Below, piece after piece: positions 1 through 44,411 of a DNA stretch of 44,411 bases; position 1 is the first letter of the stretch, and the number at the start of each line of letters is the position of its first letter. Source of the DNA: Gemmatimonadota bacterium (GTDB taxonomy: Bacteria > JAAXHH01). Below the pieces are notes generated by a model. That model saw nothing but the letters and a program-made list of their open reading frames with translations. It was not told where the DNA came from and did no database searches. The translations under genes were made by a program, and so were the position numbers. The DNA lies in the NCBI GenBank assembly GCA_026706345.1, contig JAPOYX010000139.1:1-44411 (forward strand), given 5' to 3'.

Positions 1-2
1 AT

Positions 3-116
3 CACCGTCTTGTAGCCTTGGAGCAGGGCCAGGCGGACCTGAGGGAACGCATGGCAAGACTGGAGGGAATCCTGGAAGGCTTGGTCCTGGGTCGTTCAGA
101 AAAGACTGACTGCTAG
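3..116 (+). CDS. 3' end of a coiled-coil protein of unknown function (partial)
   Basis: An open frame enters from the left edge and ends at TAG 114-116. The visible 37 residues have heptad-like spacing (LEQGQADLRERMARLEGILEG), typical of the short coiled-coil tail found in many small bacterial proteins. The stop overlaps the convergent sdhB stop by about 4 bp, a plausible tail-to-tail arrangement. There is too little sequence for a function. It could be a chance frame in GC-rich DNA, but the regular Leu/Glu/Arg pattern argues for a real C-terminus. Confidence 0.45.
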   Translation, partial: HRLVALEQGQADLRERMARLEGILEGLVLGRSEKTDC

Positions 117-874
117 GCTGGCTCGTCGCTGTCCTTCGACTTGAAGATGCGCAGCAGCCGATTGAGCGGATCGTAAAACTCGCCGACGACCCGTTCCTTC
201 AGGGGAATGATGGCGTTGTCCGTGATGGTGATTTCTTCGGGGCAGACGTGGGTGCAGCACTTGGTGATGTTGCAGTAGCCGATGCCCTGGTCGTCCTTGA
301 GGTCCTTGAGCCGGTCCTCGGTGTCGAGAGGGTGCATTTCCAGGGCGGCGTTGTGCACCATGAGGCGCGGGCCGATGAACTCTTCGTGCAGGTCGTGTTC
401 CCGCAGCACGTGGCAGACGTCCTGGCACAGAAAGCACTCAATGCACTTGCGGAACTCCTGCACCCGCTCGATGTCGTCCTGGTCCATGCGCCAGGTGCCG
501 TCCGCGTCGTCCGGCTCGCGGGGCTTGAAGGGCTTGATCTTCATCTTGGCCTGAAAGTTCCAGGACACGTCCGTCACCAGGTCACGGATAGTAGGGAAAG
601 CCTTCATCGGCTCGATGGTGATGGTTTCTTCCTCGGGCAGATCGCTCATGCGCGTCATGCACATCAGCCTGGGATTGCCGTTGACCTCCGCGGAGCAGGA
701 ACCGCACTTGCCGGCCTTGCAGTTCCATCGGACCGCGAGATCCGGCGCCGATTCCGCCTGAATCTGGTGCACCGCGTCCAGTACGACCATGCCTTCGTCG
801 ACCTCGGTGGAATAGTCCTCGAAACCGCCGCTCTCGCCATCGCCCCGCCAGATTCGGAAGTTGGCCGTCGCCAT
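113..874 (-). CDS. sdhB: Succinate dehydrogenase iron-sulfur subunit
   Basis: 253 aa. It carries electrons from the SdhA flavin through three Fe-S clusters to the quinone site in the membrane anchor. The [2Fe-2S] ligands are C52, C57, C60 and C72. The C-terminal ferredoxin domain has C144-x2-C147-x2-C150-x3-C154 and a second group at C201, C206, C207 and C211 for the [4Fe-4S] and [3Fe-4S] centres. The N-terminus and overall length resemble the actinobacterial/Gemmatimonadota type rather than E. coli SdhB. The start is preceded by GAGGAG. Its ATG overlaps the sdhA stop by one base (TAATG), so translation is probably coupled. It is the last gene of sdhC-sdhA-sdhB. Confidence 0.96.
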   Translation of the reverse strand: MATANFRIWRGDGESGGFEDYSTEVDEGMVVLDAVHQIQAESAPDLAVRWNCKAGKCGSCSAEVNGNPRLMCMTRMSDLPEEETITIEPMKAFPTIRDLVTDVSWNFQAKMKIKPFKPREPDDADGTWRMDQDDIERVQEFRKCIECFLCQDVCHVLREHDLHEEFIGPRLMVHNAALEMHPLDTEDRLKDLKDDQGIGYCNITKCCTHVCPEEITITDNAIIPLKERVVGEFYDPLNRLLRIFKSKDSDEPA

Positions 875-2688
875 TACTTATTCTCCTCGATGATCGCTGC
901 CAGGTCCTCCCGGAGCGGGTTGACCGGAACGCGGTTGATCACCATTTCGCCGTCGTCGTTCTTGTGCTGGGTAATGTTGACTCCGCCGAACGTCTCGTCC
1001 TTGTCCTCGTAGTCCTCGCGGAAGTGGGCGCCCCGGCTTTCCTTCCTCTCCAGCGCGGCGCGGGCTACCGCCTCCGATACGATCAGCAGGAACTTCAGAT
1101 CCAGCGCGGTGTGCCAGCCCGGGTTGTATTCGCGGTTGCCGACGACGGAGACTTTGCCGGCCCTTTGACGCAGATCGTCGATGACCTCGAGGGCCCGCTG
1201 CATATCGCCTTCGTTGCGCACGATGCCGACGAGTTCCTGCATCCGTTCCTGCAACTCGTACTGAATCTCGAAGGGGTTCTCGCCGCTTTGCTCGCGGTCG
1301 AAGGGCGCCAGGGTCTCTCCAACGGCTGCCTCGACCTGACCGTCGTCGATAGCGCCATCGCCGTTCTCCCGTGCGAACTCCGCGGCGTATAAGCCGGCGC
1401 GCTGGCCGAAGACCAGCAGGTCGGAAAGGGAATTGCCGCCTAGCCGGTTGGCGCCGTGCAGGCCCGCCGCGCATTCTCCGGCCGCAAAGAGACCGGGCAC
1501 GGACGACATCTGCGTGTCGGCGTCCACGAGCACGCCTCCCATCACGTAGTGGGTCGTGGGACCCACTTCCATGGCCTCCTTCGTAATGTCGATATCGGCC
1601 AGTTGCTTGAACTGGTGGTACATGCTCGGCAGCTTGCGCTTGATATGCTCTTCGGCGTTGGACAGCTTCTCCCTGATCCACGAAATGTCGAGGTAGACCC
1701 CGTCGTGGGGCGATCCACGGCCCTCCCGGATTTCCCGCACGATACACCGGGCCACGTGGTCTCGCGTCAGCAGCTCGGGCGGCCGGCGGGCTTCCTTGTC
1801 CCCCTGCGTATAGATCCAGCCCTCTTCAGGGTTATCCGCCGTCGAGTTCTTGTAGAGGTCGGGGATGTCGTCGAACATGAACCGGTTGCCTTCGCTGTTC
1901 GTCAGGATCCCGCCTTCGCCGCGGACGCCCTCCGTGACCAGGATGCCCCGCACGCTCGGCGGCCAGACCATGCCCGTCGGGTGGAACTGCACGAATTCCA
2001 TGTCCAGCAGCGCGGCCCCGGCGTCGTAGGCCAGTCCGTGGCCGTCTCCCGTGTACTCCCAGCTGTTGCTCGTGATCTTGAAGGCCCGGCCGATGCCGCC
2101 CGTGGCCAGGACGACCGCCTTCGCGCGAAACACGCGGAAGCGCCCGCGCTCCCGGTCGTATCCGAAGGCGCCGACGACCCGGTCGCCGTCCTTCAAAAGG
2201 GCCACGATGGCGTGTTCCATGTACACTTCCATGCCCTGGTGGATCCCGTAATCCTGCAAGGTGCGGATCATCTCGAGACCGGTGCGATCACCCACGTGGG
2301 CAAGGCGCGGATACTTGTGACCCCCGAAGTTGCGCTGGAGGATGCGGCCGTCGGCCGTCCGATCGAACAGGGCGCCCCAGGCTTCCAGCTCCCGGACGCG
2401 GTCCGGCGCTTCCCGGGCGTGCAACTCGGCCATGCGCCAGTTGCTCAGGTACTGGCCGCCCCGCATCGTGTCGGCGAAGTGGACGCTCCAGCCGTCCCGG
2501 TCGTCCACGTTGGCGAGCGCCGCGGCCACACCGCCTTCGGCCATGACCGTGTGGGCCTTGCCCAGCAGGGACTTGCAGACGAGCCCCACAGACACCCCGG
2601 CCGCCGACGCCTCGATCGCCGCGCGGAGTCCGGCGCCGCCCGCGCCGATCACCAGCACGTCGTGTTCATGATTCTGGTGTTCCGCCAT
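874..2688 (-). CDS. sdhA: Succinate dehydrogenase flavoprotein subunit
   Basis: 604 aa from the ATG at 2688. The frame stays open further upstream, but that part lies over sdhC and is not expected to be translated. It oxidises succinate to fumarate in the TCA cycle/complex II. Seen: the FAD-binding GAGGAG at residues 15-20, His46 in the KAHTVMAEGG motif (covalent FAD site), QFHPTG and TEGVRGEGG substrate-site motifs, THYVMGG, and the HGANRLGGNSL capping motif. A GGAG lies 9 bp before the start. The start overlaps the sdhC stop by one base and the stop overlaps the sdhB start by one base. Fumarate reductase is possible in principle, but the single large anchor upstream points to the Sdh type. 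Confidence 0.96.
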   Translation of the reverse strand: MAEHQNHEHDVLVIGAGGAGLRAAIEASAAGVSVGLVCKSLLGKAHTVMAEGGVAAALANVDDRDGWSVHFADTMRGGQYLSNWRMAELHAREAPDRVRELEAWGALFDRTADGRILQRNFGGHKYPRLAHVGDRTGLEMIRTLQDYGIHQGMEVYMEHAIVALLKDGDRVVGAFGYDRERGRFRVFRAKAVVLATGGIGRAFKITSNSWEYTGDGHGLAYDAGAALLDMEFVQFHPTGMVWPPSVRGILVTEGVRGEGGILTNSEGNRFMFDDIPDLYKNSTADNPEEGWIYTQGDKEARRPPELLTRDHVARCIVREIREGRGSPHDGVYLDISWIREKLSNAEEHIKRKLPSMYHQFKQLADIDITKEAMEVGPTTHYVMGGVLVDADTQMSSVPGLFAAGECAAGLHGANRLGGNSLSDLLVFGQRAGLYAAEFARENGDGAIDDGQVEAAVGETLAPFDREQSGENPFEIQYELQERMQELVGIVRNEGDMQRALEVIDDLRQRAGKVSVVGNREYNPGWHTALDLKFLLIVSEAVARAALERKESRGAHFREDYEDKDETFGGVNITQHKNDDGEMVINRVPVNPLREDLAAIIEENK

Positions 2689-3491
2689 TAAAGGATTCTC
2701 CAATCCGTCCACACGCCCATGGCCACGAGGCGTACGTATATATCCGCGAAGCCTACCCAGACCAGGCTGAGCCAGGCCCAGGTCATGTGTTTTCTGTTCA
2801 GGCACGAAACGCAGTTGTAACTCGCATGCCGCACGGGCGCTTTCGAGAGCAGGTCCAGGTTCCCGCCGATCAGGTGGCGGAGGGAGTGGCAGCCGAACTG
2901 GTAGCCGCCCAGCAGGATTACGTTCAAGGTCAATACGAGGGTTCCGACACCGATGCCGAATGTGGTTTCACCGGTCGCCGAGTCCGTGAACCACATGGCC
3001 TTCCAGGCGTCCTGGACCAGGAAGATCCAGATGATGAACACCAGGTAGAGAAAATACCGGTGCACGTTCTGCATTATGAGTGGAAAGGACTGCTCTCCCC
3101 GGTACTTCTTTCTCGGTTCGGAAACGCTGCAGGACGGCGGGTCGGCCCAGAAGGCCTTGTAGTACGCGCCCCGGTAGTAGTAGCAGGTGATCCGGAATCC
3201 GGCCGGCGCCCACAGGATCAGAAAGGCGGGCGAAAAGGGGAGCAGGGCCGGCCACCAGTCCGGGCGGGGTCCGAACAGGGCATGGGACGAACTGCCGAAG
3301 ATCTCGGGCGAATAGAAGGGCGAGAGATAGGGGCCCCAGGCGTAGAACTCGCCCTGAAAAGCAGCCCACGTGGAGTAGACGACGAAGGCGGAGAATACGC
3401 CCAATGTCACCAACTGCTGCGCCCACCAGGCGTCTCTACGGCGCGTCTGACCGAAACCGCTGGCCTTCAGCGTAACACCGGTTGTCGACAT
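2688..3491 (-). CDS. sdhC: Succinate dehydrogenase membrane anchor, actinobacterial Sdh1 type
   Basis: 267 aa with about five hydrophobic segments (near residues 25-45, 82-100, 145-162, 180-200 and 237-258). It anchors SdhAB and forms the quinone site. It does not look like the small SdhC/SdhD pair of proteobacteria. Instead it resembles the single large anchor of mycobacterial Sdh1, which is reported to hold a membrane-embedded Rieske-type [2Fe-2S] cluster. Fitting that, it has two Cys/His clusters: C201-H202 and H206 (GCHSLRHLIGG), and C227, C230 and H235 (CVSCLNRKH). AGAGGA precedes the ATG. First gene of the operon. The 269-bp gap upstream separates it from a divergent membrane-protein gene; I see no convincing promoter there. 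Confidence 0.85.
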   Translation of the reverse strand: MSTTGVTLKASGFGQTRRRDAWWAQQLVTLGVFSAFVVYSTWAAFQGEFYAWGPYLSPFYSPEIFGSSSHALFGPRPDWWPALLPFSPAFLILWAPAGFRITCYYYRGAYYKAFWADPPSCSVSEPRKKYRGEQSFPLIMQNVHRYFLYLVFIIWIFLVQDAWKAMWFTDSATGETTFGIGVGTLVLTLNVILLGGYQFGCHSLRHLIGGNLDLLSKAPVRHASYNCVSCLNRKHMTWAWLSLVWVGFADIYVRLVAMGVWTDWRIL

Positions 3492-3760
3492 AGATTATCC
3501 TCTTGAAACCAGATAGTGAATCGGCCGGATTTCACAGACAAAACACATTAGCGCAAATTAGATGAAGAGGGGCCGCAAGGCAATAGAAAAAAGACGGCAC
3601 GCACACCAGGTCTACCAGACCCGGCTCCGGGGTTTCGATCAGGATAAAACCATAGCCGAATCCCACGGAACCGAGATATATTGGAAATTCGAATCAGCGG
3701 TGCGACCCGTGAGCGCAGGGTCGCCGGAAACACGCCTTGAACAGGAACCTGCTTCCCTCA

Positions 3761-5719
3761 ATGCCGTTCGAATCTGCCCCTGAAAAACCCTCCATCCGCG
3801 CCGCCGGGGGCCTGACGCCCCGCGCGCTGATCATCGGGATCGCGCTGGCCATGTTCATCGCGGTCTGGACGCCTCACACGAATTACGTGATGCACGGGCC
3901 CCGGCTCACGCTCAGCCACATCTCGATCGCCGCGCTCATTTCCTTCCTGCTCGTCGTCTTCTGCATACAGATCCCGCTTCGACGGTGGCGGCCCGGCCTG
4001 GCGTTCTCGGCGGGCGAGCTGTCCGTGCTCTTCGTCTTCTGCCTGGTCTCGTCGACCATCCCGGGCAAGGCCTTCGTGGATTACTTTCTTGGCATCCTGG
4101 CTTCCCCCCACTACTACGCCACGCAGGAAAACCGCTGGGCGGAATCCTTCTTCCCCCACCTCCCGAACTGGCTGGTGGTCAGCGACGATCGGGGAGCGGC
4201 ACGGGGTTTCTACGAGGGCACGGGCCAGACGCTGCACCTGTGGATCGACTGGATCATTCCCCTTTTATGGTGGATGTGCATGCTGGCGGCGTTGTTCGTG
4301 GTCATGGCCTGTATCGCGGTGATCTTCCGCAGACACTGGGTGGAACACGAGCGCCTCGCGTTTCCCGCGGTGCACATCCCCGTGATGCTCATCGCCCAGA
4401 CGACCCGCGGCGGCCGGCTGCCGGAGTTCTTGCGGGACCGGTACTTCCAGGTGGGTTTCGGCATCACCTTCGCCTTGCTGGCCTGGAACTGCGCCAGCTA
4501 CTTCGGCGGCATACCGGCCATACCCATCGGGGCCGCTTTCAGGACCAAGATCCAGCTGGCGGCTTCGATTCCCCCCACCGAAGTCCAATTCAACATTTTC
4601 ATGATGTGCTTCGCATTTTTCGCCGATCTGAAAGTGTTGATGAGCATTTGGATCTTCCATCTGCTGGCGCTTGCGGAAATCAGCCTGCTCAACCAGCTCG
4701 GCATTTCGGCAACCGGTGTGGCGGGCGGGGCCGGGTTCATCGTCCAGACCCAGCACTTCGGCGGCTTCTGGGTATTCGTGCTCTGGGGTTTCTGGATCGC
4801 GCGCCATCACCTCAAAGCGGTCTGGCTCAAGGCCGTCGGAAGATCGGCGGAGCTTGATGATTCCATGGAACTGGTGTCATTTCGCATGGCGGTGCTTGGA
4901 CTGGCCGGCGGTCTCTGCTATCTCGCGTTCTGGTTGAACCGCATGGGCATGTCATTCGACGTGACCGCCCTCCTCCTGCTGATCACGCTGGCCCTCTACA
5001 TCGGCGTGACCCGTATCGTCGCCGAGACCGGACTCGTTTTCCTCGACCTGCCGGTGGATTCGAACGAAATGACGGTGGCGGTCATCGGTTCGAGCAATCT
5101 GTCCCCCGCTAATCTGACCGCCCTCGGGCTCACCCACGCCATCTCTCACAATCACCGGGGCATCGGCCTCTCGTCGATGATACACGGCCTGAAGGCCGCC
5201 GACGGGTTCATGGGCGTCAAGAAGGGGTTCTTCGCCGCGGTCTGTATCCTGCTGGCGCTGACGTTCGTCGTCACCAACGGGTACACGATCTACGCCGGAA
5301 CGACCGGGACCGGCGCCCACGATTTCGCTCCCCTGAAAGCCGATCTTTTCTACAACCAGCTGGTCACATGGCTCAACAATCCCTTTACCATGTCCTACGA
5401 GGAAATCTACTTTCTGCTGCTGGGGGCCGCGATTATGGGAGGACTCCTCTTCCTGCATTACCATATACCTTCCTGGCCCCTGCATCCCATCGGTTACACC
5501 GTGGCTGTTACGGATATCATCAATCTCCAGATCACGTCGGTTTTCATGATCTGGCTGATCAAATCCCTTCTGATGCGGCTGGGCGGGTTCGAGATGTACC
5601 GCAAGGTGCAGCCGGCCGTGATCGGCGTTCTCCTGGGATACGCGGCAGGCGTGACCCTCTCCCTGGTCGTCGATGTCATCTGGTTCCCGGGCCAGGGACA
5701 CAACGTGCACAACTGGTAG
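3761..5719 (+). CDS. Polytopic membrane protein, DUF6785/DUF6784-type
   Basis: 652 aa from ATG 3761; an in-frame TTG at 3737 would add 8 residues and neither has a strong ribosome site. About 14 hydrophobic segments cover the whole length. The sequence resembles the DUF6785/DUF6784 family common in Planctomycetes, Verrucomicrobia and Poribacteria-like genomes, with an OPT-transporter-like look. Landmarks shared with the convergent paralogue at 5801-7732 are the HWVEHERLAFP loop after the fourth segment, RIVAETGLVFLDLP, the GSSNLSPANLTALGLTHA motif, and a C-terminal EMYRKVQPAVIGVLLGYAAG segment. A transport role is inference only. It stands alone on the plus strand, divergent from sdhC. Confidence 0.8.
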   Translation: MPFESAPEKPSIRAAGGLTPRALIIGIALAMFIAVWTPHTNYVMHGPRLTLSHISIAALISFLLVVFCIQIPLRRWRPGLAFSAGELSVLFVFCLVSSTIPGKAFVDYFLGILASPHYYATQENRWAESFFPHLPNWLVVSDDRGAARGFYEGTGQTLHLWIDWIIPLLWWMCMLAALFVVMACIAVIFRRHWVEHERLAFPAVHIPVMLIAQTTRGGRLPEFLRDRYFQVGFGITFALLAWNCASYFGGIPAIPIGAAFRTKIQLAASIPPTEVQFNIFMMCFAFFADLKVLMSIWIFHLLALAEISLLNQLGISATGVAGGAGFIVQTQHFGGFWVFVLWGFWIARHHLKAVWLKAVGRSAELDDSMELVSFRMAVLGLAGGLCYLAFWLNRMGMSFDVTALLLLITLALYIGVTRIVAETGLVFLDLPVDSNEMTVAVIGSSNLSPANLTALGLTHAISHNHRGIGLSSMIHGLKAADGFMGVKKGFFAAVCILLALTFVVTNGYTIYAGTTGTGAHDFAPLKADLFYNQLVTWLNNPFTMSYEEIYFLLLGAAIMGGLLFLHYHIPSWPLHPIGYTVAVTDIINLQITSVFMIWLIKSLLMRLGGFEMYRKVQPAVIGVLLGYAAGVTLSLVVDVIWFPGQGHNVHNW

Positions 5720-5800
5720 GGGCGGAACGGCCATCCCCGCGCGGTCGTGCCGTTCAATCCCCGGTTGGCCGCCCCGGTCGGACGCAGCGCCTGGGACGGT

Positions 5801-7732
5801 CTAGAAGATCTCCGCGATGTGGGGTGTGTCCGGGAAGTACAGGGTGTCGACGACATAGGCTGCCAGGACCCCGATCACGTAACCGACAAGGATTCCCAGG
5901 AACAGGGGCTGGACCTTCCGGTAAAGCCCTACGCCGCCGATGCGGAGGAGGATCACCTGTACGAGCCACGCGACGAACAGGGTGAAGACGAGGCCTCGTA
6001 TGGGCGCTGAAGCTCCGATGGCGAAACCGATGGGATTGAGCGGCCACCAGTAGAAGAGGTACCTGCCGACCGCCAGCACCAGGCTCACCGCCATGCCCGC
6101 CGCGAGAAACAGGACTTCGAGCGAAGTGATCTGCGTGGCGTTCTTCATCCACTTCACCACCAGGTCGAAAAACAGGTTCCCCGTGTTGCGCAGGTTGATG
6201 TGCAGGTTGTCCGCGCCTTCCTGGTATCCCGCGTATACGACGTATCCCGTGGAGATCGCCGTGCCCGCGGCGAAGGCGAGGCAAACCAGCAGGAAGAGCC
6301 GCCCGCGGTGCGCTCCGAGATAGTCCCGCCACCAGGCGATGTGCGAGAGGCCGACCATGGTGAAGGTCCGCCAGTTTCGGGCAAAGGCGTTGGTCAGTCC
6401 GAGACCGGTGAGCGTCGACCCGGACAGGTTGGCCGAACCCACCATGCCCACCGTAAAGGCGTGGGCGTTGATCGGCAGGTCGAGGTTGATCAGGCCGGCC
6501 TCGGCGAGGATGCGCGCGATGCCGAAGTAAAACACCAGGAGGAAGAACAGAAAGAGCAGGGCGATGGGGATGGAGAAACCGATGGCGGTCAGCCAGGCGG
6601 TCATGAAGACCAGGCCCAGGATAAGGCCGATTACCGCCGTCCTATAGGAGAACAGTTCGTTTTCGTCCCGCAGGTCGCTTGTCCTTCCGAGGGATTTCCG
6701 CAGGACGTCCCCGAGATGGCGCCTCGCCATCCAGCACCCGATCAGAGCGAACATGATCAGGCCGCCGCAGAACTGGATGGACACGAGTCCGCGGGGCACG
6801 ATCGTCTCGGCGGGCGAGACCACGCCGAAGCGGTTGAGCAGGCCGGTTTCCAGGATGCCGAGCACCTGGAAGAGCCAGACGCTGAACAGGATCTCGACGT
6901 TAACGAAGAAGGCGAAGCACAGGACGTAGGGCACGAGCCGGATGGCGATCGGCGGGAAGGCGGGATCGATGACCACGTTAAACACCGGTCCGGGCAGGGG
7001 GATATGGGGAAGCACATCCCAGAAGCCGGCGATGTTCCACGCCATGACGGACAGGCTGGCCAGGAGGCCGGTCTGGAACAGCCGGTTGCCGAAGAGCGAC
7101 GGCCAGCGACTGGTGGTGTTTCCGTCGGTCTCGAGCAGACGGACGATTACCTCGCCCATCGGGAACCGGAGGCGCTCGTACTCCACCCACTGCTTCCGGA
7201 AGATCACGACCAGGCAGGCGCCGATGAACAGCAGCGTCCCGAGGGCCGACATCCACCAGAAGAGGGGAACGACCCAGTCCTGCCAGGGAATCGGGGCGCC
7301 GGAAGGCAGCCCGGCGTAGAAGTCCGATACCTGCCCCTGGTCGTTGGGGATGACCGTCCACTCCGGCAGGTAGGCGAAGAAGTGGGCTTCCCACTGGTTT
7401 TCCGGGCTCGCGAAGTAGTAAGGCGCGGTGATTACGCTGATGAGATAGCGGACCATGCCCCAGTCCGGCACCATGGCCGCGATCAGGCCCATTGCGAAGA
7501 TCACCAGGAGTTCCGGCCGGGTCAACGCGGCCCCGGGCGCGATGGTTCGTACCAGGACATTAGGCAGCAGCACCAGGGCCAGGAAGGGGATGAGCAGGCA
7601 CAGCGGCATCTGGGGGAAGGTCAGGTAGTTGTAGTTCAGCTGTGCCGTGGCGTGCTGACCCCAGAACGCGACGCAACAGGCGAAGGCCAGTCCCAGGACA
7701 GCCGTTTTGAGGGATATGGGTTTCACGGCCAT
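5801..7732 (-). CDS. Polytopic membrane protein, DUF6785/DUF6784-type (paralogue)
   Basis: 643 aa, about 14 hydrophobic segments. It is clearly paralogous to the gene at 3761-5719, with matching landmarks: QWVEYERLRFP, RILAEAGLINLDLP, GSANLSGSTLTGLGLTNA and a GLYRKVQPLFLGILVGY segment near the end. The two genes are convergent with an 81-bp gap. It lies 108 bp downstream of, and on the same strand as, the SDR/TIM-barrel/sulfatase genes. A role as the uptake or export protein of that catabolic unit is therefore attractive, though unproven. No Shine-Dalgarno is visible before the ATG; a 10-bp tandem repeat occupies that position instead. Confidence 0.8.
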   Translation of the reverse strand: MAVKPISLKTAVLGLAFACCVAFWGQHATAQLNYNYLTFPQMPLCLLIPFLALVLLPNVLVRTIAPGAALTRPELLVIFAMGLIAAMVPDWGMVRYLISVITAPYYFASPENQWEAHFFAYLPEWTVIPNDQGQVSDFYAGLPSGAPIPWQDWVVPLFWWMSALGTLLFIGACLVVIFRKQWVEYERLRFPMGEVIVRLLETDGNTTSRWPSLFGNRLFQTGLLASLSVMAWNIAGFWDVLPHIPLPGPVFNVVIDPAFPPIAIRLVPYVLCFAFFVNVEILFSVWLFQVLGILETGLLNRFGVVSPAETIVPRGLVSIQFCGGLIMFALIGCWMARRHLGDVLRKSLGRTSDLRDENELFSYRTAVIGLILGLVFMTAWLTAIGFSIPIALLFLFFLLVFYFGIARILAEAGLINLDLPINAHAFTVGMVGSANLSGSTLTGLGLTNAFARNWRTFTMVGLSHIAWWRDYLGAHRGRLFLLVCLAFAAGTAISTGYVVYAGYQEGADNLHINLRNTGNLFFDLVVKWMKNATQITSLEVLFLAAGMAVSLVLAVGRYLFYWWPLNPIGFAIGASAPIRGLVFTLFVAWLVQVILLRIGGVGLYRKVQPLFLGILVGYVIGVLAAYVVDTLYFPDTPHIAEIF

Positions 7733-7768
7733 GCTTGGTCTAGCCTAGTCTAGCCTGGTCTGGCCTGG
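7733..7768. repeat. 10-bp imperfect tandem repeat next to a start codon
   Basis: Three direct copies, TCTAGCCTAG / TCTAGCCTGG / TCTGGCCTGG (7739-7768), differ by one or two bases each. A degenerate fourth copy (GCTTGG, 7733-7738) runs into the ATG of the minus-strand membrane-protein gene. The array sits where the ribosome-binding site of that gene should be. Confidence 0.7.
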
Positions 7769-7840
7769 ACGTGCAAGGAAGCGCATGGCCAGGTCCGGAC
7801 TCGACAGGTTGTGGCGGGGCTATACCGGGCGCGCCTGGAC

Positions 7841-8620
7841 TCACTCCTGGATGGAGGCCGTTCCGCGCTTGAGCCAGAACCCCCCGTCGACGCGCATGAC
7901 CTCCCCGGTGATGTAGTCCGCGGCGTGGGAGCAGAGGAAAGTCGCCGCCTTGCCCAGGTCCTCGATCGTACCCATCCGGCCCCAGGGCAGTCTCTTGCCG
8001 CCTTCCTCCAATTCCTGCTCCGTCGAGTACTGGCGCTCGCCCGGCGTGTCGGTCCACCCGGGTTCGATCACGTTCACGCGGATGCGGTGTTCGAGCAATT
8101 CCAGGGCGATGATGGCGGCCATGTGATTCATGCCGGCCTTGGCGGAAGAATAGGCCAGCGACGTGGGAAAGGGCAGGAAGGACATGACCGAGCTGATGAA
8201 AAGGATGCTGCCGCCCTTTCCCGCCGCCGCCATCTTCCGGGCGCCGGCCTGCGCGATGTGAAAGGCGCCGAACAGGCTGACTTCGTAGGTTTTGCGCATT
8301 TCGTCCACGTCCATCTCGAGGAAGGGCTCCCGCTTCGAGTAGTAGGCATTGGCCACGACGATATCGGGACCGCCAAGTTCCGTCGCCGTTCTTTCCACCA
8401 TGCCGTCCACCGCTTCCCGGTCCGACGCGTCCGCGCCGACGACGATCGCCCGCCTGCCCATGGCCCTGATTTCGTCCGCGACCGACTCGCCGTCGCCCCG
8501 GTGGCGGAAGTAGTTGACGGAGACGTCCGCCCCGGCACGGGCCATTTCTAGGGCGATGCCCTTGCCGATGCCCCGGGACGAGCCGCTGATCAGCGCGGTC
8601 TTGCCGGTAAGGTGGATCAT
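7841..8620 (-). CDS. SDR family NAD(P)-dependent oxidoreductase
   Basis: 259 aa, classical short-chain dehydrogenase length. The cofactor motif is SGSSRGIG at 12-19; VANAYYS at 89-95 takes the place of the usual NNAG; catalytic Ser is at 143/144 (ISSVMS), Tyr157 and Lys161 (YSSAK), and VDGG lies near the C-terminus. The glucose-1-dehydrogenase/3-oxoacyl-reductase-like family oxidises or reduces a sugar or polyol hydroxyl; the substrate cannot be read from sequence. GAGGA precedes the ATG. It is 48 bp downstream of the TIM-barrel isomerase and probably in the same transcript as the sulfatase, which suggests a sugar released from a sulfate ester as substrate. Confidence 0.9.
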   Translation of the reverse strand: MIHLTGKTALISGSSRGIGKGIALEMARAGADVSVNYFRHRGDGESVADEIRAMGRRAIVVGADASDREAVDGMVERTATELGGPDIVVANAYYSKREPFLEMDVDEMRKTYEVSLFGAFHIAQAGARKMAAAGKGGSILFISSVMSFLPFPTSLAYSSAKAGMNHMAAIIALELLEHRIRVNVIEPGWTDTPGERQYSTEQELEEGGKRLPWGRMGTIEDLGKAATFLCSHAADYITGEVMRVDGGFWLKRGTASIQE

Positions 8621-8668
8621 ATGGTCCTCGCATCCTTTATATTTTAACGCATCGGTCCGGCAGTCGCC

Positions 8669-9430
8669 CTATAACCCCATGGCTGCCATGTTGCGGTAGC
8701 TGATGGCAATGCTGTCGAAGGGATCGCCGGCGCAGGTGTCCTGCTCGACGACGTACCACTGGGATCCCGCGGACTCGCAGGCGGCGACGATGCCGGGCCA
8801 GTTCATGTTGCCCTCGCCGATCTCGGCCATCACCTGTTCCCGTCCCGACACGCCCAGGTCCTTGAAATGGATGACCGGGCACCGGTTGCCGACCCGTTCG
8901 ATCCAGTGTATGGGATCGCCTCCGCCGTACTGGATCCAGTAGGTGTCGATCTCGAAGCACAACGCGGGGTCGCTGTCCTCGATGAGAATGGCCAGGCCGG
9001 TCCGGCCGCCCACGCGCACGAGTTCGGTATGGTGATTGTGGTAGCTGAAGGACATGCCGGCTTTCTTCAGCCTGATCGCCACGGCCGACGCGTCCACGGC
9101 GAACCGCGAGAATCCGTCCGGATCGTCCCAGTAGGACCTCGGCATGGATCCGACGGCGATATGCTCGCATCCCCAGAGATGGTGTTCCTCGATGACCGCA
9201 TTCGGCTCCTCCTGCAGACGCTCGAAGGGTACGTGCGTGGCGCAGACGCGCAGGCCGGCGTCCCGGATCATGGCGCCGAGTTCCGCAGGGTCGACGGGCC
9301 CGAGGGCCGAAAGCTGTATGTGGTCGTAGCCGATGGCCTTGACTTTGTGCAGGGTGTCCGCGATTTCTGAGGGCGTTTGCACGAAGTCGCGCAGTGTATA
9401 TAGCGTAACGGCGATTTTGCTGGCTGTCAT
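8669..9430 (-). CDS. Sugar phosphate isomerase/epimerase-type TIM barrel
   Basis: 253 aa from ATG 9430, chosen because AAGGAG sits 6-7 bp upstream; an upstream extension of the frame overlaps the sulfatase gene and is rejected. Xylose-isomerase-like (AP endonuclease 2 superfamily) metal-site residues are visible: H131-N132-H133, E160 and D162 (FEIDTYW), H188 (IHFKD) and E229 (VVEQD). Members are ketose 3-epimerases, inosose dehydratases or hydroxypyruvate isomerases. Its start lies 11 bp after the sulfatase stop, with the ribosome site overlapping that stop, so the two are co-translated. It probably acts on the sugar freed by the sulfatase. Confidence 0.85.
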   Translation of the reverse strand: MTASKIAVTLYTLRDFVQTPSEIADTLHKVKAIGYDHIQLSALGPVDPAELGAMIRDAGLRVCATHVPFERLQEEPNAVIEEHHLWGCEHIAVGSMPRSYWDDPDGFSRFAVDASAVAIRLKKAGMSFSYHNHHTELVRVGGRTGLAILIEDSDPALCFEIDTYWIQYGGGDPIHWIERVGNRCPVIHFKDLGVSGREQVMAEIGEGNMNWPGIVAACESAGSQWYVVEQDTCAGDPFDSIAISYRNMAAMGL

Positions 9431-9441
9431 CCATCTCTCCT

Positions 9442-10857
9442 TCATGTTTCCAGTGGTGCGAAGTCGGGTGAACCGTCGTCCCGGTTCCCACCGATCGGCC
9501 GCAACTGTCCCTGCCCCGTGACCGGCCGGGTCTGCCCGTCCCGGTCCGGATCCGCATAGCGTTCGAACCAACCCGTCAGTTCGCCGCGCAGTTCGTCGCA
9601 TCTGGCTGCGTAACCCGCATCGTCCGCGAGGTTTGCCCGTTCGTCCGGATCGTTCTCCAGGTCGTACAGCTCGTTCGGTCCGCCGGGATACCGGTGCACG
9701 TACTTCCACGATTCCGTGCGGATCATGCGCGTACCGCCGTATTCGTCGAAAACTACGACATGGTCCCGGCCGGCATCGTGTTGTCCGTCGCAGTCCGTCC
9801 GGCCCATCCAGGCGTCCACGGCGTTTCGTCCGGGCAGGTTGCGCTCCCAGGGTACGGGCAGGTCCAGGTAGGAAAGCAGCGTGGGCATGAAATCGTAGGC
9901 GCTGATCATAGCAGGCTGCACGACGCCTTCAGGTACCCGTCCCGGCTGGCTGATCAGGGCGGGTACGCGGATGGGGTTCTCGTACATGTTCAGCGGACTG
10001 GTGCCGTTGCCCTTCCCCCAGAAACCGTGATGGCCCAGGCTGAACCCGTTGTCGCTCAGGAAGATGACCAGGGTATCGTTTCGAATGCCGTGCTGTTCGA
10101 GACGGTCCAGCAGGCGGCCGACGTCGAGGTCCATGGCCGTGACGGCCGCGAAGTAACCCTTCAGGCTTTCCCGGTCACCCATGCATTCGCGGGTCAGGCC
10201 GCCGGCCCAGGGATGAACGGGTTCCTGGGGACAGGAGTCGAAAGGGCAGTCGTCATAGGAATCGACGATTTCTTGCGGATGGCCCGTCCAAGGACTGTGC
10301 GGCGCGGTGTAGTGGACGCTCAGGTAGAAGGGGTCTTTCCGGTTGGTGTGGCGGTCGATGAAGGCCAGCGCATCGTCGGTAATGACGTTCGTGACGTAAC
10401 CCGGCTCATTGGCCGGGATGCCGTTCCGCACCATGGGGGCGTCGTTGTATGGACCTCCGCCGAACTGGTGGGCGAACCAGTGGGAAAACCCGTGCTGGGG
10501 CAGAGTGCTGTTGCCCAGGTGCCACTTTCCGCTGAGGCCGCATCGCCAACCGTGTTCCGCGAGCACATCGGTGTACGCGGTTTCTCCCTCGAGGTAGGAA
10601 GCCGCGCCCTCGCCGACATTGGCTCCCCGGATCCAGTCATGTACGCCGTGCTGGGAGGGGATCCTGCCGGTCAGCAACGTCGCGCGGCTGGGCGAACAGA
10701 CCGGCGTGGCCACAAAGAACCGGTCGAAGCGAACCCCGGTCTCCGCGATCCGGTCGATATTCGGCGTGCGGATTTCCCGGTTGCCGTAGCAACCCGCCGC
10801 CCACACGCCCTGGTCGTCGGTCAGGATGCAGAGCACGTTCGGTCGCGGTGTCGACAT
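9442..10857 (-). CDS. Type I (formylglycine) sulfatase
   Basis: 471 aa. It hydrolyses a sulfate ester, most likely on a carbohydrate. The sulfatase signature C54-S-P-S-R followed by ATLLTGR is present; Cys54 would be converted to formylglycine. Metal ligands D14 and D15 (TDDQG) and the downstream FLSDNGFSLGHHG (Ca/substrate Asp-Asn) are also seen. No signal peptide is visible, so it may act in the cytoplasm on imported sulfated sugars, although some family members are secreted by other routes. First gene of a minus-strand unit: sulfatase, isomerase, SDR, then DUF6785-type membrane protein. No formylglycine-generating enzyme is encoded in the window. The ribosome site is weak. Confidence 0.92.
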   Translation of the reverse strand: MSTPRPNVLCILTDDQGVWAAGCYGNREIRTPNIDRIAETGVRFDRFFVATPVCSPSRATLLTGRIPSQHGVHDWIRGANVGEGAASYLEGETAYTDVLAEHGWRCGLSGKWHLGNSTLPQHGFSHWFAHQFGGGPYNDAPMVRNGIPANEPGYVTNVITDDALAFIDRHTNRKDPFYLSVHYTAPHSPWTGHPQEIVDSYDDCPFDSCPQEPVHPWAGGLTRECMGDRESLKGYFAAVTAMDLDVGRLLDRLEQHGIRNDTLVIFLSDNGFSLGHHGFWGKGNGTSPLNMYENPIRVPALISQPGRVPEGVVQPAMISAYDFMPTLLSYLDLPVPWERNLPGRNAVDAWMGRTDCDGQHDAGRDHVVVFDEYGGTRMIRTESWKYVHRYPGGPNELYDLENDPDERANLADDAGYAARCDELRGELTGWFERYADPDRDGQTRPVTGQGQLRPIGGNRDDGSPDFAPLET

Positions 10858-10988
10858 CTTGAGGTCCCGGAATCCCGGTGATTCGTCTGGCGCATTTACG
10901 GCATGTATCGGATAAGGACAAGCGAAATGGAAACTTAGCGCGCCGCAGATCGAATGTCACGCACAATCTGACCTTGCCCAATTGGCGT

Positions 10989-11018
10989 TTGCCATGCATC
11001 CGGCCCATCCCGTATATT
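10989..11018 (+). promoter_or_regulatory. Sigma70-like promoter for the Gfo/DUF1611/hisD operon
   Basis: TTGCCA (10989-10994), 18-bp spacer, TATATT (11013-11018). Five of six bases match in each box. It predicts a leader of about 120 nt before ATG 11147, in the 289-bp gap between divergent genes. Confidence 0.45.
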
Positions 11019-11146
11019 GTCACCCGCGGAACCGGCAGGACCGGTCACGCGACCGCCGGACGCGTCGGTCTGATTGTCCTGGGCGGCCGAAAGACGATAA
11101 GCGTAAGCGGAAACGATTCTCGGGGAATCGGTACGGGACGCGCGTT

Positions 11147-12178
11147 ATGATTCGAACGGCCATTGTGGGATATGGACTGGCGGGACGGCTGTTTCACGCC
11201 TACCTGGTGTCGCGGACCCAAGGATTGGAACTCGTCGCCGTCGCCAGCCGGGACCCGGTACGCCGGGCGCAGGCGGAACAGGACTGGTCCGTGGACACCC
11301 GGGAGACCCTGACCGATCTCCTGGCGGACGACCGCATCGAGCTGATCATCCTGGCCACGCCCCACGATAGCCACGCTGCCCTGGCCATAGAGGCCATGGA
11401 GGCCAGAAGACACGTGGTCGTCGACAAGGTCATGTGCATGAACGCCGCCGAAGCCGAGGACATGATCTCCGTCAGCCGGCGTCGCGAAGTCATGCTGAGC
11501 GTCTTCCACAACCGTCGTTGGGACTGGGGCTACCTGACCGTGCGCAAGGCGGTGGAAGACGGCCTGCTGGGCGATCCCTTCCTGGTCGAAAGGGCGGTGC
11601 ACCGGTTCAGGGCCTCCAGGGGCTGGCGGACGAGCCGGGCGAAAAGCGGCGGTCTGCTCTACGACTGGGGCGCCCATCTGATCGACCAGGGGCTGCAGCT
11701 GCTGGCCGCCCGTCCCGCGGCGGTCCACTGCACGGGACACAAACACCGTTGGGAAGGGGACATCGAGGATCACGTAACCTGTACCCTGCATTTCGAGAAC
11801 GGCGCCGAGTACCGCATTGAAATCAGCAATCTCTCCCCGATTTCAAAGCCACACTGGTACGTGCTGGGCACCCGGGGCGCCCTCGTCAAGACCGGCCTGG
11901 ACCCCCAGGAGGACTGGATGAAGAAGGGCGAAATCGAGTCCGCGGTGGAAGCGCCGGAGAATCGCGTCCGGATTGCGGCGGAACGGGACGGCGAGATAAC
12001 GGAGTGGACCCTGGACCCTGTGAAAGGCAGCTGGGTGGACTACTACCGCAACGTCGCCGCCGTGCTGGAGTGCGGCGGCGAACTGGCGGTCAAGCCCGGC
12101 GAGATGCTGGACCTGATGAAGGTGCTGGACGCCGCCACGGCGTCCCTGGAGTCCGGGCGCGTGGAATCGATAAGCTGA
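11147..12178 (+). CDS. Gfo/Idh/MocA family oxidoreductase
   Basis: 343 aa from ATG 11147; the frame is open further upstream, but the Rossmann fold begins right at this Met (MIRTAIVGYGLAG). The NAD(P)-binding GYGLAG is at 8-13. The family EKP motif appears as DKV with Lys94, and the substrate domain contains GGLLYDWGAHLIDQ (D173, H177, D180). Such enzymes oxidise or reduce sugars and cyclitols. It is followed after 14 bp by a DUF1611 gene and then hisD. The ribosome site is weak. The substrate is unknown; linkage to DUF1611 hints at an amino-acid or amino-sugar derivative, but this is only context. Confidence 0.88.
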   Translation: MIRTAIVGYGLAGRLFHAYLVSRTQGLELVAVASRDPVRRAQAEQDWSVDTRETLTDLLADDRIELIILATPHDSHAALAIEAMEARRHVVVDKVMCMNAAEAEDMISVSRRREVMLSVFHNRRWDWGYLTVRKAVEDGLLGDPFLVERAVHRFRASRGWRTSRAKSGGLLYDWGAHLIDQGLQLLAARPAAVHCTGHKHRWEGDIEDHVTCTLHFENGAEYRIEISNLSPISKPHWYVLGTRGALVKTGLDPQEDWMKKGEIESAVEAPENRVRIAAERDGEITEWTLDPVKGSWVDYYRNVAAVLECGGELAVKPGEMLDLMKVLDAATASLESGRVESIS

Positions 12179-12192
12179 GGATCGACCGGGAA

Positions 12193-13209
12193 ATGAAAAC
12201 CAGGCGAATGGTCATTCTCACGGAAGGGCTGCTGGGTCCGTTCTCCTCCAAGACGGCCGCGTCGCTGATCCGCTACAAACCCGAAGAAACCGTGGCGGTG
12301 CTCGACAGCGTACACGCCGGGGAAAAGACGGAAGACCTGCTCGAGGTCGGGCAGGGCATCCCGATCGTATCTACCCTGGAAGAGGCGCTGGCCTACGATC
12401 CGACCTCGCTGGTCATCGGCATCGCGACGCCGGGCGGCGTTCTGCCGGCAGATTGGCGAGCAGTCATCCACGAGGCGATCGAACACGGCCTTGAGGTGGT
12501 GAACGGGCTCCACACGTTCCTGAATGAAGACGAGGCATTCTTACGACACGCCGAACAGAAAGGCGTACGGCTGTGGGACGTGCGGCAGCCGCCGGGCGAC
12601 CTGGACGTGGGCCGGCACCTGGTCCACGGCCTTCCCAACCTGCGTGTGCTGACCGTGGGCGCCGATTCCAGCATCGGCAAGAAGATCGCCGCGATCGAGA
12701 TCGACAGGGCGGCCCGCGAGGCGGGCTGGGACGCCGAGTTCGTGGCCACCGGACAGACCGGCATCATGATCTCGGGATCGGGTATCGCGGTGGACACCGT
12801 GGCCGCGGATTACATCTCGGGCGCGGTGGAAAGACTCGTTCTGGAACGAAAGCACCGGGAACTGCTCGTCATCGAGGGCCAGGGAACGATTCTGCATCCG
12901 TCCTATTCGGGCGTATCGCTCGGCTTGCTGCACGGTGCGGCGCCGCAGGCCCTGGTGCTGTGCCACCAGCCGGGGAGGGACGTGATGCGCAACCTGCCCG
13001 TGGCTGTTCCGTCCTACGAGGAAATGATACGCGTCCACGAGACCGTTGCCCGGCCCCTGTTTTCCTGCCGGGTCGTGGCGGTTTCGCTCAACTGCTTCGG
13101 CCTGTCCATGGATGACGCCCGGCGGGAGGTGGACCGTGCCAAGCGGGAGACGGGACTCCCGGCTGCGGACTGCGCGCTAGAACCGATGAGAATCGCGTCG
13201 ATGAAGTGA
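12193..13209 (+). CDS. DUF1611 family protein, DgcN-like
   Basis: 338 aa. The N-terminal half (about 1-145) and C-terminal P-loop half match the DUF1611 layout. The Walker-A-like GADSSIGKK is at 156-164, GQTG at 187-190 and an IEGQGTILHPSYSG segment at 227-240. DUF1611 proteins include DgcN, reported as a D-glutamate N-acetyltransferase that works with the enolase-superfamily racemase DgcA. Here the neighbours are a Gfo/Idh enzyme and hisD, and the only enolase-family gene is 8.5 kb away and of a different active-site type. The D-glutamate role is therefore a suggestion, not an assignment. A GAGG lies about 12 bp before the ATG. Confidence 0.8.
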   Translation: MKTRRMVILTEGLLGPFSSKTAASLIRYKPEETVAVLDSVHAGEKTEDLLEVGQGIPIVSTLEEALAYDPTSLVIGIATPGGVLPADWRAVIHEAIEHGLEVVNGLHTFLNEDEAFLRHAEQKGVRLWDVRQPPGDLDVGRHLVHGLPNLRVLTVGADSSIGKKIAAIEIDRAAREAGWDAEFVATGQTGIMISGSGIAVDTVAADYISGAVERLVLERKHRELLVIEGQGTILHPSYSGVSLGLLHGAAPQALVLCHQPGRDVMRNLPVAVPSYEEMIRVHETVARPLFSCRVVAVSLNCFGLSMDDARREVDRAKRETGLPAADCALEPMRIASMK

Positions 13210-13254
13210 CGAAACCCGCTTCGACGAAGTGATGCTCGACGAAGCAAAACCGCT
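13198..13254. repeat. Tandem copies of the terminal codons of the DUF1611 gene
   Basis: TCGAYGAAG occurs three times in 47 bp: 13198-13206 (inside the gene, just before its TGA), 13221-13229 and 13236-13244. The second copy continues GTGA like the first, so the gene's stop region is duplicated. Copies one and three are both followed by an AAAACCGCT/AAACCCGCT segment. Confidence 0.6.
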
Positions 13255-13272
13255 GTAACCGGAGTGTATCCG

Positions 13273-14616
13273 ATGAACATCCGGATCATGACCGCCGATG
13301 AAGCCGGGGCGGGCATACTCAAAAGACGGCCGCTGAACGAGGCGGTGTCGACTCCCGGTATCGAGGAACGGAACAGGGCGTTGTTCGGCGAGCCCCTCAG
13401 CGCCGAACAGGCGGTAGCCAGGATTATCGACGACGTTCGCGAAAACGGGGACGATGCGGTCAGACGATACGCCCGGCTGCTGGACGGAAGCGCACCGGAC
13501 GTCTTCGAGGTCCCGCAAAGCGAGATCGACGAGGCGGCCGCATCGCTGCCCTCCGGGTTGAGAGATGCCCTGGAAACGGCGGCCGGCCGCATACGTACTT
13601 TTCACGAGCGGCAACCAGCCGGGTCCTGGACGCACTGGGACGAAGAAGGCGGTACAGGACAGATCATCCGGCCCCTCGAGCGTGTGGGCGTCTACGTGCC
13701 CGGGGGAGGGGCTGCCTATCCTTCCTCGCTGTTGATGGCCGTGATCCCCGCCCGGGTCGCGGGCGCAGGCGAAGTCGTCGTAGCGACGCCGCCAGGGAGG
13801 AACGGTGCGGTGCCGCCCGTGGTGCTGGCCGCCGCTTCGGTGGCGGGTGCGGATACGGTCTACCGTATCGGCGGCGCCCAGGCGATCGCGGCGATGGCCT
13901 GTGGTACCGGGACTATTGCGCCCGTAGACAAGATCGTGGGCCCCGGGAACATCTACGTGACCCTGGCCAAGCGCCAGGTGTACGGGATCGTGGATATCGA
14001 CCAGCTCGCGGGCCCCACCGAGACGCTGCTTATCGCCGATGAAGCGGCCAGTCCGGATCTCGCGGCGGCCGACCTCCTGGCGCAGGCGGAGCACGACCCC
14101 ATGGCGACCGTCATTCTGATCACACCGTCGATGGCGCTGGCCGTGGCGGTCCAGGCCGCGGTGGACGATCAGGTGCGGGAGCTGGATCGGGCGGACATAG
14201 TCCGGTCGTCTCTGGCAGGGAACGGGGGGATCGTACTCGTTTCGGACCTGGACGAGGCGGTCGAACTGGCGAACGGCTACGCGCCGGAGCACCTGTGCCT
14301 GCTGGTGTCGAAACCCTGGCCGCTGGTGGACCGGATACGAAATGCCGGGGGGATCTTCGTGGGCGAACATTCATCAGAGGCCCTGGGCGACTATGTCACC
14401 GGTCCGAGCCACGTCATGCCCACCGGAGGCAGTGCCCGGTTCCATTCCTCCCTGAGTGTCCGGGACTTTCTGAAGATCACCAGTCTCTTCGCGGTCAACG
14501 AGAAAGCGGAAAAGCGCCTCGGGCCGTCCGCCATCGAACTGGCGGACGCCGAAGGCCTGTCGGCCCACGCCATGGCCATTCGCAGACGACTTTCCAGAGA
14601 CCGGAACGGCGGCTGA
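13273..14616 (+). CDS. hisD: Histidinol dehydrogenase
   Basis: 447 aa from ATG 13273, 8 bp after GGAG; an in-frame GTG at 13264 overlaps that ribosome site and is less likely. It catalyses the last two steps of histidine synthesis, L-histidinol to L-histidine with 2 NAD+. Zn ligands by alignment from memory: Gln271, His274 (QAEHDP), Asp373 (LGDYVTGPSH) and His432 (EGLSAHAMA). The catalytic pair is Glu339-His340 (APEHL). The GPSHVMPTGGSARF loop is typical of biosynthetic HisD. No other his gene is adjacent; a HisI homologue lies 4.8 kb downstream. HisD-like paralogues exist in sulfonate catabolism, so a catabolic role in this operon cannot be excluded. Confidence 0.9.
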   Translation: MNIRIMTADEAGAGILKRRPLNEAVSTPGIEERNRALFGEPLSAEQAVARIIDDVRENGDDAVRRYARLLDGSAPDVFEVPQSEIDEAAASLPSGLRDALETAAGRIRTFHERQPAGSWTHWDEEGGTGQIIRPLERVGVYVPGGGAAYPSSLLMAVIPARVAGAGEVVVATPPGRNGAVPPVVLAAASVAGADTVYRIGGAQAIAAMACGTGTIAPVDKIVGPGNIYVTLAKRQVYGIVDIDQLAGPTETLLIADEAASPDLAAADLLAQAEHDPMATVILITPSMALAVAVQAAVDDQVRELDRADIVRSSLAGNGGIVLVSDLDEAVELANGYAPEHLCLLVSKPWPLVDRIRNAGGIFVGEHSSEALGDYVTGPSHVMPTGGSARFHSSLSVRDFLKITSLFAVNEKAEKRLGPSAIELADAEGLSAHAMAIRRRLSRDRNGG

Positions 14617-14695
14617 ACCCTGCTCGTCGGACAACCCTGGCTCGGCGGCTGACCCGGAACGTTGGCTGACTCCGGCTTGGCGGCTGATCCGGAAC
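14601..14695. repeat. Repeats of the hisD 3' end including its stop codon
   Basis: The last codons of hisD read CCGGAACGGCGGCTGA (14601-14616). Two 20-bp copies of a related unit follow at 14641-14660 and 14676-14695 (CTYGGCGGCTGAYCCGGAAC, two mismatches), with a half copy, GTTGGCTGACTCCGG, between them (14661-14675). The spacing of the two full copies is 35 bp. Confidence 0.65.
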
Positions 14696-14719
14696 TACCC
14701 GCGTATCCGTCCGCTGTGG

Positions 14720-15475
14720 CTATCTTCCGACCTCGGCGAGCGACGCCTTGGCCGCCTGGGCCAGGAAACCCATATCGCTTCCGAGGGTTATCCACTGGAA
14801 GCCCTCCGCAATGCGCTTCCGGTTGATGTCCATCGAGATGAACGCGTATCCGCCGGGCACGCCGAGTTCCTTTCCCCGGTCCATGATTCCCTTGACCACC
14901 TTTTCCATCTCGGGGTGTGTCGGCTGGCCCACGTAGCCATGGGAGGCCGCGAGATCGTTCGGCCCGACCAGGAAGGCGTCGACGCCGGGCGTGGTGAGTA
15001 TGTCGTCCAGGTTCTCCACCGCCTCGACCGTCTCGATCTGGACCATGATGAACGTTTCCTCGTTGGCGGTGCGGAGGTATTCCGCCAGATCCAGGCCGGC
15101 GGTATTCAGGAAGCGGGCGCCCATGCCACGGATGCCCATGGGAGGGTACATGGCCGCGCTGACCGCGTATTCCGCCTGCTCGCGGTTGTTTACCCAGGGA
15201 ATGATCAGGCCTTCCGCCCCGATGTCCAGCGCTTTCTTGATGTGTACCATGTCGTTCCACGGCACGCGGACCAGCGGGGTGACGTCCCGGCCCCGGGTCG
15301 CCTGGATCATTGGATGCAGGATCTCCGCGTTCAACGGGCCGTGTTCGCCATCGAACCAGATCCAGTCGAAGGCCAGGTTCGACACCAGTTCCACGATGTC
15401 GTTACTGGGGGTTCCAACGGATACGCCGTAGGTCACTTCGCCGTTGCGCAGCTTCTCTTTCAGCATGTTTTTCAT
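14720..15475 (-). CDS. HpcH/HpaI family aldolase
   Basis: 251 aa, class II pyruvate-type aldolase fold. It cleaves 2-keto-3-deoxy or 4-hydroxy-2-oxo acids to pyruvate and an aldehyde. Seen: WFDGEHGP at 40-47 (catalytic His45), Arg70 (LVRVPW), PPMGIRG at 111-117, metal ligands Glu148 (VQIE) and Asp174 (GPNDL). The length matches the family. AGGAG lies 5 bp before the ATG at 15475. It is convergent with hisD and divergent from the dienelactone hydrolase, with which it appears to share overlapping promoter boxes. The keto-acid products of the acid-sugar dehydratase at 21698 would be suitable substrates, but that link is inferred. Confidence 0.88.
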   Translation of the reverse strand: MKNMLKEKLRNGEVTYGVSVGTPSNDIVELVSNLAFDWIWFDGEHGPLNAEILHPMIQATRGRDVTPLVRVPWNDMVHIKKALDIGAEGLIIPWVNNREQAEYAVSAAMYPPMGIRGMGARFLNTAGLDLAEYLRTANEETFIMVQIETVEAVENLDDILTTPGVDAFLVGPNDLAASHGYVGQPTHPEMEKVVKGIMDRGKELGVPGGYAFISMDINRKRIAEGFQWITLGSDMGFLAQAAKASLAEVGR

Positions 15476-15535
15476 GGGTTCTCCTGCAGGGCAGTCACTC
15501 GATAAGGACAGGTGGTTTTACGTAAGATTTCACGA

Positions 15536-15564
15536 TTGATTCGCGTGTGCGCGATTAGTATATT
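15536..15564 (+). promoter_or_regulatory. Sigma70-like promoter of the dienelactone hydrolase gene
   Basis: TTGATT (15536-15541), 17-bp spacer, TATATT (15559-15564), about 95 bp upstream of ATG 15660. Four of six and five of six consensus matches. Confidence 0.55.
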
Positions 15565-15585
15565 GCAAGCCGGTTTGGATGGAAA
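15557..15585 (-). promoter_or_regulatory. Sigma70-like promoter of the HpcH/HpaI aldolase gene
   Basis: Read on the minus strand: TTTCCA (15580-15585), 17-bp spacer, TATACT (15557-15562). Its -10 box overlaps the -10 box of the divergent promoter, so the two would compete for polymerase. Confidence 0.4.
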
Positions 15586-15659
15586 CCCCAAAATGGACAG
15601 GGAGGTTGCATCCCGGTGGTCAGGCGGCGGTTGCCGCATTGTATAAGGAGTGAACACTC

Positions 15660-16514
15660 ATGAGAAACAGGATGCGTATCCCCTGGATGAAGAGTACAGG
15701 CATGTTGGCGGGAGTTCTGATTCTCACTGTAGCGGCACTTGTAGTCCATGCTCAGCAGATACCGTACGAGCCCACGGCCGAAGGCCAGATTCCCGAAGCC
15801 ATCCTCGGCAAGGCAGGCGCGCCTCGCGGCGGCGACCTGGCCTATTTCGACGAAGATCAGGCTACGAAAGGATACCTGGCCGAACCGGAAGGTCCTGGTC
15901 CCCGGGGCGCCGTCATCCTGATCCATGAGTGGAACGGCCTGGTCGACCGCGTGAGGCAGGTAGCCGACGCCCTGGCCGCGGAAGGCTACGTCGCCCTGGC
16001 GGCCGACCTGTATTCAGGCCGAACGGGGAGCAACCGCGACGAGAACATGGCACTCGTGCGGGAAACCCTGGGCGATATGGACAAGATCATCCGCAACCTG
16101 GACGCGGCGGCGGCCTATCTGAGATCACGGTCCGATGTGAACGGCAAGATCGGCGCCATGGGCTGGTGCTACGGCGGCGGGGTCGCCCTGAGCTACGCCC
16201 TGGGCGGAGAGAACCATGACGCCACGGCCATCTTCTATGGACGGTTGCTCGACGATCCCGAACGTCTCCAGGCGATTCACCACGAAGTCTATGGCACCTT
16301 TGCCGGACTCGACCGCGGTCCCTCGCCCGAGCAGGTGGAACGCTTCGTCGCCGCGCTCCGCCAGGCTGGCGTGGAGAACGACGTGCATATATACGACGAC
16401 GTCAACCACGGGTTCTGGCTTTACGTGGATCGAGACCCGAATAACGAGGCACCCGCCTTGGACGCCTGGGAGCGGCTGAAGGCCTATCTGAAGCGGACCT
16501 TGGGTAGCGATTGA
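15660..16514 (+). CDS. Secreted dienelactone hydrolase family protein
   Basis: 284 aa alpha/beta-hydrolase. An N-terminal signal peptide (hydrophobic 15-30, likely cleaved after VHAQ) predicts periplasmic or extracellular location. The dienelactone hydrolase triad is Cys170 (GWCYGGG), Asp218 (FAGLD) and His250 (DVNHGF), with Glu90 in the HEWNGL motif that activates the Cys in family members. It would open lactones or esters; the real substrate is unknown. AAGGAG lies 9 bp upstream of the ATG and a good promoter lies further up. It is followed directly by the low-GC restriction-modification island. Confidence 0.88.
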   Translation: MRNRMRIPWMKSTGMLAGVLILTVAALVVHAQQIPYEPTAEGQIPEAILGKAGAPRGGDLAYFDEDQATKGYLAEPEGPGPRGAVILIHEWNGLVDRVRQVADALAAEGYVALAADLYSGRTGSNRDENMALVRETLGDMDKIIRNLDAAAAYLRSRSDVNGKIGAMGWCYGGGVALSYALGGENHDATAIFYGRLLDDPERLQAIHHEVYGTFAGLDRGPSPEQVERFVAALRQAGVENDVHIYDDVNHGFWLYVDRDPNNEAPALDAWERLKAYLKRTLGSD

Positions 16515-16574
16515 TGTTGATACATCACCGAATGAGGAAAGTGCTAAGGTATGCAAGGTGGGGTAAAGTTTTAG

Positions 16575-17897
16575 ATGGGAAAGACATCTGTCAAAAAAGT
16601 TAGTAAAGGATTCAGAGATCCTGCTTTCATGGCGAATAGGGATGTGCCTATACATCGCTGGGTGCCATGGATTGCAGGTTATTCGCACCAATTTGTTGAA
16701 GACGCACTTAAACGACACCTGCAGGATTTTAGCAGAGTTTTGGACCCGTTTGCTGGAGTCGGGACAACTCTTGTCGAGGCGGACCTTTCTGGACACGACA
16801 CCATAGGGTTTGAGATCAATCCCTATGCCGCAATGGTTTGTAGAACCAAGCTTGAGTCACATCATATTGACCTTCAAAAACTTCAAGTTGCTATCTCTGA
16901 ATTTATGGAGTATTCCAATGATGCTGAAACCGGCAATTGGCAACCCAAAGCTTCGGCTCCAAAAGGATTTCGCACAAGGGTACCTTTTTTTAGTCCGAAT
17001 GTCCTACGAAAGGTTCTGCTGTGCCAAGATTTTATTAAGCAAGAAAAATACACAGAGTTTTCAAATCTGTTTCGAGTCGCTTTTGCCGCGACGATGGTTG
17101 ACTATTCAAACTACTCATACGAGCCGAGTCTTGGACGGAAAAGTGCAGCGGGCCGTCCAGATGTCAGTGATTTTCCAGTCTTAGAAACAATAGCCGGTAA
17201 GATCTCGCAAATGGCCGACGATGCCCATTGGTATAGTAAGTCTCGCAATCGATCGAATAGGAGTGATGGCACTGTAATAAACAGCTCGTTCTTTGAAGAG
17301 TTCAAAAAGATTGAACCGGAGAGCATACATCTTCTCGTCACTTCACCACCCTACCTCAACAACTACCATTACAATCGCAATACAAGGCCACATCTCTACT
17401 GGCTGGATCTATGTCATAGTCCAGGGGACTTAAAAAGATTGGAGGATTTGAACTTTGGAACTTATTGGCAGAACGCTAGAGATCAAGCACAAATCGATCT
17501 CGATTCGACAATCCTGGATACGGAAATCAAGGAAACGATCGAAGAGGTGAGAAGCAAGAATCCAGATAAGGGTGTCTATGGAGGTGCGGGCTGGGCAAAT
17601 TATGCTACAAGGTATTTAAATGACTGCGTTAGGTTTATTGACGGTGCGAACTGGTGCCTGCGCCGAGGAACCACTGCACTTGTTGTAATCGGAAACAGCA
17701 TATTGCAGGGGGTTACTATTCCTACTGACAGGTTCTTGTCTAAAATCGCAGAAACCAGGGGCTTGGATACAGTTGAAATACATACACCTCGTAAGTCTAG
17801 GGTCGGAAGTAGCATTGTCGATTCCTCAGTCCGAGCTGGCAAATCGACTAAAGGATCGCGGTTGTATGAATCCATTGTGGAGTTACGTAAACCATGA
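16575..17897 (+). CDS. Type II DNA methyltransferase (N4-cytosine/N6-adenine class)
   Basis: 440 aa amino-methyltransferase, expected to protect the host from the nuclease encoded next to it. The AdoMet-binding motif I is DPFAGVGTT at 57-65, preceded by a motif-X-like segment (about 27-41). The catalytic motif IV is TSPPY at 256-260, followed by LNNYHYNR. The order X-I-...-IV, with nearly 190 residues between I and IV, is the reverse of the common beta class, so the target-recognition region may lie between them. SPPY favours N4-cytosine but does not prove it. AT-rich codon use marks it as transferred DNA. Its TGA overlaps the nuclease ATG (ATGA). Confidence 0.85.
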   Translation: MGKTSVKKVSKGFRDPAFMANRDVPIHRWVPWIAGYSHQFVEDALKRHLQDFSRVLDPFAGVGTTLVEADLSGHDTIGFEINPYAAMVCRTKLESHHIDLQKLQVAISEFMEYSNDAETGNWQPKASAPKGFRTRVPFFSPNVLRKVLLCQDFIKQEKYTEFSNLFRVAFAATMVDYSNYSYEPSLGRKSAAGRPDVSDFPVLETIAGKISQMADDAHWYSKSRNRSNRSDGTVINSSFFEEFKKIEPESIHLLVTSPPYLNNYHYNRNTRPHLYWLDLCHSPGDLKRLEDLNFGTYWQNARDQAQIDLDSTILDTEIKETIEEVRSKNPDKGVYGGAGWANYATRYLNDCVRFIDGANWCLRRGTTALVVIGNSILQGVTIPTDRFLSKIAETRGLDTVEIHTPRKSRVGSSIVDSSVRAGKSTKGSRLYESIVELRKP

Positions 17898-18490
17898 ACC
17901 TCGAATTGTATGATCCATTGACATATGAGAACCTTATGATGGGCTTGGTGGTAAGCTATGAAAAACAAGGGACTTTACCACTTAGTGAAGACTCCATTCG
18001 TAACATAGATGGACCAGGGATCTACTCGTTATACTATTCAGGTGAATTAACAATCTACAAATCTATCAAGGATTCACGCAGCAGACCTATTTATGTTGGA
18101 AGGGCCGTACCTCCAGGTTCAAGAAAGGGCGATTCGATAAACATATACTATCCAAGTTTGCGTAGCCGAATACGAGAACACTTGAAATCCATTAACCAGG
18201 TCCGTGACCTCACGGCGTCCCATTTCACATTCAGATCACTCGCCGTTGAGCCAGTATGGATTACATTAGCAGAGAGGTTCCTAATAGATCACTATTTGCC
18301 AGTTTGGAACCGGTGCATTGATGGTTTTGGCATTCACGATCCGGGTAAAGGTAGGCAGGAAGGAGAGAAGAGTTGGTGGGACACACTCCATCCTGGGCGA
18401 CCTTTTGCTGCAAATCTTAGAGTTGTGAAGACCCAAGAAGCTGCAATTGTTATGGTTAAACAGTTTTTTAAGAACTCTCAAACAAAGTAA
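17894..18490 (+). CDS. Eco29kI-family GIY-YIG restriction endonuclease
   Basis: 198 aa. The residues reported as catalytic in Eco29kI can be placed with matching spacing: Tyr44 (GIY), Tyr67 (YVG), Arg92 and His96 (4 apart), Glu127 and Asn139 (12 apart; AERFLIDHYLPVWN). The family is small homodimeric type II nucleases; Eco29kI itself cuts CCGCGG, but specificity cannot be inferred from this level of similarity. The start codon lies within the methyltransferase stop (ATGA), so the pair is translationally coupled, methylase first, as expected for a self-protecting selfish module. Codon use is AT-rich. Confidence 0.85.
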   Translation: MNLELYDPLTYENLMMGLVVSYEKQGTLPLSEDSIRNIDGPGIYSLYYSGELTIYKSIKDSRSRPIYVGRAVPPGSRKGDSINIYYPSLRSRIREHLKSINQVRDLTASHFTFRSLAVEPVWITLAERFLIDHYLPVWNRCIDGFGIHDPGKGRQEGEKSWWDTLHPGRPFAANLRVVKTQEAAIVMVKQFFKNSQTK

Positions 18491-18500
18491 AGTTGAATAC

Positions 18501-19247
18501 TTGACTCCCTTCGATCAGGCCGTAGCCGAAATCGACACTTTCGGTTTTACCATGCTGCCCGGCGTGCTGTCGGCGTCACAGGTACGCACGCTTCGTGCGG
18601 CGTTGATCCGCGTCGCTGCGGCGCACGGCGAGGCCGGTTACGAGAACCGCGGGGGGACTTCGCTGCTGGTGCGGAACCTGCCTACCCTGGACCCCGTATT
18701 CCTCCTGGTTGTCGATCATCCCGTCGTTCTGCCCATTTTGGAACGGGTGCTGGACAAGACCCTCGTGCTGGGCAGCCTGAGTTCCCGCATCGTGCGGCCG
18801 GGCGACGGTTTCCAGGATTTTCACAGCGATATACCGCAGCACATGCTGAACCCGGTTTCCCCTGTGATGATGAACACCATCTGGATGCTGGACGATTTCG
18901 ACGGGGAGATCGGCGGCACGCGCATCGTCCCCGGTTCGCACAAGAGCGGATGGGCCGGTCCGCCGGAGGGCATGGAGGTACCGCACGTCTACCAGCCCGA
19001 GGCTTCCGCGGGCAGCGTGCTGATCTTCAACGGACAGTGCTGGCACGGCGGCGGCGCGAACACCACCGACCGCAACCGGCACGCTCTTTTCGGGCACTAC
19101 CGCAAGTCCATGCTCCTCTTCCAGCTCGACCCCCACGACGGTTTCCGGGACGAGTGGTTCGAAGGGCTGTCCCCCCGGCAGAAGCAGCTTATGCGCATGC
19201 AGAAGGGAGTCGGCGCAAGCCACGCGGCGGACGATCATCTGCTGTAA
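18501..19247 (+). CDS. Phytanoyl-CoA dioxygenase (PhyH) family protein
   Basis: 248 aa from TTG 18501. An Fe(II)/2-oxoglutarate dioxygenase fold with the His108-x-Asp110 metal motif (FHSDIP), distal His182 (WHGGG) and Arg191 or Arg193 for 2-oxoglutarate. It hydroxylates an unknown small molecule. The start is unusual: homologous sequence begins abruptly at the right edge of the restriction island, and the expected ATG-ACT-CCC seems to have become TTG-ACT-CCC at the junction. No ribosome site is visible, and the frame stays open into the nuclease gene. It may therefore be poorly translated or coupled to the island transcript. A 6-bp hairpin (19239-19255) spans the stop. Confidence 0.8.
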   Translation: MTPFDQAVAEIDTFGFTMLPGVLSASQVRTLRAALIRVAAAHGEAGYENRGGTSLLVRNLPTLDPVFLLVVDHPVVLPILERVLDKTLVLGSLSSRIVRPGDGFQDFHSDIPQHMLNPVSPVMMNTIWMLDDFDGEIGGTRIVPGSHKSGWAGPPEGMEVPHVYQPEASAGSVLIFNGQCWHGGGANTTDRNRHALFGHYRKSMLLFQLDPHDGFRDEWFEGLSPRQKQLMRMQKGVGASHAADDHLL

Positions 19248-19380
19248 CTCAGCAGCGATTCAACCGATTTGGCCGGCTGGCCGCGCGCCGCCACAGACCG
19301 GACGCGCATCGCTCGCTCGGTCCAGCGCCACCATAGAATCGGGCGATTTCTTCATTTCGGCATAAACACATGGAGTAGTC

Positions 19381-19803
19381 ATGGCGACATCATCAGGATC
19401 CGGGCGCCTTGAGGAGGGAACAAAGGAATCCCTCGATTTCTCGAAACTCAGGCAGATCGCAGGCATCCGGGAGGATGTCCTGCCGGTAGTCGTGCAGGAT
19501 TCCTCTACGAAGGAAGTGTTGATCCTGGCCTACATCAACCGCCTGGCCCTGGACGAATCCCAGAAGACCGGGATTGCCACGTTCTGGAGCACTTCGCGGA
19601 ATGAGCTGTGGGTGAAAGGCGCCACCTCGGGAAACGCGCTGGGTATCGATGAAATCCGCGTGAACTGCGAGCAGAACTCCGTGGTCTTTCTCGTGACGCC
19701 CCGGGGCGGCGGAGCCTGTCACACGAAGTACAGCGATGGGCGGTACCGTACCGGATGCTACTACCGCCGCGTGAAGTCGTCCGGGGAACTGGAGTTCGTC
19801 TGA
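19381..19803 (+). CDS. hisI: Phosphoribosyl-AMP cyclohydrolase homologue
   Basis: 140 aa. HisI opens the purine ring of phosphoribosyl-AMP in histidine synthesis. Family landmarks: VVQDSSTKEVLILAYIN at 37-53, FWSTSRNELWVKGATSGN at 68-85 and three Zn-ligand cysteines, C96, C113 (ACH) and C126 (GCYYRR). The metal motif that is normally DCDxD reads NCEQN (95-99), so all three acidic Mg ligands are altered, and the C113-C126 interval is longer than usual. It is therefore a divergent subfamily that may use a different metal set. GGAG precedes the ATG. It stands alone rather than in a his operon. Confidence 0.82.
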   Translation: MATSSGSGRLEEGTKESLDFSKLRQIAGIREDVLPVVVQDSSTKEVLILAYINRLALDESQKTGIATFWSTSRNELWVKGATSGNALGIDEIRVNCEQNSVVFLVTPRGGGACHTKYSDGRYRTGCYYRRVKSSGELEFV

Positions 19804-19817
19804 AGATAACCCGGATC

Positions 19818-19837
19818 AGCGACGTGTTGCTTTTTTT
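19818..19837 (+). terminator. Weak intrinsic terminator-like hairpin after hisI
   Basis: AGCGA-CGTG-TTGCT (one G-T pair) followed by a run of T residues (19831-19837), 15 bp past the hisI stop and between convergent genes. The stem is short, so this is tentative. Confidence 0.3.
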
Positions 19838-19901
19838 AACATCCCTCCGAAAATATCCAGTAACATTCCCGTATTCCGGCCTGAAAGCGTGCGTTCCCCG
19901 C

Positions 19902-20642
19902 CTACCCTCCGAAAGCCGCCATGTAGAGCCTGGTGCGTTCGTTCAGGACGCCGTAGAAGGCCCGGGTCTCCGGGTCGTCGCTGTCTCGCCATAAGGTGGC
20001 GGGTATCCCCGAATCGTTGGCTAGGGGATCCCGGTTCCGGTGGCCGTAGTAGATCTGCGCGGTCTTCCGCACGGCCCGCGTGGGGCGCGTGGTGGCCGTG
20101 TGGAGCACCGATACGTTGAACAGGGCGCAGGTGCCTGCGGGGCCGTGGAGGTCGCAGACCCCCCGTTCCAGCTGTGCGCCGTTTTCCTTCAGGACGGGCT
20201 CGTCTATCCCTTCGGGCGAGATGGAGAAGCAGTGGGTGTTCTCGTCCACGTCGGTGAAATAGGCCATGAGCTGGATGTAGTCCATGCGGAGGGGATGGTC
20301 GAACCAGTGGGCCTTGTCGCGGTGCCAGCGCTGGTGAAATTCACCCTTGTACGGTCCCATGGACCGCAGTCCGATTTCTCCGAAACAGAGCGGACCGCCC
20401 ATCAGTTCCTCTATGGTGCCGTAGATGGCGGGATGGCGTATCAGTCCGTCAAAGGCCGGCGAGGTGATGAGCGCGTCGTAGTTGGCCTCCTGGTGATGGC
20501 CGTAGGGATGCCAGAAATAGGGGAACCGGCGGCGGTCCTCGTCGAAGAGATCGCGAAAACGATCCACCTCCTCGTCCGAGAGGACCTTTCCGAGATTGAT
20601 AAATCCGTTCTGGCGAAAAGACGCCAGGAAGGCCTGCTTCAT
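19902..20642 (-). CDS. Phytanoyl-CoA dioxygenase (PhyH) family protein
   Basis: 246 aa from ATG 20642, a start supported by AGGGAA a few bases upstream; the longer frame has a low-complexity Ala/Gly/Pro leader that looks non-coding. Fe(II)/2-oxoglutarate site: His107-x-Asp109 (RWHRDKAHW), His181 (SVLHTATTRP), and Arg189 or Arg192. The substrate is unknown. It follows the atypical SDR gene (136-bp gap) on the same strand. It is little like the PhyH proteins at 18501 and 37298 outside the metal residues, so the three are not recent duplicates. Confidence 0.85.
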   Translation of the reverse strand: MKQAFLASFRQNGFINLGKVLSDEEVDRFRDLFDEDRRRFPYFWHPYGHHQEANYDALITSPAFDGLIRHPAIYGTIEELMGGPLCFGEIGLRSMGPYKGEFHQRWHRDKAHWFDHPLRMDYIQLMAYFTDVDENTHCFSISPEGIDEPVLKENGAQLERGVCDLHGPAGTCALFNVSVLHTATTRPTRAVRKTAQIYYGHRNRDPLANDSGIPATLWRDSDDPETRAFYGVLNERTRLYMAAFGG

Positions 20643-20778
20643 GATATTCCCTGTTCGGATCATCGGATCTGCCGATCCCGGCGCTCCGGCTGGCTCCACG
20701 GCTCCGGCCGACTCCATTCGATTCCCGATCAATCCGCCCTGAAATCGATGCGTACACCGCACACGATGCGCATCCCGC

Positions 20779-21483
20779 TCAGACCGACCGGGTAATGCCC
20801 CCGTCGACCCGCAGGTTCTGCCCGGTGATATAGCCGGACCCGGGGGACAGCAGGAACGCGGCCGTTTCCGCGATCTCTTCCACGGTGCCGTAGCGTCCCA
20901 TGGGAATGCGCGACTTGAAGACCTCCGATTCCGGGAGGCTGTTGATGAACCCCGGCAGGATGTTGTTCATCCGGATGTTGTCTCCGGCGTGGTTGTCGGC
21001 GTAGATCTTCGTATAACTCGCCAGGGCCGCCCGGAAGGCTGTCGATACGGGAAAGTAATGTTCCGGTTCGAAGGCGGCGTAGGTCGAGATGTTCACGATC
21101 GATCCACCGCCCTGGCCAATCATGATCGACGTGACGAGGCGCGCCATGCGCACCACGTTGAGAAACACGATGTCCAGTCCCGTGTGCCAGTCTTCGTCCG
21201 GTATGTCCAGGAGACTGCCCTTAGGCGGATGCCCGGTGCTGTTGACGACCCCGTCGATGCGTCCGTGGGCGTCCATGGTCAGGTCCACCAGTTTCCCCAG
21301 GTCGTCCTCGTCCGTGACGGACCCTGTCACGCCGATGCCGCCCAGTTCCCCGGCCAGTGATTCCGCCGCTCCAGAGGGGGACAGCAGCGAGACGGCCCAC
21401 CCCTGGCCGGCCAGGTTCTTCGCGATGGCCGCTCCCATGCCGCGTCCCGCCCCCGTAATGACCGCTACGCGTTGCGCACCCAT
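20779..21483 (-). CDS. Atypical short-chain dehydrogenase lacking the Tyr-Lys pair
   Basis: 234 aa from ATG 21483 (GGGAG upstream). The Rossmann motif TGAGRGMG is at 10-17, NSTG at 81-84 replaces NNAG, Ser133 (NIST) is in place, and the end is VDGG. The usual YxxxK is absent: the aligned segment reads STAFR (147-151) before AALASYTK, putting Ser and Arg where Tyr and Lys should be. Tyr143 lies just upstream but is not followed by Lys at +4. It may bind NAD(P) without classical SDR chemistry, or use another proton donor. It is the first gene ahead of a PhyH gene. Confidence 0.82.
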   Translation of the reverse strand: MGAQRVAVITGAGRGMGAAIAKNLAGQGWAVSLLSPSGAAESLAGELGGIGVTGSVTDEDDLGKLVDLTMDAHGRIDGVVNSTGHPPKGSLLDIPDEDWHTGLDIVFLNVVRMARLVTSIMIGQGGGSIVNISTYAAFEPEHYFPVSTAFRAALASYTKIYADNHAGDNIRMNNILPGFINSLPESEVFKSRIPMGRYGTVEEIAETAAFLLSPGSGYITGQNLRVDGGITRSV

Positions 21484-21646
21484 ACCGCTCCCTTCGTCTA
21501 ATCGATCCGTTGTCCGCTGCCGGATCCCCGTCAGGAGATGCAATCCCGCTTTCCGTTGTCGGCCGCCGGACCCTGTCCGGAAATGTATTCCTGTTTTCAT
21601 TGATACGCGGCCGGGTTCACTGGATAAACCGGCCCGGCCATGGCGT

Positions 21647-21675
21647 TATATAAACAAATGCATTGCAGTAATCAA
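21647..21675 (-). promoter_or_regulatory. Sigma70-like promoter for the SDR/PhyH pair
   Basis: Minus strand: TTGATT (21670-21675), 17-bp spacer, TATATA (21647-21652). It would give a leader of about 155 nt before the SDR start at 21483. Confidence 0.4.
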
Positions 21676-21697
21676 TGACAGAATATAGCGTTAGATC

Positions 21698-22792
21698 GTG
21701 AAGATAACCGGACTGAAGACCCACTCCGTCCACGTGAACCACCGGGGCGACTGGACCTTTCTGTCGGTGCATACCGACGAGGGGATCACTGGGTACGGCG
21801 AGGTGAATCCCGGCGGCGCCAGGGCCGGGAGCGTGGACTTCCTGCAGCAGGTCGAACCCGTGCTGGCCGGCCGCGATCCCGGCGCCATCGAACGCATCCT
21901 GGCCGAGCTCCTCCCTTCGCCCGTGGACCGGTCGAAGGTGATGGCCCTGAGCGCCCTCGACCAGGCCCTGTGGGACATCAAGGGGAAGGCCCTTGGCGTG
22001 CCCGTGGCCGACATCATCGGGGGACGCTGCCACGAGGAAATCCCCCTCTACGCCAACATCAACCGGGCCACGACGGACCGGACGCCCGAAGGCTTCGCCC
22101 GGAACGCCGAAGCGGCGGTCTCGGACGGTTTCGACGCCGTGAAACTGGCCCCCTTCGATGGGATGCCCTCAGGTATCGACCGGGCTTCCGACGCCCGGGA
22201 GGGCATTGCCTGCATGGAAGCGGTGCGCGCCGCGATCGGTCCGGACGTATCCCTGTTGATCGACTGCCACAGCCACTTCACCGCCAGGGGCGGGTGCGAG
22301 GTCTTTGACGCGCTGAGGGACCTGGCCCTGTACTGGTACGAGGAACCCGTACCCGACGAAGACCACGAGGGATACCGGGTCATCCGGGATCACATCGACG
22401 TACCGCTGGCGGGAGGAGAAAGCCTGATGTACCGGGAGGGGTTCTGGCCCGTCCTGGACGGGGGACTGATGGACGTCATCATGCCGGACGTAACGGTGGT
22501 GGGCGGGCTGTGGGAACTGAAGAAGGTCGCCGCCATGGCGAAGGGCCGGGGGATTCCTACCGCGCCGCACGGTCCGTTCGGGCCGTTGACCATCGCGGCG
22601 GGCGTTCAGGCCATGGCCGCCCATCCCGGTTTTCAGATCCTGGAATACGCCTGGGGAGAGGTGCCCTGGAGACACGAATTGCTCGAACCCGCGGAACGGA
22701 TCGACCGCGGACGCATCCGTGTATCCGACCGGCCCGGCCTGGGCGTCTCGCTGAACATGGAAGCTATTGAAATGCACCGCACAGGCCAGTAG
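21698..22792 (+). CDS. Mandelate racemase/enolase superfamily dehydratase
   Basis: 364 aa from GTG 21698; the fold begins immediately (MKITGLKTHSV) and no ribosome site is seen. The N-terminal capping domain spans about 1-120 and the barrel 125-364. Metal ligands are Asp189 (LIDCHSHF), Glu215 (YEEP) and Glu241 (GGES). The acid/base groups are Lys149 (VKL) on one side and the Asp264/His291 dyad (APHGPFGP) on the other. That set belongs to the mandelate-racemase subgroup, mostly acid-sugar dehydratases, rather than to dipeptide epimerases such as DgcA, which use two lysines. It is convergent with the redoxin gene. Confidence 0.87.
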   Translation: MKITGLKTHSVHVNHRGDWTFLSVHTDEGITGYGEVNPGGARAGSVDFLQQVEPVLAGRDPGAIERILAELLPSPVDRSKVMALSALDQALWDIKGKALGVPVADIIGGRCHEEIPLYANINRATTDRTPEGFARNAEAAVSDGFDAVKLAPFDGMPSGIDRASDAREGIACMEAVRAAIGPDVSLLIDCHSHFTARGGCEVFDALRDLALYWYEEPVPDEDHEGYRVIRDHIDVPLAGGESLMYREGFWPVLDGGLMDVIMPDVTVVGGLWELKKVAAMAKGRGIPTAPHGPFGPLTIAAGVQAMAAHPGFQILEYAWGEVPWRHELLEPAERIDRGRIRVSDRPGLGVSLNMEAIEMHRTGQ

Positions 22793-22826
22793 TCAGTCCG
22801 GGGTTCAGCCCTGCCTGCTGCCCCGC

Positions 22827-23552
22827 CTACTTCCCCGCCAGCGCCGCCTTGATCGCGGCCTTGAATTCGTCTTTCGTCTGGTTGTTGACGAACCGTTTCG
22901 TGACGGTGCCTTCGCGATTGATCACGAAGGTGTGGGGTATGGTAAGCACGTTGCCGTACGCCTGGTAGGTCTTCCGGTCCGCTTCCACGATGGGATAGGA
23001 TACGTTCAGCCTTTCGACGAAGGGTTTCGTGACCGGAAGCCCCTCTTCGTCGAGTGAAAGTCCGAGTACCTCGACCCCCCGGTCCCTGTACGTCTCGTAG
23101 AGCTCGTTCAGCACCGGCATCTCCACGAGGCAGGGCGGACACCAGGTGGCCCAGAAGTTCACTACGACCACCTTCCCTTTCAAGGCGGAAAGACTGGCCT
23201 CGCCGCCGCCCAGGACCGGCAGGTTGAAATCGGGTGCGGCGCTGCCTTCCTTCAGCATGAGCCGGGCCTCGATGGCCTTCAACTCGGTCACGACGGCCGC
23301 CCGGATGCGGGGCACCATGTTCGGGGTGACTTGGATCCCGAGTTCTTTGTACACGGCCATGGCCGTTTCCGGGCCGAAGTTCGGCTTGCCGGCCTTGGAC
23401 TCCGAGACCTGCTTCATGATGTAGGCGACGATCTTCTGCTCGTCGTCGGACAGGGGCTGTTGGTCCTGGTCCCCGGTCTGCGCCTGCACAGTGGAAAGGA
23501 CGGTTGCCGCGGCAAACAAGGCGCACAAGAACGTCGTAGATACGCTTTTCAC
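22827..23552 (-). CDS. TlpA-like periplasmic thiol-disulfide oxidoreductase
   Basis: 241 aa, GTG start with GGAGGA 6 bp upstream. A signal peptide (about 1-24, cleavage near VQAQ) targets it to the periplasm. Residues 25-100 form a helical segment of unknown role; 101-241 are an AhpC/TlpA thioredoxin-like domain with the redox motif WCPPC (Cys138, Cys141) and the cis-Pro loop TIPHTF. Such proteins reduce disulfides in cytochrome c maturation or envelope proteins. It lies downstream of, and on the same strand as, an AhpD-like gene, 125 bp apart. Confidence 0.88.
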   Translation of the reverse strand: MKSVSTTFLCALFAAATVLSTVQAQTGDQDQQPLSDDEQKIVAYIMKQVSESKAGKPNFGPETAMAVYKELGIQVTPNMVPRIRAAVVTELKAIEARLMLKEGSAAPDFNLPVLGGGEASLSALKGKVVVVNFWATWCPPCLVEMPVLNELYETYRDRGVEVLGLSLDEEGLPVTKPFVERLNVSYPIVEADRKTYQAYGNVLTIPHTFVINREGTVTKRFVNNQTKDEFKAAIKAALAGK

Positions 23553-23677
23553 ACTTTCCTCCAGTTCAGAGAGATCGTTTTCTGTTCAGCCGCGTGCCTT
23601 ATTAGCATCAACACCCGGGATCGCCGTAAAGCGAGTGCCCGGATCGGCGAATCCGACCCGATCCGGGCATTGGTATC

Positions 23678-24031
23678 TCAGGCCTTGCTGCCCGCCTTCT
23701 CGGCCTTGGCCGCTTTCTTGAGCAGTTCATTGAAATTCATCTCGAAATTCGCCAGGTCGCTGCGGTCCACGATCGTGGCGGCCGCCACACCCACGGCGAT
23801 GGCCACGGCTTCCCGGATCTCCGCGCCGTCGGCGCCGTACTTCATGGCTTTCTTGAGGTGACCTTCCAGGCAGTTCTGGCATCCCGCGCTCAGCGAGGCG
23901 GCTATGGCGATCAGTTCCTTGGTCTTGTTGTCGAGCGCAGTGCCCTCCCGGTATGTCTCCCGGTAGAAATCGAAGTAGATTTCCTTCATCCGTTCTTCCA
24001 GCAACTCGTACGACCTGAGAACCTTGCCCAC
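23678..24031 (-). CDS. Carboxymuconolactone decarboxylase/AhpD-like protein
   Basis: 117 aa, GTG start with a strong GGAGGA 7 bp upstream. It is an all-helical CMD-fold protein with the AhpD-type redox motif C51-QN-C54 and His58 (CQNCLEGH), which suggests peroxidase or disulfide-reductase activity rather than decarboxylation. The Lys/Ala-rich C-terminus is low complexity. The redoxin immediately downstream could share a thiol-redox role. The 245-bp gap between this gene and the end of uvrC contains nothing I can identify. Confidence 0.85.
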   Translation of the reverse strand: MGKVLRSYELLEERMKEIYFDFYRETYREGTALDNKTKELIAIAASLSAGCQNCLEGHLKKAMKYGADGAEIREAVAIAVGVAAATIVDRSDLANFEMNFNELLKKAAKAEKAGSKA

Positions 24032-24276
24032 GTATATATCCTCCGGAACCCGATGCCGATGCGAAGGCGTCAGGCATCTGTCAAAGTATCAAAAACGATC
24101 CGGCTGCCATCCTGCCCACCTGAACCCATTGGAGTATTCAAAAATCGCGCCGGATTATTCAAACTTAAACCCGGACACGGTTACAGACATACTAAGCAGC
24201 TTCCTCCTCCCGCGCAATCTGATTCCGTGCACCGCCAAGCCGCGCTTCCAGCCCGGCACAGGCCGGACCGGACCAT

Positions 24277-26121
24277 TCAAGATACTTCCGGATGGAAATA
24301 CCGGTACACTCTCCGCGCCGCCTCTTTGCCCAGCCCTTTTACCGCCGCCAGTTCCTCCTCGGTGCATTTCCTGATCTTCTCCACGGACTCGAACGCCAGA
24401 ATCAACTGCTGTTTTCGCTTCGGTCCTACCCCGGGGATGTTGTCCAGTTCGGACCGGATCATGCGGCTGCCCCGCCGCTGCCGGTGGAAAGTGACGGCGA
24501 ACCGGTGGGCTTCGTCCCTGGCCTGCATGAGCATTTTAAGGGCCGGTGAGGACCGCGGGATGACGATCGGCTCGGACTGTCCCGGCCGGAAGACTTCCTC
24601 CAGTCTTTTCGCCAGGCCGATGACGGGCAGGTCGACCAGGCCCAGTTCGTTCAGGACCTGCCGGACGCTGGACAGCTGCCCCTTTCCTCCGTCGATGAGC
24701 ACGAGGTCGGGGAGGGGCTTGCTTTCGTCGAGCAGTCTCCGGTAGCGGCGGCCGACCACCTCCTGCATCATGGCGAAATCATTGGGGCCGATCACGTCTT
24801 TGACCTTGAACTTCCGGTAGTCCGTCTTGCGGGGCCGTCCGTCCACGAAACAGACCATGGAGGCCACCGGGTCCGAGCCCTGTATGTTGGATATGTCGAA
24901 TGTCTCGATGCGCCTCGGCGGCACGGCAAGTCCGAGGGTTTCCTGCAGCGAGGCGACCGAAGCGGGGATGCTGCGGCGGACTCTGGATTCCGCCCGCTTC
25001 AGCGCGTGGGTGTTCAGTTGCAGTTCCGCGTTCTGGACCGCCAGCCGGACCATGGCGGCCTTGTCGCCGCGCCGGGGCACGGCGATGTCCACTTTCGAAC
25101 CGCGCTTCCGGGCCGTCCATTCCCTGAATGCTTCGATACCCTCCGGCTCGCCGGTGAGGAGGATCTCGTCGGGCCACAACTGCGCGGCGAGGTAATACTG
25201 GGTCAGAAAGGCCCCCAGCGTTTCCGGTTCCGTGGCCTCCTCGGGCGCCGTCAGGAAGAAGTGCTCCTTGCCCAGCAGCTTGCCCTCTCTTACCTGGAGT
25301 ACGGCCCCGCACACGTCGTTTCCGTTTCGTGCGAGTCCGATGATGTCCCGGTCCACTTCCTTGCTCGTAAAGGCCCGCTGGCGGACCGTCGTCTTCTCGA
25401 TGGCGATGATCTGGTCGCGTATGCGTCCCGCGAGTTCGAACTGCAGTTGCTCCGACGCCAGCGCCATGCGTTCCTTCAGTTGTTTCAGCAGATCCTTCGT
25501 CCTGCCGGAGAGAAACTGGCACACCTGGTCGATGATCTCGCCGTAGCCTTCCTCGTCGATATGGCCTTTGCACGGTCCGGGACAGCGGTCGATGTAGTAG
25601 TCGAGACAGGGCCGGTCCATGGAGGGCCAGGCCCTCGCGCTCGGGCAGGTGCGCAGGGGGAACACTTTCCGGACCAGATCGATGGTCCTCCGCATGGCCT
25701 TCACGTTGGTGTAGGGTCCGAAGTACCGGGCCCCGTCCGGCCGGACGTTGCGCGTCACGACGACCCGGGGGAAGGCCTCGTTGGTCAGCATGATGAAGGG
25801 AAAGGACTTGTCGTCCCGCAGCATCACGTTGTACCGGGGCCGGTGTTCCTTGATGAGGTGGTCTTCCAGGAGGAGCGCGTCGGCTTCCGATTCGGTGGCC
25901 ACGTAGTCGAAGTCGCGGATCCGGCTGGCCAGCGCGACCGCCTTCGGGTCCATGGGGCGGTTCTTCTGAAAATACGCGCGGATACGATGGCGCAGCGCGC
26001 GGGTCTTGCCCACGTAGATGATGCGCGACCGCGCGTCTTTCATCAGGTAAACGCCCGGTTTGCCGGGCAGCGACTTGAGCTTTTCTTTGATTTGCGTTCG
26101 CTGGACTGCCTGGACTGTCAT
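24277..26121 (-). CDS. uvrC: UvrABC excinuclease subunit C
   Basis: 614 aa from ATG 26121; another Met 18 codons upstream (26175) is possible, and neither has a clear ribosome site. It makes the dual incisions around DNA lesions in nucleotide excision repair. Domains in order: GIY-YIG nuclease (GVY 23-25, IIYVGKT 34-40); a Cys cluster (about residues 160-190: CPS...CLDYYIDRCPGPC); UvrB-binding helical segment (about 205-240); RNase H-like C-terminal nuclease with DISNIQGSDPVASMV and LIDGGKGQL; helix-hairpin-helix pair at the end (IPGVGPKRKQQL, VKGLGKEAARR). Full length. It is divergent from rpsT. Confidence 0.96.
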   Translation of the reverse strand: MTVQAVQRTQIKEKLKSLPGKPGVYLMKDARSRIIYVGKTRALRHRIRAYFQKNRPMDPKAVALASRIRDFDYVATESEADALLLEDHLIKEHRPRYNVMLRDDKSFPFIMLTNEAFPRVVVTRNVRPDGARYFGPYTNVKAMRRTIDLVRKVFPLRTCPSARAWPSMDRPCLDYYIDRCPGPCKGHIDEEGYGEIIDQVCQFLSGRTKDLLKQLKERMALASEQLQFELAGRIRDQIIAIEKTTVRQRAFTSKEVDRDIIGLARNGNDVCGAVLQVREGKLLGKEHFFLTAPEEATEPETLGAFLTQYYLAAQLWPDEILLTGEPEGIEAFREWTARKRGSKVDIAVPRRGDKAAMVRLAVQNAELQLNTHALKRAESRVRRSIPASVASLQETLGLAVPPRRIETFDISNIQGSDPVASMVCFVDGRPRKTDYRKFKVKDVIGPNDFAMMQEVVGRRYRRLLDESKPLPDLVLIDGGKGQLSSVRQVLNELGLVDLPVIGLAKRLEEVFRPGQSEPIVIPRSSPALKMLMQARDEAHRFAVTFHRQRRGSRMIRSELDNIPGVGPKRKQQLILAFESVEKIRKCTEEELAAVKGLGKEAARRVYRYFHPEVS

Positions 26122-26196
26122 GGGAAGCTCGTTTGCTCTCCGGATTCCGGCGGGATTGCCGATACTTGCAATCATGCCAAAGCGGTCAATTTAACC

Positions 26197-26225
26197 TTGA
26201 CATTTGGGTACCCGCCAGGTAATAT
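26197..26225 (+). promoter_or_regulatory. Sigma70-like promoter of rpsT
   Basis: A perfect TTGACA (26197-26202), 17-bp spacer, TAATAT (26220-26225). It predicts an 85-nt leader before GTG 26318. Confidence 0.55.
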
Positions 26226-26317
26226 GGTGCTGGTTTTGTGCGAACCGTCAAGGCAGGCCGCGATAGGCCAGCCCGCCATTCGGTGTTACAGCGATTCAGA
26301 TCATAAAGGGAGTAAAA

Positions 26318-26563
26318 GTGCCGACCCTCGTTTCATCCAAGAAGCGTTTACGTCAGGAAGCCGTGCGCCAGCACCGTAACGCCACGGTCAAATCCGCCCT
26401 TCGTACCGCCATCAAGCGCCTGCGCGGGAATTCGGACGCCGACTCGGCGCCCGGGCTCCTGAGCCAGGCCCATTCCAGGTTGGATAAAGCCGTCAAGCGC
26501 GGCGTGATGCACCGGCGGACCGCCGACCGCATCAAGTCCAGGCTGGCGAAGCAGGCCAGCTAG
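26318..26563 (+). CDS. rpsT: 30S ribosomal protein S20
   Basis: 81 aa, GTG start preceded by AAAGGGAG. A small, very basic, all-helical protein that binds 16S rRNA near the bottom of the 30S subunit. Family features: SSKKRLRQ near the N-terminus, the RNATVKSALRTAIKRL helix at 20-35, and KAVKRGVMHRRTADRIKSRLAK near the C-terminus. It is slightly shorter than the E. coli protein. Monocistronic, between divergent uvrC and convergent pyrG, with its own promoter. Confidence 0.95.
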   Translation: MPTLVSSKKRLRQEAVRQHRNATVKSALRTAIKRLRGNSDADSAPGLLSQAHSRLDKAVKRGVMHRRTADRIKSRLAKQAS

Positions 26564-26610
26564 GCCCGTTTCCCTTTAGCGGCCAGGCCGACCGGACGGG
26601 TCATATCCTG

Positions 26611-28395
26611 CTATTCCGCCTGTCCGGCCTGCATGGCCACCTGCCGGTTTTCCACTGAATCCACATAGTCCAAAGCTGCCTGTACCAGTCCCCTGAACAA
26701 GGGGTGAGGCCTGTATGGACGGCTGGTCAGCTCGGGATGGAACTGGGTTCCTACGAAGAAGGGATGCGTGGGGATTTCCAGGATCTGCATGATCTGCTCG
26801 TCGGGGGTCATGCCGGAGAACACCATGCCCTTGTGCTCGATGAGCTCCCTGTACTGGTTGTTGAATTCGTACCGGTGGCGGAATCGTTCCACGGCCGTAT
26901 CCGATCCGTAGCAGCGGTGGGCTTCGGTGCCGTCTTTCACCTTCACCTCGTGTCCGCCCAGCCGCATCGTGCCCCCCATTCCAGCCAGCTTGCGCTGGTC
27001 GGGCAGCAGGTAGATGACCGGCGTTTCCGCCTCCGCGTCGAATTCCGCGTGGGCGGCATTCAGCAGTCCGCACTGGTTCCGCGCGAACTCCACCACGGCC
27101 AGCTGGAATCCGTAGCACAGGCCCAGAAACGGCAGGCCGTTCTCCCTGGCGTGCTGTATGAACCGGATCTTTCCCTCGGCGCCCCGCTCGCCGAAGCCAC
27201 CGGGCACGATGATGCCGGAGATGTCGTCCAGCATGCCCGCGTCGAGCGGCTGGTCCGCCGAGAAATCCGTCGTATCGATCCACTCCGTGGTGACATCCAC
27301 ACCCACGCTGACCTTGCTGTGGTCCAGGGCGTTCAGGATACTCACGTATGAATCGTGCAGGGCCGTGTACTTGCCGGTTATGGCGATACGTATTTCGGGG
27401 TGGCTTCTGGACAAGTACTTGAGATAAATGTCGAACATCTGCGGTCGCTGATCGGTACGCTGCGGGAGATTGACGTTGAGCTTCTCGGCAACGATCTGAA
27501 CCGTCTCTTGGCGGTCGAGCAGGGTGGGCACCCGGTAGATGGAATCCGTATCGGGGCTGCTGACCACGCGATCCTCGGCGATGTTGCAGAAGAGGCTGAT
27601 CTTCTGCCGGACGCTCTTGTTCAGCGGGATGGCCGAACGGCATACCACGATATCGGGCTGGATGCCCAGTTGCAGGAGCGCCTTGACGCTGTGCTGCGTG
27701 GGTTTAGTCTTGAGTTCCCCCGCGGACTCGTTATAGGGCACCTGCGTGACGTGGACCGACAGGACATTGTCCCGTCCCTCGTCGTAGAGCATTTCCCGGG
27801 CAGCCTCGATGAAATGGATATTTTCGATATCTCCGACGGTGCCGCCGACCTCCACGACCAGGATGTCGTAGGGTCCCTCGTGGGCCTTGGTCCGGATCAG
27901 GTTCTTGATTTCGCCCGTCACATGGGGCACGACCTGCACATCCCGTCCCAGGTACTCGCCCCGGCGTTCCTTGTCGAGGATGATCCGGTACACCTTGCCG
28001 GAGGTGATGTAGTTGTTCCGGTTCAGATTATCGTCGAGAAAACGTTCGTAGGTGCCCAGGTCCATGTCGCACTCGGTGCCGTCCTCGAGTACGAACACTT
28101 CTCCGTGGCGGTAGGGGTTGATGGTGCCGGCGTCCTGGTTCAGATAGCCGTCGATCTTGATCTGGGAGACCGTGAATCCGTAGTGCTTGAGCAGGTGTCC
28201 GAGGGAGGCGCTGAAGACGCCCTTGCCCACGCCGGACATGACACCGCCGGTGACGAAGATGTACTTGGTCCGTCCGATGCGGTAATCGGTGGGGAAGAAC
28301 TCGATGGCCTCGGAATCGACCGTGCTGGCGCTGTGGGCGTCCAGGTCGACGTCATCAAAAAATACATCGTCGCTATAGTCCGGGGCACCGGCCAA
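26611..28395 (-). CDS. pyrG: CTP synthase with N-terminal extension
   Basis: 594 aa. It converts UTP, ATP and glutamine to CTP. The start is TTG 28395, well supported by AAGGAG 7 bp upstream. It adds an acidic extension of about 42 residues before the usual beginning (TKYIFVTGG). The synthetase P-loop is GGVMSGVGKG (50-59; GGVVSSLGKG in most bacteria), and the nucleotide/Mg segment reads KIDGYLNQDAGTINPY where many have KxDPYLNxDPGTMSPY. The class I amidotransferase domain has Cys427 (LGLCYGFQ) and a C-terminal His-Pro-Glu near 553 (GTQFHPE). Both active sites look intact. Convergent with rpsT. Confidence 0.94.
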   Translation of the reverse strand: MAGAPDYSDDVFFDDVDLDAHSASTVDSEAIEFFPTDYRIGRTKYIFVTGGVMSGVGKGVFSASLGHLLKHYGFTVSQIKIDGYLNQDAGTINPYRHGEVFVLEDGTECDMDLGTYERFLDDNLNRNNYITSGKVYRIILDKERRGEYLGRDVQVVPHVTGEIKNLIRTKAHEGPYDILVVEVGGTVGDIENIHFIEAAREMLYDEGRDNVLSVHVTQVPYNESAGELKTKPTQHSVKALLQLGIQPDIVVCRSAIPLNKSVRQKISLFCNIAEDRVVSSPDTDSIYRVPTLLDRQETVQIVAEKLNVNLPQRTDQRPQMFDIYLKYLSRSHPEIRIAITGKYTALHDSYVSILNALDHSKVSVGVDVTTEWIDTTDFSADQPLDAGMLDDISGIIVPGGFGERGAEGKIRFIQHARENGLPFLGLCYGFQLAVVEFARNQCGLLNAAHAEFDAEAETPVIYLLPDQRKLAGMGGTMRLGGHEVKVKDGTEAHRCYGSDTAVERFRHRYEFNNQYRELIEHKGMVFSGMTPDEQIMQILEIPTHPFFVGTQFHPELTSRPYRPHPLFRGLVQAALDYVDSVENRQVAMQAGQAE

Positions 28396-28442
28396 AGACT
28401 CGCTCCTTGTTCAGGATTTGGGATTTGAATAAGGCCGCACCT

Positions 28443-28471
28443 AAGATAGGACGGGAAAGGCGAAATCGCAA
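28443..28471 (-). promoter_or_regulatory. Sigma70-like promoter of pyrG
   Basis: Minus strand: TTGCGA (28466-28471), 17-bp spacer, TATCTT (28443-28448), four of six matches in each box, 48 bp before the TTG start. Confidence 0.4.
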
Positions 28472-28495
28472 TACAATTATGTTAAAAACCCTATA

Positions 28496-29293
28496 TCAGT
28501 ACTCCCCGATCCACTTGCTCCTCAGTCCGTCCAGCGTACCCTTCTGCCCCATCTGGTACAGCCACAGGTTCAGGTAGTTGATGAAGGGCTGGTCGCCGCG
28601 GACGGTCATGTATCCGAGGTCCTCGCGGGTCAACGGCTTGTCCGGGTCGAGGGCGTAAAGCAGGGGATTCTGCCTGGCGTAGATCACCGCTTCCACGTTG
28701 TCCGTGAACATGACGTCCACGTCACCGGCTGCCACGGCCGGTTGAACGTCCAGGTTGTTCTCGAACATGACGATCGTGGCCTGGCTGATGTTGGCACGGA
28801 CGTAGGCTTCGTTGGTCCCGCCGTAATTGGCGCCGATCCGGACACCGGGCCGGTCGATGTCCTGCAGGCTCTTGAAACGCTCGCGGTCGGCCTTCCGGAT
28901 GAGCGGCGATTTGCCGATGGTGACATAGGGGTCGGTGAGGGCCAGGTCCTTCTGTCGCGTCAACGTCCGGGTGATGCCGCCCATGGCCAGGTCGAACCGG
29001 TCGTTCAGTGTATCTTCGGTCAGGTTGCTCCAGGTCGTGGGCACGAACCGGACGCTCACGCCGAGGGCTTCGCCGAGCCGATGCGCCGCGTCGATGTCCA
29101 TGCCCTCGTAGGTACCGGTCTCCGGATTCAGATAGGTGAAAGGCTTGTAGTCGCCGGTCGTACCTATCCGGATCTCGCCCCGTTCCTGGATCCGGTCCAG
29201 CAGGGAGGCCTGGGCGTGGACGTGCACCGAAAGGGTACACAGGCAGGCAAGCAGAAGAAGCGATGGGATGGCGCGCATAGGGAAAGTCCTCAT
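28496..29293 (-). CDS. Periplasmic solute-binding/cyclohexadienyl dehydratase-like protein
   Basis: 265 aa, ATG 29293 with GGAG 6 bp upstream. A signal peptide (about 1-28, VHAQ) sends it to the periplasm. It has the family-3 solute-binding fold: GTTGDYKPFTY at 44-54, YEGMDID at 62-68, RFDLAMGGIT at 99-108, GANYGGTNE at 154-162 and DVMFTDNVEA near 195-205. These motifs fit PheC-type cyclohexadienyl dehydratase (prephenate/arogenate to phenylpyruvate/phenylalanine) better than amino-acid transporters. Glu162 in GGTNE would match the catalytic Glu of PheC (from memory). No ABC permease or ATPase is nearby, which also favours an enzyme. A transport receptor remains possible. Confidence 0.75.
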   Translation of the reverse strand: MRTFPMRAIPSLLLLACLCTLSVHVHAQASLLDRIQERGEIRIGTTGDYKPFTYLNPETGTYEGMDIDAAHRLGEALGVSVRFVPTTWSNLTEDTLNDRFDLAMGGITRTLTRQKDLALTDPYVTIGKSPLIRKADRERFKSLQDIDRPGVRIGANYGGTNEAYVRANISQATIVMFENNLDVQPAVAAGDVDVMFTDNVEAVIYARQNPLLYALDPDKPLTREDLGYMTVRGDQPFINYLNLWLYQMGQKGTLDGLRSKWIGEY

Positions 29294-29362
29294 TGATCAC
29301 TCCAGTAGGGTAGGATTCGCCGTGAAAACTTCGATCGACCCGCGGGTCAGGCTGTCGGTGAG

Positions 29363-29391
29363 TTTATAGTGCTTCCTGTCCGGCGTGTCAA
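29363..29391 (-). promoter_or_regulatory. Strong sigma70-like promoter of the PheC-like gene
   Basis: Minus strand: TTGACA (29386-29391), exactly 17-bp spacer, TATAAA (29363-29368). It is the best consensus match in the window, 70 bp upstream of ATG 29293. Confidence 0.7.
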
Positions 29392-29397
29392 TGCATC

Positions 29398-29426
29398 TTG
29401 ACAGGCCAGTGCCAGGCTTCTACCTT
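29398..29426 (+). promoter_or_regulatory. Sigma70-like promoter of the CRTAC1/RnfD-like pair
   Basis: TTGACA (29398-29403), 17-bp spacer, TACCTT (29421-29426). Its -35 box is only 6 bp from the -35 box of the divergent promoter. It implies that translation starts downstream, supporting ATG 29505. Confidence 0.4.
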
Positions 29427-29504
29427 GAATCGGCACTTGGACCATTCGGAATTCACGTGCCATACCCGTCTGTCCACCCGCTGAATATCTTGTCCCTTCA
29501 GGCC

Positions 29505-31304
29505 ATGTCACCAGCCCCCTCCAGTACGATACGGACATCGGCTACCGCGCTGTTCATCATTCTGATTATTTCCCCCTTCTTCCTCGACCGATGGCTGTCG
29601 CGCGAGACAGGCGTACGCGAGCCAGACGTACGTGAGACAGACGCGGCAAACCCGGGGCGGTACGGGTTCCTGTTGACAGATGCGACGGCGGCGGCCGGCA
29701 TTGACTTCGTCCATGCAAAACCGCAGCTCGATCCGAAGCTCGCCCCAATCATGCCCCACATCTCGGCTCTCGGGGCATCCGTCTCGGTCGTGGATTTCGA
29801 CAACGACGGGTGGCAGGACATGTACGTGACCAGCAGCCGGAAGGGTTCGCCGAACGTCCTGTACCGGAACTTGGGCGACGGAAGCTTCGCGGAGGTTGCC
29901 GGGGAGGCCGGTCTGGCCGAAGTGAACGGGGACGGTGGCGTGTCTATGGGCTCGGTGTGGGGGGATTACGACAATGACGGATTCGAGGACGTCTTCATCT
30001 ACATGTGGGGCCGTCAGCGCCTGTACCGAAACCTGGGCGACGGCACCTTCGAGGACGCGACCGGCGTCGCCGGGCTGGACCGGTGGATGAACGCCAACAG
30101 CGCCGTGTGGACGGACCTCAACCGGGACGGCCTGATCGATCTATACGTGGGTGGATATTTCTCGGAAGTCCATGACCTGTGGCAGGTTACGACGACGCGC
30201 ATCATGCAGGAGAGTTTCGAATACGCAAACAATGGCGGCCACAATTACCTCTTCCTGAACCGGGGAAACGGCCGCTTCGAGGACGTGACGGAAGCCTACG
30301 GAGCGGACTGCACGCGGTGGACCATGTCCGTCGGTGCGGCGGACCTGAACGGCGACGGATGGCCCGATCTGTACCTGGCCAACGATTACGGTCCCGAGGT
30401 GCTCCTCCTCAATATTGAAGGGAAGCGTTTCGAGCAGCCCGCCGGTACCTCGCTGGAGGAGACCTCCAAGAGCGGCATGAACGTGGCCTTCGGCGATCTG
30501 TACAATGACGGCCGTGCGGATGTCTACGTGACGAATATCTCGAAGCGCGGCTACCTGTTCCAGGGGAACAATCTCCGCCGCAACCTGATCGCGGAAAACG
30601 GCCGGATGGTCAACATCGCGGAAGGTGAAATTGCCGATGCGGGCTGGGCCTGGGGCGCACAGTTCGGGGACCTGAACAACGACGGTTTCGTGGACCTGTT
30701 CGTCACCAACGGTTTCGTATCGGCCGATCCGGAGGAAGACTACTGGTACGAGATGTCGCGGGTCGCCATGGGCAACAACAACATCTTCCAGGACGTGAGG
30801 AACTGGGCGCCCATGGGCGATCAGAGCCTTTCGGGGTTCGAGCGGTCCAGGCTGTACCTGAACGACGGAACCGGGCGCTTCTACGACGTGGCGGAATCCG
30901 TCGGCGTAAACGACCGGTACGACGGCAGGGGGGTCGCCTTTGCCGACCTCTTCAACCGGGGCGTGCTGGACTTGGTGGTGGCCAATCAAAACGGCCCTGT
31001 GATCCTGTACCGAAACGAGGTCGAGCTGAAGAACGCGTGGATTGCCGTCGAACTGCGGGGCGTCCGCAGCAACGCAAGCGCTATCGGCGCGGAGATACGG
31101 GTATTCTGGGACGGCCGGCAACAGCTCCAGGTCGTGACGGCCGGGGCCGGATTCGCCGCCCAGAGCCAGCGCAGGCGGCACTTCGGCCTTGGCGCTGCCA
31201 CGGTGGTCGAACGCGTTGAGATCCGCTGGCCGAGCGGGACGACACAGACGCTGGAACGTCCTGAACTGAACCGGCTTCACACGGTGATGGAACCGGAGGG
31301 ATGA
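29505..31304 (+). CDS. CRTAC1-type FG-GAP/ASPIC-UnbV repeat protein
   Basis: 599 aa from ATG 29505; the frame is open from 29385 but that part overlaps the promoter. An N-terminal signal-anchor (hydrophobic about 12-27) places the rest outside the cytoplasm. A beta-propeller of FG-GAP/VCBS units follows, each with a Ca-binding DxDxDG-type loop: DFDNDGWQD, DYDNDGFED, DLNRDGLID, DLNGDGWPD and DLNNDGFVD. The C-terminus (about 510-595) is an ASPIC/UnbV domain (AIGAEIRVFWDG...QSQRRRHFGLG). Function is unknown for this family; adhesion or protein-ligand binding is usual for such propellers. The stop overlaps the next start (ATGA), so the two products are probably partners. Confidence 0.85.
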   Translation: MSPAPSSTIRTSATALFIILIISPFFLDRWLSRETGVREPDVRETDAANPGRYGFLLTDATAAAGIDFVHAKPQLDPKLAPIMPHISALGASVSVVDFDNDGWQDMYVTSSRKGSPNVLYRNLGDGSFAEVAGEAGLAEVNGDGGVSMGSVWGDYDNDGFEDVFIYMWGRQRLYRNLGDGTFEDATGVAGLDRWMNANSAVWTDLNRDGLIDLYVGGYFSEVHDLWQVTTTRIMQESFEYANNGGHNYLFLNRGNGRFEDVTEAYGADCTRWTMSVGAADLNGDGWPDLYLANDYGPEVLLLNIEGKRFEQPAGTSLEETSKSGMNVAFGDLYNDGRADVYVTNISKRGYLFQGNNLRRNLIAENGRMVNIAEGEIADAGWAWGAQFGDLNNDGFVDLFVTNGFVSADPEEDYWYEMSRVAMGNNNIFQDVRNWAPMGDQSLSGFERSRLYLNDGTGRFYDVAESVGVNDRYDGRGVAFADLFNRGVLDLVVANQNGPVILYRNEVELKNAWIAVELRGVRSNASAIGAEIRVFWDGRQQLQVVTAGAGFAAQSQRRRHFGLGAATVVERVEIRWPSGTTQTLERPELNRLHTVMEPEG

Positions 31305-32128
31305 TGGGCGAATCGAAGGCCGCGGCGGTCGAGACTCTGGGAAGCGACGGGCCGCAGGGGAGCGGCAGTCTCCATATAGATCCACGCTACCTGTCGTCCG
31401 GGCTGATTACCCTGATCCTGGTCCTCGGCCAGATGTACGTGGGTATCCTCCACGACCTGTCGCAGCTCTTTACGGCGATCGCCGTGGCCCTGGCGGCGGA
31501 GCTGGCCCTGGGCCACCTGTTGACGGGGAGGTGGCTCAATCCCGCGAGCGCGTACATCACCGGGATCAGCTGCGGCATACTGCTGAGGTCGCTTTACCTG
31601 TGGCCCTTCGCCATCGCCAGCCTGCTTTCCATCATGTCGAAGTATGTCCTTCGCTACCGGGGGCGTCACCTGTGGAATCCGTCCAATCTGGGTATCTGCG
31701 TGGTGCTCTTCGCGGCGCCCGGGACCGTGGCCGCCCTGAGCGAGCAGTGGGGAAACGACCTGTGGGCCATGGCCGTGATCTGGGTGCTGGGATCGGTCAT
31801 CCTCTGGCGGGCGAAACGGTTTCACGTGACCTTCACCTACGCCGTGTCGTTCGTCGCGCTTGCTTACGTGCGGTCTTTGTTAACCGGAGCCCCTTTCCTC
31901 TCGGAAGTCGCGCCTATCACCGGCCCCATGTACCAGCTCATGGCCTTCTTCATGGTCACGGATCCCGCCACCTCCGTCTCCTCGCGCGGCGGCAGGATCG
32001 GGGTCGCTTTTCTCGTGGCGCTGGCCGAAATGATGTTGCGGTTGTTTGAAATCGTGAACGCGCCACTCTATGCCTTGTTTCTGGTGGGACCGGCGGCGAT
32101 GGTATTTGATTTGAAACGTTCGGACTGA
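31301..32128 (+). CDS. RnfD/NqrB-like integral membrane protein, orphan
   Basis: 275 aa (ATG 31301 or 31304; GGAGG just upstream suits 31304 slightly better). About 8-10 hydrophobic segments. RnfD/NqrB landmarks: YRGRHLWNPSNLG (119-131) resembles the K...NPFNPAxxG loop, and FFMVTDPATSVSSRGGRIG (217-234) resembles the F.ATDPVSA...T.KG motif. I do not see the SGAT-type Thr that carries covalent FMN in RnfD/NqrB, so it may be a flavin-free relative. No other rnf or nqr gene is present. Overlap with the CRTAC1 gene predicts a membrane complex of the two. A Gfo/Idh gene follows after 17 bp. Confidence 0.75.
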   Translation: MMGESKAAAVETLGSDGPQGSGSLHIDPRYLSSGLITLILVLGQMYVGILHDLSQLFTAIAVALAAELALGHLLTGRWLNPASAYITGISCGILLRSLYLWPFAIASLLSIMSKYVLRYRGRHLWNPSNLGICVVLFAAPGTVAALSEQWGNDLWAMAVIWVLGSVILWRAKRFHVTFTYAVSFVALAYVRSLLTGAPFLSEVAPITGPMYQLMAFFMVTDPATSVSSRGGRIGVAFLVALAEMMLRLFEIVNAPLYALFLVGPAAMVFDLKRSD

Positions 32129-32145
32129 ACGAACGGGAGAACATC

Positions 32146-33159
32146 ATGGCCCTCAGCGTGGGCATCGTAGGAGTGGGCGGCATCGCACACTGTCACGGCA
32201 GGGCGGCCCGGGAGGCGCCCGAAGCGGAACTCGCCGCGATCTGCGATGTCTCGGAGGAGGCGGTGGACCGGTTCGGCGAGACCTTCGGGGTCTCCCGGCG
32301 TTACACCGACCTGGAGCGCATGTTGCAGGAAGAGGAAATCGACATCCTGTCCGTCTGTACCTGGGGCGATTCACACGCGGATCTCAGTATCCGGGCCGCG
32401 CGGACAGGCCGGGTCAGGGCGATTCTCTGCGAAAAACCCATCAGTTCGACGGCGGCCGAGTGCGAAGCCATGATCGAAACCGCGCGGGACCACGGCGTCC
32501 TGCTCGCCGAGGCCTTCAAGTTCCGCCACCACCCGTGCCATATCAGGGCGAAGGAGCTCATCGAAGCCGGCGAGATCGGACGGGTCAAGTTGATCCGCAG
32601 TACCTTTACCGCGGCAGTGGATCCAGGCAACCTGAGACCGGACTACAACTGGCGGTTCAACCGGGAGAAGCGCGGAGGAGCCACCTACGACCTGGGATGT
32701 TACTGCATCCATCATGCACGGTTCATTGCGGGAAGTGAACCGGACCGTGTCCAGGCGCGCGGCCATTACGGCCAGCGGTCCCAGGTGCCCGAGTCCGTCC
32801 TGGCGCAACTCGAGTTCCCCGACGAGATCAGCGCGCAGTGCGCCTTTTCTTTCAGGTTCTACGGATCCCAGGAGTTCGAGGTGTACGGTACGGACGGCTA
32901 CATGCGGATGGACATGGCCTGGAACAACGAAGATCACCCGGTCGCGCTGGTAATCAGGAAAAACGACGGGGAAGAAAGAACCATCCGATTCGCCCCGGTC
33001 TTTCAATTCACCAATCAACTGCGGCACCTTTGCGAATGTCTCGAGTCCGGTCGGCCGCACCGGATTCCACCTGAGAACAGCTTGGGCAACATGCGGGTCA
33101 TCGACGCCGTACATGAATCCATTGACTCGGGACAGCCCGTTGTTTTGAGTTCCGGATAG
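32146..33159 (+). CDS. Gfo/Idh/MocA family oxidoreductase
   Basis: 337 aa. NAD(P)-binding GVGGIA at 9-14, catalytic-region Glu96-Lys97-Pro98 (CEKP), and the substrate-domain motif GGATYDLGCYCIHH (178-190; Asp182, His189/190). GGGAG lies about 8 bp before the ATG. The substrate is probably a sugar or its derivative, not identifiable by sequence. It is distinct from the Gfo/Idh enzyme at 11147. It may be co-transcribed with the CRTAC1/RnfD-like pair because of the 17-bp spacing, though the functions look unrelated. Confidence 0.88.
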   Translation: MALSVGIVGVGGIAHCHGRAAREAPEAELAAICDVSEEAVDRFGETFGVSRRYTDLERMLQEEEIDILSVCTWGDSHADLSIRAARTGRVRAILCEKPISSTAAECEAMIETARDHGVLLAEAFKFRHHPCHIRAKELIEAGEIGRVKLIRSTFTAAVDPGNLRPDYNWRFNREKRGGATYDLGCYCIHHARFIAGSEPDRVQARGHYGQRSQVPESVLAQLEFPDEISAQCAFSFRFYGSQEFEVYGTDGYMRMDMAWNNEDHPVALVIRKNDGEERTIRFAPVFQFTNQLRHLCECLESGRPHRIPPENSLGNMRVIDAVHESIDSGQPVVLSSG

Positions 33160-33272
33160 TCCTCCCGATTTGCTTATTGAAAACGCAGCCCAGACTTTAA
33201 ACTGGGAATGAATCATGTAAAAGGCACAACAGACGAGAACACTTCAAACGCAACAGAGGAGGGCATCGAGCA

Positions 33273-33668
33273 ATGAGAATCACCCTGACCAGCGTCGTAG
33301 TAGATGACCAGCAGAAAGCGCTTCGCTTCTACACGGAAACGCTTGGCTTCCAATTGAAGCACAACATTCCTTTGGGCGAATACGCCTGGATTACCGTGGT
33401 ATCCGAGGAAGCTCCGGAGGGGACGGAGTTGGCGCTCGAGCCTGATGGCCATCCCGCGGTGCGTCCGTTCAAGCAGGCCCTTGTGGAGGACGGTATCCCC
33501 TGGACCTGCTTCGCGGTCGACGACGTCGAAGCCGAACACGAGCGTCTCGTGGCAAAGGGTGTGCGATTCGTACAGCCGCCAACGGATGCCGGGAGTGTTG
33601 TTACCGCCATCTTCGACGATACATGCGGCAACTTGATTCAGATTATGGAAGAGAAGGATCAAGCGTGA
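33273..33668 (+). CDS. VOC (glyoxalase/bleomycin-resistance) family protein
   Basis: 131 aa, GAGGAGGG about 10 bp upstream. A single vicinal-oxygen-chelate module pair: ITLTSVVVDDQQKALRFYTETLGFQ at the N-terminus and DDTCGNLIQIME at the C-terminus. The first metal-ligand position, usually His, is not His here (ITLTSV), while the C-terminal Glu is present, so the metal site may be incomplete. Members range from dioxygenases and glyoxalase I to antibiotic-binding proteins. No substrate can be named. Stands alone with gaps of 113 and 138 bp. Confidence 0.83.
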   Translation: MRITLTSVVVDDQQKALRFYTETLGFQLKHNIPLGEYAWITVVSEEAPEGTELALEPDGHPAVRPFKQALVEDGIPWTCFAVDDVEAEHERLVAKGVRFVQPPTDAGSVVTAIFDDTCGNLIQIMEEKDQA

Positions 33669-33806
33669 CGATCGCATAGCCCCGTCGACTAACTGGTTCG
33701 AGGGCCTGCCTCCAGCGCCGACAAGTTCACACCTCGTTGGAAACTCGTGCCTACTTCAGGCTCAGGTCTCGTTGGTCGACACTACTCGTTTTCCGGGAGG
33801 AACATA

Positions 33807-34241
33807 ATGCTCAGGAACATCCTCGCGGCCATCGTCGGCTACATTGCCATGGCCGCCGTACTCTTCGTACTCTTCTCGCTGCTGTGGGTGGCGGTGGGAC
33901 CCACGCACGCCTTCCAGCCGGGTTCGTGGGAAGTACCCGCCGGCTGGGCGCTAGGCTCGCTCGTGCTAGGCTTCGTGGGGGCGTGTGCCGGCGGAAAAGT
34001 CTGTGCCAGGGTCGCGCACGATACCAGGGCCGCCACGATCCTGATCGGCCTCGTAATCGTGCTTGGGGTGGTGAGGGCCCTGATGCCGGTTGAGATGCCG
34101 GCGGGACCGCGTCCCGACGACCTCTCGATGATGGAGGCCACCGCGGGCGCCCTCCATCCGGCATGGTTCAACTGGCTCAACCCGCTGATCGGAGCCGCGG
34201 GCGTCTGGTTCGGATCGCGGAAGTCGCGCGCGCAGTACTAA
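33807..34241 (+). CDS. Small integral membrane protein of unknown function
   Basis: 144 aa from ATG 33807, supported by GGGAGGAA 5 bp upstream. Four hydrophobic stretches: about 4-28, 47-66, 75-92 and 117-137. Between the third and fourth is a Pro/Met-rich acidic loop (PVEMPAGPRPDDLSMMEA). I do not recognise the family; nothing catalytic is visible. It is followed by a repeat-rich 99-bp gap and a YbdK-type ligase. Confidence 0.7.
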   Translation: MLRNILAAIVGYIAMAAVLFVLFSLLWVAVGPTHAFQPGSWEVPAGWALGSLVLGFVGACAGGKVCARVAHDTRAATILIGLVIVLGVVRALMPVEMPAGPRPDDLSMMEATAGALHPAWFNWLNPLIGAAGVWFGSRKSRAQY

Positions 34242-34244
34242 AAG

Positions 34245-34315
34245 CGTAGCAGTCAACCCGTAGCAGTCAGCAGGATAACCGGCGGTAGTACTACCAGCGG
34301 TCCGTAGACCGGACC
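34245..34315. repeat. Repeat and palindrome cluster before the YbdK-type gene
   Basis: Direct repeat CGTAGCAGTCA at 34245-34255 and 34259-34269 (period 14); perfect 12-bp palindrome GGTAGTACTACC at 34284-34295; and hairpin GGTCCG-TAGAC-CGGACC at 34299-34315. It could be a terminator lacking a T-run, an operator, or only expansion of a simple sequence. Confidence 0.5.
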
Positions 34316-34340
34316 CCGGATACTTGAGGCGGCTCGTACC

Positions 34341-35444
34341 ATGACCGTAGAAGAAATGACCCTCGGCGTTGAAGAGGAATACCAAATCATCGACCCCGAG
34401 TCGCGGGAGTTGACCTCCTACATCTCCGAGTTTCTCGAAAAGGGGAAGCGGGTCTTTCGCGACCAGGTCAAGCCGGAATTCCTTCAGTCCCAGGTGGAAA
34501 TGGGTACCGAGGTCTGCAGGGACATCAAGGAAGTCCGGAAGGAGATAGCCCGGCTCCGGAGCATGGTGTCCGACATCGCGGAAAAGAGCGGCCACCGGAT
34601 CGTGGCGGCCGGCACCCATCCCTTTTCCCGCTGGCAGGAGCAGGAAGTCACCGAAAAAGACCGGTACCGCAGCCTGGTCGCCGACCTGCAATACGTCGCC
34701 CGCCGCCTGCTCATCTTCGGCATGCACATCCACGTCGGCTTACCCGACCGGGAACTGCGCATCGACACCATGAACCAGATCAGCTATTTCATGCCCCACG
34801 TCCTGGCCCTTTCTTCATCGTCCCCCTTCTGGATGGGCGACAACACGGGGCTCAAATCCTACCGGAGCGTCGTGTTCTCCGAGTTGCCCAGGACCGGCAT
34901 ACCCGATCGGTTCAACTCGGCCGACGAGTACGACCATTTCATCCAGACGATGATCAAGACCGGCTGCATGGACGAGCCCACAAAGATCTGGTGGGACGTG
35001 CGGCCCCATCCCCGTTTTCCCACGCTCGAGTTGCGGATCTGCGACTGCATCACCAAGATCGACGAAGTGGTGGCCATCGTGGCCCTGGTCAGGGCGGTGA
35101 CGGCCAAGTTGATCACGCTGCGCCGCGAGAACCAGTCATGGCGGTACTACCGGCGCGACCTGGTGGCCGAGAACAAGTGGCGCGCGATCAAGGACGGGCT
35201 GGACGGGAACCTGGTCGACTTCGGCAAGGAAGAGGAAGTGCCCCTGCGATTCCTCATCGAGGAACTGCTGGATATCGTGGACGACGTCGTGGATCCCCTC
35301 GGGGTCCGGGAGGAGATCGAGTACATCCGGGTCATGCTCGAGCGGGGAAGCAGCGCGGACCGGCAACTCAGGACCCATGCGGAAACCGGTGACCTGAAGG
35401 CGGTCGTCGATCAACTGGCCGAAGAGACGATAGCCGGACTGTGA
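34341..35444 (+). CDS. YbdK-type carboxylate-amine ligase (GCS2 family)
   Basis: 367 aa. Glutamate-cysteine ligase family 2; YbdK has weak gamma-glutamylcysteine synthetase activity and the true substrates of most homologues are unknown. Seen: LGVEEEYQ at 8-15 (metal-binding Glu triplet), AAGTHPFSRW at 89-98, GMHIHVGL at 127-134, and RPHPRFPTLELRICD in the second half. Length fits the family. The start could also be Met6, and no strong ribosome site is seen. No glutathione synthetase gene is adjacent, so a role in low-molecular-weight thiol or gamma-glutamyl amide synthesis is only possible. Confidence 0.87.
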   Translation: MTVEEMTLGVEEEYQIIDPESRELTSYISEFLEKGKRVFRDQVKPEFLQSQVEMGTEVCRDIKEVRKEIARLRSMVSDIAEKSGHRIVAAGTHPFSRWQEQEVTEKDRYRSLVADLQYVARRLLIFGMHIHVGLPDRELRIDTMNQISYFMPHVLALSSSSPFWMGDNTGLKSYRSVVFSELPRTGIPDRFNSADEYDHFIQTMIKTGCMDEPTKIWWDVRPHPRFPTLELRICDCITKIDEVVAIVALVRAVTAKLITLRRENQSWRYYRRDLVAENKWRAIKDGLDGNLVDFGKEEEVPLRFLIEELLDIVDDVVDPLGVREEIEYIRVMLERGSSADRQLRTHAETGDLKAVVDQLAEETIAGL

Positions 35445-35557
35445 TCCACAGGGGCGGGCTGATATCCGTGCGGGCGACTTTGTCAACCGTGCCTGGCCAA
35501 TTGTCATTAAACAGGTGAATTTTATCTACTCCATACGGAAGGAATGAGAGGGACCCC

Positions 35558-37168
35558 GTGCCTTCCCGGTCCAGACCCAATATCCTGTGGATTTCCTTCG
35601 AGGACACTGGTCCTTACTATGGCTGCTACGGTGATCCGGTGGCCCGTACGCCGAACGTGGACCGTTTCGCGGCCCGGGGATGCCGGTGGACGAACTGCTT
35701 CTCCACGTCAGGCGTATGTGCTCCGGCCCGTTCGGCGATCATAACCGGGATGTACGCCACCTCCATCGGCACGCATCACATGCGGACCACCCATACTCAC
35801 CCCGATACCCCGGAGATGCCAACACCCTATTCGGCGGTGGTGCCCCACTACGTCAAGTGTTTCACCGAGTACCTGCGGGCGGCGGGGTACTACTGCACGA
35901 ACAACTTCAAGACCGACTACCAGTTCGAGCCGCCGCTGACGGCGTGGGACGACCTTGGCCAGCAAGCCCACTGGCGTAACCGGCCCGACCCGGAGCAGCC
36001 CTTTTTCGCGGTCTTCAACCTCATGCGCAGCCACGAAAGCGGGATGTGGCCGGAGAAGTGCCCAGCACCCGAGTTCGATCCCAATGCCATCGAGCCGCCG
36101 CCCCACCTGCCCGACACGCCGGTGGTCCGGACGGCCCTTGCCCGCATGTACACGCATATCGCCCACAACGACCGGGAATTCGGTGCCATTCTCGGCCAGT
36201 TGGAAGAAGATGGGATCGCCGAGAATACGTACGTCTTCAACTGGAGCGACCACGGCCCCCTGCCCCGGGGCAAGCGCTGGCCCTATGACGCGGGAATACA
36301 CGTGCCGCTCATCGCGCGCGGGCCGGACCTTGAAGGCGGGCGGGTATGCGAAGACCTGGTCAGCACGATCGACCTGGGACCCACGATGCTGTCCCTGGCC
36401 GGCGTGGAGATTCCAGGCCACGTCCAGGGCCGGGCGTTTCTCGGGCAACAGGCCCAACCGCCGCGCGAGTATGTCTTCGCCAGCCGCGACAGGCACGACG
36501 TGTCCTACGACATGGTCAGGGCCGTGCGGGATGGCCGATACAAGTACATCCGGAATTATCGTCCCGACCTGCCCTATCTTTCCTGGCTCCCCTATCGAAA
36601 CCGCCATCCGATCATGCAGGAAATCTGGCGGTTGCACCTGGAAGGCGCGCTGGACGAAGCGCAGTCGGCCCTGTTCCGGTACCCGAGACCCGTAGAGGAA
36701 TTCTACGACACGGAGGCGGATCCGCATGAAATACGCAATCTGGCCGGGGATCCGCATGTCGGGAACGACCTGGAGCGGATGCGCAGGGCGCTCGACGCAT
36801 GGCTCGACGAGGTGGGCGACATGGGCCGGATTCCCGAGAGCGAGATGGTCGGAAACTGGTATCCGGACGGTCGCCAGCCCGAGACCGCTCCCGTAGTCTT
36901 CATACCCATATGTTCGGAAAGTCCCGGAATTGAACCGGTAACGGCGGGCGGCTCGTTTGACGGCCCCGTGCTGGTACAGCTTCACTGCGCCACGCAGGCT
37001 GCGTCTATTGCCTATACGTTGCAGGCCGGGGACGACCCCCACTGGCTGTTGTACACCGAACCGCTGCGTCTTGACGCCGGCGAGTACCTGGTGAGGGCGC
37101 GGGCTATACGCGTCGGGTACAGGGAAAGTCCCGAGGTCCAGGCGAGATTCGTAGTTCGGGAGGTGTGA
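35558..37168 (+). CDS. Type I sulfatase with C-terminal beta-sandwich extension
   Basis: 536 aa from GTG 35558 (GAGAGGGA upstream). Signature C54-A-P-A-R followed by SAIITGMY; Cys54 is the formylglycine site. Metal ligands include Glu15-Asp16 (SFEDTG) and SDHG near residue 230. The catalytic domain extends to about 435. The last ~85 residues look like a small beta-sandwich of the chitobiase C-terminal type (IAYTLQAGDDPHWLLYTEP...GEYLVRARAIRVGY), as found on carbohydrate-active enzymes. No signal peptide is visible. It belongs to a different subfamily from the sulfatase at 9442: the sequence around the active site differs, and the early Asp-Asp is Glu-Asp here. Confidence 0.9.
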   Translation: MPSRSRPNILWISFEDTGPYYGCYGDPVARTPNVDRFAARGCRWTNCFSTSGVCAPARSAIITGMYATSIGTHHMRTTHTHPDTPEMPTPYSAVVPHYVKCFTEYLRAAGYYCTNNFKTDYQFEPPLTAWDDLGQQAHWRNRPDPEQPFFAVFNLMRSHESGMWPEKCPAPEFDPNAIEPPPHLPDTPVVRTALARMYTHIAHNDREFGAILGQLEEDGIAENTYVFNWSDHGPLPRGKRWPYDAGIHVPLIARGPDLEGGRVCEDLVSTIDLGPTMLSLAGVEIPGHVQGRAFLGQQAQPPREYVFASRDRHDVSYDMVRAVRDGRYKYIRNYRPDLPYLSWLPYRNRHPIMQEIWRLHLEGALDEAQSALFRYPRPVEEFYDTEADPHEIRNLAGDPHVGNDLERMRRALDAWLDEVGDMGRIPESEMVGNWYPDGRQPETAPVVFIPICSESPGIEPVTAGGSFDGPVLVQLHCATQAASIAYTLQAGDDPHWLLYTEPLRLDAGEYLVRARAIRVGYRESPEVQARFVVREV

Positions 37169-37222
37169 GCACCAGGTGCCGTGACAGGATACCGCGCGTT
37201 TATCCACCTGCTCCCGTTTTGG

Positions 37223-37252
37223 TTGACCTGTGCGCCGTGTATCCCTTAAAAT
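37223..37252 (+). promoter_or_regulatory. Sigma70-like promoter of the third PhyH gene
   Basis: TTGACC (37223-37228), 18-bp spacer, TAAAAT (37247-37252); five of six matches in each box. About 40 nt of leader before ATG 37298. Confidence 0.55.
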
Positions 37253-37297
37253 ACCGTCCAGAATCCCTTCTCGAGAAACCGTGCCGGGAGGTATGTC

Positions 37298-38149
37298 ATG
37301 GACCCTTCCTGTCTTGAAAATCGCCTGACGGACGAAGAGCGGCGCCTCTTCGATGAACAGGGTTATTTCATCGTGGAGAACGTGCTGCCGGGCGACATGG
37401 TGGAAGCACTGGACCGGATCGCAGACCGCATCGACGCGGAACGACGTCCCAACATGGGAGGCGGGCCCTACAGCATCAAGAATCACTTCGACATCATCGG
37501 CCGGGACGATCTGCTGCTGGAACTGCTCGACTGGCCGAAGACCTTCCCGAAGGTCTGGGGCATTCTCGGCTGGCACATTCAACTGTACCATTCCCACTTG
37601 ATCGTATCGCCATCATGGCCGGCGGATCAGAAACCCAAAAAACGGCGTCTGGGCTGGCACCAGGACAGCGGCCGGTTGAATATCGACCTGGAGACCACGC
37701 CCCGGCCCCGGGTGTCGCTAAAAGTGGCCTTCTTCCTGAGCGACTGCACGACGAACGACCGGGGCAACTTCCACGCCATTCCGGGCAGCCACAGGAGCGA
37801 CGTGATCGAGTTACCCGATGACGCCGAACGGGATCCGGACGGCGCCGTTCCGATCCGGGCCGCGGCCGGCGACGCCGTGTTTTTCGATCGCCGCCTATGG
37901 CACGCTTCGGGCATCAACTATTCCGAAATCACCCGCAAGGTGATGTTCTACGGCTACAGCTACCGCTGGCTGCGTCCGAGGGACAACATGACGGTGGGTC
38001 ACTACATGGACCGCTGCGACCCCATACGCAGGCAACTCCTGGGGGACGGACCTTCGGGCGGTCACGGCTTTACCTCGCCCCTTCCCGAAGATATCCCGCT
38101 GCGCGAATGGATCGCCAACCACGCGGGCCGGAAGTACGTGGTAAATTGA
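37298..38149 (+). CDS. Phytanoyl-CoA dioxygenase (PhyH) family protein
   Basis: 283 aa, GGGAGG 6 bp before the ATG. Fe(II)/2-oxoglutarate site: His121-x-Asp123 (GWHQDSG), distal His202 (LWHASG) and Arg213 (SEITRK). The core KVAFFLSDCTTNDRGNFHAIPGSHRSD (142-168) is the jelly-roll strand and substrate loop seen in ectoine-hydroxylase-like members. It hydroxylates an unidentified small molecule. It has its own promoter and precedes the GlmL operon by about 100 bp, but no functional link is evident. Confidence 0.87.
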   Translation: MDPSCLENRLTDEERRLFDEQGYFIVENVLPGDMVEALDRIADRIDAERRPNMGGGPYSIKNHFDIIGRDDLLLELLDWPKTFPKVWGILGWHIQLYHSHLIVSPSWPADQKPKKRRLGWHQDSGRLNIDLETTPRPRVSLKVAFFLSDCTTNDRGNFHAIPGSHRSDVIELPDDAERDPDGAVPIRAAAGDAVFFDRRLWHASGINYSEITRKVMFYGYSYRWLRPRDNMTVGHYMDRCDPIRRQLLGDGPSGGHGFTSPLPEDIPLREWIANHAGRKYVVN

Positions 38150-38174
38150 GGCGGCAATGCCGGCCAGACTGACC

Positions 38175-38238
38175 TGGCGCATCGCGCCATCCGCAGTCGT
38201 GCCAATCGCAGCCACGTCAGCCCCAGCCGCGTCAGCCG
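38175..38238. repeat. Hairpin and 15-bp tandem repeat before the GlmL operon
   Basis: Inverted repeat TGGCGC-ATC-GCGCCA (38175-38189), then two direct 15-bp copies, CAGCCACGTCAGCCC (38209-38223) and CAGCCGCGTCAGCCG (38224-38238), directly before the GTG at 38246. No promoter boxes were found in this gap. Confidence 0.55.
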
Positions 38239-38245
38239 CAGCAAG

Positions 38246-38551
38246 GTGATCAATACATTGCGTGAATCAACAGAGTTCCTGGCGGAACAGCAGGCCCTGC
38301 TCGACCGGATCGCCGAGGCCGTGGTCGCCCGTGAACTTACCGCGCCGGCGATCCTGTTCCTGGAATCCATGAAACCCCTTTCCTTCCTGGGCGGCCAGTT
38401 CATGGCCTTTCTGAGTCCATTCATCCACATGGTAGTGGACACGTCGGAATACGACCGGATCGCCGAGGCCATCGAGCGCCGGGAGAACGTGGAGTTCCTG
38501 ATCCAGCGCATCGAGCATCACGCTTCCGAGGCGGACAACCATGCATCCTAG
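38246..38551 (+). CDS. Small conserved protein at the head of the GlmL operon
   Basis: 101 aa from GTG 38246; the ribosome site is unclear. Mostly helical: an N-terminal amphipathic part (LAEQQALLDRIAEAVVAREL), a hydrophobic middle (about 33-65, FLESMKPLSFLGGQFMAFLSPFIHMVV) that could insert in or lie on a membrane, and a charged C-terminal helix (YDRIAEAIERRENVEFLIQRIE). No known domain is assigned. Its position 52 bp ahead of the ASKHA ATPase, on the same strand, suggests it is part of that system. Confidence 0.7.
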   Translation: MINTLRESTEFLAEQQALLDRIAEAVVARELTAPAILFLESMKPLSFLGGQFMAFLSPFIHMVVDTSEYDRIAEAIERRENVEFLIQRIEHHASEADNHAS

Positions 38552-38603
38552 TATCGCGGCGACGCCCCGGCGCCCCGCGTTCCGCGCGACGTAGACGGTG
38601 CCC

Positions 38604-40406
38604 ATGTCCCTTCCAGCGGATATCGGGGTCATCCTGGCCACCGATTGCGGCAGCACGACCACCAAGGCCATCCTGATCGAGCGCCGTTCCGGTTCGTACC
38701 GCCTCGTCGTTCGGGGGGAGGCGCCTACGACCGTGGAAGCGCCTTTTGAGGATGTCACGCGGGGCGTGCTCAACGCGGTGCGCGAGGTGGAGGAACAGTC
38801 CGGCCGCGAGATCCTCGACGGAGAACGGATCGTGTCGCCCGCCGATGGTGACCGCGGCGTGGACATCTACGTCTCGACGAGCAGCGCCGGCGGGGGGCTT
38901 CAGATGATGGTGGCCGGCGTGGTCAAGAGTATGACCGCCGAGAGCGCCGAACGGGCGGCCCTGGGCGCGGGCGCCATCGTCATGGAAACCCTGGCGTCCA
39001 ACGACGGGCGTCTGCCCCACGAACGCATCGAGCGCATACGGCAACTGCGGCCGGACATGATCCTGCTTTCGGGGGGCGTGGACGGCGGTACGAAGTCCCA
39101 CGTGGTCGAAATGGCCGAACTGATCTCGGCCGCTGACCCGAGGCCCCGGCTGGGCGCCGCCTACAGTCTTCCGGTCATCTACGCGGGAAACTCCGACGCC
39201 CGCGAAGACATCGCCCGGATTCTGGCCGAGCGAACGGAACTCAGCCAGGTCGACAACCTCAGGCCCGTGCTCGAGGCGGAGAACCTGGGTCCGGCCCGGG
39301 AGCGGATCCATACCCTGTTCATGGAACACGTGATGGCCCAGGCGCCCGGGTACAGGGACCTGATGGCGTGGACGCACGTGCCCATCATGCCCACGCCGGG
39401 TGCCGTCGGGCGGATGGTGCGGGTGGTCGCGGATCGAGCCGAAATTGACGTCATGGGCGTGGATATCGGCGGCGCGACCACCGACGTGTTTTCCGTTTTC
39501 GGCGGTGCCTTCAACCGGACGGTGAGCGCCAATCTCGGCATGAGCTACAGCATCTCCAACGTATTGACGGAAGCGGGACTGGATGCCATATCGCGGTGGC
39601 TTCCCTTTGAGATGTCCGACGCCGACCTGAAGGACCGGCTCGGCAACAAGATGATCCGCCCCACCAGCATCCCGCAGACCATGGAGGAACTGGTCATCGA
39701 ACAGGCCGTCGCCCGCGAGGCGCTGCGGCTGGCCTTCGAACAGCACAGGCAGTTCGCCGTGGAACTGAAAGGCGTGCAGCAGAAACGGACGATCTCGGAC
39801 ACGTTCGAACAGCAGACCGGCGGCCAGACACTGGTCGACCTGATGAATCTGGATCTGATTATCGGCAGCGGAGGCGTACTTTCCCACGCGCCGGGACGTT
39901 CACAGGCGGCGCTTATGATGGTGGACGCCTTCCAGCCCGAGGGGATCACGAGCCTGGCGGTCGACAGCATCTTCATGATGCCCCACCTGGGCGTCCTCTC
40001 CACCGTCCATGAAACCGCGGCGCTGGAGGTTTTCGACCGGGACTGCCTCGTCCACCTCGGCCCCTGCATCGCGCCCGTGGGCAACGGCTCGCCGGGCTCG
40101 CCCTGCGTGACGGTGAAGGTGACGGCGGATGACACCCAGAGTATGCACGATGCTATTGTGGGAGAGCTGACGGCCATCCGAACCGGGGAGGCGGACGAGG
40201 TCACTCTGGAGGTCGTGCCCTCCCGTGGTTTCGACGTCGGCGCCGGCAAAGGCGTGGCGGTCACCCGTTCGGTGCGTAATGGCCCGGTGGGCGTAATCAT
40301 CGACACCCGCCGCAGGCCGCTTCAACATCCGCCGGACGCGGCCGAAAGGGCAGAGACATTGCAGAGGGGCTACCGCGCGCTCGACATCTATCCGGAGTCG
40401 GATTGA
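38604..40406 (+). CDS. GlmL/MutL-family ASKHA ATPase, orphan
   Basis: 600 aa from ATG 38604 (GTG 38598 also possible). Actin-like ATPase motifs: phosphate-1 TDCGSTTTKAILIE (13-26), phosphate-2 GVDIGGATTDVFSVF (about 285-299), and the adenosine-type GSGGVLSHAPG (about 423-433). The family, called glutamate mutase L, is usually described next to the B12-dependent glutamate mutase subunits GlmS/GlmE as a presumed reactivase/chaperone. None of those genes is here. All downstream genes encode barrel or membrane proteins, so the ATPase may energise or regulate an envelope complex. The TGA overlaps the next ATG (TGATG). Confidence 0.85.
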   Translation: MSLPADIGVILATDCGSTTTKAILIERRSGSYRLVVRGEAPTTVEAPFEDVTRGVLNAVREVEEQSGREILDGERIVSPADGDRGVDIYVSTSSAGGGLQMMVAGVVKSMTAESAERAALGAGAIVMETLASNDGRLPHERIERIRQLRPDMILLSGGVDGGTKSHVVEMAELISAADPRPRLGAAYSLPVIYAGNSDAREDIARILAERTELSQVDNLRPVLEAENLGPARERIHTLFMEHVMAQAPGYRDLMAWTHVPIMPTPGAVGRMVRVVADRAEIDVMGVDIGGATTDVFSVFGGAFNRTVSANLGMSYSISNVLTEAGLDAISRWLPFEMSDADLKDRLGNKMIRPTSIPQTMEELVIEQAVAREALRLAFEQHRQFAVELKGVQQKRTISDTFEQQTGGQTLVDLMNLDLIIGSGGVLSHAPGRSQAALMMVDAFQPEGITSLAVDSIFMMPHLGVLSTVHETAALEVFDRDCLVHLGPCIAPVGNGSPGSPCVTVKVTADDTQSMHDAIVGELTAIRTGEADEVTLEVVPSRGFDVGAGKGVAVTRSVRNGPVGVIIDTRRRPLQHPPDAAERAETLQRGYRALDIYPESD

Positions 40407-41356
40407 TGGCCCATGCCTATACATCGGGTCTGCGGGTGTCGACCCGGACCGTGGTTCCGAAGACGCGCCGCCTGCCCCTGCGGGGACAGGTGTTGGTGAG
40501 CGTCGGGGACCGGGTGGAACCCGATACGGTGGTGGCGGAAACCTATCTGCCCGGCCCGGTGCACAACGTCAATGTCGCGAATGCGCTGGCCATAGCACCC
40601 GAAGACGTACCGGACTGCATGCTGAAACAACAGGACGACGCGGTGGAAGAAGGTGAGCTGATCGCCGAGTCGAAAGGGATCTTCGGCCTGCTCAAGTCCA
40701 GTGCCCGCTGCCCGGTAAGGGGTACGATCGAGATGGTATCGGAAGTGACCGGCCAGGTACTCATCCGGGAACCGTCGACTCCGGTGCGTATCAACGCGTT
40801 CATCAATGGAAGGGTCACCGAATTGCTCCCCGGTGAAGGCGTCGTGGTCGAAACGGTAGGCGCATACATCCAGGGGATCTTCGGAATCGGGGGCGAGGTG
40901 CACGCGCCTATACGCCTGATCGTCGATTCTCCCGGTACCGAAATCACCGGGGAGATGATCGACGAACGCTGCTCGGGACAGATCGTGTGCGGCGGATCCA
41001 TGATCGCCCTTGACGCGTTGCGTAAGTTGATTGAAGTGGGTGCGTCCGGCGTGGTGGTCGGAGGCATGCAGTACCACGATATCGGCGCCCTGCTGGGGTA
41101 CCAGATCGGCGTGGCCGTTACGGGCGGTGAGGAAATCGGCCTGACCATGGTAGTCACCGAAGGTTTCGGGCGGCTTCCCATGGCCGAACGCACCTTTGAA
41201 CTCATCCGGTCTCTGCAGGGCCGCGAAGCTTCCATGAGCGGGGCGACGCAGATCAGAGCCGGCGTGATACGTCCCGAGATCATTGCGAAAGGTGCACCTA
41301 TCCTGGGGGCTTCGGAACGGCCGGGCCCGCGCGACGGCGGCCCGGAGGGCCGATGA
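40406..41356 (+). CDS. Barrel-type protein of the GlmL operon, cut by an in-frame stop
   Basis: 316 aa from ATG 40406 (GGAG 8 bp upstream; the TTG three bases earlier is unlikely). The N-terminal half looks like a lipoyl/RnfC-like barrel-sandwich domain (LPLRGQVLVSVGDRVEPDTVVAE, then CPVRGTIEMVSEVTGQVLIRE). The middle is GIGGEVHAPIRLIVD, and the second half is rich in Gly/Val beta-alpha units (CGGSMIALDALRKLIEVGASGVVVGGM). It ends at TGA 41354-41356 after a Gly/Pro/Arg-rich linker. Translation in the same frame past that TGA gives 57 more residues with a KOW-like pattern, so the ancestral gene very probably ran to 41530. Function unknown. It is translationally coupled to the ATPase. Confidence 0.75.
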   Translation: MAHAYTSGLRVSTRTVVPKTRRLPLRGQVLVSVGDRVEPDTVVAETYLPGPVHNVNVANALAIAPEDVPDCMLKQQDDAVEEGELIAESKGIFGLLKSSARCPVRGTIEMVSEVTGQVLIREPSTPVRINAFINGRVTELLPGEGVVVETVGAYIQGIFGIGGEVHAPIRLIVDSPGTEITGEMIDERCSGQIVCGGSMIALDALRKLIEVGASGVVVGGMQYHDIGALLGYQIGVAVTGGEEIGLTMVVTEGFGRLPMAERTFELIRSLQGREASMSGATQIRAGVIRPEIIAKGAPILGASERPGPRDGGPEGR

Positions 41357-41530
41357 CCTGGGCGCATCATACGCCAGCACTGGTTCGGGGAAATCGTTAC
41401 CGTGGCGTCCTTGACCGAACAACCCGTGAGACTGCCCACGGGCGCCATGGCAAGGGTACTGGAAGCCCGCCGGGAGAACGGCGAAATCGTTACCGTACCC
41501 CGCGCGAACGTAGAGATCGTGGAGGCCTGA
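41357..41530 (+). other. In-frame C-terminal KOW-like segment beyond a TGA stop
   Basis: Same frame as the gene at 40406-41356, directly after its TGA, for 57 codons to TGA 41528-41530. The product contains IIRQHWFGEIVTVASL and ends GEIVTVPRANVEIVEA, a coherent small beta-barrel pattern (KOW-like). It fills the otherwise unexplained gap in a tightly packed operon. Either a nonsense mutation, a read-through site or a sequence error separates it from the main frame. Confidence 0.6.
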
Positions 41531-41553
41531 TTGTCTTTTTCGAGTCCGTCAGT

Positions 41554-42468
41554 ATGACACGAAACGCTTTTCCTCTTATCTTGCCGATGCGTACGATCCT
41601 GGCGTGCGCGGTGATCACCCTGGTGTCGACGGCATTGCCCTGCTTCGCGCAGGATACGGCCGAATCCGGCTGGTTCAACACGGACCGGACCCAGGCCCTG
41701 GTGCTCGGCGTCATCCTGACGGGCGCCATCCTGCTTTACGTAATCCTCGCCTCTTCCGGCCGGCCCCTGTTCATACGTAAAATCGCCGGCCTGGAAACGG
41801 TGGAGGAAGCCGTGGGCCGGGCCACGGAAATGGGCAAGCCCATCCTCTACGTGCCCGGCCTGAACGACATGGACGACGTCCAGACTATCGCGTCCATGAA
41901 CCTGCTGGGCCATCTGGCCACCATCATCGCGGGATACGATTCCAGGCTGCACGTGCCCGTGCGCAAGTCTCTCGTCATGAGCGCGGCCCGCGAGACGGTG
42001 CAGCAGTCCTACCTGTCCGCCGGACGGCCCGACGCGTACCAGGAGGACGCCATTCACTACGTGTCCGACGCACAGTTCGCCTACGCGGCGGCCGTCGACG
42101 GCATCATCGTCCGCGAACGGCCGGCCGCCTGCTTCTACCTGGGCGGTTTCTACGCCGAATCGCTTATCCTGGCGGAAACCGGCAACTCTATCGGCGCCAT
42201 ACAGATCGCGGGAACGGCGAGGCCTCCTCAACTTCCGTTTTTCGTGGCGGCCTGCGACTATACGCTGATCGGCGAGGAACTGTTCGCCGCCAGCGCGTAC
42301 CTGTCCAAGGAGCCGCGCATGCTGGGCAGCCTGAAGGGGCAGGACGCCGGCAAGGGCATCGCCATTCTGTTCATTATCGCAGGCAGTCTGCTGACGACCG
42401 CCGAGTCCCTGACCGGTAGTGAGACCGTGCGGGACATAGCAGACGTCGTCCTCTGGCTGTTCAGGTAA
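41554..42468 (+). CDS. DUF6754-type membrane protein
   Basis: 304 aa from ATG 41554; ATG 41587 would also give a good signal-like N-terminus, and no ribosome site is clear. The open frame continues upstream to 41353, but that part overlaps the KOW-like segment of the previous gene in another frame and is Arg-rich noise. Membrane segments: about 10-28 and 47-67. A soluble domain (70-275) contains GKPILYVPGLNDMDDVQTIASMN, SAARETVQQSYLSAGRPD and AACDYTLIGEELFAASAYLS, and a further hydrophobic segment lies at about 268-288. The sequence resembles DUF6754 proteins from memory. Role unknown; within the GlmL operon. Confidence 0.75.
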   Translation: MTRNAFPLILPMRTILACAVITLVSTALPCFAQDTAESGWFNTDRTQALVLGVILTGAILLYVILASSGRPLFIRKIAGLETVEEAVGRATEMGKPILYVPGLNDMDDVQTIASMNLLGHLATIIAGYDSRLHVPVRKSLVMSAARETVQQSYLSAGRPDAYQEDAIHYVSDAQFAYAAAVDGIIVRERPAACFYLGGFYAESLILAETGNSIGAIQIAGTARPPQLPFFVAACDYTLIGEELFAASAYLSKEPRMLGSLKGQDAGKGIAILFIIAGSLLTTAESLTGSETVRDIADVVLWLFR

Positions 42469-42473
42469 ATCCC

Positions 42474-43154
42474 ATGCGCCGTCGTGTACCCCTCATCATC
42501 ACTTTCGTGATCGGCATCGTACTGATCATCGGGTACTTCGTGACGCGCGGGCCCTTCAATACGCTCTACGAGAGCTTTTCGGATTACTTCGCCATCATCA
42601 CGGTCTTCGCCTTCATCCTCGGCGGGGGCAGCCTGCTCAAGATTCATCTGAAACGCGTTTCCAGCCGGTCCACCGACTGGCCCTACAGCGTGGTGACCCT
42701 GGCGGGTTTTGCCATCACACTGGTGATCGGCCTGTTCAAGGTGGGCAATCCGGACGGCATGGGAGGCGAAATCCTTGCGGCGGGTTCCTGGCTGCGCTTC
42801 GTATTCGACGGGGTGTACAACCCGCTGTCGGCCACCATGTTCGCCCTGCTCGCCTTCTTCGTCGCCTCGGCCTCCTACCGGGCCTTCAGGGCGCGCACGA
42901 AGGAAGCCACCATTCTCCTGTCGGCCGCCATGATCATCCTCCTCGGCAGGACGCCTGTGGGGGCCTGGCTGACGGCCTGGATGCCTGAAAGCCTGGGATT
43001 CCTCGAACTGCCGAACCTGGCCAACTGGATCATGGCCTGGCCCAATACGGCCGGCCAGCGGGCCATCATGATCGGCATCGCCCTGGGTGTCATCGCGACT
43101 TCGCTGCGCATCATACTGGGCATTGAACGCAACTACCTGGGGAGGGGCGAGTGA
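42474..43154 (+). CDS. Six-helix membrane protein of the GlmL operon
   Basis: 226 aa, 5 bp after the DUF6754 stop (AGG upstream). Six hydrophobic segments: about 5-24, 38-58, 70-88, 118-140, 145-162 and 201-221. A loop (GNPDGMGGEILAAGSWLRFVFDGVY) lies between the third and fourth. I do not recognise the family. Its stop overlaps the next start (GTGA), so it is probably made in fixed ratio with that product as part of one membrane complex. Confidence 0.75.
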   Translation: MRRRVPLIITFVIGIVLIIGYFVTRGPFNTLYESFSDYFAIITVFAFILGGGSLLKIHLKRVSSRSTDWPYSVVTLAGFAITLVIGLFKVGNPDGMGGEILAAGSWLRFVFDGVYNPLSATMFALLAFFVASASYRAFRARTKEATILLSAAMIILLGRTPVGAWLTAWMPESLGFLELPNLANWIMAWPNTAGQRAIMIGIALGVIATSLRIILGIERNYLGRGE

Positions 43155-44020
43155 CCTTGAGAATCCCGGACTCCATCCTCCAGATCGACCGGCGGATCAT
43201 ATTCCTGCTCATCGGCGCGGCAGTGTGCATCCCCCTGATCCTGAAACCCCGCTTCCAGGATGCGCCAACGCCCATCGTCCAGTCGATCTTCGACACGGTG
43301 GAGCGCCTTCCGGCCGGTTCCCGGGTATTCCTTTCCTTCGATTACGGTCCCGATACGGCCCCCGAGCTGGATCCGATGGCGAAGGCCCTCGTCCGGCACA
43401 CGATGGCCCGCGGCCACGAGGTGTCCTTCTTCACCCTGTTCCCCGAGGGGGTGGGACAAATCAAGAAGATCACGGACAACCTGCTGCCCGTGGAGTTCCC
43501 GGGCAAGACATACGGCAGGGATTTCGTAAATCTGGGGTACAAGGCGGGCCTGGGCGGCGCGATCAATACCATGGTCGTCAACTTCAGGACCCTGGTCAAC
43601 GCCGACGCCGAGGGCACGCCGCTCGACGATCTTCCCATTACAGCGGATGTGGACGAGATGGTGGACTACGCCATCATCCTGAGCCTCACCGCGGGGGACC
43701 CGGGACTGAAGGAGTGGATCCAGTTCGCGGGCGACATCACGGGGATTCCCGTTATGGGAGGCGGTACGGCCGTGGTGGCGCCGGAGCTCTATCCGTACTA
43801 TCCCCAGCAACTGATCGGCCTGATGGGGGGCCTGAAGGGGGCCTCGGAGTACGAATCCGCCCTCGTGGACCGGTACCCGGCCTACCGGAACGCGACCATG
43901 GAAGCCACCATGCGCATGGGACCCCAGGTAGTGACCCACGTGCTGATCGTCCTGCTCGTCCTGCTGGGTAACCTGGCCTACTTCATCGGCCGTGCGGACC
44001 GGGCGGGCCGCAGGCGCTAG
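43151..44020 (+). CDS. Membrane-anchored protein with a large soluble domain
   Basis: 289 aa from GTG 43151, inside the stop of the previous gene; GGAGGGG lies just upstream. A hydrophobic segment at about 15-34 and another at 265-282 bracket a soluble alpha/beta domain of about 225 residues. That domain includes GSRVFLSFDYGPDTAPELDP (55-74), ALVRHTMARGHEVSFFTLF and DYAIILSLTAGDPGLKEW. The pattern of alternating strands and helices is Rossmann-like, but no nucleotide motif is seen. The two-anchor layout resembles the DUF6754 protein of the same operon. Function unknown. Confidence 0.75.
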   Translation: MTLRIPDSILQIDRRIIFLLIGAAVCIPLILKPRFQDAPTPIVQSIFDTVERLPAGSRVFLSFDYGPDTAPELDPMAKALVRHTMARGHEVSFFTLFPEGVGQIKKITDNLLPVEFPGKTYGRDFVNLGYKAGLGGAINTMVVNFRTLVNADAEGTPLDDLPITADVDEMVDYAIILSLTAGDPGLKEWIQFAGDITGIPVMGGGTAVVAPELYPYYPQQLIGLMGGLKGASEYESALVDRYPAYRNATMEATMRMGPQVVTHVLIVLLVLLGNLAYFIGRADRAGRRR

Positions 44021-44031
44021 AGGAACCGTGT

Positions 44032-44411
44032 ATGGACGTAACGCTGCAACTCTGGATCGACGCGGCCCTCACGCTGATGATCCTCAGCTTCCTGTACCGG
44101 GACAATCCCTTCTACAAGTTCGCCGAGCACCTCTTCGTCGGCGTGTCCGCCGCGTACCTGATGGCCATCGGGTTCTGGGACCACCTGGTGCCGAACCTGC
44201 TGGGCAAGCTGTTCCCTTCCCTCATGTCCGGGGTGGTGCCCGGCGCCGCCGGCCGGGCTCCGGACTACTACTACATCATCCCCGCCGTCTTCGGCCTGCT
44301 GCTCCTGACTCGCCTGGTCGACCGCTGGTCCTGGCTCAGCCGCTGGGCCCTGGCCTTCATCGTCGGCGGATCGGCGGGATTCAACCTGCCCCGGTTTCTC
44401 GATTCCGATTT
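44032..44411 (+). CDS. Membrane protein of the GlmL operon (5' part only)
   Basis: The reading frame is open from ATG 44032 (GAGGA 7 bp upstream) to the window end, 126 codons. At least four hydrophobic segments: WIDAALTLMILSFLY, FAEHLFVGVSAAYLMAIGF, YYYIIPAVFGLLLLTRL and WALAFIVGGSAGFNL. A short gap (11 bp) after the previous stop keeps it in the operon. The 3' end and any further operon genes lie outside the window. Family not recognised. Confidence 0.75.
   Translation, partial: MDVTLQLWIDAALTLMILSFLYRDNPFYKFAEHLFVGVSAAYLMAIGFWDHLVPNLLGKLFPSLMSGVVPGAAGRAPDYYYIIPAVFGLLLLTRLVDRWSWLSRWALAFIVGGSAGFNLPRFLDSD

Follow-up and report, generated by a model that had tools for sequence, protein, structure and literature searches.

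The window, a 44,411-nucleotide stretch of DNA from a Gemmatimonadota bacterium, very probably holds a complete, recently acquired Type II restriction-modification (R-M) operon of the DraR1 type. Its methyltransferase (MTase) is predicted to place m4C in CCGCGG and its restriction endonuclease (REase) to cut CCGC/GG, with both target and activity carried over from homologues. Systems of this type are already known; what is added here is the type of the window's system and the breadth of its spread. The pair lies between two host genes in the following arrangement:

15660..16514, + strand: upstream host gene, dienelactone hydrolase (DLH) family (PF01738, 3e-43; all 9 congeners searched have a homologue at 88-92% identity)
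16512-16514, + strand: DLH stop codon TGA, left part of the former stop/start overlap (sequence against congeners)
16517..18503, no strand: inserted segment of about 1,987 bp, ends within about 3 bases either way (11 empty sites in congeners and GC content)
16575..17897, + strand: DraR1-type alpha-order amino-methyltransferase, 440 aa, predicted m4C on CCGCGG (PF01555, pCP1 homology, alignment)
17894..17897, + strand: ATGA overlap of the MTase stop and REase start (sequence; same register in many tandem relatives)
17894..18490, + strand: Eco29kI-family GIY-YIG restriction endonuclease, 198 aa, predicted CCGC/GG (PF09517, PDB Eco29kI, model, catalytic residues)
18501..18503, + strand: TTG, probable new PhyH start replacing the native ATG (shares the reading frame of the PhyH codons alignable to congeners)
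18504..19247, + strand: downstream host gene, PhyH family (PF05721; 87-96% identical homologue adjoining DLH in 9 of 9 congeners searched)

A two-gene insert in a host operon

The site is empty in 11 of 11 same-genus genomes searched (G001-G011), in all of which DLH runs directly into PhyH, the stop codon of one and the start codon of the other sharing bases in TGATG or TAATG. The search covered 16 genomes by way of both flanking proteins and a further 4 by way of flank DNA; the flank DNA search gave no match in two same-family genomes, which are therefore silent on the site. Comparison with relatives, suggested by the sequence-only reading as a means of fixing the exact ends, shows that native sequence ends at 16516 or 16517 on the left and restarts at about 18504 on the right, with about 3 bases of uncertainty. 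With the DLH stop at 16512-16514, the edges do lie within a few bases of the flanking genes, as that reading had it.

The segment from 16518 to 18503 has a GC content of 0.443 in host DNA of 63% GC. No other segment of the same size outside the insert (n = 38,453) falls below 0.590 GC (mean 0.627, sd 0.017), which bears out the earlier description of a lower-GC, two-gene module between high-GC genes. Of 85 rows whose flanks were long enough to compare, only one has a GC offset from its flanks more negative than the insert's -0.177; L163 is counted in this table, although as a duplicate of L162 it was excluded from the trees described below. Together, the 11 empty sites and the GC offset are good evidence of recent arrival, and acquisition of the cassette by recent transfer is supported. 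The case that would speak against it, the same genes at the same place in close relatives, was looked for and is absent, and PF09517, the family of the nuclease, is absent from the 11 congeners and from two same-family and two same-order genomes. That the ancestor of the genus already had the cassette and every other species lost it is next to negligible as a possibility: no point supports it, it needs 11 independent losses, or a few that restored the exact stop/start overlap, and the GC content of the insert is far from that of the host. An assembly chimera that placed foreign DNA in the contig is very improbable. The assembly consists of 293 contigs and its contamination is estimated at 4.61%, but a single contig carries both native flanks, the position is precise and keeps the frame, and a chimera would need to return to the same locus.

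The insert splits the DLH/PhyH overlap and severs PhyH from its native ATG; PhyH probably now starts at the TTG at 18501, to judge from its reading frame. The insert thus sits within a two-gene host operon, along the direction of the operon, and its own two open reading frames are intact and point the same way, with the MTase stop and the REase start sharing ATGA. The PhyH-family flanking protein has 34 matches in the window's genome (G000) and similar numbers in congeners, a large family expansion.

A Pfam scan of the 11 nearest neighbouring proteins found no integrase and no transposase, and no tRNA was found in the window, so for the proteins scanned the earlier claim of no mobility genes holds. 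The best direct match between the ends, GTTG-ATAC/GTTGAATAC, was rejected as a target duplication, since 2169 of 5000 shuffles scored equal or higher, in keeping with the earlier statement that no clear duplication is present. Inverted ends were also rejected (4110 of 5000 shuffles scored as high). With no integrase or transposase among the 11 nearest proteins and no significant terminal repeat or target duplication, the insert does not show the marks of an integrative mobile element or transposon-borne island; it has the empty site in relatives and the foreign composition of a recently inserted genomic island. It offers a clear example of an R-M pair that came in bare, free of carrier genes, and whose ends can be fixed against 11 empty sites.

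By default, entry would be ascribed to illegitimate recombination at a tolerated gene boundary. Alternatively, a longer piece could have come in by homologous recombination from a related strain that already carried the cassette here, a route consistent with cassette ends that coincide with a gene boundary, with scanned neighbours free of mobility genes and with host-like flanks. However, none of the genomes searched carries the cassette here, all 11 congeners being empty, and we consider this route rather unlikely. It does not conflict with the main reading of a recently acquired DraR1-type operon.

Predicted target and methylation chemistry

The REase is a member of the Eco29kI family of GIY-YIG endonucleases, as judged by profile, six residues and predicted fold. 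It matches PF09517 (RE_Eco29kI) at 166 bits (8.3e-49; curated cut-off 30.8) and matches the Eco29kI chains in the PDB, and its predicted model (pLDDT 94.3) reaches a TM of up to 0.85 to Eco29kI (3mx4_H). A fold comparison of the model returned no significant match other than Eco29kI chains, and the nuclease type proposed from the sequence is thus confirmed. Residues Y44, Y67, R92, H96, E127 and N139 align to Eco29kI Y49, Y76, R104, H108, E142 and N154, the active-site residues listed in PMC1952068, and none of the six varies across the 35 sequences aligned. The active-site match claimed for the nuclease therefore stands, whereas the near-identical spacing claimed with it holds for two of the five gaps: these are 23-25-4-31-12 residues in the window's enzyme and 27-28-4-34-12 in Eco29kI, so that three are 3-4 residues short. 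By analogy with this family, the REase most likely cleaves CCGC/GG, and does so most likely as a dimer.

In the MTase, motif I, DPFAGVGTT (residues 57-65), precedes TSPPY (SPPY at 257-260). The protein matches PF01555, and no m5C family is among its Pfam matches. It is 43.9% identical, over 97% of its length, to an enzyme of D. radiodurans plasmid pCP1. Of 22 plasmid records with a match to it, 14 are from D. radiodurans, and the enzymes of that species are its best relatives in plasmids. The window's MTase and the pCP1 enzyme share a well-conserved stretch around SNYSYEPSLG, located after motif I and before SPPY. The full-length homology and the position of FxGxG before SPPY are those of a DraR1-type MTase. 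An Eco29kI system proper has an m5C partner; here the partner has FAGVGT and then SPPY.

PMC6712171 shows by SMRT sequencing that M.DraR1 N4-methylates the second cytosine of CCGCGG, at 667 of 696 motifs, and that the mark is lost in a knockout. R.DraR1 is described in PMC10855626 as cutting CCGC/GG, and is reported there to cut the m5C form of the site as well. We take the pCP1 genes to be M.DraR1 and R.DraR1 because the record, which does not label them by name, is of a strain R1 plasmid and has several genes separating an Eco29kI-family gene from a site-specific MTase, in agreement with the published description. Given the homology of its MTase to M.DraR1, the window's system is most likely a DraR1-type m4C CCGCGG system, not an Eco29kI-type m5C pairing. 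Adjacent and intact MTase and REase genes with one predicted specificity, taken from homologues, place it in Type II.

The likeness to DraR1 (DraI) of D. radiodurans pCP1 extends to both genes (MTase 44% over 97%, Eco29kI-family REase 34.8% identical). On pCP1, however, about 10.5 kb separates the two, which point in opposite directions, whereas the window's genes are adjacent and overlapping. With the Eco29kI system (CCGCGG), the window shares the nuclease family, the fold (predicted here) and the active site; unlike the window's pair with its SPPY amino-MTase, the 310 Eco29kI-target systems assigned in REBASE are reported as m5C in PMC10855626.

At 44% MTase identity, the target could have drifted. 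We regard it as improbable that this is a working R-M pair with another target or methylated base, such as N6-adenine or a drifted site, which would make the CCGCGG m4C label wrong. SPPY-type enzymes can by sequence be N6A or N4C, and the MTase is 44% identical to the characterised enzyme and the nuclease 34.8% to the pCP1 nuclease. Nevertheless, the nuclease (Eco29kI) and the MTase (DraR1-like) belong to separate families that each indicate CCGCGG, and the same nuclease family stands beside the MTase in 61 of 80 loci (the best 80 of 153 relatives). CCGCGG avoidance was uninformative as a test of specificity. The window has 38 sites against 45.0 +/- 6.2 expected, and the insert itself has none, which says little at 44% GC; the lack of clear avoidance fits a recent arrival and gives no positive support for the target.

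In the proposed working of the DraR1-type operon, the MTase would mark CCGCGG sites across the host genome with an N4-methyl at the second C, and the Eco29kI-like nuclease, most likely a dimer, would cut unmethylated CCGC/GG in incoming DNA. The MTase gene comes first and the nuclease would be translated from the overlapping ATGA, an order and overlap that would help protection to come before cutting. For its transcription, the cassette probably relies on the host DLH-PhyH operon.

Spread and gene arrangement of the relatives

A genome-contig scan with the MTase alignment found 153 relatives, and arrangements were counted in the best 80 of these. A scan with the REase alone gave no match, its single-sequence peptide patterns probably being too strict. 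The best 80 of the 153 MTase relatives come from 20 named phyla, two of them archaeal, and from 2 loci without a phylum; 7 of the 80 are archaeal. Within this set an Eco29kI-like REase lies at most 1 kb from the MTase in 61 (43 convergent, 18 tandem), 18 have no intact nearby REase and one stops at a contig edge. The pair, convergent, is also carried by two viral contigs resembling copies of one element and by Haloarcula virus HJTV-2. At one locus, a second MTase fragment with an Eco29kI-like nuclease (L112:1044-2074) lies about 2 kb from the first MTase.

Close counterparts in arrangement are six tandem pairs (L084, L085, L087, L088, L102 and L106) from Chloroflexota, Nitrospinota, Pseudomonadota and Dadabacteria, which have the same gene order and close overlap as the window. 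Their MTases are up to 65-66% and their REases up to 59% identical to the window's, and most are closer to flank GC than the window's insert is. In HJTV-2, gp44-gp46 include an N4-cytosine MTase (31% identity) neighbouring an Eco29kI nuclease; that pair is convergent and viral, with a Trm112-family gene between, whereas the window's pair is tandem. The Trm112-family gene, gp45 (L052:4332-4550), overlaps the end of the MTase gene. Trm112 activates other methyltransferases, and a Trm112-dependent DNA m4C enzyme is conceivable in HJTV-2.

A separate sample of 384 genomes had PF09517 in nine. A DraR1-like MTase adjoins it in four of these: the window's own genome, G110, G178 and G248, with G110 and G248 in the same genus. 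An MTase with m5C motifs is found in three (G296, G208 and G195) and neither type in two (G142 and G075), the labels being assigned by motif pattern and not by profile. Two loci of the scan, L108 and L155, are very probably the same records as the G178 and G110 matches. With four of the nine PF09517 genomes among 384, and with relatives in many phyla, the pairing is widespread across lineages and uncommon per genome.

In the figures given by PMC10855626, systems with the CCGCGG target number 310 m5C against three m4C, and m4C is thus called rare. The same source reports a putative m4C system with a CCGCGG-type nuclease in Roseiflexus castenholzii and Roseiflexus sp. RS-1, fused into one open reading frame in RS-1; we compared these by description. 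In the open-access literature the only papers found directly on m4C CCGCGG systems were the two on Deinococcus, and other descriptions may exist, for instance in REBASE. With relatives in 20 named phyla, two of them archaeal, and in viruses, m4C CCGCGG systems would not be a rarity of Deinococcus and Roseiflexus.

Likely partner exchange, and nuclease loss

With this set of loci one can follow how nucleases are lost and how partners may have been exchanged between two methylation chemistries that share one target. In the MTase tree (85 rows), the window falls within a supported set of 27 rows, of which 16 are tandem, 11 lone and none convergent. Its nearest rows are Dadabacteria, Pseudomonadota and Nitrospinota, with an identity of at most 65-66% in the best 80 of 153 relatives, and no close donor of the cassette is among the relatives scanned. 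Several of the nearest relatives presumably come from marine sponges, going by isolate names.

The REase tree (82 rows) leaves out four of 19 tandem and two of 46 convergent loci, in which the REase piece is shorter than 540 bases, and four of 26 m5C-paired loci (L060, L169, L182 and L186). It groups the window's REase with those of the other tandem loci and of the L153/L158 group (18 rows, support 98/97), separate from a 38-row convergent group, whereas in the MTase tree the tandem clade adjoins L107 and L114. With all rows, the REase data rejected a single clade of the tandem loci (12 rows) with L107 and L114 (delta lnL 89.0, p 4e-6), and the MTase data rejected one of the tandem and lone loci with the L153/L158 group (33 rows; delta lnL 54.6, p 0.012). 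With the long branches removed and 54 matched rows kept, the REase data still rejected the tandem loci with L107, L114, L111 and L113 (delta lnL 58.8, p 0.0016), and the MTase data did not reject the tandem loci with the L153/L158 group (delta lnL 10.0, p 0.36). Because the MTase rejection vanishes on the matched rows, we grade as likely, rather than shown or secure, that the window's tandem clade exchanged its nuclease.

Two loci with DraR1-like MTases, L156 and L159, have REases that fall among the m5C-paired REases (set support 94/87 in the REase tree), a possible second exchange. In L156, L157 and L159, the REase lies in tandem about 48 bp after the DraR1-like MTase. Tentatively, and at somewhat below even confidence, we suggest a separate tandem m4C CCGCGG lineage that arose by partner exchange, with an MTase from the convergent DraR1-like lineage and a nuclease from another Eco29kI branch. 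Such a lineage would have crossed from phylum to phylum as a cassette of just these two genes and decayed repeatedly to lone m4C MTases, and in L156 and L159 a second exchange would have joined an m4C-type MTase to a nuclease of the m5C-paired group.

R-M systems are known to decay to lone MTases, and several loci fit this course. In L082 an intact MTase is accompanied by a 30-residue nuclease remnant (L082:5304-5393), and a near-identical sister, L106, has an intact nuclease. In L100 the nuclease is split by about 2 kb (L100:5281-7997) beside an intact MTase, and the near-identical sister L099 retains a piece of the nuclease in place. The lone alphaproteobacterial MTases L083, L086, L093, L094 and L105 have host-like GC, which suggests long residence as orphan methylases; L083 and L094 adjoin a fused anthranilate synthase gene. 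As 18 of the best 80 of 153 MTases have no intact REase nearby, an intact MTase alone is no proof of a working pair. At two loci (L090:5275-6651 and L091:5293-6669), the stop of a lone MTase overlaps the start of a GlmU-like gene (by Pfam in L090 only) by ATGA, the register in which tandem loci carry the nuclease. At another (L097:5493-7420), a lone DraR1-like MTase adjoins an NgoMIV-family nuclease and a second N4/N6 MTase.
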